32,412 nucleotides of DNA from a virus (IMGVR_UViG_3300005532_000030:1-32412), one strand, 5' to 3'. Counted from the first letter of the stretch, positions 1 through 32,412 are shown. Made by a program: numbers and translations. The notes: a model not told the origin generated them from the letters alone.

Positions 1-6
1 AAACAA

Positions 7-501
7 TTACTTTCCCGGCAACAGTGCGGGCTGCTCGATGATCTCCGCGTCTTCGATTTCGTCTTCCCGGACAGCGTGTCCGGCCTGAACGCCCTCGACG
101 AGAGCGCCCAGCGTCGCGCGGATCTCGTCCGGCGACGGAAGCGTGAGTTTGTGCTCGTGGTGGTGGGACGACCCGATCCCGCGAGCACGGTCGATCTTGT
201 CGGTCAGAACGCCGTACGCGGTGACGATCTGGGCAAGTGTGCCCTTATCCTCCCGCAGACGATCCTCGATCTTGCGAAGTGCAAGGTCGCGAACGCGTTC
301 CGCCTCGGAAATCATGTCGGTCGCCACCTGCTCGATCTCGTCGAGCTGAGGCGGACCTTCCGATTCCCACTTCTTCTTCCAGCGGCGTACGGTGTTCTCC
401 GGGACACCCGTGTCGCGCGCGGTGCGCTTCACGTTCCCTTCGTTCGTCGTGAGCACGACGTACACCGACGCGATCTCCGCATCGGTGTACGCCTTAGCCA
501 C
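7..501 (-). CDS. Terminase small subunit-like helix-turn-helix protein
   Basis: This 164-residue protein is probably the DNA-recognition (small) subunit of the packaging terminase. Residues about 6-45 form a helix-turn-helix of the kind that recognises DNA (NVKRTARDTGVPENTVRRWK), followed by an acidic helical stretch and the phrase IVTAYGVLTDKIDRARG, which resembles the oligomerisation part of small terminases. The GTG start at 501 overlaps the end of the portal gene by eight bases, so the two are translationally coupled. An upstream in-frame start would add 21 arginine-rich residues that look like portal-gene shadow, so I reject it. TerS after the portal is an unusual order. A virion-associated regulator is the alternative. 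Confidence 0.6.
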   Translation of the reverse strand: MAKAYTDAEIASVYVVLTTNEGNVKRTARDTGVPENTVRRWKKKWESEGPPQLDEIEQVATDMISEAERVRDLALRKIEDRLREDKGTLAQIVTAYGVLTDKIDRARGIGSSHHHEHKLTLPSPDEIRATLGALVEGVQAGHAVREDEIEDAEIIEQPALLPGK

Positions 502-3007
502 TCTGTGCCGCCGCCTTCTGGCGCATCTGCGCCATCCGCATCGCCGCCTGCTTACGCGCAGCATCGAGCTTCATCTGATGAAGCTCCTCGGCGTGCCGCA
601 GGGACTGCGCGTGCTTGTCATGGCCGCGAGCCATCTCGTGATGCGCAGCAACCACCTTCGACTGGGCGAGCGCGGTCTGATGCTGCGCCTGCGCCATCGT
701 CTCAGTGTGCTCGTCCTGCGCATGCGCGATCTCCTGCATGCTCGTGACAGGCTGGAGCGGGTGATTACCCGACCCTTCACCAGTGCCGTGATCTCCCTGA
801 CCAAGGAAGTCACGGACATCCGTATCGAGCGGCAGCTCGGCCATCGTCTGAGGCGTCGCCTGGAAGATGCCGTGGTTGCGCAGGATCTCCGCACCGACCG
901 TCGGACCGACCGTGCCGCGCAGCGAGAGCGTAGTCTTGACCGGGTCGCTGACGTTCGGCATCGAGATCACCGTCTGCCACAGTGCGTTGTAGTGCTCAAG
1001 GAAGCGCGCCTGCACGTCCGGCGGGTAGTTCTCGAACTCGGTCGTGAGCATGTGATTGCGCATGACCTCAAGCGACTTCTGCCAGTTCTCGAACTGCACG
1101 GGAGAGAGCGCCGCTTGCTGAAGGTACTTCTGCACCTCTTGCGCGCTTTGGAACCCGAAGCCTGTCTCAGGGTTGATGCCCTGCTCGACCATGGCCGCAG
1201 CCTCCTGGAGCGCCGGGATGTTCAGCGGCTCGCCCTTGATGAGCTTGTCGATCTTGCGGTACGCGAAGTCCTCGTCCGCCGCGAGCTTCATCTGGATCGA
1301 CTTCAACCCGGCTAGCGGCAAGTACGGGATCGCGTCCTGGATCGATATGGCGTTCATCTCGACCAGCTCCTTGATCTGCTGCACCTGGCCCTGCCGCGTG
1401 CGCGGAAGACCGGATCCGGCCTCAGGCTCGAACCCGAAGCCGCCCGCGAGATCAGCGTTGATGAACTTGTGCACCTGCACCGAGCCGTTCGGTCCGCGGA
1501 TCTTGAGCAGCCGCGGCTCGATGTAGTACTTCTGCGCGAGCATCGCCATGATCTTCCCGGCCCGAGCGAGCGCGATCTCCATGCGCTTGATCTCGGGTGA
1601 GAGCTGGTCCGCGACCGCCTCCTGCACCAGCTCGACGAGATCGCCGGAGTCAGTGCGGGCGGGAAGTTGCGAACGCTCCGTCGGGATCAGGTTGAACAGC
1701 CGGTCGAGCCGGGCCTGGATGTCCGCGACGTACTCGAACGCGTACGCGGGGATCGCAGGCATCGGCCGCCACTGCGGTACCTGATTCTGGATCGGGGCGT
1801 ACTCAACGACAAGACCAGGCTCGTCGGTGAGCTGCTGCGAGAGTGACCCTATCGGCGCAAGCATCTGCGGACGCATGGTCAGGTTCATATGCTCCGCGAT
1901 GCGGCTGATCTTGACGTTCAGCTCCTTCTGGAGCGGGCGCGCCAAAGTCATGCGCGACAGGTCGTAGACCTGATTCAGTCCCTGGATCCCCGGGAACTTC
2001 ACGAGCGGTAGCTCGTTGAACGGAAAGTCCCAGTCCTTCTGTTCGAGGATCTTGTTCGGCTCCTCGATGAAGTAGACGACGCGCCCCCGCGGCAGTGCAG
2101 GCTGTGGCCGGAAGAATCCGACGTACACCTCACGCGCGGTGAGCGAGCGGGAATCCCGCTGGCGCGTCCACTGAAGCTGCGGCCGAAGCGCGACCGAGGT
2201 CGTGTCCGGCGCGACGTCCACGCCCCAGCGCGCCTTGATCTCGTCGACGTCCATCGGAAAGCGCGCGATGACGTACTTCGCGTCCTCGAACGTCGTCGCG
2301 ACCGGGTCGATCCAGACCTGCTCGCCGGAGAGCGCCTGGATCTTGATGTCGCCGAGGTACATGACCTTCTCGAACTTCGAGAGGATCGCGTTCGGATCGG
2401 TGCCGGACTGCTGGGCGACCTGGAAAATCTGGTCGCGGTAGATGTCCGACAGCTCATCGTCGAGCACCGGCTGACCTGTCTCCGGGTTCAACATCACGCG
2501 GAACTCCTTGCCCGCGTACGGATCCCAGGTGATAAGCCAGTAGCCCTGACTGATCTGCGCGTGGGTGAGCGCCTCCTGCAACTTCGCGTTGAGATGCATC
2601 TCGTCCCACCAGTACTCGTAGAGCCGCTCAGCCAGCTCCGCGGCCTTGACGTCGCGGTCGCCCGAAGACTCCGGGACCGCGCGGATCGTCGGCCGCGTCT
2701 TGGTCATCTGCGCAACGAGCTGATTGGTGCCGGGCGTTACCTGATTCGCAGTGAGCCGCACCTTGTAGCGGGGCTTCTCGCCGTCCTCAACACCAAACGA
2801 CTCGACACGCCCGGCCGCGCCGTTCCAATAGACCCACTGGTAGTTGTTGTAGAACGCGCGGTTGTGCATCCACTCGCGGTTGAAATCCATCCGCAGGTGG
2901 TCAAGCTCCTTCTGCTTCTGAACGAGCCTGTTCGCGTCCCGCACGATGTCGCGCAGCGCAAGACTGCGAACAGGGGTCGTGCTCGACCCCTCAATGGCCT
3001 CGGCCAC
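494..3007 (-). CDS. Portal protein
   Basis: This 837-residue protein should form the dodecameric portal ring at the capsid vertex, through which DNA is packaged and ejected. The N-terminal part has a phrase typical of large P22-type portals: NQVTPGTNQLVAQMTKTRP, followed by a helical segment with an acidic tryptophan-rich end (ERLYEYWWDEM). The length is near that of podovirus portals and well above siphovirus portals. The last 90 residues are a Gln/His/Ala-rich, charged helix, consistent with a barrel or coiled-coil extension inside the capsid. It starts with GTG after an AAGGGGGTG ribosome site, 20 bases after the preceding gene. Position just after TerL supports the call. Confidence 0.85.
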   Translation of the reverse strand: MAEAIEGSSTTPVRSLALRDIVRDANRLVQKQKELDHLRMDFNREWMHNRAFYNNYQWVYWNGAAGRVESFGVEDGEKPRYKVRLTANQVTPGTNQLVAQMTKTRPTIRAVPESSGDRDVKAAELAERLYEYWWDEMHLNAKLQEALTHAQISQGYWLITWDPYAGKEFRVMLNPETGQPVLDDELSDIYRDQIFQVAQQSGTDPNAILSKFEKVMYLGDIKIQALSGEQVWIDPVATTFEDAKYVIARFPMDVDEIKARWGVDVAPDTTSVALRPQLQWTRQRDSRSLTAREVYVGFFRPQPALPRGRVVYFIEEPNKILEQKDWDFPFNELPLVKFPGIQGLNQVYDLSRMTLARPLQKELNVKISRIAEHMNLTMRPQMLAPIGSLSQQLTDEPGLVVEYAPIQNQVPQWRPMPAIPAYAFEYVADIQARLDRLFNLIPTERSQLPARTDSGDLVELVQEAVADQLSPEIKRMEIALARAGKIMAMLAQKYYIEPRLLKIRGPNGSVQVHKFINADLAGGFGFEPEAGSGLPRTRQGQVQQIKELVEMNAISIQDAIPYLPLAGLKSIQMKLAADEDFAYRKIDKLIKGEPLNIPALQEAAAMVEQGINPETGFGFQSAQEVQKYLQQAALSPVQFENWQKSLEVMRNHMLTTEFENYPPDVQARFLEHYNALWQTVISMPNVSDPVKTTLSLRGTVGPTVGAEILRNHGIFQATPQTMAELPLDTDVRDFLGQGDHGTGEGSGNHPLQPVTSMQEIAHAQDEHTETMAQAQHQTALAQSKVVAAHHEMARGHDKHAQSLRHAEELHQMKLDAARKQAAMRMAQMRQKAAAQSG

Positions 3008-3026
3008 GCGTCACCCCCTTCGGGTG

Positions 3027-3398
3027 CTAGGACTGTTCGACTGAGATCGGTACGCCCGCAGCCGCGCGCAACTGGCGCAGCGCCTGGCTGTACTCGGTGG
3101 CGTCGATGAAGCCGCCATCTTTGAGGGCCGCGAGGTCCTCTTCCTCTTCGGAGATGTAGAACGGGCTGCGTGTCGGGTCGGGCATGAAGTCCGGTTCGGG
3201 CATCGACTTGATCGAAACCGCGGGCGGGCTGACTATGCCGGAACCGAAGTGCTTTGCACGCAGGAACTCGACCTCGTCGGCGAGTGCCTTGATTACGCGC
3301 AACGTCTCCTTGTGGCGCAGCTCGTACAAGTCGCGCTGCACCTCGATCAGTTCACGCAGCGCATCCTCGCGCGTCCTGCGCCGGACGATCTTGAAGAT
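3027..3398 (-). CDS. Small virion-operon protein between terminase and portal, ATC start
   Basis: I do not recognise this 123-residue protein. It begins with a basic helix (FKIVRRRTRED), continues as a charged helical region, and ends with an acidic stretch (SEEEEDLAALKDGG) before a final amphipathic helix. It may be a head-assembly or portal-associated factor, by position only. A perfect GGAGG directly follows the TerL stop codon, and five bases later the frame opens with ATC. The first conventional start (GTG at 3341) would leave the GGAGG 60 bases away and lose a helix that reads as real protein. The ATC start is inferred from this spacing. Confidence 0.7.
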   Translation of the reverse strand: MFKIVRRRTREDALRELIEVQRDLYELRHKETLRVIKALADEVEFLRAKHFGSGIVSPPAVSIKSMPEPDFMPDPTRSPFYISEEEEDLAALKDGGFIDATEYSQALRQLRAAAGVPISVEQS

Positions 3399-3407
3399 AT
3401 TGACCTC

Positions 3408-4955
3408 CTAGAACTCGGTCCCCAGATCGGGATCCCACGGACGATTGGAGCGTTTGGTCTTCAGCTCCTTGATCTGCTTGAGCGCCTCACTCTCGACATC
3501 GCTGCCGTCGACGTGATCCTCGATAGCGGCGGCGTACGGCTTGCGCGGGAGCAGCACACCGGCAGCTCCGAGTGCAATCTCTACCGCGTCGAGCAGGTCA
3601 TCATCCTGGTTCTTCTTCTCAGGATCGAAGTTGACCCACTGGTCGATGAACTCCGGCATGTTGCGCCGGATACGCACGCGCCCAGTCTTGAAAATCGGGG
3701 ACATTCCGAGGATGCGCTCGTTCTTCTTCGAGCCTGGCGGTGTCCACACGGGCACGACAGGAGGTAGTCCTTCGAGCCGGTACGCCATTTGTGCGAGCGC
3801 GCGCTGGTAGGCGTTCGACTCAATGCCGATGATCTCCGGCCGCCACTGCTGGTGCCACTCACGAATCTTGTCGAGCTGATCCGGGAACTCAATGCGCCCG
3901 ACCCAGTAATCGAGCAGGAATGCCTGCGAGTTGTCCTCCGTGAGCCCGATAACCGCCATCGCGAAGTGGTCTGCGTTATCTGACAGCGAGATCGCCGGGT
4001 CAATACCAAGGAAGATGCGGAGCTTGTACTGCCCCGTCTCAGCGTTGAGATAGGGCTTGATCGTGACCTCGCCGGACTGAATGTCGGGGTTGCCCTGCGT
4101 CCAGTAGTGCAGCCAGTCGCCTTGCAGCGCGATGCCGGTGAACGCCTCGAAGCTCGCCAGGAACTCCTGACGGAACATGATCGGGTGGTACCGGCGACGG
4201 TAATACTCCCACGAGCGCTTCGGGAAGAACGGGTTGTCGATGCTCGTGTACTCGACGCGGAATTGCGCCGGGTCACTCAGGGCATCGCCCTGGAAGAACT
4301 CCTTCCAGAACCAGTTCTTACCGTGCGGCGTCGTGGTCGTGATGACCAGCCCGAGCTTGTCGGCGAGGGCAGGAGCCGTGACAAGCCACGCCTCATCGTC
4401 CTCGATGAAGGCGGCCTCGTCGATCCAGAGGATGTCAAGGCCCGCGCCGCGGAGCGACTGCGGGTTGTCGGCCGTCTTGAACTGCACAACCGTGCCGGAC
4501 TCAGTGAATTCGATCCGGCGCTCGGTCTTGTTGTACTGGTAGTCGCGGCCCTTGATGAGGCCCGCCTGCGCAATCACTTCGAGCAGCGTCGCGAGACTCG
4601 GGAACCCGGACGGATAGTCCTTTGCAAGGATCCAGATCCAGAGCGGGCGCTCGCTGTCGACACCGTGCGCGTCGCGGTGAAACTCGCGCGGGTGCAGTGC
4701 GTAGAAGAGCACCTCCCACGCGGCCGAAAGCGTCTTGCCACCGCGGCGTCCTGCTACTAGGTGGCGGAACTGCGCGAGGTTGCTGTCGTTGCCGAGTGCG
4801 CCGTGAAAGAGCGCCTGCCAGACGTGCGGACGGTAGCCCTTCTGAGCGAACCACCAGAACTTGACAGGAAGCCGCTCAACCAGCTTCGGGTACTCGTGCT
4901 TTGCGAGATCCTCCGAACGGTGCGGCCCCCCGGCCAGCACCGAGCGGAAGTTCAA
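3408..4955 (-). CDS. terL: Terminase large subunit (packaging ATPase and nuclease)
   Basis: This 515-residue motor protein cuts concatemeric DNA and pumps it into the prohead. The ATPase half shows Walker A GRRGGKT at residues 69-75, Walker B LDILWIDE at 173-180 and a coupling motif TTTTPHGKNWFW near 207-218. The nuclease half shows the RNase H-fold acidic residues in FLGIDPA (Asp319), GIESNAY (Glu379) and DDDLLDA (451-457). The length is normal for the family. It starts with TTG six bases after GAGGAGG. About 90 bases separate it from the upstream 67-residue gene. Confidence 0.96.
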   Translation of the reverse strand: MNFRSVLAGGPHRSEDLAKHEYPKLVERLPVKFWWFAQKGYRPHVWQALFHGALGNDSNLAQFRHLVAGRRGGKTLSAAWEVLFYALHPREFHRDAHGVDSERPLWIWILAKDYPSGFPSLATLLEVIAQAGLIKGRDYQYNKTERRIEFTESGTVVQFKTADNPQSLRGAGLDILWIDEAAFIEDDEAWLVTAPALADKLGLVITTTTPHGKNWFWKEFFQGDALSDPAQFRVEYTSIDNPFFPKRSWEYYRRRYHPIMFRQEFLASFEAFTGIALQGDWLHYWTQGNPDIQSGEVTIKPYLNAETGQYKLRIFLGIDPAISLSDNADHFAMAVIGLTEDNSQAFLLDYWVGRIEFPDQLDKIREWHQQWRPEIIGIESNAYQRALAQMAYRLEGLPPVVPVWTPPGSKKNERILGMSPIFKTGRVRIRRNMPEFIDQWVNFDPEKKNQDDDLLDAVEIALGAAGVLLPRKPYAAAIEDHVDGSDVESEALKQIKELKTKRSNRPWDPDLGTEF

Positions 4956-5044
4956 AGCGTTACCTCCTCAGGAGTTTGCGCAGGGCGAAGCGGAGCTGGT
5001 CATGCCAGCTCGGGAAGCGCGCGTGTGCGACGGCCCAGCCGGGC

Positions 5045-5248
5045 CTAGACGTTGACACCGAACTTGCGCCGGATGGCTGCACGCACGTCAGCACAGGTCT
5101 GCTCGCCATCCTGGCGGCAGTCCGAAAGGGCGGCCTCTGCGTGTCCGCGGTCCGGGATCGGATAGCTGCCCGGACCGGGCGCTTTCTCCGGGTAGACGTA
5201 GTCCTCTGGACCAAGCGCGCGGCGCTGCGACATGTCAAGGCGAGCCAC
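5045..5248 (-). CDS. Small phage protein with LGPEDYVYPEK / PIPDRGHA motif
   Basis: This 67-residue protein has a phrase seen in small phage proteins and prohead-associated domains: LGPEDYVYPEK followed by YPIPDRGHAEAALS. The exact role is not known to me. It starts with GTG inside a TAGTG overlap with the preceding basic protein, so it is coupled to it. The 89 bases between its stop and TerL contain an open frame with no start codon I accept. Confidence 0.75.
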   Translation of the reverse strand: MARLDMSQRRALGPEDYVYPEKAPGPGSYPIPDRGHAEAALSDCRQDGEQTCADVRAAIRRKFGVNV

Positions 5249-5436
5249 TACCGCTTCTTCCCGCCGAAGTTGCGCGCGAAGTTCGCCTTCTTCTTCATCG
5301 CGGGGCTAGCCTTCGAGCCCGGCGCGAGTTCCTTGCGGGCGAACGCCTGCGTGCTCATCCCGGCCTTCTTCGCGGCAGCCTTGAACGTGCCGCGCTTCGA
5401 TGCCTTGATCTTGATCGGCTTCTTCCGAGTTGCCAT
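5248..5436 (-). CDS. Small lysine-rich phage protein
   Basis: This 62-residue, strongly basic protein begins MATRKKPIKIKASKRGTFK and contains KKAGMSTQAFARKELA and SPAMKKKANFARN. Short Lys-rich proteins with the PAMKKKANFARN type of ending are common beside phage head genes. Their role is not established. It may bind DNA or RNA, by charge only. The ATG directly follows the TAG of the preceding gene and the stop overlaps the next gene's GTG, as in the rest of this leftward operon. Confidence 0.75.
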   Translation of the reverse strand: MATRKKPIKIKASKRGTFKAAAKKAGMSTQAFARKELAPGSKASPAMKKKANFARNFGGKKR

Positions 5437-5706
5437 CTACATCACCTTCTTCGAGCGAGAGCGCGAACGCCTCGGCTTCGGAACGAGCGATGCGTTCGGA
5501 TTGCGAAGTGCGATGGAAGACTTCGACTTGCGTACGCGCGCGGCCTTCGGCTTCGCGACGCGCACCTTCGCCGCCTTGACCTTCGGCATCTTCACCTTCG
5601 TCGAGCCCATCGTTCCCTTCGTGCCGCGAATCGGCTTCGGGGGTCCGGGCATCAGGGAAATGCCAGGCAGGCCACCTTCTGACGGCATGCCGATGTAGCC
5701 GGGCAT
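5437..5706 (-). CDS. Basic low-complexity virion-operon protein
   Basis: This 89-residue protein starts with a Gly/Pro/Met-rich segment (MPGYIGMPSEGGLPGISLM) and continues as a Lys/Arg/Ala/Val-rich tail with repeated KVKAAKV / RVAKPKAARV units, ending RRSRSRSKKVM. It resembles histone H1-like tails and phage proteins that condense or organise packaged DNA, but this is inference from composition. It overlaps the upstream zinc-ribbon gene through a TAATG junction. Confidence 0.65.
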   Translation of the reverse strand: MPGYIGMPSEGGLPGISLMPGPPKPIRGTKGTMGSTKVKMPKVKAAKVRVAKPKAARVRKSKSSIALRNPNASLVPKPRRSRSRSKKVM

Positions 5707-5861
5707 TACTCCTCCTCGGGGCGCGACTCATGGCACACCGGGCAGTTGACCCAGTAGTACCGGTTGCGCGCGCCGCAGTTCGGACACGACCAGTCGGCGC
5801 GGTTCTGAACATACACCATCCGCCAACCGGCGTGCGTGCCGTTCTTGACGTTGACGTGCAT
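5706..5861 (-). CDS. Small zinc-ribbon protein
   Basis: This 51-residue protein has two CxxC knuckles, SCPNCG and NCPVCH, 14 residues apart, which should bind one zinc ion. Its N-terminal half contains a short aromatic strand region (GWRMVYVQNRADW) and it ends with an acidic tail. It may bind nucleic acid or a protein partner. Both ends use TAATG overlaps with neighbours, so translation is coupled. The high third-position GC and tight packing support a real gene. Confidence 0.75.
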   Translation of the reverse strand: MHVNVKNGTHAGWRMVYVQNRADWSCPNCGARNRYYWVNCPVCHESRPEEE

Positions 5862-6250
5862 TAGTGAGCCGCGACGCGGAAGATGTCGCAGTGATAGGTG
5901 ACGTTTGTATTCGCCGACGTCACGAGGCGAAAGCGCCGATACCGTCGCGCGATAGGGTTCGAGAGGAACGCAATTTGCGCGCCGACGGCCGTAGCTGAGC
6001 GCGTCGACTGCGAGATCGTGTCAGACGCATCCGTGATGTACCCGACGTCGTACCAGTTGGCCTGTGCATCCGCCACCGTGGTCGGATCATCGGGAGACGC
6101 CTGGACCTTCCAGGTGACGGTGGGCGTACTGCCGACCGCCTCCACAACGAACTGAAAGACGACGGCCTCGTACCCCGCCCCAACATGCACGCCCGCGTGC
6201 GTGTTGTTGCCAGTCGAACCCGCAGCCGCGAGTTCAGCCTGATCGTACAA
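5861..6250 (-). CDS. Probable virion accessory protein, beta-rich
   Basis: This 129-residue protein is Thr/Val/Ala-rich with alternating hydrophobic residues (VVFQFVVEAVGSTPTVTWKV, RRYRRFRLVTSANTNVTYHC), which fits a beta-sandwich such as a capsid decoration or tail-associated domain. I cannot assign a family. It begins with TTG four bases after AAGGAGG and lies nine bases after the tailspike gene, so it may be a partner or chaperone of the tailspike. Confidence 0.65.
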   Translation of the reverse strand: MYDQAELAAAGSTGNNTHAGVHVGAGYEAVVFQFVVEAVGSTPTVTWKVQASPDDPTTVADAQANWYDVGYITDASDTISQSTRSATAVGAQIAFLSNPIARRYRRFRLVTSANTNVTYHCDIFRVAAH

Positions 6251-6259
6251 GGAACCTCC

Positions 6260-8305
6260 TTAGAAGTAAGCGCCGCCGTGAACGTGCGGCAGGAAAGTCG
6301 CCAGAGCAGCTAGTACTCCGGGCGCGGTTGCAACCGTCGAGCCGACCGCATTTGCGGCGGTGACATCGACAGACAACGTGTGCCCCATGTCCCCCGCGGC
6401 AACGGTGTATGACGGAAGCACAGCGCCAGTGATCGCAGCGCCATCGCGCTTCCACTGGTACCGGTACTTCACCGGAGCGTTACTCCAGCCGCCTGGTGAC
6501 GCCTGAAGTATCTGCCCAGTAGAGGGTGAGCCACTGATGCTCGGGAGTGAGGTGCTCGCAGGAGCACTTAGTGCGCCGCCGCCAAAATCATCGACAGTCG
6601 GAGCAGCCTGCGTCTGACCGGCGATCTCAATCTCAAACTGGAGCGCTGAGCGGTACGTATTTTCGACGACCCTGAACTCTTCCGTCCAAGCGCCTCCGCT
6701 CGGCTTGTACCAGCAGATGACCTGTGTCCCGACGATCTGCAGGCAGATTTGGTCACCGGTCGTGAGGTTTCTCGCGGTGTTGTTAGCGAGCGCCGATCCA
6801 GCCCCGGCGGCGTATTTCGTGATCGCTACAGCCGGGTTGCTCCAGCCGCCGTTCGAGAACATGAGGTCATAGCCGTTCTTGTTGACCGGATCCCAGATGA
6901 AAACGTCAGCTTCGCCTTCAGTGTCCGCGTCAGAAACGGTGATCCATGCCTCGCAGTTGCCCGTGTAGACGCCCGAGTGGTAGCTTCCCGCACGCGAGAA
7001 CGTACCTGCCCCTGACTTGCGGACTATTGCTGTGCCTGTTGCCTTCAACGCTTCGCCACCAAGTGCGGTCTGCGTCCACCCGCCTGTGCCACCGGAGAGC
7101 AACGTTCCCGCCGTGTATCCGTTGAAGTTGTCGATGACCGCTGTCTGCGTTCCTGGCAGCACCGAGAACCACTCGGGATCCATCGCCCACATGCTGCGCG
7201 TGTTTACGCTGTCGTAGCCAGTCGCGATCAGGTAGCTGTTCGTGATGTGCAGCCGAGGCGCATCACTCGTCGTCGAGTCACCCAGCGGGTTGCTGATGCT
7301 TGAGAACGTGTTGCCGCCATCGGTCGAGTAGATGAAGCTATGCCCTGTGCTGCCAGTCGGGGTAGCGCGGCAGAGGATGCCGACGAAGTTCCCCTGGATG
7401 GCTACATCGGGGTGGTCGAGGCTGAAACCGCCGTTAGCGATTCGCTTGATTGGCGTTCCCCACGTAGCACCGTTATCAGTCGATGTGAGCGTGTAGACAT
7501 CAGCGATCTGTGGCGAGCTATTCCACGGCTTGTTCGCAACGATCCACCACACGCCGTTCTCACCGACGATGCGCGGACGACCGTAGTCCTTGGTCGACGT
7601 GATCTTCGTCGGTGCGGCGCTCCAAGTCTGTCCGTGATCGCTTGACTTGGCGATCCAGATGTCCCCAGGCTTGTTCTGATTCAGCCCGTCGTCGTAGTAC
7701 GAACAGATGACGGTGCCATCCGCGAACCCGGCGACATTCGGCTCGTACGCGCCAACAACCGTGCCGGTGTAGACCTTGGCTGCGGCTGCCCACGTCACGG
7801 CACCCGTCGTGTACGTACCGGTGCGCCGCCAGAGGCCGTCAGTCGTGAAGGTCGAGTTCGACTCGTACGTCCAATGCACTGAGATGCTGCCGTTGTACGC
7901 CCAGACGCCTACGCGGTAGAAGCTGTCGAGTCCAGTGTGCGCAGTGCCGTCGTCGAGCGTGTCGCTCGTCCAGGTTGCGCCGAGATCGTCGCTGTGCGCG
8001 ATCAGCAGAACGCCCTTGTTCGAGACGTCGTCGATGTTGTGCCCGTAGGCGACGAACAGACGCCCATTCGTGCCGACCGTGGGGTCGTATGCGACCGGCT
8101 CGTTCAGCATCACGTCACCGCTCGAAAGCGTCGAGGCAATCGTCACGGCCGCCGCGAACGTGTTACCACCGTCAACCGACTTCTGGATCTTGACGTTGCC
8201 CGCGCCGTCGTAATAGACAACGAAGACGGTGTCCGTACCGGGAAGCGCGAAGAAGTGAACCTCGGTCGATCCGAAGTTCGTGTTCTTCTGAGCAGACCAT
8301 GCCAC
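6260..8305 (-). CDS. Tailspike / tail fibre with sialidase-like Asp-box propeller
   Basis: This 681-residue protein probably binds or degrades a host surface glycan. Five Asp boxes (S-x-D-x-G-x-T-W/F) are visible at about residues 43, 105, 221, 275 and 327: SVDGGNTF, SDDLGATW, SSDHGQTW, STDNGATW and STDGGNTF. They mark a sialidase-type beta-propeller covering roughly residues 5-380. A jelly-roll or lectin-like domain follows (from VIDNFNGYTAGTLL), then a C-terminal Ig-like domain with YRYQWKRDGAAI. No N-terminal signal peptide is seen. I choose the GTG at 8305, eight bases after GGGAGGTG, over an earlier in-frame start that would place the ribosome site inside the gene. Catalytic sialidase residues cannot be confirmed by eye. 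Confidence 0.8.
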   Translation of the reverse strand: MAWSAQKNTNFGSTEVHFFALPGTDTVFVVYYDGAGNVKIQKSVDGGNTFAAAVTIASTLSSGDVMLNEPVAYDPTVGTNGRLFVAYGHNIDDVSNKGVLLIAHSDDLGATWTSDTLDDGTAHTGLDSFYRVGVWAYNGSISVHWTYESNSTFTTDGLWRRTGTYTTGAVTWAAAAKVYTGTVVGAYEPNVAGFADGTVICSYYDDGLNQNKPGDIWIAKSSDHGQTWSAAPTKITSTKDYGRPRIVGENGVWWIVANKPWNSSPQIADVYTLTSTDNGATWGTPIKRIANGGFSLDHPDVAIQGNFVGILCRATPTGSTGHSFIYSTDGGNTFSSISNPLGDSTTSDAPRLHITNSYLIATGYDSVNTRSMWAMDPEWFSVLPGTQTAVIDNFNGYTAGTLLSGGTGGWTQTALGGEALKATGTAIVRKSGAGTFSRAGSYHSGVYTGNCEAWITVSDADTEGEADVFIWDPVNKNGYDLMFSNGGWSNPAVAITKYAAGAGSALANNTARNLTTGDQICLQIVGTQVICWYKPSGGAWTEEFRVVENTYRSALQFEIEIAGQTQAAPTVDDFGGGALSAPASTSLPSISGSPSTGQILQASPGGWSNAPVKYRYQWKRDGAAITGAVLPSYTVAAGDMGHTLSVDVTAANAVGSTVATAPGVLAALATFLPHVHGGAYF

Positions 8306-8336
8306 CGAGCGTCCACCTCCCTTCTTGAAGACCAAA

Positions 8337-8376
8337 GCCCCCGGTTACATGCCGAAGCAGAGGTAGTTCCGGGGGC
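8337..8376 (-). terminator. Hairpin before the tailspike gene
   Basis: GCCCCCGG at one end pairs perfectly with CCGGGGGC at the other around a 24-base loop. On the minus strand it is followed by TTTGG, so it could be a weak terminator or a 5' leader hairpin of the virion operon, about 30 bases before the tailspike start. Confidence 0.45.
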
Positions 8377-8922
8377 TCACGTTGGGAACAGAAGGTGCCG
8401 CCATCGGGACGTTCAACGCTCAGGCAGACCGGGCGTCGTCCAGAGCACAGACCGCGAAGGCACGGGTGCCCCCGGCCAACCGTCACACGCTCAACGAGCC
8501 TCTACGCCCCAGCGCGGTCAGACATCACATCCGCCAGAGCTGAGCCCAGCAGCCGCGCGCAGACACGCACGTACGCGTAACGCACGAGTGCGTCAGCGGC
8601 CACCTTCACGAACCCAGCCCCACCTTTGATCAGACCCGACCGCACGACATGACGTCGTCCGACCCTAGCGCCCAGCCTAGAACGCCTCACGGCCCCCCGG
8701 CGGCACCAAGTCCCCCGCGCCGGAATCGAACCGGCCACGCCTCGTCGCAGGGTGTTCCACTTTGCGAGGGGATGACGGCCCCGCCCACCGTCCGCCGAAA
8801 GCGGGGCCATCTCTAAATCCCCCGAAATGGGCGTGGTCTACAACCTGGCCCGATTACTCGCGCCGATGGGAGTGCTCGGCTCGGGCTTGCGGCCCGGCCT
8901 CGCGCGGACCTATCATCGGCCT
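8377..8922. other. Divergent intergenic region, left half
   Basis: I see no convincing gene in this stretch between the leftward virion operon and the rightward accessory genes. Open frames on either strand lack ribosome sites and have coding-shadow composition. The one structured item is the 60-nt tRNA-like element near 8711. The promoter of the virion operon should lie here or just to the right, but I could not identify a credible -35/-10 pair on the minus strand. Confidence 0.5.
8711..8770 (-). tRNA. tRNA-like mini-cloverleaf or tRNA remnant
   Basis: Read on the minus strand, CCCTCGC pairs with GCGGGGG as a 7-bp acceptor stem with one G-U pair. Near the 3' end a perfect 5-bp T arm, GCCGG / CCGGC, carries the canonical loop TTCGATT. 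Between them only 28 bases remain, enough for a shrunken D arm (GTG-GAA-CAC) and anticodon arm (CCT / AGG). The whole is 60 nt rather than the usual 73 or more, and no CCA is encoded. It could be a decayed tRNA, a tRNA mimic or a phage attachment core copied from a host tRNA 3' end. Confidence 0.35.
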
Positions 8923-9012
8923 ATGCACTGGTTGATCGGGGTCAGCAGCTTCGTCGCGGTCGTCTGGGGTGTCATCTGGCTCTACGGCATCCTCACCGGC
9001 AAGGGCGGCTAG
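8923..9012 (+). CDS. Possible 29-residue membrane peptide
   Basis: The frame encodes a short hydrophobic peptide with one clear membrane segment (LIGVSSFVAVVWGVIWLYGI) and a GKGG end. It starts with ATG, but no Shine-Dalgarno sequence precedes it, so expression is uncertain. It sits alone in the divergent control region. Confidence 0.35.
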   Translation: MHWLIGVSSFVAVVWGVIWLYGILTGKGG

Positions 9013-9094
9013 CGGCCCGAGGCTCGGGGCACCATCCGGCCTGGTGCGGGACACGGGTGGTGCCCCTCAATGGTGCTGGGGTGCAGGGGGTACA

Positions 9095-9149
9095 GGCCCG
9101 CTCACGCGGGCCACTTTGTGCGGGGGCAGGTCCCCTTCGGGACTTGCCC
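9095..9149 (+). terminator. Tandem GC-rich hairpins in the divergent region
   Basis: Two strong hairpins follow each other. The first is GGCCCGC-TCAC-GCGGGCC (9095-9112), followed by ACTTT. The second (9124-9149) has an 11-bp stem around a CTTC tetraloop. They may terminate transcription between the two arms or form a structured leader. Neither has a long U-run. Confidence 0.45.
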
Positions 9150-9194
9150 GTACTGACAACGTAGAAGGCCCTCAGGGGACCTGCCTCTCCTCTT

Positions 9195-9215
9195 CTATAA
9201 GTACTAGGTACTTAT
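9195..9215. promoter_or_regulatory. Perfect AT-rich palindrome
   Basis: TATAAGTAC, then a TAG spacer, then GTACTTATA form a perfect 9-3-9 inverted repeat. The next bases (TCGCGTTATAAAG) continue an AT-rich island of about 35 bases in otherwise GC-rich DNA. It could be a repressor operator, a divergent promoter core or part of a replication origin. Confidence 0.55.
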
Positions 9216-9296
9216 ATCGCGTTATAAAGTCCAGTTTGTACAGGCCCGACCTCTAGGAGGGCTAGATACCGGCTTGTACCTAAGGAAGCCGGGGCG

Positions 9297-9320
9297 ATGT
9301 TGGGCACCTTGGCCCGATGA
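9297..9320 (+). CDS. Possible 7-residue leader peptide
   Basis: ATG eight bases after AAGGAAG opens a seven-codon frame (MLGTLAR) whose stop overlaps the ATG of the following 57-residue frame in an ATGA junction. The arrangement fits a leader peptide that couples translation to the next gene. The evidence is only the ribosome site and the overlap. Confidence 0.3.
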   Translation: MLGTLAR

Positions 9321-9490
9321 CTCGCATTGCAAACGCGCGATGGGACTCCGAAAGGGGCCTTGCCATGCGCGGTTGGTGTTCAAGCGCGACCGGTCGAGCT
9401 GTGCACGAATCGCGTGCGAAGTGCCTGCTTGCAAGGGATCGCTTGTGCAGGAAGTGTGATCCATCGCAATGCAATGCATGGCAGTGGTAA
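9317..9490 (+). CDS. Possible small cysteine-containing protein, HNH-like remnant
   Basis: This 57-residue frame ends with CLLARDRLCRKC, which resembles the start of HNH endonuclease domains (a conserved arginine helix followed by CxxC). No downstream HNH histidines are present, so if it derives from an HNH enzyme it is truncated. It depends on coupling to the tiny leader frame for a ribosome site. Codon use is less GC-biased than in neighbouring genes. Confidence 0.3.
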   Translation: MTRIANARWDSERGLAMRGWCSSATGRAVHESRAKCLLARDRLCRKCDPSQCNAWQW

Positions 9491-9680
9491 GGGACTGAGC
9501 GCGCTCGCTTCAGGCACCGGAACCAGTGGCGATGCATGACAAGGAACACCCACCCGAGCCCTGCCGTACCGCTCGCGCTCCCTCCAGTCAGGTACTCCCG
9601 ATCCCGGGCACGAGCTGGGGTGAACCTATCGGCGCGGACAAACTCTCAACCTGAACTTGAGGTGACTTGAGCCGATCCAC
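9491..9680. other. Leader DNA upstream of the early promoter
   Basis: I see no gene here. The sequence runs from the small HNH-like frame to the promoter and shows no hairpin comparable to those at 9095-9149. Confidence 0.4.
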
Positions 9681-9709
9681 TTGACACCGCTGTACAGCGT
9701 CTGTACTGT
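9681..9709 (+). promoter_or_regulatory. sigma70-type promoter with CTGTACAG operator in the spacer
   Basis: A perfect -35 TTGACA is separated by 17 bases from TACTGT, a fair -10. The palindrome CTGTACAG (9690-9697, within GCTGTACAGC) lies between the boxes, where a bound repressor would block RNA polymerase. The same 8-mer occurs at 15765-15772 and at the integrase promoter (32249-32256), which points to one regulator. It should drive the accessory genes starting at 9783. Confidence 0.7.
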
Positions 9710-9761
9710 GCGGGATGCAAGGGAGATACAGCCCTTGTCCGGCGGCCATCTAGGCCACGGT

Positions 9762-9777
9762 TCCCGCCAGAGAGGAG
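9762..9777 (+). repeat. Start-associated sequence, copy 1
   Basis: TCCCGCCAGAGAGGAG lies five bases before the ATG at 9783. Its 3' part is the ribosome site; the TCCCGCCAG part is conserved in the other copies. Confidence 0.7.
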
Positions 9778-9782
9778 ATCTC

Positions 9783-10094
9783 ATGACGCGCGCACAACGG
9801 CGAACTCGTGCCCGCAGGATTGCGGCGAAGAAACCGCTCGGCCAGTACTTCGATCCCTTCGCGGCGGGTATCGCACTGGCGACGAATCCGAACCGTGGCA
9901 AGCGTAACGCCCCGAGGCTCGACCATTCGGAGCGCGAGCTAGCTCGGATCCTGGAGGCTCGCCGCGAGGATGTTGAGGTACGCGTGACCGAACATCGCGT
10001 CCGCGACTCAATCGGACGGCGCATCCCATCGCAACGCCAGCGCATCTCCTGGGAGTACACCGCGCGCCGAAGTGACTACGACGGCCGTAGCTAG
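9783..10094 (+). CDS. Basic protein of unknown function
   Basis: I do not recognise this 103-residue protein. It is rich in arginine, starts with a basic helix (MTRAQRRTRARRIAAKK) and continues with mixed charged helices (ERELARILEARREDVEVR). It may bind nucleic acid, judging from charge alone. The ATG at 9783 is preceded by GAGAGGAG in start-associated sequence copy 1. An upstream in-frame start would run through the promoter and is rejected. It is the first gene of the rightward unit, so early expression is likely. Confidence 0.6.
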   Translation: MTRAQRRTRARRIAAKKPLGQYFDPFAAGIALATNPNRGKRNAPRLDHSERELARILEARREDVEVRVTEHRVRDSIGRRIPSQRQRISWEYTARRSDYDGRS

Positions 10095-10119
10095 CTCCCA
10101 TCGCCGGCACTGACTTTCG

Positions 10120-10139
10120 AGGCCCGCTCCGGCGGGCCT
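10120..10139 (+). terminator. Hairpin after the first accessory gene
   Basis: AGGCCCGC-TCCG-GCGGGCCT is an 8-bp perfect hairpin 25 bases after the stop of the 103-residue gene. The following CACTCGTT is poor in U, so it may only attenuate transcription. Confidence 0.5.
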
Positions 10140-10153
10140 CACTCGTTCCCCAT

Positions 10154-10166
10154 CTCCCGCCAGGAG
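10154..10166 (+). repeat. Start-associated sequence, copy 2
   Basis: TCCCGCCAGGAGG lies nine bases before the GTG at 10176; the central AGA is missing relative to copy 1. Confidence 0.65.
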
Positions 10167-10175
10167 GACTGACCC

Positions 10176-10811
10176 GTGGTATCCCTCGCGCCCGATCACG
10201 GGCTTGAGCCGTACTACCGGCGCGAACTACTCGCGCGCTATGCGGCGACTGACCGCGCGACGCGTCGCCGTGGCCGCCAGTGGTACCCGCGCGCCGCGGA
10301 GATCATGGCCGACCTTGCGGCCGATACCGGCTACTCGGTCGACCAGTGCGTTGCGGTGCTGGCGATCACTTCGCCCGGCATTCAGCTACGGACAAACCTC
10401 GACCATACCGCGCGCATCATGCGGGCCGAGTCAGACTCCGGCGGCCGGTTCCCGAACGTCAACCGGCCGAAGATCTCCGCAGTGCTTGCCGATGCGGAGT
10501 ACGCGTCCGAGTACGTTCGCGGCCCGAAGGTCGGCCCGTTCTTCAAGGCGATCCTCGGCGACGTGGACGCGCTGGTACTCGACCGGTGGGCGTTCTTCGC
10601 CGCTACCGGCACGGGTGACCGCGAGGAGATCCAGGGCATGCGACCTAAGGCGCGCGAAGCGGTCGTGAGCGCGTACCGCAAGGCCGCACGTTCCGTACGA
10701 ATCAGGGTGCGTGACTTCCAGGCGACGGTCTGGATTCACGCTCGCGAGACAACCCCGCTGATCCGGAATGGTCGTCCGGTCACCGTGCGACTCGCGGATA
10801 TCACCGCCTGA
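10176..10811 (+). CDS. Conserved phage protein, helical, unknown function
   Basis: This 211-residue protein resembles a family common in actinobacteriophages. Its N-terminal half carries RRGRQWYPRAAEIMADLA, then a helical region with VAVLAITSPG, and later GPKVGPFFKAILGDVDALVLDRWAF. The order of a 'no more than so many rounds' helical fold with a GPKV turn is reminiscent of helix-hairpin-helix DNA glycosylases, but I see no certain catalytic lysine or aspartate. It starts with GTG after GGAGG in start-associated sequence copy 2. It is followed by a structured 3' region. Confidence 0.65.
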   Translation: MVSLAPDHGLEPYYRRELLARYAATDRATRRRGRQWYPRAAEIMADLAADTGYSVDQCVAVLAITSPGIQLRTNLDHTARIMRAESDSGGRFPNVNRPKISAVLADAEYASEYVRGPKVGPFFKAILGDVDALVLDRWAFFAATGTGDREEIQGMRPKAREAVVSAYRKAARSVRIRVRDFQATVWIHARETTPLIRNGRPVTVRLADITA

Positions 10812-10831
10812 ACCGCCGCACTGCGGCGCAT

Positions 10832-10901
10832 GAGGTAGGTCGACAGTCCTCTAAGGGCGCGGATCGGCTGGGGACTAGACGTCCGCCGCGCTACCTACCT
10901 C
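10832..10901 (+). ncRNA. Structured RNA element between two accessory genes
   Basis: GAGGTAGGT (10832-10840) pairs perfectly with ACCTACCTC (10893-10901), closing a 70-nt element. Inside, AGTCC pairs with GGACT and GTC with GAC, forming a nested stem. The element ends 30 bases before the next ATG, so it could be a 5' leader sensor or a stable small RNA. No known RNA family is recognised. Confidence 0.45.
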
Positions 10902-10913
10902 GCAACGTCACTA

Positions 10914-10926
10914 CCCCCGCCAGGAG
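10914..10926 (+). repeat. Start-associated sequence, copy 3
   Basis: CCCCGCCAGGAGA lies five bases before the ATG at 10932; the first base differs from the consensus. Confidence 0.6.
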
Positions 10927-10931
10927 AACCG

Positions 10932-11246
10932 ATGACCCGCTACACCCTGCACGTTCCGGAGGTGCGCAACGACGGCGCGCCGGTTGAACCTGAGGTCTTC
11001 GCCGAAGTCGAGCGCGAGATCCTCGACCGTGCCGAGGGATTCACCCTCACGCACGGGATCGGCGCATGGCGCGGCGATGGCACAACGTACCGCGAGCCCG
11101 TGCGCATGTACCACGTCGACGGCGAGGACGTCGACCTGCACGACGTCGCGCTGTACGTAGCGCGGATCCTCGACCAGGAGGCCGTCTACCTGACGGCGCA
11201 GGAGATCCTCACCACCCTCGTAACCCCCGAGCGCGTCCCAGCATAG
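10932..11246 (+). CDS. Conserved actinophage small protein, unknown function
   Basis: This 104-residue acidic protein begins MTRYTLHVPEVRNDG and contains GFTLTHGIGAWRGDGTTY, a pattern seen in small actinophage proteins whose role is unknown. It ends with an amphipathic helix (VALYVARILDQEAVYLTAQE). It starts with ATG after start-associated sequence copy 3. I would expect a compact alpha/beta fold with no catalytic signature. Confidence 0.65.
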   Translation: MTRYTLHVPEVRNDGAPVEPEVFAEVEREILDRAEGFTLTHGIGAWRGDGTTYREPVRMYHVDGEDVDLHDVALYVARILDQEAVYLTAQEILTTLVTPERVPA

Positions 11247-11257
11247 GGCGCGCGCGA

Positions 11258-11271
11258 CTCCCGCCAGGAGG
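11258..11271 (+). repeat. Start-associated sequence, copy 4
   Basis: CTCCCGCCAGGAGG lies four bases before the ATG at 11276. Confidence 0.65.
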
Positions 11272-11275
11272 AATC

Positions 11276-11452
11276 ATGGAGTACGCGCAGCACTTCGCGC
11301 AGCTATGCGCGGAGCACAACGCTCGCGTTGGGGCTGGCATGAGCGACGACGCGTACGACGCACTGGAAGCGCTGGGCGAGGCCCGCGAACTGGAGGGCGA
11401 ACCCGAGCCCTGGGACGACGAGTACTGGGAAGGAGTGCTGACCGATGCGTGA
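11276..11452 (+). CDS. Small acidic protein
   Basis: I do not recognise this 58-residue, acidic, helical protein (SDDAYDALEALGEARELEGE, ending WDDEYWEGVLTDA). It starts with ATG right after GGAGG. Its stop overlaps the start of the next gene by eight bases, so the two are coupled. Confidence 0.65.
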   Translation: MEYAQHFAQLCAEHNARVGAGMSDDAYDALEALGEARELEGEPEPWDDEYWEGVLTDA

Positions 11453-11654
11453 CGTGGTCGACCGCATCATCGCGTACGAGGCTGGCGAGATGGACGAGGA
11501 CGAGATGGTTGAGTTCTTCCAAGACCTCGTCGACCGCGGCCTCGTCTGGCAGCTCCAGGGTCATTACGGGCGCACCGCGTACGCACTGATCCGCGCGGGC
11601 CTCGTCGACGATCACGGACGCGGTCCCGAGCTGGGGCTGCAATCCGTTCAGTAG
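11445..11654 (+). CDS. Small conserved phage protein (MRDVVDRIIAYE type)
   Basis: This 69-residue protein has a pattern I associate with a small actinophage family: MRDVVDRIIAYEAGEMDEDE, then FQDLVDRGLVWQLQGHYGRT. Its role is unknown. The GAMDEDE stretch and the LVWxLQGHYGR segment suggest a small helical protein. It overlaps the preceding gene and is followed by a 243-base gap, so it ends this pair. Confidence 0.7.
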   Translation: MRDVVDRIIAYEAGEMDEDEMVEFFQDLVDRGLVWQLQGHYGRTAYALIRAGLVDDHGRGPELGLQSVQ

Positions 11655-11897
11655 TTGCCGCACGGCCTGTCGACTTCGAGCGCGACTAGCCCGCTGGACG
11701 AGGCACGCACGCGCACTATCAGCGATCCGTACCCAACCGGATCGACGTGTAGCGACGAAAGCGCAGCGGTTGAGGGGCTAACGGCCGGTGCCTCCACGTT
11801 ACGAGGCCCGAAGACCCTGACGGGCCTTCGGTGTGCGCACGCGTACCTGGCGGCGTAGTGCGCACATCGAAGTCCCGCCAGAGGAGATAAACACTAC
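11655..11897 (+). other. Intergenic region with hairpin and repeated GTGCGCAC
   Basis: No gene is visible. AGGCCCG (11804-11810) pairs with CGGGCCT (11821-11827), a terminator-like hairpin without a U-run. The 8-base palindrome GTGCGCAC occurs twice (11833-11840 and 11858-11865), 25 bases apart, which would suit a dimeric regulator. Confidence 0.5.
11873..11886 (+). repeat. Start-associated sequence, copy 5
   Basis: TCCCGCCAGAGGAG lies 11 bases before the ATG at 11898. Confidence 0.65.
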
Positions 11898-12065
11898 ATG
11901 AAGAACCTACGCGCCCTTGGGCTGCTTGTCGTCGGACTCGCAGTAGCCCTGTCCCTGATCTACGCGGTCGACGCCCTGCTCTACGGCGGAGTATGGGGCA
12001 TCGGGGGCACGCTCGTCGCGCTGTCTGCGCTGCTGATCGTGCTCCTCGCGGAGGAGTCATCATGA
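11898..12065 (+). CDS. Small membrane protein with two membrane segments
   Basis: This 55-residue protein has two hydrophobic helices, about residues 5-24 (LGLLVVGLAVALSLIYAV) and 33-51 (IGGTLVALSALLIVLL), joined by a short loop, with an acidic end. It should sit in the inner membrane with both ends on one side. It overlaps the flavoprotein gene by an ATGA junction, so the two are coupled and might work together. It could be a holin-like protein, but no lysin is nearby. Confidence 0.65.
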   Translation: MKNLRALGLLVVGLAVALSLIYAVDALLYGGVWGIGGTLVALSALLIVLLAEESS

Positions 12066-13084
12066 GCGCCTGCACACACTGCCAGCACGAATGCGACCTG
12101 CTCGTGATCGGCGCAGGCCCGGCAGGGCTCGCCGCGGCGGTCAACTCCGCGAGCGAAGGGCTGCGCACGATCATCCTGGAACGCTCAGGCGCGGTCGGCG
12201 GCCAGGCGTCCTCAAGCTCGCGGATCGAGAACTACCTCGGTTTCCCCGCGGGCCTGACGGGCGCACAGCTTGCGCAGGCGGCGCACGACCAGGCCGTCAA
12301 GTTCGGCGCTGACATCCACGCGGACGCACAGGTCATCGACCTGCGCAGCGACGGAGACGTCAAGCAGGTCATGTGCGAGAACGGGTCGGTCTACCGCTGC
12401 ACGACGGCGCTGATCGCGTCAGGCGTTACGTACCGGCAGCTTGACGTTCCCGGCATCGCGCACCTGATCGGCCGAGGCGTCAGCTACGGCGTGTCCCCTG
12501 ACCAGGCCGAGGAGTACCGCGGGAAGCGCGTCTTCATCGTCGGCGGCGCGAACAGTGCGGGCCAGGCCGCAGTGCACCTGGCGCAGCATGGCGCGGCCGT
12601 CGAGATCCTGACCCGCTCGCCGCTCGAAAAGAGCATGAGCGCGTACCTCGTGCACCGCTGCAACGAGCACGAGAACATCATCGTCCGCGAAGGAGCGCGC
12701 GTCGCTGCGGTGCGCGGGAATCACGAGCACGAGCTGGCGCACGTCACCGTCGCGGATCCCGACACCGTCACGACCGAGGATGCGGCGGGCCTGTTCATCT
12801 TCATCGGCGCTGAGCCGAGAACGGACTGGGCTCCCGCGCTCGCGAAGGACGCGCGAGGGTTCGTACTCACCGGCCCGGACATTCCGGGCGACAGCCTGAA
12901 CCTGTACCGGCGGCCCCCGGCGTACCTCGAAACGAGCCTGCCGGGCGTGTTCGCAGCGGGCGACGTTCGGGCGAATTCGGTCAAGCGCGTGTCCGCCGCA
13001 GCGGGCGAGGGCGCGATGGCCGTCAACTTCATCCACCGCTACATCGAGGGCTTCTCCCGCCAGAAGGAGGCAGTCGCATCATGA
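12062..13084 (+). CDS. Thioredoxin-reductase-like flavoprotein lacking the redox CxxC
   Basis: This 340-residue protein has the two Rossmann folds of thioredoxin reductases: FAD-binding VIGAGPAGLAAAV (residues 15-27), NAD(P)-binding VGGANSAGQAA (160-170), and the C-terminal FAD motif GVFAAGDVR. At 137-147, where active enzymes have CxxC, it reads GRGVSYGVSPD, so it cannot reduce thioredoxin in the usual way. Homologues with GGGNSAGQAA and no CxxC are known in actinobacteria. The N-terminus carries three cysteines (CTHCQHEC), possibly a metal site or substitute redox site. It overlaps genes at both ends through ATGA. Confidence 0.85.
   Translation: MSACTHCQHECDLLVIGAGPAGLAAAVNSASEGLRTIILERSGAVGGQASSSSRIENYLGFPAGLTGAQLAQAAHDQAVKFGADIHADAQVIDLRSDGDVKQVMCENGSVYRCTTALIASGVTYRQLDVPGIAHLIGRGVSYGVSPDQAEEYRGKRVFIVGGANSAGQAAVHLAQHGAAVEILTRSPLEKSMSAYLVHRCNEHENIIVREGARVAAVRGNHEHELAHVTVADPDTVTTEDAAGLFIFIGAEPRTDWAPALAKDARGFVLTGPDIPGDSLNLYRRPPAYLETSLPGVFAAGDVRANSVKRVSAAAGEGAMAVNFIHRYIEGFSRQKEAVAS
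13053..13070 (+). repeat. Start-associated sequence, copy 6 (inside a coding region)
   Basis: TCTCCCGCCAGAAGGAGG lies within the last codons of the flavoprotein gene and ten bases before the ATG at 13081. Its conservation inside a coding sequence argues that the motif itself is selected. Confidence 0.65.
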
Positions 13085-13314
13085 TCGAGCCGATCAACTA
13101 CGTGCTCAAGCAGCGCTCCGAAGAGGACGCGCGATGGCGCAGTGCGCACTCGTGGCTCAAGGGCTACTCGGACGCAGTGCTCGACCGTCCCGAGAACCCG
13201 AACGGCACGCGTGTCCCGACGCCTGATCCGGCCGCGTACCGCCGCGGTTATGCCGCAGGCGCACTCGGCGTGAGCCCTGCCGTCGCTGAAGTCGAGTCGA
13301 CTGACGCGCCCTGA
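13081..13314 (+). CDS. Small phage protein, unknown function
   Basis: I do not recognise this 77-residue protein. It contains SAHSWLKGYSDAVLDRP and AAYRRGYAAGALG, the 'RGY..G' pattern found in many small phage proteins. It is coupled to its neighbours by ATGA at the start and a one-base TGATG overlap at the end. Confidence 0.65.
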   Translation: MIEPINYVLKQRSEEDARWRSAHSWLKGYSDAVLDRPENPNGTRVPTPDPAAYRRGYAAGALGVSPAVAEVESTDAP

Positions 13315-13493
13315 TGCCCGGCGTAGCTCAGATCTGGCTCACCGATGATGAGCTGAGGGTGATCGAAGCTGCGTTCCCGTGCCTTGTAGCTCACGCGAAG
13401 ATCAGGCTGCCGGGTGCGGAGAGTCTCATGTCGAAAGTGCGCGCCGCCCGTGAGGGCATCGCGTGTCCCGCCAGAGAGGAGAACGAAGCATGA
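13314..13493 (+). CDS. Small phage protein, unknown function
   Basis: This 59-residue protein begins MPGVAQIWLTDDELRVIEAA and has a helical end (LMSKVRAAREG). The WLTDDELRVI phrase occurs in short actinophage proteins of unknown role. Its last codons also contain start-associated sequence copy 7, which serves the next gene. Confidence 0.6.
   Translation: MPGVAQIWLTDDELRVIEAAFPCLVAHAKIRLPGAESLMSKVRAAREGIACPAREENEA
13466..13481 (+). repeat. Start-associated sequence, copy 7
   Basis: TCCCGCCAGAGAGGAG, identical to copy 1, lies eight bases before the ATG at 13490 and inside the preceding coding region. Confidence 0.7.
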
Positions 13494-13627
13494 TCAAGAC
13501 GGACGGCAAGCCGACCATCGCGTGGGCTGAGCCGCACGCGTGCGAAACGTGTCGGCCGAAGCCGGTTGATCCCCCGCAGCTCAAGACGGTCGACGAGCTG
13601 ATCGACGAGGTGCTGGGGAAGCGATGA
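13490..13627 (+). CDS. Small protein with CxxC
   Basis: This 45-residue protein contains ACETCRPKPVDPP and an acidic helix (VDELIDEVLGKR). A single CxxC could bind metal as a dimer. It is coupled through ATGA overlaps on both sides. Confidence 0.55.
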   Translation: MIKTDGKPTIAWAEPHACETCRPKPVDPPQLKTVDELIDEVLGKR

Positions 13628-13803
13628 CGCACGGACTGGTGGTCGTCGGCGGCGGGCTGATCGTGCTCGCCGCCTTGATCCCGAGTGCGCTGCTCGTGCA
13701 GCGCGCGACGGAGTACCGAGCATGGCTCGGCCTGCTCACCTTCTTCGCGACGATGGCGAGCGTGATCGTCCTCGCGTGGGGCTACAGCGTGGCGGCGAAG
13801 TGA
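13624..13803 (+). CDS. Small membrane protein with two membrane segments
   Basis: This 59-residue protein has two hydrophobic helices, about residues 5-24 (LVVVGGGLIVLAALIPSALL) and 35-54 (WLGLLTFFATMASVIVLAWG), with a charged loop between. The role is unknown; a holin-like or membrane-regulatory protein is possible. It overlaps the previous gene by ATGA and the next by one base. Confidence 0.6.
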   Translation: MTHGLVVVGGGLIVLAALIPSALLVQRATEYRAWLGLLTFFATMASVIVLAWGYSVAAK

Positions 13804-14090
13804 TGCCGACTGCGACCCGTAAGCGCCGCGCGCGCGTCGTGAAGGATCCGAAGCTGCGCGAGAGCAGCACCACTTTCCACGTCTTCGACGGGGACGGGAA
13901 TGAGCGCACACCGGCTCAGCCCGTCCAGGCTCTCGCGCTCGTGCGGGCGCAGAAGCTCGCGCAGGATGACGTCGTGGACACGTTCTACGTCGAGCGGCAC
14001 ACTCTGTTCGGCCCACCCGTCGAACTGTTCCGTGTGCTGCGCGAGGAGGACGGGTCAGTCAGCACGTACACGATCAACCCGGAGGACTGA
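13803..14090 (+). CDS. Small protein of unknown function
   Basis: I do not recognise this 95-residue protein. It has a basic start (MPTATRKRRARVVKDPK), a beta-rich middle (STTFHVFDGDGNER) and FYVERHTLFGPPVELFRVL near the end, consistent with a compact alpha/beta fold. ATG at 13803 overlaps the stop of the membrane protein. Confidence 0.6.
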   Translation: MPTATRKRRARVVKDPKLRESSTTFHVFDGDGNERTPAQPVQALALVRAQKLAQDDVVDTFYVERHTLFGPPVELFRVLREEDGSVSTYTINPED

Positions 14091-14158
14091 TGGCTGAAAC
14101 CGAATCGCTGATGGGTTGCGGCATCGCGGCTCTCGGAGGGGGCGCTTGTGCCCACTGA
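14090..14158 (+). CDS. Possible 22-residue peptide
   Basis: ATG overlapping the preceding stop opens a short frame (MAETESLMGCGIAALGGGACAH). It holds the GGAGGGGGC ribosome site of the next gene, so its translation may expose that start. It may be only a coupling frame. Confidence 0.4.
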   Translation: MAETESLMGCGIAALGGGACAH

Positions 14159-14477
14159 ATATCAGGTGCAACAGGCGACGAATCGCCGGATGCGGCTGCT
14201 CGCGCTCATCGACCAGGAGCTTGAGAACGCGACCAAGCGGTTCGACCGTTTCAACTCGCCGCATGAGGGCTGGGCCGTCATCCGCGAGGAGCTAGACGAG
14301 CTATGGGAGCACGTTCGCGGCAACACTGGCCGCGACGAGGCGGCGATGATCGAGGCCGTCCAGATCGCCACGATGGCGCTCCGCTACGTCTACGACCTCG
14401 GGAAGGACGCGCCGCTGCCTCACGAGGAGAACGCGCTCCGCGACTACCTCGAACGGTTCAAGCGGGTGAGTTCGTGA
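14148..14477 (+). CDS. MazG-like nucleotide pyrophosphohydrolase-related protein
   Basis: This 109-residue helical protein resembles all-alpha NTP pyrophosphohydrolases, which hydrolyse nucleoside triphosphates to monophosphates. The segment SPHEGWAVIREELDELWEHV carries the EExxE-type acidic helix that binds magnesium, and EAVQIATMALRYVYDL carries the second helix. It starts with GTG after GGAGGGG. It is the last gene before a long non-coding, hairpin-rich stretch. The other member of this group in the window is the gene at 25429. The family call is good; substrate is unknown. Confidence 0.65.
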   Translation: MPTEYQVQQATNRRMRLLALIDQELENATKRFDRFNSPHEGWAVIREELDELWEHVRGNTGRDEAAMIEAVQIATMALRYVYDLGKDAPLPHEENALRDYLERFKRVSS

Positions 14478-14479
14478 CA

Positions 14480-14877
14480 GCCCCACACGGCACTCGAAGC
14501 GCGCTTCTGATCCCTTCGGGCGGGTAACCCGGAGGGCTCCAAGACCCCACTCGTTCGCGAGCGGGTAGCAAGACCAGCAAGGCCAGCCACAACTCAGGCT
14601 GGGGAGGGAGATCGGCGCAGGGGTGCGCCGATCAGCCTGACGGACGTGTACCGGGCGAGCAGAGGGCTACTGCAACACCGGCACCACCTGTCAGGGCCGC
14701 GCAAGGGCGGCGAGTACATGTGTCGAAGCGGAACGGGGATCGAGCCCGTCGACCGCTGCATGGCGTTAGGCCATGCCGGAGGGCAGAAGTAGGCAGTCCG
14801 ACCGGCGCGCGTCACCATGCGCGCGCGTAAGTCGACCGGACGCCTACTGGTGCCCTCTGTCGCTCACTGCGACTCCT
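14480..14877 (+). ncRNA. Hairpin-rich non-coding RNA candidate
   Basis: No credible gene is present, but at least five strong hairpins follow one another: 14512-14536 (9 bp), 14546-14565 (CTCG-TTCG-CGAG core), 14583-14602 (CCAGCC / GGCTGG), 14610-14633 (GATCGGCGCA / TGCGCCGATC, 10 bp perfect) and 14758-14776 (GCATGGC / GCCATGC). A sixth, GC-repeat hairpin lies near 14797. A strong terminator directly follows. Such density with no frame suggests a structured RNA of roughly 400 nt. No known family is assigned. Confidence 0.5.
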
Positions 14878-14927
14878 GCCCCTGCGCGGCTCGGACTTAC
14901 CCACCCGAACCGTGCAGGGGCTTTTTT
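14878..14927 (+). terminator. Strong intrinsic terminator
   Basis: GCCCCTGCGCGG pairs with CCGTGCAGGGGC (12 bp with one G-U) and is followed at once by six T residues. It ends the transcript of the non-coding region. This is the best intrinsic terminator in the window. Confidence 0.85.
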
Positions 14928-14947
14928 CGTTCCTGCACATCATGTCA

Positions 14948-14963
14948 TCCCGCCAGAGAGGAG
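14948..14963 (+). repeat. Start-associated sequence, copy 8
   Basis: TCCCGCCAGAGAGGAG, identical to copies 1 and 7, lies 11 bases before the ATG at 14975, immediately after the terminator. Confidence 0.7.
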
Positions 14964-14974
14964 TCGCACACACA

Positions 14975-15532
14975 ATGACGTACCAGCAGCACATCGAGCA
15001 GCTCGCGAGGCAGCTCGGAGCGCACATCAAGTACGAGGAGAACGAGTACGGAGGCGCGCTCACGGGCAGCTCGAACACACAGACAGGCGTCCTGACGCTG
15101 TCCCCCTGGACGGAGAAGTTCGACGCGATGCAGTACTGGATCGCCCTGCACGAACTTGGCCACCTCGCGCACAACCACATCGGCTCGGCGCTCCTCGCGT
15201 TCACCGGACGGAAGGAGCAGATCACACGCCAGGAGGCGGAAGCGTGGACATGGGCGCTCGACCATTCCGCCTTCCCGCTCAGATCGGACGGACGGGTGGC
15301 CATGGCGTACAGCATGACGTCATACGCACAGACGGCTGGGTGGCCCGACGACGACGTGAACGTGCAGCGAGTTGCCGCCGCAGCAGGGCGGGACATCGAC
15401 TGGCAGCTCGCGTACGACGCGGCCCGCATCGAGCCGCCGGGGCGGCCCTCGCAGCGTCAGGTCACGGCGCTCTGGCACCGCGCGTACGACGAGGCTCAGC
15501 AGGCCGCAGAGGGGTTGAAGCGGGCCGCCTAG
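14975..15532 (+). CDS. ImmA/IrrE-like zinc metalloprotease
   Basis: This 185-residue protein has a zinc-protease signature: ALHELGHLAHNH, with HExxH at residues 59-63, and a downstream EAEAWTWALDH that supplies the third ligand glutamate. ImmA/IrrE enzymes cleave repressors or stress regulators, and phage ImmA-like enzymes often act on an immunity repressor. No repressor gene is next to it. The first ATG follows start-associated sequence copy 8. It ends four bases inside the opposing 71-residue gene. Confidence 0.75.
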   Translation: MTYQQHIEQLARQLGAHIKYEENEYGGALTGSSNTQTGVLTLSPWTEKFDAMQYWIALHELGHLAHNHIGSALLAFTGRKEQITRQEAEAWTWALDHSAFPLRSDGRVAMAYSMTSYAQTAGWPDDDVNVQRVAAAAGRDIDWQLAYDAARIEPPGRPSQRQVTALWHRAYDEAQQAAEGLKRAA

Positions 15533-15744
15533 AGACGGACCCGTTTCTCTCCACGACGCTCTGGCCTAGCCTGCACCGGCTTGAGCTTGTACTCCTTCAC
15601 GAGCCGAGCGACCTCCTCGTCGGTGAGGTCGCCCCGCATGTCGACGCGCTCGTCGTCGTAGAACATCACGCGCACACGAGCGCCTGTCTGGGGCGCGATC
15701 TGCTCCCCGGACTTGTCACTCCACAGGACGGTTCCACGAGCCAT
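15529..15744 (-). CDS. Small protein of unknown function on the opposite strand
   Basis: This 71-residue protein is the only minus-strand gene among the accessory genes. It starts MARGTVLWSDKSGEQIAPQT, with a beta-rich first half (ARVRVMFYDDERVDM) and a helix GDLTDEEVARLVKEYKLKP. The start follows GGAGG by seven bases. It faces the hydrolase gene across a 68-base divergent region with a CTGTACAG operator, so it may be a regulator. Confidence 0.65.
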   Translation of the reverse strand: MARGTVLWSDKSGEQIAPQTGARVRVMFYDDERVDMRGDLTDEEVARLVKEYKLKPVQARPERRGEKRVRL

Positions 15745-15758
15745 AGCAGTACCTCCAG

Positions 15759-15788
15759 TTGGGACTGTACAGCTCCGAGAATAGCACA
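15759..15788. promoter_or_regulatory. Divergent control region with CTGTACAG operator
   Basis: The perfect palindrome CTGTACAG (15765-15772) lies between the divergent genes at 15744 and 15813. For the rightward gene TTGGGA (15759) and TAGCAC are 17 bases apart, a weak promoter with the operator in the spacer, as at 9681. A repressor here would control both genes. Confidence 0.5.
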
Positions 15789-15812
15789 CATCCACCGAAA
15801 GGAGTAGGCCGT

Positions 15813-16328
15813 ATGGCCCATCAGTACACGCCGCCGGACAAGGGCGACCTCCTGCTGCTGGCAGGGGCGCTGGCCCGCGTCGCACACAGCGGCCAGGTCA
15901 GGAGCGGCGGCGAGCCGTACATCGCGCACGCCTCCCGTGTGAGCGCGTCCGCGTTCGAGAGCGACGCGAGGGGCAACTACACGGGCGCGATCCTCGGGTA
16001 CCTGCACGACGTCGTCGAGGACACGGTCGTCACCCTGCGCGGGCTGCGCGAGCTGTTCCCGCAGGAGATCGTCGACGGGGTCGCACTTCTGACCCGCGGT
16101 GAGGACGAGCTGTACACGCACTTCATTCATCGCCTGATCCGGTTCGGGTCGGACGACGTCCTGACGGTCAAGCTCGCGGACCTCGCAGACAACCTGCGCG
16201 ACCTGGATCAGTCGAGCTTCTCCCTGGAGAAGCGGGCAGTACTCCGGGAACGCTGGACGGTCACGCTGGAGAAGATCCTCGCGGAGCAGGATCGGCGGGG
16301 CACGGACATCTTGCCTCACGCGGCCTAG
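15813..16328 (+). CDS. SpoT/MESH1-like (p)ppGpp hydrolase (HD domain)
   Basis: This 171-residue protein matches the hydrolase domain of SpoT and MESH1, which degrade the alarmone (p)ppGpp. Landmarks occur in order: AHSGQVRSGGEPYIAH (residues 24-39), YLHDVVEDT with the HD pair at 65-66 and ED at 69-70, FPQEIVDGVALLT (82-94) and VKLADLADNL (119-128). All expected metal residues appear present, and no synthetase domain follows. ATG at 15813 is after GGAG; an earlier frame start reads through the operator and is rejected. A phage hydrolase could blunt host stringent response or (p)ppGpp-based defence. Confidence 0.85.
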   Translation: MAHQYTPPDKGDLLLLAGALARVAHSGQVRSGGEPYIAHASRVSASAFESDARGNYTGAILGYLHDVVEDTVVTLRGLRELFPQEIVDGVALLTRGEDELYTHFIHRLIRFGSDDVLTVKLADLADNLRDLDQSSFSLEKRAVLRERWTVTLEKILAEQDRRGTDILPHAA

Positions 16329-16372
16329 TGCCGCACTGCGGCGGTTGGGTAGCCGTCGCGAAACCCTGCAAA

Positions 16373-16388
16373 TTCCCGCCAGAAAGGA
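16373..16388 (+). repeat. Start-associated sequence, copy 9
   Basis: TTCCCGCCAGAAAGGA lies five bases before the GTG at 16394, a slightly diverged copy. Confidence 0.6.
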
Positions 16389-16393
16389 CATCT

Positions 16394-16603
16394 GTGCAAC
16401 AGAGGGCACGCGGCAAACGCCGCACTGGGTACCTGTATTCCGACTCCACTCCCCGCATCCCGAAGCCGAAGCTCGACCCCGGCCATGTCACCCCGTCGAA
16501 GGACCCCGGCACGGTCAAGGCTCAGCTCCTCGGCAAGCTCGGCCCGCGCGGCTACCAGCGCCTGATCGGCGAGCTGCGCGAAATCAGTGAGAAAGCTGCC
16601 TGA
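16394..16603 (+). CDS. Small basic protein, unknown function
   Basis: I do not recognise this 69-residue protein. It begins with a basic segment (VQQRARGKRRTGYLYSD), has a Pro/Lys-rich middle and ends in a helix (GPRGYQRLIGELREISEKAA). Its GTG start is in start-associated sequence copy 9. A UUCG-tetraloop hairpin overlaps its stop codon. Confidence 0.6.
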   Translation: MQQRARGKRRTGYLYSDSTPRIPKPKLDPGHVTPSKDPGTVKAQLLGKLGPRGYQRLIGELREISEKAA

Positions 16604-16659
16604 CGGTTCGCCGTCAGAGCGCCCCGACCGTCCGCTACGCAGCCGCTGCGACGGGGCGC
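16600..16659 (+). terminator. UUCG-tetraloop hairpin plus GC hairpin
   Basis: CTGACGG-TTCG-CCGTCAG (16600-16617) is a very stable tetraloop hairpin overlapping the stop codon. GCGCCCCG / CGGGGCGC (16619-16659) follows around a longer loop. No U-run follows, so this may be a Rho-dependent or RNA-stability element. Confidence 0.5.
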
Positions 16660-16720
16660 GGTATGGCTCCCATCTCGCCCGCACTAGACGCCTGGACCCG
16701 CTGTAGTCGGAGAGGCTGAC

Positions 16721-16999
16721 GTGTTGGCGCGGGAGTCCGCGGCTGCATCCTTCTCAAACGCTCTAAAGGAGGCCATGCTGAAGGACAGCGCCCGCATCGC
16801 TGCGCAGAAGATGCCGAATCAGGCGAAGATGACTGTGCAGAGGGTGCGGGCCAAAACCGGCTGGGACGAGAAGGTTCTCCACGTCCCCGCCGACATCGCG
16901 GTGATGGTCGTGTCAATCACGTCCGTCTCCGGACTGGGCGTGCTTGCCGCCCTCACGCTCGTCGCCCTCATCCTGCTCGCGGCGGTGGTGTTCCAGTGA
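16721..16999 (+). CDS. Membrane-anchored protein, unknown function
   Basis: This 92-residue protein has a charged helical first half (AQKMPNQAKMTVQRVRAKTG) and a C-terminal membrane segment of about 20 residues (VSGLGVLAALTLVALILLAA). It starts with GTG five bases after CGGAGAGG. The ATG at 16775 is an alternative but has GGAGG only two bases upstream. Its stop overlaps the next GTG. Confidence 0.6.
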   Translation: MLARESAAASFSNALKEAMLKDSARIAAQKMPNQAKMTVQRVRAKTGWDEKVLHVPADIAVMVVSITSVSGLGVLAALTLVALILLAAVVFQ

Positions 17000-17292
17000 T
17001 CCGCCGCCGTGATGCACCGCGAGGCGACGACCTCGACCTGTGGTGGGAGGTCGGCACGATCCACACCGGGCACGTCGGTGCGAACCAGCAGACGCCGGTA
17101 CTCGACCGCACGGACGAGGACGACCTGCGCGACGAGCTGCGTGACCGCGACTCGCGCCGGATCCGTCCCGGCTTCTACGCAGGGCTCGACTACGCCATCC
17201 CACGCGAGGACGAAGAGGAGGTGGTCGACGATGGCGAAGCAGCCGGAAGGTCCGATCTCCCAGACATCTTCGACCCAGCGCTCGCTGACTGA
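16996..17292 (+). CDS. Acidic protein, unknown function
   Basis: This 98-residue protein is rich in aspartate and arginine (DDLDLWWEVGTIHTG, RTDEDDLRDELRDRDSRR, EDEEEVVDDGE). It contains no recognised motif. The GTGA overlap couples it to the membrane protein. Its last 62 bases also encode the start of the next gene in another frame. Confidence 0.55.
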   Translation: MIRRRDAPRGDDLDLWWEVGTIHTGHVGANQQTPVLDRTDEDDLRDELRDRDSRRIRPGFYAGLDYAIPREDEEEVVDDGEAAGRSDLPDIFDPALAD

Positions 17293-17386
17293 GCGTGTCG
17301 AGGAACTGGAGCGCCGTACGGACGCACTCGCTACGGCGCTCCTCACAGTGACCCAGTTGGTACTCGACCCGCCAGAGGAGGCCTGA
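17231..17386 (+). CDS. Short coiled-coil protein
   Basis: This 51-residue protein has a Ser/Thr/Gln-rich start followed by a heptad-like coil (LTERVEELERRTDALATALL). ATG nine bases after GAGGAGG supports it even though it overlaps the preceding gene by 62 bases out of frame. Its end carries start-associated sequence copy 10. Confidence 0.55.
   Translation: MAKQPEGPISQTSSTQRSLTERVEELERRTDALATALLTVTQLVLDPPEEA
17367..17380 (+). repeat. Start-associated sequence, copy 10
   Basis: ACCCGCCAGAGGAG lies six bases before the TTG at 17387 and inside the coiled-coil gene. Confidence 0.55.
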
Positions 17387-17458
17387 TTGGCTGTCTTCGT
17401 ATGTCTGCTGCTCGCCGTTATCGCTCTCGCAGCGCTCGCTGCCGCGGTAGGGGCGTGA
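17387..17458 (+). CDS. 23-residue membrane peptide
   Basis: TTG opens a frame that is almost entirely hydrophobic (AVFVCLLLAVIALAALAAAV). Single-pass peptides of this size are common in phages. Ribosome site and overlap with the next GTG (GTGA) support translation. Confidence 0.5.
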   Translation: MAVFVCLLLAVIALAALAAAVGA

Positions 17459-17598
17459 ACCTCAGTCAGGAAGAGCTGGAGCGGATCATCGAGTGGGGTC
17501 GTCGGGTGTTCGTGCGGACGTCTGAGCCGTGGAGCATCGTCGACGACGACCTGTTCGAGAAGCTCCAGCGCGCGCTGAGATCAGTACAGACGCGCTAA
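17455..17598 (+). CDS. Small helical protein, unknown function
   Basis: This 47-residue protein (VNLSQEELERIIEWGRRVFV, then SIVDDDLFEKLQRALRSV) is helical and acidic. It starts with GTG overlapping the stop of the membrane peptide. No motif is recognised. It is the last gene of the accessory block. Confidence 0.55.
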   Translation: MNLSQEELERIIEWGRRVFVRTSEPWSIVDDDLFEKLQRALRSVQTR

Positions 17599-17823
17599 CA
17601 GGGCCAGTCTGTACACGAGCCTAGGGCTCATCAGTACCCCTAGTACTACTAGCTAAGGAGAGCCCGGCCTTGATCGGGCAGCGCCGCTTGGCCCTCGCGG
17701 GCCGCGGCGCAGGGCCCTCAAGTCATCGAGCCGGGGCATGTCCGGGGTCGATCTTCCGGCCGCGCCCCGGCTCGTGACACAAATCGACCATCTCACGCCC
17801 GTATTTATGGAAAGGAGATTACG
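17599..17823 (+). promoter_or_regulatory. Structured leader before the replication block
   Basis: No gene is present. GAGCC-TAG-GGCTC (17617-17629) is a small palindrome in an AGTAC/CTAGTACTACTAG-rich stretch that may be an operator. A 10-bp perfect stem, GAGCCGGGGC (17728-17737) with GCCCCGGCTC (17764-17773), forms a large hairpin 50 bases before the CTG start at 17824. It could attenuate or stabilise the downstream transcript. I see no clear promoter. Confidence 0.5.
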
Positions 17824-18162
17824 CTGACCGATCACTCGGTCGAGGATCTGTACCGCGACATTCGCGCAGACCTCGTCCGCCCCGGCGCACAGACCGCGGA
17901 AGACGCGCTCCACGACGCCTTTGTAGAGCTACTCGAAGGACGCATCGGACCGGAAGACCTTCGCCGCCGCACCCGGCGGCACACTGACCAGCGCTTTCAG
18001 CGCGTCCGTCGGGAGCGCAAGCGGGTTGACCGTCTCATGACGGACTCCCGCCTGCGCAGCGATGACCCGCCCACCGGATCAGACGTCTGGACTAACGGTC
18101 CTGGCGCTGGCGAGGTTGGTGGCTTCCCGTGGAACCCGCTCGGGGAGCGGACTTGGTCGTAG
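17824..18162 (+). CDS. Sigma-factor region 2-like protein, CTG start
   Basis: This 112-residue protein resembles region 2 of sigma factors, which binds core RNA polymerase and the -10 element: DLYRDIRADLV, then AEDALHDAFVELLEG, the pattern of ECF sigma region 2. It ends in a Gly/Pro-rich tail and lacks region 4, which the next gene supplies. No ATG/GTG/TTG is in frame near the ribosome site; CTG lies six bases after AAAGGAG. It overlaps the following gene. The start is inferred, and the sigma call rests on pattern similarity. Confidence 0.6.
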   Translation: MTDHSVEDLYRDIRADLVRPGAQTAEDALHDAFVELLEGRIGPEDLRRRTRRHTDQRFQRVRRERKRVDRLMTDSRLRSDDPPTGSDVWTNGPGAGEVGGFPWNPLGERTWS

Positions 18163-18362
18163 AGCCCTACCTGGGGCTCGCCGACGAGCTGTACGACTCG
18201 CTCCTGAAGCTGAACGGTGAGGAGCGGGACGCCTGGATCCTGACAGAGCTGCGCGGCCTGACTGTGCGCGAGGCTGCCGACGTTCTCGGGACGTCGTTCA
18301 AGACCATCCACCGTCGCGCCGAGGCCGCGCGCAACTACATGCAGAAGGAGCTTGCAGCCTGA
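18153..18362 (+). CDS. Sigma-factor region 4-like helix-turn-helix protein
   Basis: This 69-residue protein has the C-terminal DNA-binding helix-turn-helix of sigma factors, ELRGLTVREAADVLGTSFKT followed by a recognition helix (IHRRAEAARNYM). It should recognise -35 elements. TTG lies five bases after GGGGAG and ten bases before the stop of the region 2-like gene. It therefore forms a two-subunit sigma-like pair with that gene. A stand-alone HTH regulator is the alternative. Confidence 0.65.
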   Translation: MVVEPYLGLADELYDSLLKLNGEERDAWILTELRGLTVREAADVLGTSFKTIHRRAEAARNYMQKELAA

Positions 18363-19288
18363 CACAACTTCTGCCGTTCGACATCACGGAGATCCTCCAG
18401 ACGGAGCTGGAGCGGGAACGTCGACCGAACGACTTCCTGCTCCACGCTTCGTCGCACCTTGAAGGCTCGCTGCGTCATGCACAGCTCGACGTAGCCGGAG
18501 CCCCGAAGGTTCGCGAGGACTTCGTACGCGGGATGCCCCTCTGGATTGGCTCTCTTCTACATGAAGACATCCACCGCATCCTGCGCAAGACCGGCGTGCC
18601 GTACATGGCCGAGGTCAACATGACCCCGTGGCTCCCCGCAGGCTGGGGCGGCACCGCCGACGCGTTCTTCTGGAACCCCGATCTGAAGGCGTTCGTGCTC
18701 GCGGACTTCAAGACGTCCAAAGGCGAGTCGATGCGCTACCTGATCCGAGACGGTGCGAAGGTCGAACACATCAAGCAGGCGAGTGCGTACTGGCATGCCG
18801 CCCGCAAGATGGGCCTGCCGCTCGTGAAGAAGATCGGCGTGTACTACCTGCCAAAGAACGACACGCGGTCGAAGGACGACCTGATCGAGCCGCTGCTCAT
18901 CGACTTCGAGCCCCTCCCCGTGCGGGAACTGGCGAAGGAGATGAAGTACCGGCACGGCCGCGTGTCCGAGTACATCGACTCGCTGCCGCCGCGGCTTCAG
19001 TCGGGTGCACCGACGCAGCAGACGTACGACATGCTGCTGCCGATGTACCTGACGGATGCGCTCGAACCGGTGCAGGAGCGTCAGCAGAAGGTGTACTGGG
19101 ATCGGAACACCGACGTCTGGGAGCTGAAGCTCGTTCCGCACTGGTCAACGATGTTCTGCCCGTTCCCGCGGGAGCTGTGTGACTGCGGTTCGCAGGGTAC
19201 GACGAAGATCGGCTTCTACGACATCGACGGCACGTACTACGCCAGGACCGGCTACGAGGACATCGAGCCGCTGGTATCGCCGTCGTAA
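18359..19288 (+). CDS. PD-(D/E)XK exonuclease, Cas4/RecB-like, CTG start
   Basis: This 309-residue nuclease probably resects DNA ends for the adjacent annealing protein. It shows the family order: LLHEDIH (His near 68), GTADAFF (Asp101), LADFKTS (Asp116, Lys118) and QASAYWHA (Gln140). The C-terminus has FCPFPRELCDCG, a CxnCxC cluster like the iron-sulphur ligands of Cas4, although the usual N-terminal cysteine is not seen. The CTG start lies eight bases after AAGGAG and overlaps the preceding TGA (CTGA). The first conventional start would remove the N-terminal quarter. Confidence 0.8.
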   Translation: MTQLLPFDITEILQTELERERRPNDFLLHASSHLEGSLRHAQLDVAGAPKVREDFVRGMPLWIGSLLHEDIHRILRKTGVPYMAEVNMTPWLPAGWGGTADAFFWNPDLKAFVLADFKTSKGESMRYLIRDGAKVEHIKQASAYWHAARKMGLPLVKKIGVYYLPKNDTRSKDDLIEPLLIDFEPLPVRELAKEMKYRHGRVSEYIDSLPPRLQSGAPTQQTYDMLLPMYLTDALEPVQERQQKVYWDRNTDVWELKLVPHWSTMFCPFPRELCDCGSQGTTKIGFYDIDGTYYARTGYEDIEPLVSPS

Positions 19289-19304
19289 AGCGTCGGCTGC
19301 GGCT

Positions 19305-19367
19305 GGTGTGCGCTGTGCTCTGCCGACAGCACAGATCGAGGCGCACACCCCGGCAACCCGAGCCGGG
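19305..19367 (+). ncRNA. Structured element between nuclease and annealing-protein genes
   Basis: GGTGTGCG (19305-19312) pairs with CGCACACC (19342-19349), and inside it CTGTGCT pairs with AGCACAG, giving a 15-bp hairpin with a 7-nt asymmetric bulge. A second stem, CCCGGC / GCCGGG, follows at 19349-19367. The remaining sequence to 19516 has weaker stems and no gene. This may be a leader sensor or small RNA ending at the terminator at 19517. Confidence 0.5.
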
Positions 19368-19516
19368 CGCGAATCGGTACGGAAGGGGGAGTCACTCGTC
19401 AGCTCCGGCGCAGTGCCGCTCGCCGGGCTAACACGGTCAAGAGCGGATAGACGTCCCTGCTTAGGTGAAAAAGCTGACCAAGTCCCGGCTTCCGCGGGCA
19501 CAACTTGTCTACCTCT

Positions 19517-19541
19517 GGCCCCGCCACAAGCGGGGCCTTTT
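19517..19541 (+). terminator. Intrinsic terminator or attenuator
   Basis: GGCCCCGC-CACAA-GCGGGGCC is followed by TTTT. It lies only 20 bases before the annealing-protein start, so it may act as an attenuator whose read-through sets expression of the recombination and replication genes. Confidence 0.75.
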
Positions 19542-19560
19542 CTCGTTCTAGGAGGTTTCT

Positions 19561-20238
19561 CTGGCATTCACCGCGGCGCAGCTTGACCGCCTGACACAGC
19601 CGATTGATCCGAAGCGGGTCAAGTCGCGCTCGCAGAGCGGGCAGAGCTTGTCCTACATCGAAGCGCACGACGCGATCCGGACCGCGAACGAGGTGTTCGG
19701 TATCGGCGGGTGGGGCTACGAGGTTGTAGAGCTGACGCACCTCGGCACCGAGCCTGCAAAGAGTCGCTCGTCCGGCAAGGAGGGGTTCCGTGTCGGGTAC
19801 CGCGCTGTCGTGCGCGTGACGGTTTACGGTACGCAGCCTAATCTGAACCAGACGCCTGCGAGCCCGAGTCGTCCGCCGGTCACGTACAGCGACGTCGGGT
19901 TCGGCGACAGCGTCGACTACTCCGGCTCGACCATCAGTGTGCACGAGCTGGCGATGAAGGAGGCCGTCAGCGACGGCGTCAAACGCGCGCTGAAGAACCT
20001 CGGCGACCAGTTCGGGCTCGGCCTGTACGACGCTGAGCGTCGCGCTGATGTCGAGCGCCGCCGCGGTCTGAACACGGAGGCCGGTATCAAGCGCGAGGTC
20101 TGGAAGATCGCGCGCGAGCGCACCGGTAAGGACAAGCCGACTGCGGCCGAGGTGGCGAAGACGTTCGGACGTAAGGCTGGCGAGCTGGCGGACGTGACCG
20201 TGCTGCGTGAGATCCTGGAGCAGGAGGGCGCGCTCTAA
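19561..20238 (+). CDS. Rad52-type single-strand annealing protein, CTG start
   Basis: This 225-residue protein anneals complementary single strands during recombination. It shows Rad52-family landmarks: LSYIEAHDAIRTANEVFG, then GGWGYEVVEL, and near the middle the signature HELAMKEAVSDGVKRALKNL followed by GDQFGLGLYD. An in-frame TAG lies just upstream at 19549, and GGAGG sits five bases before CTG. The first conventional start (TTG at 19648) would delete the conserved N-terminus. The nuclease gene upstream makes a nuclease-annealase pair, analogous to lambda Exo-Beta or RecE-RecT. Confidence 0.85.
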   Translation: MAFTAAQLDRLTQPIDPKRVKSRSQSGQSLSYIEAHDAIRTANEVFGIGGWGYEVVELTHLGTEPAKSRSSGKEGFRVGYRAVVRVTVYGTQPNLNQTPASPSRPPVTYSDVGFGDSVDYSGSTISVHELAMKEAVSDGVKRALKNLGDQFGLGLYDAERRADVERRRGLNTEAGIKREVWKIARERTGKDKPTAAEVAKTFGRKAGELADVTVLREILEQEGAL

Positions 20239-20239
20239 G

Positions 20240-20515
20240 GTGCTGCACGCGCTCGCCCACTTCTTCCTGCACTACACGGGGTCGGACAACGTGTCCGGCC
20301 CCTGGTACGGGTTCTTCTCCGGGTTCGGTTCCGATCTCGGTGAGGTCACCCTGCTCGCAGGTCTGATCACTATCGCGCGTCACCGCAATTGTCACGTGAA
20401 GGGCTGCTGGCGACTCGGGCACGCGGACCCGGAGCACGGACACCCGGCCTGTCGACGACATCACTCTCGATCCCACCTCGTGGGCGGAAAGGTGCAGTCA
20501 TCAACAACAAGCTGA
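20240..20515 (+). CDS. Small Cys/His-containing phage protein
   Basis: This 91-residue protein has an N-terminal hydrophobic region (WYGFFSGFGSDLGEVTLLAG), then HRNCHVKGCWRLGHADPEHGH and CRRHHSR. It resembles a common actinophage family with conserved Cys and His residues near a membrane-like N-terminus. Function is unknown; zinc binding is possible. GTG at 20240 follows the annealing protein's stop by one base. Confidence 0.6.
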   Translation: MLHALAHFFLHYTGSDNVSGPWYGFFSGFGSDLGEVTLLAGLITIARHRNCHVKGCWRLGHADPEHGHPACRRHHSRSHLVGGKVQSSTTS

Positions 20516-20880
20516 TCCAGCGCTTCGCGGCGCTCTACGCAGGACTGACGTTGATCGTCGGCCTCGCGGGCTTCGCGGCGTACAAGGCGTACACGATCCC
20601 GTCCGTTCCGCAGCCTAAGACGGTCGTGCACAAGCAAGACCTCGGCAACTCGAACGTCGTCGAGATCGCAGAGCAGACTGTCGAAAGTCAGGCGACTCAG
20701 GCGGGCGTGGTCGTTCGCAAGATGACCGCGGCCGACGTACATACGACGCCGACGGGTGCAACGGTCGATCTCGTCGTGGACGCAGTCGACCCGATCTCAG
20801 GGCAGGCGCAGCGGCTCAAGCTCCGCGTGACCCTGACGAAGGGCCTGTACTCCGTCTCGAATGTCGTCCGCACCGGGTAG
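20500..20880 (+). CDS. Membrane-anchored protein, ATC start
   Basis: This 126-residue protein has one N-terminal membrane segment (ALYAGLTLIVGLAGFAAYKA) followed by an exported-looking, Val/Thr-rich domain, so it is probably anchored with its C-terminal part outside the cytoplasm. The real function is unknown. GGAAAGG lies seven bases before ATC at 20500; an earlier in-frame ATG at 20389 runs through the preceding gene. GTC at 20497 is an alternative. It overlaps the polymerase gene at TAGTG. Confidence 0.6.
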   Translation: MNNKLIQRFAALYAGLTLIVGLAGFAAYKAYTIPSVPQPKTVVHKQDLGNSNVVEIAEQTVESQATQAGVVVRKMTAADVHTTPTGATVDLVVDAVDPISGQAQRLKLRVTLTKGLYSVSNVVRTG

Positions 20881-21971
20881 TGCCGCGGCTCAAGGAGTTC
20901 CGCTGGGACTCGTGGGCCGAGCACACCTTCCGCGCAATTCGTGAGGACGATCCGGACATCATCGCGGTTGATACGGAGACGCGCGGGCTCGGGTTCTACG
21001 ACGAGCCCTTCGCCGCCACCCTCACGTGGCGGCGGCCTGACGGATCACTGAAGTCAGGCTACATCGACCTAGAGAGCGGCGACCTCGCGTGGCGAATCAC
21101 GGAGCTTCGTACCGTGCTGATGCGTACTCCGGCCTGGGTGTTCCACAACGCGAAGTTCGACCTGCAAAAGCTGAAGCTCATCGGTGCGATCAACGATCCG
21201 ATGATCGAGCGCGTCGACCTACACGACACGCAGACGCAGTACATGCTGCTCGACGAGAACCGCACTAAGGGCTTGAAGGACTTGGCTGTGCGCGTGCTCG
21301 GCTACGACGACACCATCGAGGTGGAGATCAAGTCGGGCAAGAACAAGGGCCAGTTCAAGAGCGTCCCGAAAGAGCAGCACAAGCTCAACGCGGTCCGTCG
21401 CAAGCTCGGCCTGAAGAAGGACGACGGCTACCACCTTCTGCCGCGCGAGGTCCTGATCCCGTACGCGCTACGGGACACGGAGTTCACGCTGCAACTGCAC
21501 GAGCGGCTGTACCCGCGCCTGCGCGCGAAGAGCGACCCGAAGCTGCTCCAGCTCTACAACGACTCCATGCGGCTCAAGCGCGTGCTCCTGCGCATGGAGG
21601 GAGACGGGTTCGCGCTCGACGTCCCGTACACGGAGGCAAAGGCGTCCGAGTACGGCGTGCGCGTGATGGAAAAGTGGGATCGCGTTGTTCAACTCGTCGG
21701 CGACGCGGACTTCAACCCGCGCTCAACCGATCAGGTCAAGGCCGCCTTTGCGCGACGTGGGGTCCACCTTCAGGACACACAGGCGAAGACGCTGAAGGAG
21801 CTTGACGACGACCTCGCTCGGGCGCTCCTGGAGTACCGGGACGATTTCAAGATCCACACGACGTACCTGATCGGCCTGTTGCGCGAACAGCGGAACGGCC
21901 GCATCCATCCGAACTTCAACGACGACGGTGCGCGGACTGGGCGCATGTCGTCCTCATCCGCAAAGGAGTGA
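20880..21971 (+). CDS. Family A DNA polymerase, N-terminal piece (3'-5' exonuclease part)
   Basis: This 363-residue protein carries the proofreading exonuclease: DTET (Asp31, Glu33), FHNAKFDLQ (Asp94) and YALRD near 195-199. It continues through thumb-like helices into FNDDGARTGRMSSSSA, the first half of the conserved TGRxSSxxxNxQNIP motif, then stops after only KE. No polymerase motif A, B or C is present, so alone it cannot polymerise. The missing part starts at 24170. GTG overlaps the preceding stop. Its stop overlaps the start of the first inserted gene. Confidence 0.85.
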   Translation: MPRLKEFRWDSWAEHTFRAIREDDPDIIAVDTETRGLGFYDEPFAATLTWRRPDGSLKSGYIDLESGDLAWRITELRTVLMRTPAWVFHNAKFDLQKLKLIGAINDPMIERVDLHDTQTQYMLLDENRTKGLKDLAVRVLGYDDTIEVEIKSGKNKGQFKSVPKEQHKLNAVRRKLGLKKDDGYHLLPREVLIPYALRDTEFTLQLHERLYPRLRAKSDPKLLQLYNDSMRLKRVLLRMEGDGFALDVPYTEAKASEYGVRVMEKWDRVVQLVGDADFNPRSTDQVKAAFARRGVHLQDTQAKTLKELDDDLARALLEYRDDFKIHTTYLIGLLREQRNGRIHPNFNDDGARTGRMSSSSAKE

Positions 21972-22204
21972 CACTGGAAGACACCGAGAAGGTCGTCCTG
22001 GCAGTACAGGAGGACGATCACGGGCACATGACCCTGATCATCCACGGCGAGCCGGAGATCATCTCCGAGCTGGCCGAGGCGGTCGTTGTGCTGATCGCGA
22101 CCATGGCGGACATCGTCGATGCTGAGAGCTACGTTACGGATGATCCGGTCGGCGCGATTCGCGAACTGGACGGCGACACCGAGGATCCCGCGGCGGCGGC
22201 GTAG
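21968..22204 (+). CDS. Acidic protein within the polymerase split, unknown function
   Basis: This 78-residue acidic protein (VVLAVQEDDHGHMTLIIHGE, ending TEDPAAAA) has no recognised motif. AAAGGAG, encoded by the last codons of the polymerase fragment, is its ribosome site, and GTG overlaps the polymerase TGA. So it is expressed right after the broken polymerase piece and not by itself. Confidence 0.6.
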   Translation: MTLEDTEKVVLAVQEDDHGHMTLIIHGEPEIISELAEAVVVLIATMADIVDAESYVTDDPVGAIRELDGDTEDPAAAA

Positions 22205-22773
22205 TGCAGTTCGTCGAGACTCTGATCACCGACGACCAGGCCCTGAAGATCCGTCTCGCGCTCGACCTGATCCTCCAGGATCCGGACCGGTATGTCATGA
22301 CCGACGAGGAGCGTGACGAGTACCAGCGCCTGGCCGTCTTCTACGGCGTGGTGGCCACTGACCCGTCCCGCTTCGCCCCGACAGGGAAGAATGCGCAGAC
22401 GGTCAAGAGCATCGTTCGTCGTGTGAAGGGTCCGGCGCAGCCGCAGTCGCGTCGTAATCGGCGCAAGATGCGCCAGGAGCGGCGCAGGGCACATCAGAAG
22501 CTGATGCGCTCCCAGCGCCGTGAGTTCGCTGAGCAGTACAACGCGGCGATGCAGACGTTGCGTTCGGAGGCCGAGGAGGCCGGGCGCGCAGCGGCTGAGG
22601 TTGAAGAGCGGTTCGCGGCAGAGCCGAAGGTGATGGTTCTCGCCGCCGACGGAACACCGGTCATGCGGGGTATTCCTGCGTCGATGGTTGTACCGGAGCC
22701 GGAGAGCCTCGACGAAGCACCGAAGATCATCCTGCCCGGCACTGCTGAAGCGCTCGGGCTGGTGGAGTCGTGA
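22204..22773 (+). CDS. Basic helical protein, unknown function
   Basis: This 189-residue protein has an N-terminal helical region (LRLALDLILQDPDRYVMTDE type), a strongly basic middle (RRNRRKMRQERRRAHQKLMR) and a coiled-coil-like segment (LRSEAEEAGRAAAEVEERF). It may bind DNA or RNA. GTG overlaps the preceding TAG. No catalytic motif is seen. Confidence 0.6.
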   Translation: MQFVETLITDDQALKIRLALDLILQDPDRYVMTDEERDEYQRLAVFYGVVATDPSRFAPTGKNAQTVKSIVRRVKGPAQPQSRRNRRKMRQERRRAHQKLMRSQRREFAEQYNAAMQTLRSEAEEAGRAAAEVEERFAAEPKVMVLAADGTPVMRGIPASMVVPEPESLDEAPKIILPGTAEALGLVES

Positions 22774-22787
22774 ACGAAAGGACACCA

Positions 22788-23002
22788 TGTTGAACAGCGA
22801 AACAAAGACTCGTGATTCCATTGCCGCTTCGACGCGCGACGAGGCGCTGAAAGACGCGTACATAGCCGAGAGCAACCTTCTTGAGGAGTACAAGTTGTTG
22901 CGCAAGTCATGGGAGCGCAACCCGGAGATGACGGCGCTGGCGTCGGGCGTGAAGGCACTCCGGAAGTGCATCGCCGTGTTGGAGGCCCAGTCCGATGCCT
23001 GA
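22788..23002 (+). CDS. Small helical protein, unknown function
   Basis: This 71-residue protein is predicted helical throughout (AYIAESNLLEEYKLLRKSWE, GVKALRKCIAVLEAQSDA). ATG lies five bases after GAAAGG. It overlaps the next gene by eight bases. No family is recognised. Confidence 0.6.
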
Positions 23003-23210
23003 TGCCGCGCCGACGGACGAGTTCGAGTCGCCCACGGTGATCGCGGGCTACGACTACGCGCCACCCGAGGAGCCGTATGTGGGTTACCCGGTGAAGCTGA
23101 CGAAAGTCGAGGCACGGCGGCTTCAGAAGGCGCTGACGATGCACGTTGATTACCCCGACCTCGAACCTGAGTACCAGGAGTTGTACGACAAGCTGGAGGC
23201 CGTGCTTTGA
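22995..23210 (+). CDS. Small protein, unknown function
   Basis: This 71-residue acidic protein contains YDYAPPEEPYVGYPVKLTKV and then a helix (EARRLQKALTMHVDY). No family is recognised. It overlaps the previous gene at ATG and the next at TTGA. Confidence 0.6.
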   Translation: MPDAAPTDEFESPTVIAGYDYAPPEEPYVGYPVKLTKVEARRLQKALTMHVDYPDLEPEYQELYDKLEAVL

Positions 23211-23395
23211 CTGCCGCTACCAGGCGTCCGTTTGAGCACACCGCTGACGATGTTCTCTCTCGGCTTCAACGAGCAGAGGAGTGGTACGGCTTCTCGGGCA
23301 TCTCGGATGATGTCGCGGAGATCCTGCGGCTGGTCGAGGACTTCGGTGAGGCGAGCCTGATCCGTCTGGTGCGAAAGGTGGCCTATGGCGACTGA
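23207..23395 (+). CDS. Small helical protein, unknown function
   Basis: This 62-residue protein (ADDVLSRLQRAEEWYGFSGI, EILRLVEDFGEASLIRLVRK) is helical. The TTGA overlap couples it to the previous gene and it overlaps the next ATG by 11 bases. Confidence 0.55.
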   Translation: MTAATRRPFEHTADDVLSRLQRAEEWYGFSGISDDVAEILRLVEDFGEASLIRLVRKVAYGD

Positions 23396-24173
23396 ACGCT
23401 CGGTTGCCGCAAACGTAGCCGGGGTCGATGCAGGGATCGAAGCCCCCGGCCAGCGCCCCCCGTACCCTGCTAACGGGGCTACTGCCGCTCAGGTGCTCGC
23501 GCTCGCCCGGAGGCTCGGCGAGTCGTCAGAGCCGGTACTCGTGTCCGCATCGCCAGCATCGGGCGATGGCAATGAGCTTCCGCTCGCCGAAGATGTCGAG
23601 CCACGCGCTGACGTAGCTGAGGGTCTTCCGCCCGCAGGCGGGGCAGGGGGTTCCGCGCAAGGTCTTCATGCTCTTAGTAAGTACCGGGGCGTAACACCTT
23701 CTGCCGCTCCAGAGCGCGAGGCTCCGTGCGGCTGCAAGTGGTACCCGGACGGCACAACCTACAAGTGCCTCAGCCACCCCGATATTCACAACGGCTGTGA
23801 AGAACCGGGAAACAGTGAATCTGCCGCTCGCGGTGAGGAGCCGGTCGCCAGGGTGACGGCCGAACAGCTTGCGGCGCACAAGGCCGAGAAGGACGCTGCG
23901 TACGCTCGCTCTGCCGCTCGCGCTCGCCGGAATGACGATCTTGTGCAACCGCAAATCGCGGACGCAGATGTATGTCATAACGCCTCTGCCGCTCCGATAC
24001 CTGTCCAGGAGTTAGCGCGTTGGGAGCGCGAGACGGGCGAACATCGTGACAATTACCCGCTTGATCCTGACGAGTACTGGTCATTGCTCCGTGCTTCCCG
24101 AATACGCGAAGCCACGTCCAAGGTTCGGGCTAAGGCAGTCATCGACTTTGTGAAGGACGTGCGCGGAGCCTGA
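23385..24173 (+). CDS. Mosaic repeat-bearing frame at the 3' edge of the polymerase split
   Basis: This 262-codon frame carries five identical CTGCCGCTC units at 23482, 23701, 23821, 23911 and 23986, with in-frame spacings of 219, 120, 90 and 75. They encode (S/T)AA. The segments between them have unlike composition: a Cys-rich piece (CGCKWYPDGTTYKCLSHPDI), a charged helix (VTAEQLAAHKAEKDAAYARS), and two segments whose codon bias fits the opposite strand. It ends with a plausible helical domain (ETGEHRDNYPLDPDEYWSLL onward). I cannot say if all of it is made as one protein. Confidence 0.45.
   Translation: MATERSVAANVAGVDAGIEAPGQRPPYPANGATAAQVLALARRLGESSEPVLVSASPASGDGNELPLAEDVEPRADVAEGLPPAGGAGGSAQGLHALSKYRGVTPSAAPEREAPCGCKWYPDGTTYKCLSHPDIHNGCEEPGNSESAARGEEPVARVTAEQLAAHKAEKDAAYARSAARARRNDDLVQPQIADADVCHNASAAPIPVQELARWERETGEHRDNYPLDPDEYWSLLRASRIREATSKVRAKAVIDFVKDVRGA
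23415..23482. other. Structured element abutting the first CTGCCGCTC repeat
   Basis: GTAGCC (23415-23420) pairs with GGCTAC (23477-23482). Inside, GGGGTCGAT pairs with ATCGA and CCCC around GCAGGG, and CCCCGT can pair with ACGGGG. The structure ends at the first base of repeat 1. It could be a recombination site, an RNA structure or chance in coding DNA. Confidence 0.35.
23482..23994. repeat. Five exact CTGCCGCTC repeats
   Basis: The 9-mer occurs at 23482, 23701, 23821, 23911 and 23986; four copies extend to TCTGCCGCTC. Different codons could encode the same peptide, yet the bases are identical, so the DNA itself seems conserved. Unit spacing is variable and the intervening segments are unrelated. 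Confidence 0.7.
23526..23669 (-). CDS. Antisense zinc-ribbon protein within the mosaic frame
   Basis: Read leftward from ATG at 23669, this 47-residue frame has two CxxC knuckles, PCPACGRKTL and ARCWRCGHEY, 24 residues apart, a typical zinc ribbon. Third codon positions are almost all G or C on this strand and only about half on the other, so the minus strand looks like the coding one here. The gene lies wholly between repeats 1 and 2. A ribosome site is weak (AAGAG), so expression is uncertain. Confidence 0.55.
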   Translation of the reverse strand: MKTLRGTPCPACGRKTLSYVSAWLDIFGERKLIAIARCWRCGHEYRL

Positions 24174-24973
24174 ACTTCCAGAACATCCCGCGAGACGACA
24201 AGACGGTCAAGCGGGCGATCCTTCCGAAGCGCGGCTCGTTCAGCTTCTTCGACTACAGCCAGATCGAGCCCCGCCTCACAGCGTACTTCGCAGCCAAGAT
24301 TGGTTACCCGGAGTTCGCTGAGCAGATTCGAAGTGGCGTGGATGCATACACCGCTGTTGCACGACTTGCGACGGCGAAGGACGACATCACGCCCGAAGAG
24401 CGACAGGTCTGGAAGCGCGTCTTCCTGGCGATTCTGTACGGCGCAGGTGTAAAGCGCGTGCGAGAGGTCTGGATCGAGGAGACAGGAGAGGTTATCTCCG
24501 ACGCCCAGTCGAGGAAGATCGTCGACGCGTTCAAGCGCAACTGGCCCGCGGTCAAGGCATTGCAGGAGCGTGTCATCGCGCAGCACCACGAGCGCGGGTA
24601 CATCATCGGGCTCGGTGGCCGGCACCTTCACATGGAGGAGTTCGGCGAGCACAAGCTCCTGAACAAACTGATCCAGAACAGTGCTGCGGACTGGATGAAG
24701 CTCGCACTGCTTCGCGTCGACGAGTGGCTCCTGTCACGGCCTGACGTTCTGTCGCGAATGGTGAGCGTGATCCACGACGAGATCATCTTCGACGGGCCGG
24801 AGCGCGAGATCCCGATCCTGCACGAGTCGATTCCGCCGCTGATGGCGGACATCTTCCCTGCGGTGACGGAGGTCGTCCCGGTCACGGTCGATCACGAGGT
24901 GTCGGTCACGAACTGGGCCGAGAAGATCGAGTACGAGGAGTGGCTTGACCGAACCCATCAGGCTGCGGCCTGA
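24170..24973 (+). CDS. Family A DNA polymerase, C-terminal piece (polymerase domain), CTG start
   Basis: This 267-residue frame opens with LNFQNIPRDD, the second half of the split TGRxSSxxxNxQNIP motif. It then shows motif A FFDYSQIE (Asp28 and Glu33), motif B RQVWKRVFLAILYGAG (Lys82, Tyr90, Gly91) and motif C VIHDEIIFD (Asp203). All catalytic residues are here. Together with the N-terminal piece the length is 630 residues, normal for a phage family A polymerase. The CTG overlaps the TGA of the mosaic frame (CTGA). The ribosome site GAAGGA is 12 bases away, a weak fit. Whether the pieces assemble is unknown. Confidence 0.8.
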   Translation: MNFQNIPRDDKTVKRAILPKRGSFSFFDYSQIEPRLTAYFAAKIGYPEFAEQIRSGVDAYTAVARLATAKDDITPEERQVWKRVFLAILYGAGVKRVREVWIEETGEVISDAQSRKIVDAFKRNWPAVKALQERVIAQHHERGYIIGLGGRHLHMEEFGEHKLLNKLIQNSAADWMKLALLRVDEWLLSRPDVLSRMVSVIHDEIIFDGPEREIPILHESIPPLMADIFPAVTEVVPVTVDHEVSVTNWAEKIEYEEWLDRTHQAAA

Positions 24974-25169
24974 TCTTGCAGTAGAGGACGCCTGGTACGA
25001 GGAGCTGGAGGACGGCTACTGGATCGCATTCGTGAAGGTGCGTCGTCGCGGCCAGCGATACCCCGACGTCCTGATGTTCGCTCTCTCGCCGGGCTACAGC
25101 CCGCGCGAGGACGGCGGTGAAGAAGCCGCCGAAGAGATCCGGCAGTACTTCGAGAGGGAGCACAACTGA
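24945..25169 (+). CDS. Small acidic protein, unknown function
   Basis: This 74-residue protein (DAWYEELEDGYWIAFVKVRR, ending EEAAEEIRQYFEREHN) is acidic and probably alpha/beta. TTG lies after GAGGAG, and the frame overlaps the polymerase end by 29 bases. No family is recognised. Confidence 0.6.
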   Translation: MTEPIRLRPDLAVEDAWYEELEDGYWIAFVKVRRRGQRYPDVLMFALSPGYSPREDGGEEAAEEIRQYFEREHN

Positions 25170-25432
25170 CAAACGAAGAGTATGCGGAGGCGCGTGACGA
25201 GTTCGCGCGCGCCCTGCTGAAGCTGGAAGAGATTCAGGGCTACTTCCTGGAGGGCGTCGACTTTCGTGACATCGAACCGCCGATCACAGACTGGGACATC
25301 GAATCTTCGCTGGACGCGGCGGGATACTGGCTCGACGGCAAGGAGCACCAGCGGTTGCAGGATGCGATGAAGCTGCTGGAGTCTCTGGTCGGTCGGGCAC
25401 ATCTTCGCGCGGCTCGGAAGGACCTGCGTTGA
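25166..25432 (+). CDS. Acidic helical protein, unknown function, CTG start
   Basis: This 88-residue protein begins (M)TNEEYAEARDEF and is helical and acidic. No family is recognised. CTG lies five bases after GAGGGAG and overlaps the TGA of the preceding gene. The stop overlaps the TTG of the next gene. No ATG, GTG or TTG lies near the ribosome site. Confidence 0.6.
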   Translation: MTNEEYAEARDEFARALLKLEEIQGYFLEGVDFRDIEPPITDWDIESSLDAAGYWLDGKEHQRLQDAMKLLESLVGRAHLRAARKDLR

Positions 25433-25785
25433 GCGAAGAGTTCACGGTGAAGGACAGCGGCGCACGCGAGTCCTTTGACAGCGGCATGGTGCGCGACACT
25501 GAGGAAGGGAAGATCGACTACTCCCTCGTGCTCGACGGGCCGATGTTCAAGCGCTGGGCCGATCACCTGACGAAGGGCGCGAAGAAGTACGCGCCGCGCA
25601 ACTGGATGAAAGCGTCCGGCCAGGAGGAGTACGACCGGTTCAAGCGCAGCTTCCTGCGCCACGCCGTCGCGTACCTCGAAGGCGAGCGCGACGAGGACCA
25701 CGCCGCCGCGATGATCTTCAACATCAACGGTATGGAGTACGTGCGCGAGCAGGTGGCGCAGGAGGTGCGCTATCTCGACTCCTAG
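25429..25785 (+). CDS. dATP/dGTP diphosphohydrolase-like protein
   Basis: This 118-residue protein matches a small phage family annotated as dATP/dGTP diphosphohydrolase: KIDYSLVLDGPMFKRWADHL, then KGAKKYAPRNWMKA, then FLRHAVAYLEGERDEDHAAA and a final helix. Acidic and histidine residues in LEGERDEDH would bind the metal. It probably adjusts purine deoxynucleotide pools for replication. It is in a chain of overlapping genes with the polymerase. Family call is reasonable; substrate is inferred. Confidence 0.7.
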   Translation: MSEEFTVKDSGARESFDSGMVRDTEEGKIDYSLVLDGPMFKRWADHLTKGAKKYAPRNWMKASGQEEYDRFKRSFLRHAVAYLEGERDEDHAAAMIFNINGMEYVREQVAQEVRYLDS

Positions 25786-26218
25786 GGTCGAGGGCGATAC
25801 GCCGGTACACACCGTCGTCGTCGACTGGGATGGTACGGCGGTTCCGAGCATGTGGCCGGATCGTCCGACCGAGTTCATGCCCGGCTTCGTGAAGAACATG
25901 AAGCGGCTGCACCGCGAGGGCGTGCGCCTGATCATCGCGTCCGCACGCATCTCTCCGTGGGATCCGTGGACGGGGCAGCGGCGGGACCCGGCGTATGTGT
26001 TCGCGGAGGTGCAGGCGATGCGTGACCTGCTCGACCGGCACGGGCTCGGCTTCATCGACATCTGGACGAAGGACGGAAAGCCGGGCGCGTCGGTGTATGT
26101 CGACGACAAGGCCGAGCGCTACGGCGGGAGGCCGGGAAGCTGGGACAAAGTGACGGACAAGATCCTGCTCCGGCTCGGCAAGGAGGACGCTGTGTTCCCT
26201 GCAATGGAGGCTGCATGA
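25772..26218 (+). CDS. HAD-superfamily phosphatase-like protein, ATC start
   Basis: This 148-residue protein has HAD motif I VVVDWDGT (nucleophile and acid aspartates), motif II LIIASAR and motif IV VYVDDKAERYGG, the pattern of small nucleotidases and phosphatases. It may act on nucleotides alongside its neighbours. GGAGG is six bases before ATC at 25772; the first conventional start (ATG at 25850) is beyond motif I and would destroy the enzyme. It overlaps the preceding gene by 14 bases. Confidence 0.75.
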   Translation: MSTPRVEGDTPVHTVVVDWDGTAVPSMWPDRPTEFMPGFVKNMKRLHREGVRLIIASARISPWDPWTGQRRDPAYVFAEVQAMRDLLDRHGLGFIDIWTKDGKPGASVYVDDKAERYGGRPGSWDKVTDKILLRLGKEDAVFPAMEAA

Positions 26219-26379
26219 AGCGATCTGATCAGTACGGCGCGTACACGGCGAACGAGGTGCTGCGCGACATCGACGAGCGACTAGATCGGCTAGAGCGCGC
26301 TGTGCTTCTGCTGACGGACGCGCCTGGCAGTCCTCACGCGTCGGCGCAGGCTGCGCGCGACGCACTCTTGGAGGACTAA
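26215..26379 (+). CDS. Short coiled-coil protein
   Basis: This 54-residue protein has a coil segment (EVLRDIDERLDRLERAVLLL). ATG overlaps the preceding stop in an ATGA junction. It could be an oligomerisation partner of the helicase that follows. No family is recognised. Confidence 0.55.
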   Translation: MKRSDQYGAYTANEVLRDIDERLDRLERAVLLLTDAPGSPHASAQAARDALLED

Positions 26380-26382
26380 ACC

Positions 26383-27744
26383 ATCGCACTGAGCCCCGAG
26401 GCCGTCGCCTGGTTCGGCGCGCGGCGGGGCATTGACCGCGCCACGCTCGAAGCGTTCGGCGTCGACAGCGACGGTCATCGCACGGTGACCTTCACGTACC
26501 CCGGCGGGGCGAAGAAGTTCCGCAAGGGGTTCGAGAAGGACGAGGAGGGCGGCAGGCGGTTCTGGTGGGATCCGCCGACAATGGCGGGACAGGTTCCGTT
26601 CCTGCCGCCGAACTTCGAGCCCGTCGAGCGCATGATCCTGGTTGAGGGCGAGACGGACACGATGGCGCTCTGGCAGGCCATCCCGGACGATCTGCGGGAC
26701 AAGGTGCAGGTCGTCGGCCTGTCCGGTACCGGCTCGTGGCGCAAGGCCGTCGCGGAGAAGGGCGGGATCGAGAAGCTGTTCGGCCCGGCGAAGCGCGTCT
26801 TCGTCGTGTTCGACCGGGACGACCCGTACCAGAACCCCGACGGCGCAGCGAGCGTCGAGCGGGCCTGGCAGGAGATCCGCAGTGATCTCGGCCGCAAGGC
26901 TCGGCGTGTCGTGCTCCCGCAGGGGATCAATGACGTGTCCGAGTTCTTTCAGCGGTACGACTGGGCCGCGTTCCAGGTCCTGCTCAAGCGGGCCAGCGAA
27001 CCGGTGCGGCACTACCCGCGGCTCGACCTGTCTCGGCCGGTGCCGGATACGGACTGGCTCGTGGAGGACATGCTCGTGTCCGGCGAAGCGACAGCGTTCG
27101 TCGGCGACGGCGGTGTAGGTAAGTCGTTCCTCACGATGGCACTCGCACTCGCGGTGTCGGGTGAAGCACCGAGCTTCCTCGGCCTGCCCCTGAAGAAGCA
27201 CGGCAAGGTCCTGTACGTCGACGAGGAAAACAGCGCGGCCCTCGTGCTCCAGCGCCTGAACGCGCTCGGCATGAGCGACCGGCACCGCGAGAACCTGGAG
27301 TACATCTGGTACGCGGGCGTCGACCTACTGAACGAGCCGGAGAAGCTGCACGAGGAAGCGCTCGACATGGAGCCGGTGCTGGTTGTGATCGACTCCATGA
27401 GCCGCGTCGCCATCGGCGCTGAGGAGAACAGCAACACCGACATGACCCGTCTGCTTCGGCAGGGCGTCGTGCCGATTGCACGCGACACGGGTGCAGCGGT
27501 GGTGCTGGTGCACCACACGTCGAAGGACGGCGCAACGCGTGGCGCTTCCGCGATTCGCAATGCAGCGGATCAGGAGATCAAGGTCGTGCCCGCGCAGTCC
27601 GACGGTCGCCCGACCGGCAACCTGAACATCTTCCCGTCGAAGCCCCGCCGCCGCACGAAGGTCATCCAGGCCCGCATTGACGGCGACATGGAGGAAGACG
27701 GGTACGTGCGGGTCGAGCCCGCACAGGAAGCAGCACCTTTCTGA
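26383..27744 (+). CDS. Toprim-RecA-like primase/helicase, ATC start
   Basis: This 453-residue protein is probably the replicative primase-helicase or a close relative. The Toprim domain shows ILVEGETDTM (Glu88) and VVFDRDD (144-146). The helicase half shows Walker A GDGGVGKS (241-248), LYVDEEN and Walker B VLVVIDSM (332-338), with HHTSK further on. The frame has an in-frame TAA just before it, and ATC is the first codon in the window of GGAGG (eight bases). The first conventional start (GTG at 26485) would lose 34 residues. The start is inferred; the family is certain. Confidence 0.85.
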   Translation: MALSPEAVAWFGARRGIDRATLEAFGVDSDGHRTVTFTYPGGAKKFRKGFEKDEEGGRRFWWDPPTMAGQVPFLPPNFEPVERMILVEGETDTMALWQAIPDDLRDKVQVVGLSGTGSWRKAVAEKGGIEKLFGPAKRVFVVFDRDDPYQNPDGAASVERAWQEIRSDLGRKARRVVLPQGINDVSEFFQRYDWAAFQVLLKRASEPVRHYPRLDLSRPVPDTDWLVEDMLVSGEATAFVGDGGVGKSFLTMALALAVSGEAPSFLGLPLKKHGKVLYVDEENSAALVLQRLNALGMSDRHRENLEYIWYAGVDLLNEPEKLHEEALDMEPVLVVIDSMSRVAIGAEENSNTDMTRLLRQGVVPIARDTGAAVVLVHHTSKDGATRGASAIRNAADQEIKVVPAQSDGRPTGNLNIFPSKPRRRTKVIQARIDGDMEEDGYVRVEPAQEAAPF

Positions 27745-27824
27745 AAGACCTCGCAAAGCTGCTCTGGCTGTACGCAGCCCTGGCAGCCGCCATCCTGATC
27801 CCACTAGTCCTTGCACGTCACTAG
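27741..27824 (+). CDS. 27-residue membrane peptide, CTG start
   Basis: CTG overlaps the TGA of the helicase gene (CTGA). The frame encodes a peptide with one membrane segment (LWLYAALAAAILIPLVLARH). AGGAAG is ten bases upstream, a fair ribosome site. The stop overlaps the GTG of the resolvase (TAGTG). Confidence 0.5.
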   Translation: MKDLAKLLWLYAALAAAILIPLVLARH

Positions 27825-28183
27825 TGGCGACGAACTACACGCGTGGCCGAGCCTTCGAATACCGGGCTCGTAACGCGCTACTGAAGCGCGGCGCGGTTTA
27901 CGTCATGCGCGCTGCGCAGAGCAAGGGGAAGGTCGACCTGCTCGCACTGTGGCCCGAATCATGGTTCGCTCACGGCGACGGGGGATTCGTTGTGACCCCC
28001 GCTCCGGTGTGGCTCGTGCAGTGCAAGACCGGCAGCGCGCGCATGTCCCCCGCTGATAGGGACGCGCTACGCGAGCTGGCGGAGCAGACCGGCGCAGTGC
28101 CGGTGCTCGCTGAACCCGGCAAGAACGGTCGCGGCGTCATCTTCACGAACCTTCGCAACCTAAAGGAGATACCCAATAGCTGA
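27824..28183 (+). CDS. Holliday junction resolvase-like nuclease
   Basis: This 119-residue protein resembles Hjc-type resolvases of the PD-(D/E)XK fold: YTRGRAFEYRARNALLKRG, then MRAAQSKGKVDLLALW, and LVQCKTGS, which supply the catalytic Glu, Asp and Glu/Gln-Lys. It would cut recombination or replication junctions before packaging. GTG overlaps the peptide's stop; an earlier in-frame start lies inside the helicase gene and is rejected. It overlaps the SSB start. Confidence 0.8.
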   Translation: MATNYTRGRAFEYRARNALLKRGAVYVMRAAQSKGKVDLLALWPESWFAHGDGGFVVTPAPVWLVQCKTGSARMSPADRDALRELAEQTGAVPVLAEPGKNGRGVIFTNLRNLKEIPNS

Positions 28184-28541
28184 CAAGCAGTTCCGCACGA
28201 TCCACGGCGTGATTCAGTTCCCGCCGAAGGACGGCGAGGCCGGTGGCAAGCCGGTGCGCAACATCACCGTGCAGCAGACGGGTTTCGGTCCGTACGCCGT
28301 GCGCGTGAGCGCGACCGTTTGGCCGTCGCATGCGCACATCCCGCTCAACCAGGGTGATGTCGTGACCTTCGAGGGTCCGTATACGAAGAACACGACGCAC
28401 GCGGAGGACGGCACCGAGCGCACGTACCACAACATCTCGGTGACCCGGCTGCGCAACCACGGCCCCATCGACGGCGGCAAGAAGGACGAGACGGTGAACA
28501 CGTCGTCCGAACCGGTCAACGACGACGACATCCCGTTCTAG
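28176..28541 (+). CDS. ssb: Single-stranded DNA-binding protein, ATA start
   Basis: This 121-residue OB-fold protein has a typical acidic tail ending DDDIPF, which recruits partners. Its core contains VRNITVQQTGFGPYAVRVSA and NISVTRLRNHG. It starts with ATA seven bases after AAAGGAG, overlapping the resolvase gene; the frame has no ATG, GTG or TTG until GTG at 28209, which would trim the first strand. It acts with the polymerase, helicase and annealing protein. Confidence 0.85.
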   Translation: MADKQFRTIHGVIQFPPKDGEAGGKPVRNITVQQTGFGPYAVRVSATVWPSHAHIPLNQGDVVTFEGPYTKNTTHAEDGTERTYHNISVTRLRNHGPIDGGKKDETVNTSSEPVNDDDIPF

Positions 28542-28551
28542 AGGCGTAGCA

Positions 28552-28938
28552 CTGCCCGAGGACATGAACGACAAGGTCCGCGCCTATGCGGACCTTGTCG
28601 AGTCCATCGCGGTTGAACTCTCAAGGTCCCGACGCGCCGCCTCAGTCGGCGCGGAATACGACGATCTAATGCAGGAGGGGCTGATCGCAGTGTGGATCGC
28701 TCTGGAATCTGGGGTCGAGACAGTAGGGCCGCAGCACATTCGGTTTCGGATGCTCAATTACATGCGCTGGCTCGGACGCCACGGAAACGAGGACTACGAG
28801 CAGATGCTTCCCTTCGACGATGAGCTTGATACACAGCGACGCTCTGGACTGTCGAAGCGGGAAGCGGCGGGACGTACGAACCTCGGTAAGGACAGCGAGG
28901 ACGGCTCGCTGCGCACGGAGTATCTGCGCGGCGCATGA
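28552..28938 (+). CDS. Second sigma region 2-like protein
   Basis: This 128-residue protein has AEYDDLMQEGLIAVWIALES, the core-binding helix of sigma region 2, and FRMLNYMRWLGRHG for the -10 interacting segment. It lacks region 4, which follows in the next gene. It starts with CTG at 28552, seven bases after GAGG; ATG at 28564 is possible but has a poor ribosome site. Sigma-like activity is inferred. Confidence 0.6.
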   Translation: MPEDMNDKVRAYADLVESIAVELSRSRRAASVGAEYDDLMQEGLIAVWIALESGVETVGPQHIRFRMLNYMRWLGRHGNEDYEQMLPFDDELDTQRRSGLSKREAAGRTNLGKDSEDGSLRTEYLRGA

Positions 28939-29231
28939 GGCCGAACTATCGCCCGCAAGAGGTTCGGGCGATGGTGGAGGAGTACGTAGCGCTTCGGGCC
29001 AAAGCAGACACGAGCCCCGGAGGCATGCGTGCTCTGCTCCAGCTCGCCGACCTCGACTATGTGCTAGCCCGTCTCCCTGAGAAGCAGTGGGCCGTCGTAC
29101 TTGTGCACGGACTCCTCGGACTGAATCAGGAGAAGGCCGCGGCGCTACTGCACATCAGCCAGCAGGCGGTGTCGAAGCGATATCGCCAGGCACTTGAGGA
29201 CATCACGTATTACATCAATGGAGGCCAGTGA
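28935..29231 (+). CDS. Second sigma region 4-like protein
   Basis: This 98-residue protein ends with a sigma region 4-like helix-turn-helix: ARLPEKQWAVVLVHGLLGLN, then EKAAALLHISQQAVSKRYRQ. ATG overlaps the region 2-like gene by four bases, giving a second split sigma pair. The N-terminal half is a charged helix that may bind the partner. Confidence 0.65.
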   Translation: MRPNYRPQEVRAMVEEYVALRAKADTSPGGMRALLQLADLDYVLARLPEKQWAVVLVHGLLGLNQEKAAALLHISQQAVSKRYRQALEDITYYINGGQ

Positions 29232-29401
29232 ACGCTCGCAAGTACCCCTCGTCCGTGTACCGCGCGCTCCGGCGTGACGGACTCTCGAATCGAGAGATCG
29301 CGCGGACGCTGGGCGTGAACGAGTCCTCGGTGCGGCGCGCGTTGAAGAACGCCCCGCGCGAGCAACGGCAGTACCTGATCACCGTCGAAGAAGTTGACTA
29401 A
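29228..29401 (+). CDS. Small helix-turn-helix protein
   Basis: This 57-residue protein has a homeodomain-like helix-turn-helix: LSNREIARTLGVNESSVRRA. It may be a DNA-binding regulator or a third part of the sigma-like set. GTG overlaps the preceding TGA (GTGA), so it is coupled. Confidence 0.65.
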   Translation: MNARKYPSSVYRALRRDGLSNREIARTLGVNESSVRRALKNAPREQRQYLITVEEVD

Positions 29402-29558
29402 GTACCAGCGCTACGAGCGCACCGAGAAGGGTCGTGCGCGCAAGGCGCGCTACTGGGACAGTCCGAAGGGGCGCGAAACCCGACGTCGCGACCATCTCCG
29501 AAAAGAGACAGTGCGTCGCGAGGCGCGCATCAACGAGATCAAGGAGTTGCTGACATAG
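29394..29558 (+). CDS. Small very basic protein
   Basis: This 54-residue protein is Arg/Lys-rich (TKYQRYERTEKGRARKARYW, GRETRRRDHLRKETVRREAR) and is likely to bind nucleic acid. TTG overlaps the preceding gene. It resembles short phage proteins with YERTEKGRA, role unknown. Confidence 0.55.
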   Translation: MTKYQRYERTEKGRARKARYWDSPKGRETRRRDHLRKETVRREARINEIKELLT

Positions 29559-29800
29559 CTAGGTACACCCTGAAAACCGAGGCAGATCTCGGCTGGGACG
29601 ATGTGCGGCGGACCGTGACGTACATCGCAAATCTCCGTGCGGCGCAGGCTAAGGCGCGCGCGCTGAACCGGATCCTGCCGGACTTGCAGGAGGAGTACGA
29701 GGCGGCGCTGAGCGATGGCACGATCCTGGCGCTCGGGCCGGGGCACATCGAGAAGGTCGAGGCAATTCTCGCGGAGGAGCTGGGTGACGCATTCGCGTAG
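29555..29800 (+). CDS. Small helical protein, ATA start
   Basis: This 81-residue protein (ARYTLKTEADLGWDDVRRTV, then AQAKARALNRILPDLQEEYE) is charged and helical. ATA overlaps the TAG of the previous gene (ATAG), eight bases after AAGGAG; the first conventional start is GTG at 29603, which would remove 16 residues. No family is recognised. Confidence 0.6.
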   Translation: MARYTLKTEADLGWDDVRRTVTYIANLRAAQAKARALNRILPDLQEEYEAALSDGTILALGPGHIEKVEAILAEELGDAFA

Positions 29801-30365
29801 CGGGCTGCTCGTGCCCGCACAGGATCTGCACATCTTGGACTTTGACATCGAGAATCGGCCGCTGAGCTACCTGGGTGGCGACTTCACCACCGGGGAGATC
29901 ACAGCCATCGCGGCGAGCTTCGTTGGCGAGGAGGACATCTACGTCTGGCTGCTTGGTGAGGACGATCCCGCCGACATGCTCGAAGAGTTCCGGGTGCTGT
30001 ATGACAGCGCGGACATGGTCACCGGGCACTACATCCGGAAGCATGACCTGCCAGTGTTGGTCGGCGCGCTGCGCGAGTACAAGCTGCCTGCGCTTGGTCC
30101 GAAGCTGGCGCAGGATACGAAGCTCGATCTCAAGCAGGCTAAGCATCAGTCCCAGTCGCAGGAGTCGCTTGCAGCCATGCTCGACATCGACGCGCCGAAG
30201 GTACATATGACGCAGGATGACTGGCGCGAAGCGAACCGGCTGACCCGGGCGGGTCTGGCGAAGACGTACGAGCGCGTGACCGGCGACATCGTCCAGCACA
30301 AGCAGCTCCGCGAGAAGCTCGTCGAGCTGGGTCACCTCAATCCCCCTGTCCTGTGGAAGCCCTAA
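29784..30365 (+). CDS. DnaQ-like 3'-5' exonuclease / RNase H-fold protein
   Basis: This 193-residue protein has LHILDFDIENRPL, giving the DxE pair of DnaQ-like exonucleases, then VTGHYIRKHDLPVL and AQDTKLDL, matching motifs II and III. It may proofread or process ends in addition to the exonuclease in the polymerase N-terminal piece. GTG follows GGAGGAG and overlaps the previous gene by 17 bases. Confidence 0.7.
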   Translation: MTHSRSGLLVPAQDLHILDFDIENRPLSYLGGDFTTGEITAIAASFVGEEDIYVWLLGEDDPADMLEEFRVLYDSADMVTGHYIRKHDLPVLVGALREYKLPALGPKLAQDTKLDLKQAKHQSQSQESLAAMLDIDAPKVHMTQDDWREANRLTRAGLAKTYERVTGDIVQHKQLREKLVELGHLNPPVLWKP

Positions 30366-30376
30366 CGAAGGAGAAT

Positions 30377-31033
30377 GTGAGCACGAACGATCTGCGTGAC
30401 CTGCGCGCGGAGCTGCTGGTCGAGCAGATCCGTGAGGCGCGGGCACAGGCTGAGCTTCGAGAGATCGAGCTGGCTATCGCGCAGGACCAGGAACGCGACC
30501 GCGCCGTCAAGGGCGGGCGTATCCGCGTCCTAAACGTCTTCGACGTCATCGCCCCGCCGATGTCCGATAAGTGGATCGACGCCCTGGAGCATTGGGGCAT
30601 GCGCGATCCCGAGCAGCCGATCCGGATCAACATCAACAGCCCCGGCGGCAGCGTGACGGACGGGCTCGCAATCTACGACACGATCCAGCGCCTGCGCCGG
30701 AACGGTCACCACATCACCACGCGGGGCATGGGCCTTGTCGCTTCGATGGCGGGCGTCCTGCTCCAGGCGGGCGACGAGCGCGTACTCGACAAACGCGCGA
30801 AGCTGCTGATCCACGAGGGGTCGACGACGATCAAGCGCGACACGCAGCTCACCGCGGGTGACATGGAGGACGCGCAGTTCTTTAGTCAGCTCCTGCGCAA
30901 GGACATTCTGGACATCTTGGCCGAACGGTCGACGATGTCGAAGCGGGCTATCGAAAACAAGTGGAAGCGGCGCGACTGGGTACTGACGTCGGATGAGGCA
31001 TTGAAGTACGGCTTCGTCGACCGCGTTGAGTGA
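30377..31033 (+). CDS. ClpP-like serine protease
   Basis: This 218-residue protein has the ClpP fold signature: ININSPGGSVTDGLAIYDTI, then MGLVASMAGVLLQAG with the catalytic serine (Ser123), then KLLIHEGST with the histidine (His146). A coiled-coil N-terminus (residues 5-42) precedes the domain. ClpP-like phage proteases often process capsids, but this one sits among replication genes. GTG follows GAAGGAG. Confidence 0.8.
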   Translation: MSTNDLRDLRAELLVEQIREARAQAELREIELAIAQDQERDRAVKGGRIRVLNVFDVIAPPMSDKWIDALEHWGMRDPEQPIRININSPGGSVTDGLAIYDTIQRLRRNGHHITTRGMGLVASMAGVLLQAGDERVLDKRAKLLIHEGSTTIKRDTQLTAGDMEDAQFFSQLLRKDILDILAERSTMSKRAIENKWKRRDWVLTSDEALKYGFVDRVE

Positions 31034-31310
31034 GCCGTCCCTGAAGATCAGCAACGCCTATTGGGCGTTCTGGATCTTTGTTCTGTTCCTCGTCCCTGAG
31101 CTGCTCGCGTGGGCGGGCGTGATTCCGATGTACACGCTCTCGCACACATCCTGGCTCGACGAGAAGAAGTACTCCATGCTGAAGACCGCGCTGTTCGGCT
31201 TCCTCATGGGACTCGCAGTTCACATCAGGTTCGGCACGAAGCTCCTCCGCGCTGAGTTCGGCGGAATGGTGATCGCGCTGATGATGCACCTGATGTGGGG
31301 ACTGCTCTAG
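31026..31310 (+). CDS. Membrane protein, unknown function
   Basis: This 94-residue protein has hydrophobic segments at about residues 12-31 (YWAFWIFVLFLVPELLAWAG) and in the last 20 residues, with another helical stretch (LKTALFGFLMGLAVHIRFG) between. It could be a holin or a membrane accessory protein. TTG overlaps the protease gene. It is the last plus-strand gene. Confidence 0.6.
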   Translation: MSEPSLKISNAYWAFWIFVLFLVPELLAWAGVIPMYTLSHTSWLDEKKYSMLKTALFGFLMGLAVHIRFGTKLLRAEFGGMVIALMMHLMWGLL

Positions 31311-31320
31311 ACTGATGGGC

Positions 31321-31340
31321 GTTCTCTCTGGCGGGAGAAC
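31321..31340 (-). repeat. Inverted start-associated sequence within a hairpin
   Basis: On the minus strand this reads TTCTCCCGCCAGAGAGAAC, a start-associated sequence whose ends GTTCTC and GAGAAC pair. No gene starts here, so the motif may have a role besides translation. Confidence 0.6.
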
Positions 31341-31345
31341 AAACT

Positions 31346-31377
31346 GGCCCCCGGCTCTTCGGAGTCGGGGGCCTTTT
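31346..31377. terminator. Bidirectional intrinsic terminator
   Basis: GGCCCCCG pairs with CGGGGGCC around a 12-base loop and is followed by TTTT on the plus strand; the minus strand side begins AAAA, so it also ends the leftward integrase transcript. It separates convergent genes at 31310 and 31386. Confidence 0.85.
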
Positions 31378-31385
31378 CGTCGTTC

Positions 31386-32222
31386 CTAGATCGGGTCGTC
31401 CGCGTACAGCTTGAGGATCGCGCGCTGGAGCTGCTCGTCCGCGATGTTCTGGTAGTACCGCGTGCGCACGACGCGAGGCGACCAGCCCATGATCTTGTCG
31501 ATGGTGTCTGTAGCGACACCGTTTTTGTACAGGGAGCTGGCGACCGTGCGGCGGTAGTCGTGGCCGGCGTACCTCCCCTCGGTGATGTCGGCGAGTATGC
31601 GGTAGAACGTCTTGTTGCTCGTCGGGCGAATGACGGAGTAATTCCGGCCGGAGTGCAGGACAGGCACGCCCGCCTCCAGTTTCTGCTCGGCGAGCACCTC
31701 CCCGAGCGCGGGGTGGATTGGGACGTGCCGGAGCTTGCCACCCTTACCGACGATGGTGATCGTCCCCTCGGCGAGTTTGACGTTCTCGCCTACCAGCTCG
31801 GTTATCTCGTGGCGGCGGAAGCCGCCGTAGGCGAGCAGATGCCAGAGCGTCCACTCGCGGTCGGTGACAAGCCGGGCCTTCTGCTCACGCAGCTCGTCGT
31901 TCGGGATGATCCGCGGCTCCTTGTCCGGAATGCGCTCCAGCCGGACGTCGACGGTCGGGTCTGCGGGCACGAGTCCGCGGCGCTGCGCGTACCGGTAGGC
32001 CGCGCCGATCTGGGTGAGGTGTGTCCGCTTCGTGTTCGGCCCGCGGTCGAGCGTGGCGAAGTACTCCTCCATGATCACTGGGTCGACTTTCTCGGCCGGG
32101 ATCCGGTGCGCCCTCAGGTACTGCTCGAACGGGCGGACGGAGTTCCTGTAGTTGATGATCGTCTGCGGCTGCCGGTTCAGCCGGTGCAGACGCTCCTCGT
32201 ACTGGTTGAAGATGACGCTCAT
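31386..32222 (-). CDS. int: Tyrosine recombinase integrase
   Basis: This 278-residue enzyme should insert and excise the phage at an attachment site. The N-terminal half is a SAM-like arm/core domain (NYRNSVRPFEQYLRAHRI). Catalytic residues follow: Arg136 in GGFRRHEI, Lys163 near VGKGGKLRHV, His221 and Arg224 in GHDYRRT, Trp247 in MGWSP and Tyr257 in RTRYYQN. Normal for the family. ATG follows a minus-strand start-associated sequence (GGAGG). Its promoter carries the CTGTACAG operator. Confidence 0.93.
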   Translation of the reverse strand: MSVIFNQYEERLHRLNRQPQTIINYRNSVRPFEQYLRAHRIPAEKVDPVIMEEYFATLDRGPNTKRTHLTQIGAAYRYAQRRGLVPADPTVDVRLERIPDKEPRIIPNDELREQKARLVTDREWTLWHLLAYGGFRRHEITELVGENVKLAEGTITIVGKGGKLRHVPIHPALGEVLAEQKLEAGVPVLHSGRNYSVIRPTSNKTFYRILADITEGRYAGHDYRRTVASSLYKNGVATDTIDKIMGWSPRVVRTRYYQNIADEQLQRAILKLYADDPI

Positions 32223-32226
32223 GTTC

Positions 32227-32241
32227 CCTCCTTGGCGGGAG
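32227..32241 (-). repeat. Start-associated sequence, integrase copy
   Basis: CTCCCGCCAAGGAGG lies four bases before the integrase ATG on the minus strand. The core is shared with the accessory genes. Confidence 0.65.
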
Positions 32242-32248
32242 ACGGGTG

Positions 32249-32300
32249 CTGTACAGATGTAGTATAGTGTCTATACCCCGCTTAGTCAAGCGGTGTACAG
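32249..32300 (-). promoter_or_regulatory. Integrase promoter with operators
   Basis: On the minus strand TTGACT (32289-32284) and TATACT (32266-32261) are separated by 17 bases, a good sigma70-type promoter. CTGTACAG (32249-32256) lies just downstream of the -10, and a close copy (GTGTACAG at 32293-32300) lies upstream of the -35. A palindrome GTATAG-TGT-CTATAC (32262-32276) overlaps the spacer. A repressor or autoregulator may control integrase here. Confidence 0.7.
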
Positions 32301-32326
32301 CCCACACTCCATCGTAGAGCGGTGTC

Positions 32327-32404
32327 CTGACGACTCCGGCCGTCCGATCCGGGCGCGGCCGCAAAGAGCGGGATTCGCTTGAGCAGGGCGGCAGAACGCG
32401 CTAA
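32327..32404 (+). CDS. Possible 25-residue frame with CTG start at the right edge
   Basis: A frame (TTPAVRSGRGRKERDSLEQG) runs from CTG to TAA and overlaps an ATG (TAATG at 32403-32407) that would open a gene leaving the window. No good ribosome site is seen. This may be chance. Confidence 0.2.
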   Translation: MTTPAVRSGRGRKERDSLEQGGRTR

Positions 32405-32412
32405 TGCTGGGC

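Follow-up and report, generated by a model that had tools for sequence, protein, structure and literature searches.

Among the closest described parallels to the locus analysed here is the gp43 replicative polymerase of the Aeromonas phages 25 and 44RR, which is likewise encoded by two adjacent genes, 43A and 43B, separated by intercistronic sequence or by a seg endonuclease; for phage 25, the split gp43 pieces are reported to purify together and to be active (PMC2988022, citing Petrov et al. 2010). Essential genes have also been split by free-standing endonuclease genes, MobE in nrdA of phage Aeh1 and MobA in T4 gene 60, with polypeptides that assemble (PMC2988022). Family A DNA polymerase (PolA) genes are interrupted in SPO1, SP82, Bastille and Pf-WMP3 by group I introns with HNH endonucleases; these share one site, E. 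coli position 674, which in Pf-WMP3 lies between Pro363 and Asn364 (PMC3428280). The OM43 phages MEP401 and MEP402 and their relatives have PolA in two ORFs with a small ORF between them, an arrangement that the authors read as a possible intron (PMC10580990). Finally, split inteins can interrupt phage polymerases and produce "fractured genes", as in the PolB of MIJ3 (PMC6892783).

The window, i.e. the whole 32,412-nucleotide stretch of viral DNA that was analysed, has its family A DNA polymerase in two separate genes, one for the exonuclease and thumb (hereafter the N piece) and one for the palm and fingers (the C piece). As with 43A/43B, other genes can lie between the pieces, here in an insert that we call the slot (Table 1).

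Table 1. Features of the divided polymerase locus, in coordinates of the window.
Feature	Coordinates	Strand	Evidence or remark
N piece: 3'-5' exonuclease domain, thumb, first part of polymerase domain	20880..21971	+	PF01612, PF00476, phrog_17
End of N piece: TGR motif and 8-residue tail, then stop	21936..21968	+	sequence
Insert (slot) between N and C genes, 2,198 bp, six tightly packed ORFs	21972..24169	+	
ORF, 78 aa, without family	21968..22204	+	
ORF, 189 aa, basic; homologues in slots of relatives	22204..22773	+	tblastn
ORF, 71 aa, without assigned family	22787..23002	+	longer TTG frame 22688-23002 also listed
ORF, 71 aa, without assigned family	22995..23210	+	
ORF, 62 aa, without assigned family	23207..23395	+	
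ORF, 262 aa, without assigned family; TGA stop overlaps CTG start of C piece (CTGA)	23385..24173	+	
C piece: palm and fingers, motifs A, B and C	24170..24973	+	PF00476 positions 127-381, 1.3e-36

The N piece begins with GTG, is 363 aa long and ends in TGRMSSSSAKE before its stop codon. Profile searches match it to PF01612 (2.3e-14) and to positions 8-125 of PF00476, and the phrog_17 DNA polymerase also matches it (7.1e-52). The C piece opens CTG AAC TTC CAG AAC ATC CCG, that is x-NFQNIPR, and its PF00476 match adjoins that of the N piece at profile position 125/127, so that no part of the domain is missing. Joining TGR, MSSSSA and NFQNIP gives a motif of normal length, with the break inside TGRMSSSSA/NFQNIPR. 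The exonuclease residues (DTET, HNAKFDL and YALRD) are all in the N piece and the polymerase motifs A (FFDYSQIE), B (RQVWKRVFLAILYG) and C (IHDEI) all in the C piece; every motif for both activities is thus present across the two, and by these motifs the enzyme belongs to the family A DNA polymerases. The first-pass annotation had placed the break within the TGR-QNIP motif, with the exonuclease residues before it and motifs A, B and C after it, and on both counts it is borne out. Its 2.2-kb gap with six small genes is likewise present, but the edges it gave (21936-24190) have to be moved slightly inward, to 21972-24169.

The AlphaFold model of the N piece alone has a pLDDT of 90.0 and a pTM of 0.84, with a disordered tail (residues 356-363); that of the C piece alone has a pLDDT of 91.9 and a pTM of 0.88, with the first ~20 residues among the least certain. 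The junction ends are among the least ordered parts of both models, as would be expected if they meet only in a complex. The predicted fold of the C piece has its best Foldseek matches in the Bst, Klenow and Taq Pol I enzymes (TMq about 0.8), and the nearest PDB folds to the N piece are the DpoZ of phage phiVC8 and Klenow.

Relatives were gathered from viral contigs, which were searched with each piece and with alignments. Both pieces and a readable junction were present at 39 loci (a sample of possibly incomplete contigs that includes a few near-copies), and the split is present in all of them, with the break at one and the same codon across the clade. The N-piece tail after TGR measures 8 aa in 29 of the 39, 9 aa in nine and 10 aa in the remaining one. 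An uninterrupted polymerase, for which the first-pass annotation had proposed a search of related phages, is found in more distant relatives, where the residue at the break is almost always Pro (SSSDP-NLQNIP). In a maximum-likelihood phylogeny built from the C part, the 42 split rows, all of them metagenomic phages, form a single clade (support 100/99), and the split state takes one change on this tree versus a mean of 28.3 for shuffled labels; by this measure the recurrence of the split is far beyond chance. The nearest relatives of the window are the loci L003, L035, L090 and L004. Since the best matches to the clade among isolated phages are only about 30% identical, the clade is known here from metagenomes alone, and scans of genome contigs for host prophages gave at most intact, distant polymerases. 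The portal protein of the window is distant kin of those of Arthrobacter and Microbacterium phages.

When the junctions are compared with the published introns, the fission point proves to be the intron site of SPO1, SP82, Bastille and Pf-WMP3, at the Pro/Asn boundary of the QNIP motif (PMC3428280). The distant relative L081 has a group I intron at the identical site (E 4.8e-19, permissive search), and this intron ends in TTG, at the position that the start codon takes in the split clade. Permissive Rfam searches of the inserts of the window, L063 and L035 found neither an RNA family nor a group I core, the insert of the window having no match at E<=5; a scan of 12 loci at the gathering threshold did not pick up even the intron of L081, and only the permissive runs are used here as evidence. 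By eye, there is no in-frame pair of an exon-1-end U and an intron-end G near the motif at the edges in the window, and in members with ATC, ATA or ATT before AAC the 3' end of the insert is not G. MEP401 resembles this locus in having the exonuclease and N part in one ORF and the C part in the other (PMC10580990). Its break, however, lies just before motif A rather than at Pro/Asn, the N part ending ..NLQNFDGEIKTLFLSRYGE and the C part starting MILNADAKALE. We have rejected a common fission because the position differs, and the MEP401 split is, on this comparison, a separate event.

The codon before N-x-Q-N-I-P is nearly always CCN (Pro) in the intact relatives; at the 39 split junctions the codon before Asn is ATG (16), GTG (12), TTG (5), ATC (2) or, in one case each, ATA, ATT, ACG and CTG, the last being that of the window. 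All 39 are ATG or a one-base neighbour of it, versus 20% of the other in-frame codons, a contrast between related members to which a simple probability does not apply. A Val or Leu codon in this position is always xTG, although xTG accounts for only a minority of the Val and Leu codons in these genes. Predicted Shine-Dalgarno (SD)-like pairing upstream of the C piece averages -6.6 kcal/mol as against -2.9 kcal/mol in control windows (Wilcoxon p=5e-8), and some of its highest strengths precede the unusual starts ATA, ATC and ACG (L023, L035 and L039). These features support a translation start of its own for the C piece, as far as sequence can indicate one. In L118 (ATT) and L035 (ATC) canonical codons exist in frame upstream, so that translation need not begin at the odd codon in either. 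No in-frame canonical start that would retain motif A exists in the window (CTG) or in L039 (ACG); in the window there is no ATG, GTG or TTG in frame upstream of the C piece, and the next one downstream comes after motif A. As the CTG of the window also has only a moderate SD (rank 5 of 40), expression of its C piece could be weak, although initiation probably does occur at this codon.

Across the clade the insert ranges from -4 to 2,198 bp and its contents are unrelated. Four loci have none, the two genes overlapping as ATGA in L133, L146 and L147 (-4) and as TGATG in L005 (-1), and these four fall in two subclades; some inserts measure only 166-224 nt. The slot of L096 and its relatives holds a family 2 glycosyltransferase (PF00535, 3.6e-18), those of L095 and L152 hold SLOG-like proteins (below the curated cut-off), and others hold ORFs of no known family. 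Directly before the C piece, L118 has an HNH endonuclease gene (phrog_2255, 6.6e-22) and L089, L097 and L111 have genes that match phrog_5046 and are LAGLIDADG-like by eye. Endonuclease-like genes thus stand at the break in these four loci and not in the window, where profile searches of the slot ORFs found no endonuclease and gave no family match above the cut-off for any of the six. The 189-aa ORF of the window has homologues in L004, L035 and L090 and, truncated, in L003 (tblastn 3e-26 to 1e-3); all of these sit in the slot, and by this distribution the ORF is an old resident of it. Repeats of TCTGCCGCTC within the ORF at 23385-24173 were considered as the edges of a mobile element and rejected, their two-mismatch count in the window being no higher than chance; the word is absent at the polymerase junctions.

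Two pairs of empty and occupied sites can be compared. The empty L146 reads ..GCATGAACGTACAG.., and the occupied L142 reads ..GCATGA, followed by a 760-bp insert with a glycosyltransferase gene and then ..GCATGAATGTACAG... In the second pair, the empty L119 reads ..GGTGTAACATGA continued directly by ACGTACAGAAT.., and the occupied L118 reads ..GGTGTAACATGA, then the HNH gene ending ..ACTGATTA, then ACGTACAAAAT... The HNH gene is inserted exactly at the start codon of the C piece (ATGA/ACG) and leaves ATT before AAC; the direct link to an endonuclease comes from this one pair. It is likely, to judge from these junctions, that the odd start codons, including the CTG of the window, were brought by the 3' ends of incoming genes.

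Both pieces have dN/dS values of 0.05-0.24 in ten close pairs, which indicates purifying selection on both in such pairs, and the catalytic residues are invariant in the clade. In the window and in the records of 20 relatives (32-51 kb) the two pieces are the only PF00476 (family A) matches, the L111 record being one in which only the C piece scored in that scan and the N piece was seen in the junction reading. No family B (PolB) or PolIII alpha polymerase was found in these same records, nor any complete polymerase elsewhere of the kind that the first-pass annotation had in mind as evidence against it. For the phage of the window itself this search covers a 32-kb fragment of the genome, and a further polymerase outside it is conceivable, though improbable.

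Several other explanations have to be weighed. If the insert were a group I or group II intron, it would be spliced out to give one full-length polymerase, and this idea draws on the exact coincidence with a known group I intron site (PMC3428280) and on the intron that L081 carries there. It is contradicted by the four members without an insert, in which there is nothing to splice out, and by the permissive searches, which detected the L081 intron but no RNA family in any of the three inserts examined (window, L063 and L035). Inserts of 166-224 nt are at or below the usual size of group I introns, the edges in the window offer no in-frame combination of a 5' U with a terminal G on the 3' side, the codons before Asn obey start-codon rules and the inserts contain ordinary ORFs. 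SPO1-type introns are spliced to one mRNA, whereas no ribozyme was found in the inserts searched and the C piece has its own start. We regard splicing as highly improbable. A split intein could instead join N and C after translation, as in the fractured PolB gene of MIJ3 (PMC6892783), which is likewise an interrupted phage polymerase; here, however, there are no intein parts, and with 2-4 residues past the motif in the N piece and a C piece that begins at the motif an intein half would not fit on either side, making this prospect close to negligible. The remark of the first-pass annotation that introns favour the site is right, and precise to the codon. Of the two outcomes it offered, the assembly of two polypeptides is supported; RNA or DNA rearrangement is not supported, in view of the zero-insert relatives, the start and SD-like signals of the C piece and the absence of a ribozyme in the inserts searched. 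Frameshifting or bypassing by the ribosome, which would fuse N to C, might be suspected from the zero-insert members, whose N and C genes overlap in different frames as they do at frameshift sites, but most inserts are hundreds of bases long and have stop codons in at least two of the three frames, the sequence of the overlap shows no evident slippery site, and the start codons and SD sites are retained; we find it barely credible.

It is also very unlikely that the polymerase is a broken remnant, decaying after an insertion and replaced by another enzyme. The CTG start and the 2.2-kb gap do resemble damage when a single genome is considered, but the split belongs to one old clade with invariant catalytic residues and dN/dS well under 1 in both pieces, and the records of 20 relatives hold no other polymerase. 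A less distant alternative accepts the two proteins and supposes that the fission arose by plain mutation, a new stop and a new start, with the endonucleases arriving later: the presence of zero-insert members in two subclades and the lack of an intron remnant in the inserts of the window, L063 and L035 are in its favour, but the break falls to the codon on the intron/homing site of several phage lineages and of L081, and fission of the MEP401 type shows that other positions are possible. We take this to be a realistic possibility, if one on the doubtful side. The original fission may have come from a lost intron, an endonuclease insertion or plain mutation, and the case for an origin through an intron or endonuclease is circumstantial.

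The explanation that we favour, and consider very probable, is an old fission of polA that gave two polypeptides assembling into one polymerase, with the junction as a recurrent insertion slot. A single old fission at the Pro/Asn boundary of the TGR...P/NLQNIP motif would have left one operon that makes two proteins, an N piece (exonuclease and thumb) ending 8-10 residues after TGR and a C piece (palm and fingers) whose first codon took the place of the Pro codon; they would join non-covalently as one polymerase, each end in a loop beside the primer terminus. The C piece would be translated from its own start, usually after an SD-like site and often overlapping the preceding stop (ATGA, GTGA, CTGA or TGATG), probably by translational coupling. 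Incoming genes, including the HNH and LAGLIDADG-like endonucleases, would land between N and C or at the start codon of C, and those at the start codon would bring a new codon before AAC, which would survive only as ATG or as a one-base neighbour of it. The junction would keep receiving genes because the break coincides with a known site of group I introns and homing in phage polA.

The 43A/43B pieces and the functional two-chain enzymes made by other endonuclease-split genes (PMC2988022) offer a mechanistic model for the N and C pieces, whose assembly and polymerase activity we infer. As with 43A/43B, there are two complementary pieces with their own starts and under selection, to judge from the start codons, the SD-like pairing and the dN/dS values. 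The differences are that 43A/43B is a family B enzyme with another break point and is found in few phages, whereas here a family A enzyme is split in one clade of about 40, with no insert or many different ones and with the break at a group I intron site. Aeh1 nrdA and T4 gene 60 are other genes, and in the present clade many cargo genes have repeatedly made use of the slot. A bolder version, which we advance only tentatively, would have this as an obligate two-subunit replicative family A polymerase with its junction an active homing-endonuclease landing pad, where insertions rewrite the start codon of C (ATG, GTG, TTG, CTG, ATA, ATC, ATT or ACG), cargo turnover tunes polymerase translation, and phages can swap either subunit without the other.

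A split T4-like PolB and a PolA split elsewhere (MEP401) were already known; what is new is a family A split that is insertion-prone and fixed over a clade. Our literature search, which most subscription papers lay beyond, found no earlier report of a clade with PolA split at Pro/Asn. C pieces with such starts (CTG, ATA, ATC, ACG) will be overlooked or given a wrong start by gene finders, and phages with mis-called C pieces would be counted as being without an intact polymerase. The break also marks a place at which evolution itself has tried out the division of a Klenow/Taq-family enzyme, and so is of use for designing conditional split polymerases. With codon precision it links a gene fission to a named intron/homing site, and its empty and occupied sites allow a study of how mobile endonucleases break genes and how such breaks become permanent. 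In these phages an essential replicative polymerase has been maintained as a pair of genes across a whole clade and, it appears, over a long time.

The published polymerase split of the OM43 phages MEP401 and MEP402 (L107/L108) falls before motif A, with a C piece that begins MILNADAKALE, and represents another, independent fission of a family A polymerase. L081, a distant relative whose polA belongs to another lineage, carries a group I intron at precisely the Pro|Asn boundary (RF00028, E 4.8e-19); this intron was detected by a permissive search, a gathering-threshold scan of the whole loci having missed it. In the intact polymerase of L062, the Pro at the break position is replaced by a Val (SSSGG-V-NCQNIP) whose GTG codon is, as far as the sequence goes, a ready-made start codon.

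The last gene between the two polymerase pieces, ORF 23385-24173, contains four in-frame copies of the exact word TCTGCCGCTC (S-A-A), with no further copy elsewhere on the same strand of the window. The segments separating them appear unrelated to one another, as if the word were a joining point of modules. Because an opposite-strand ORF nested in this gene encodes a plausible zinc ribbon (CPACG...CWRCGHEY), the gene may be composite, or the true gene may lie on the other strand. Elsewhere, a ribonucleotide reductase-like ORF could be a truncated or divergent enzyme; the window's record has no match to PF02867.

Coordinates of features in the window and in related polA loci
Feature	Locus	Position	Strand	Details
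TCTGCCGCTC copies	window	23700, 23820, 23910, 23985 (within 23700-23994)		spacings 120, 90, 75
Nested ORF	window	23526-23978	minus	plausible zinc ribbon
Ribonucleotide reductase-like ORF	window	11993-13084		363 aa only; phrog_6397, 4.8e-52
Group I intron	L081	5650-6003		
Diverged stretch	L118	4875-5120		within first ~240 bp of C gene

In L118, a stretch of the C gene on the side adjoining the inserted HNH gene matches its empty counterpart L119 far less well (about 60%) than the remainder does (about 95%), as in a co-conversion tract. The empty/occupied pair L146 and L142 share 97% identity in their C genes but 80% in their N genes. This step marks a recombination boundary close to where N and C meet, and suggests that the subunits are exchangeable.
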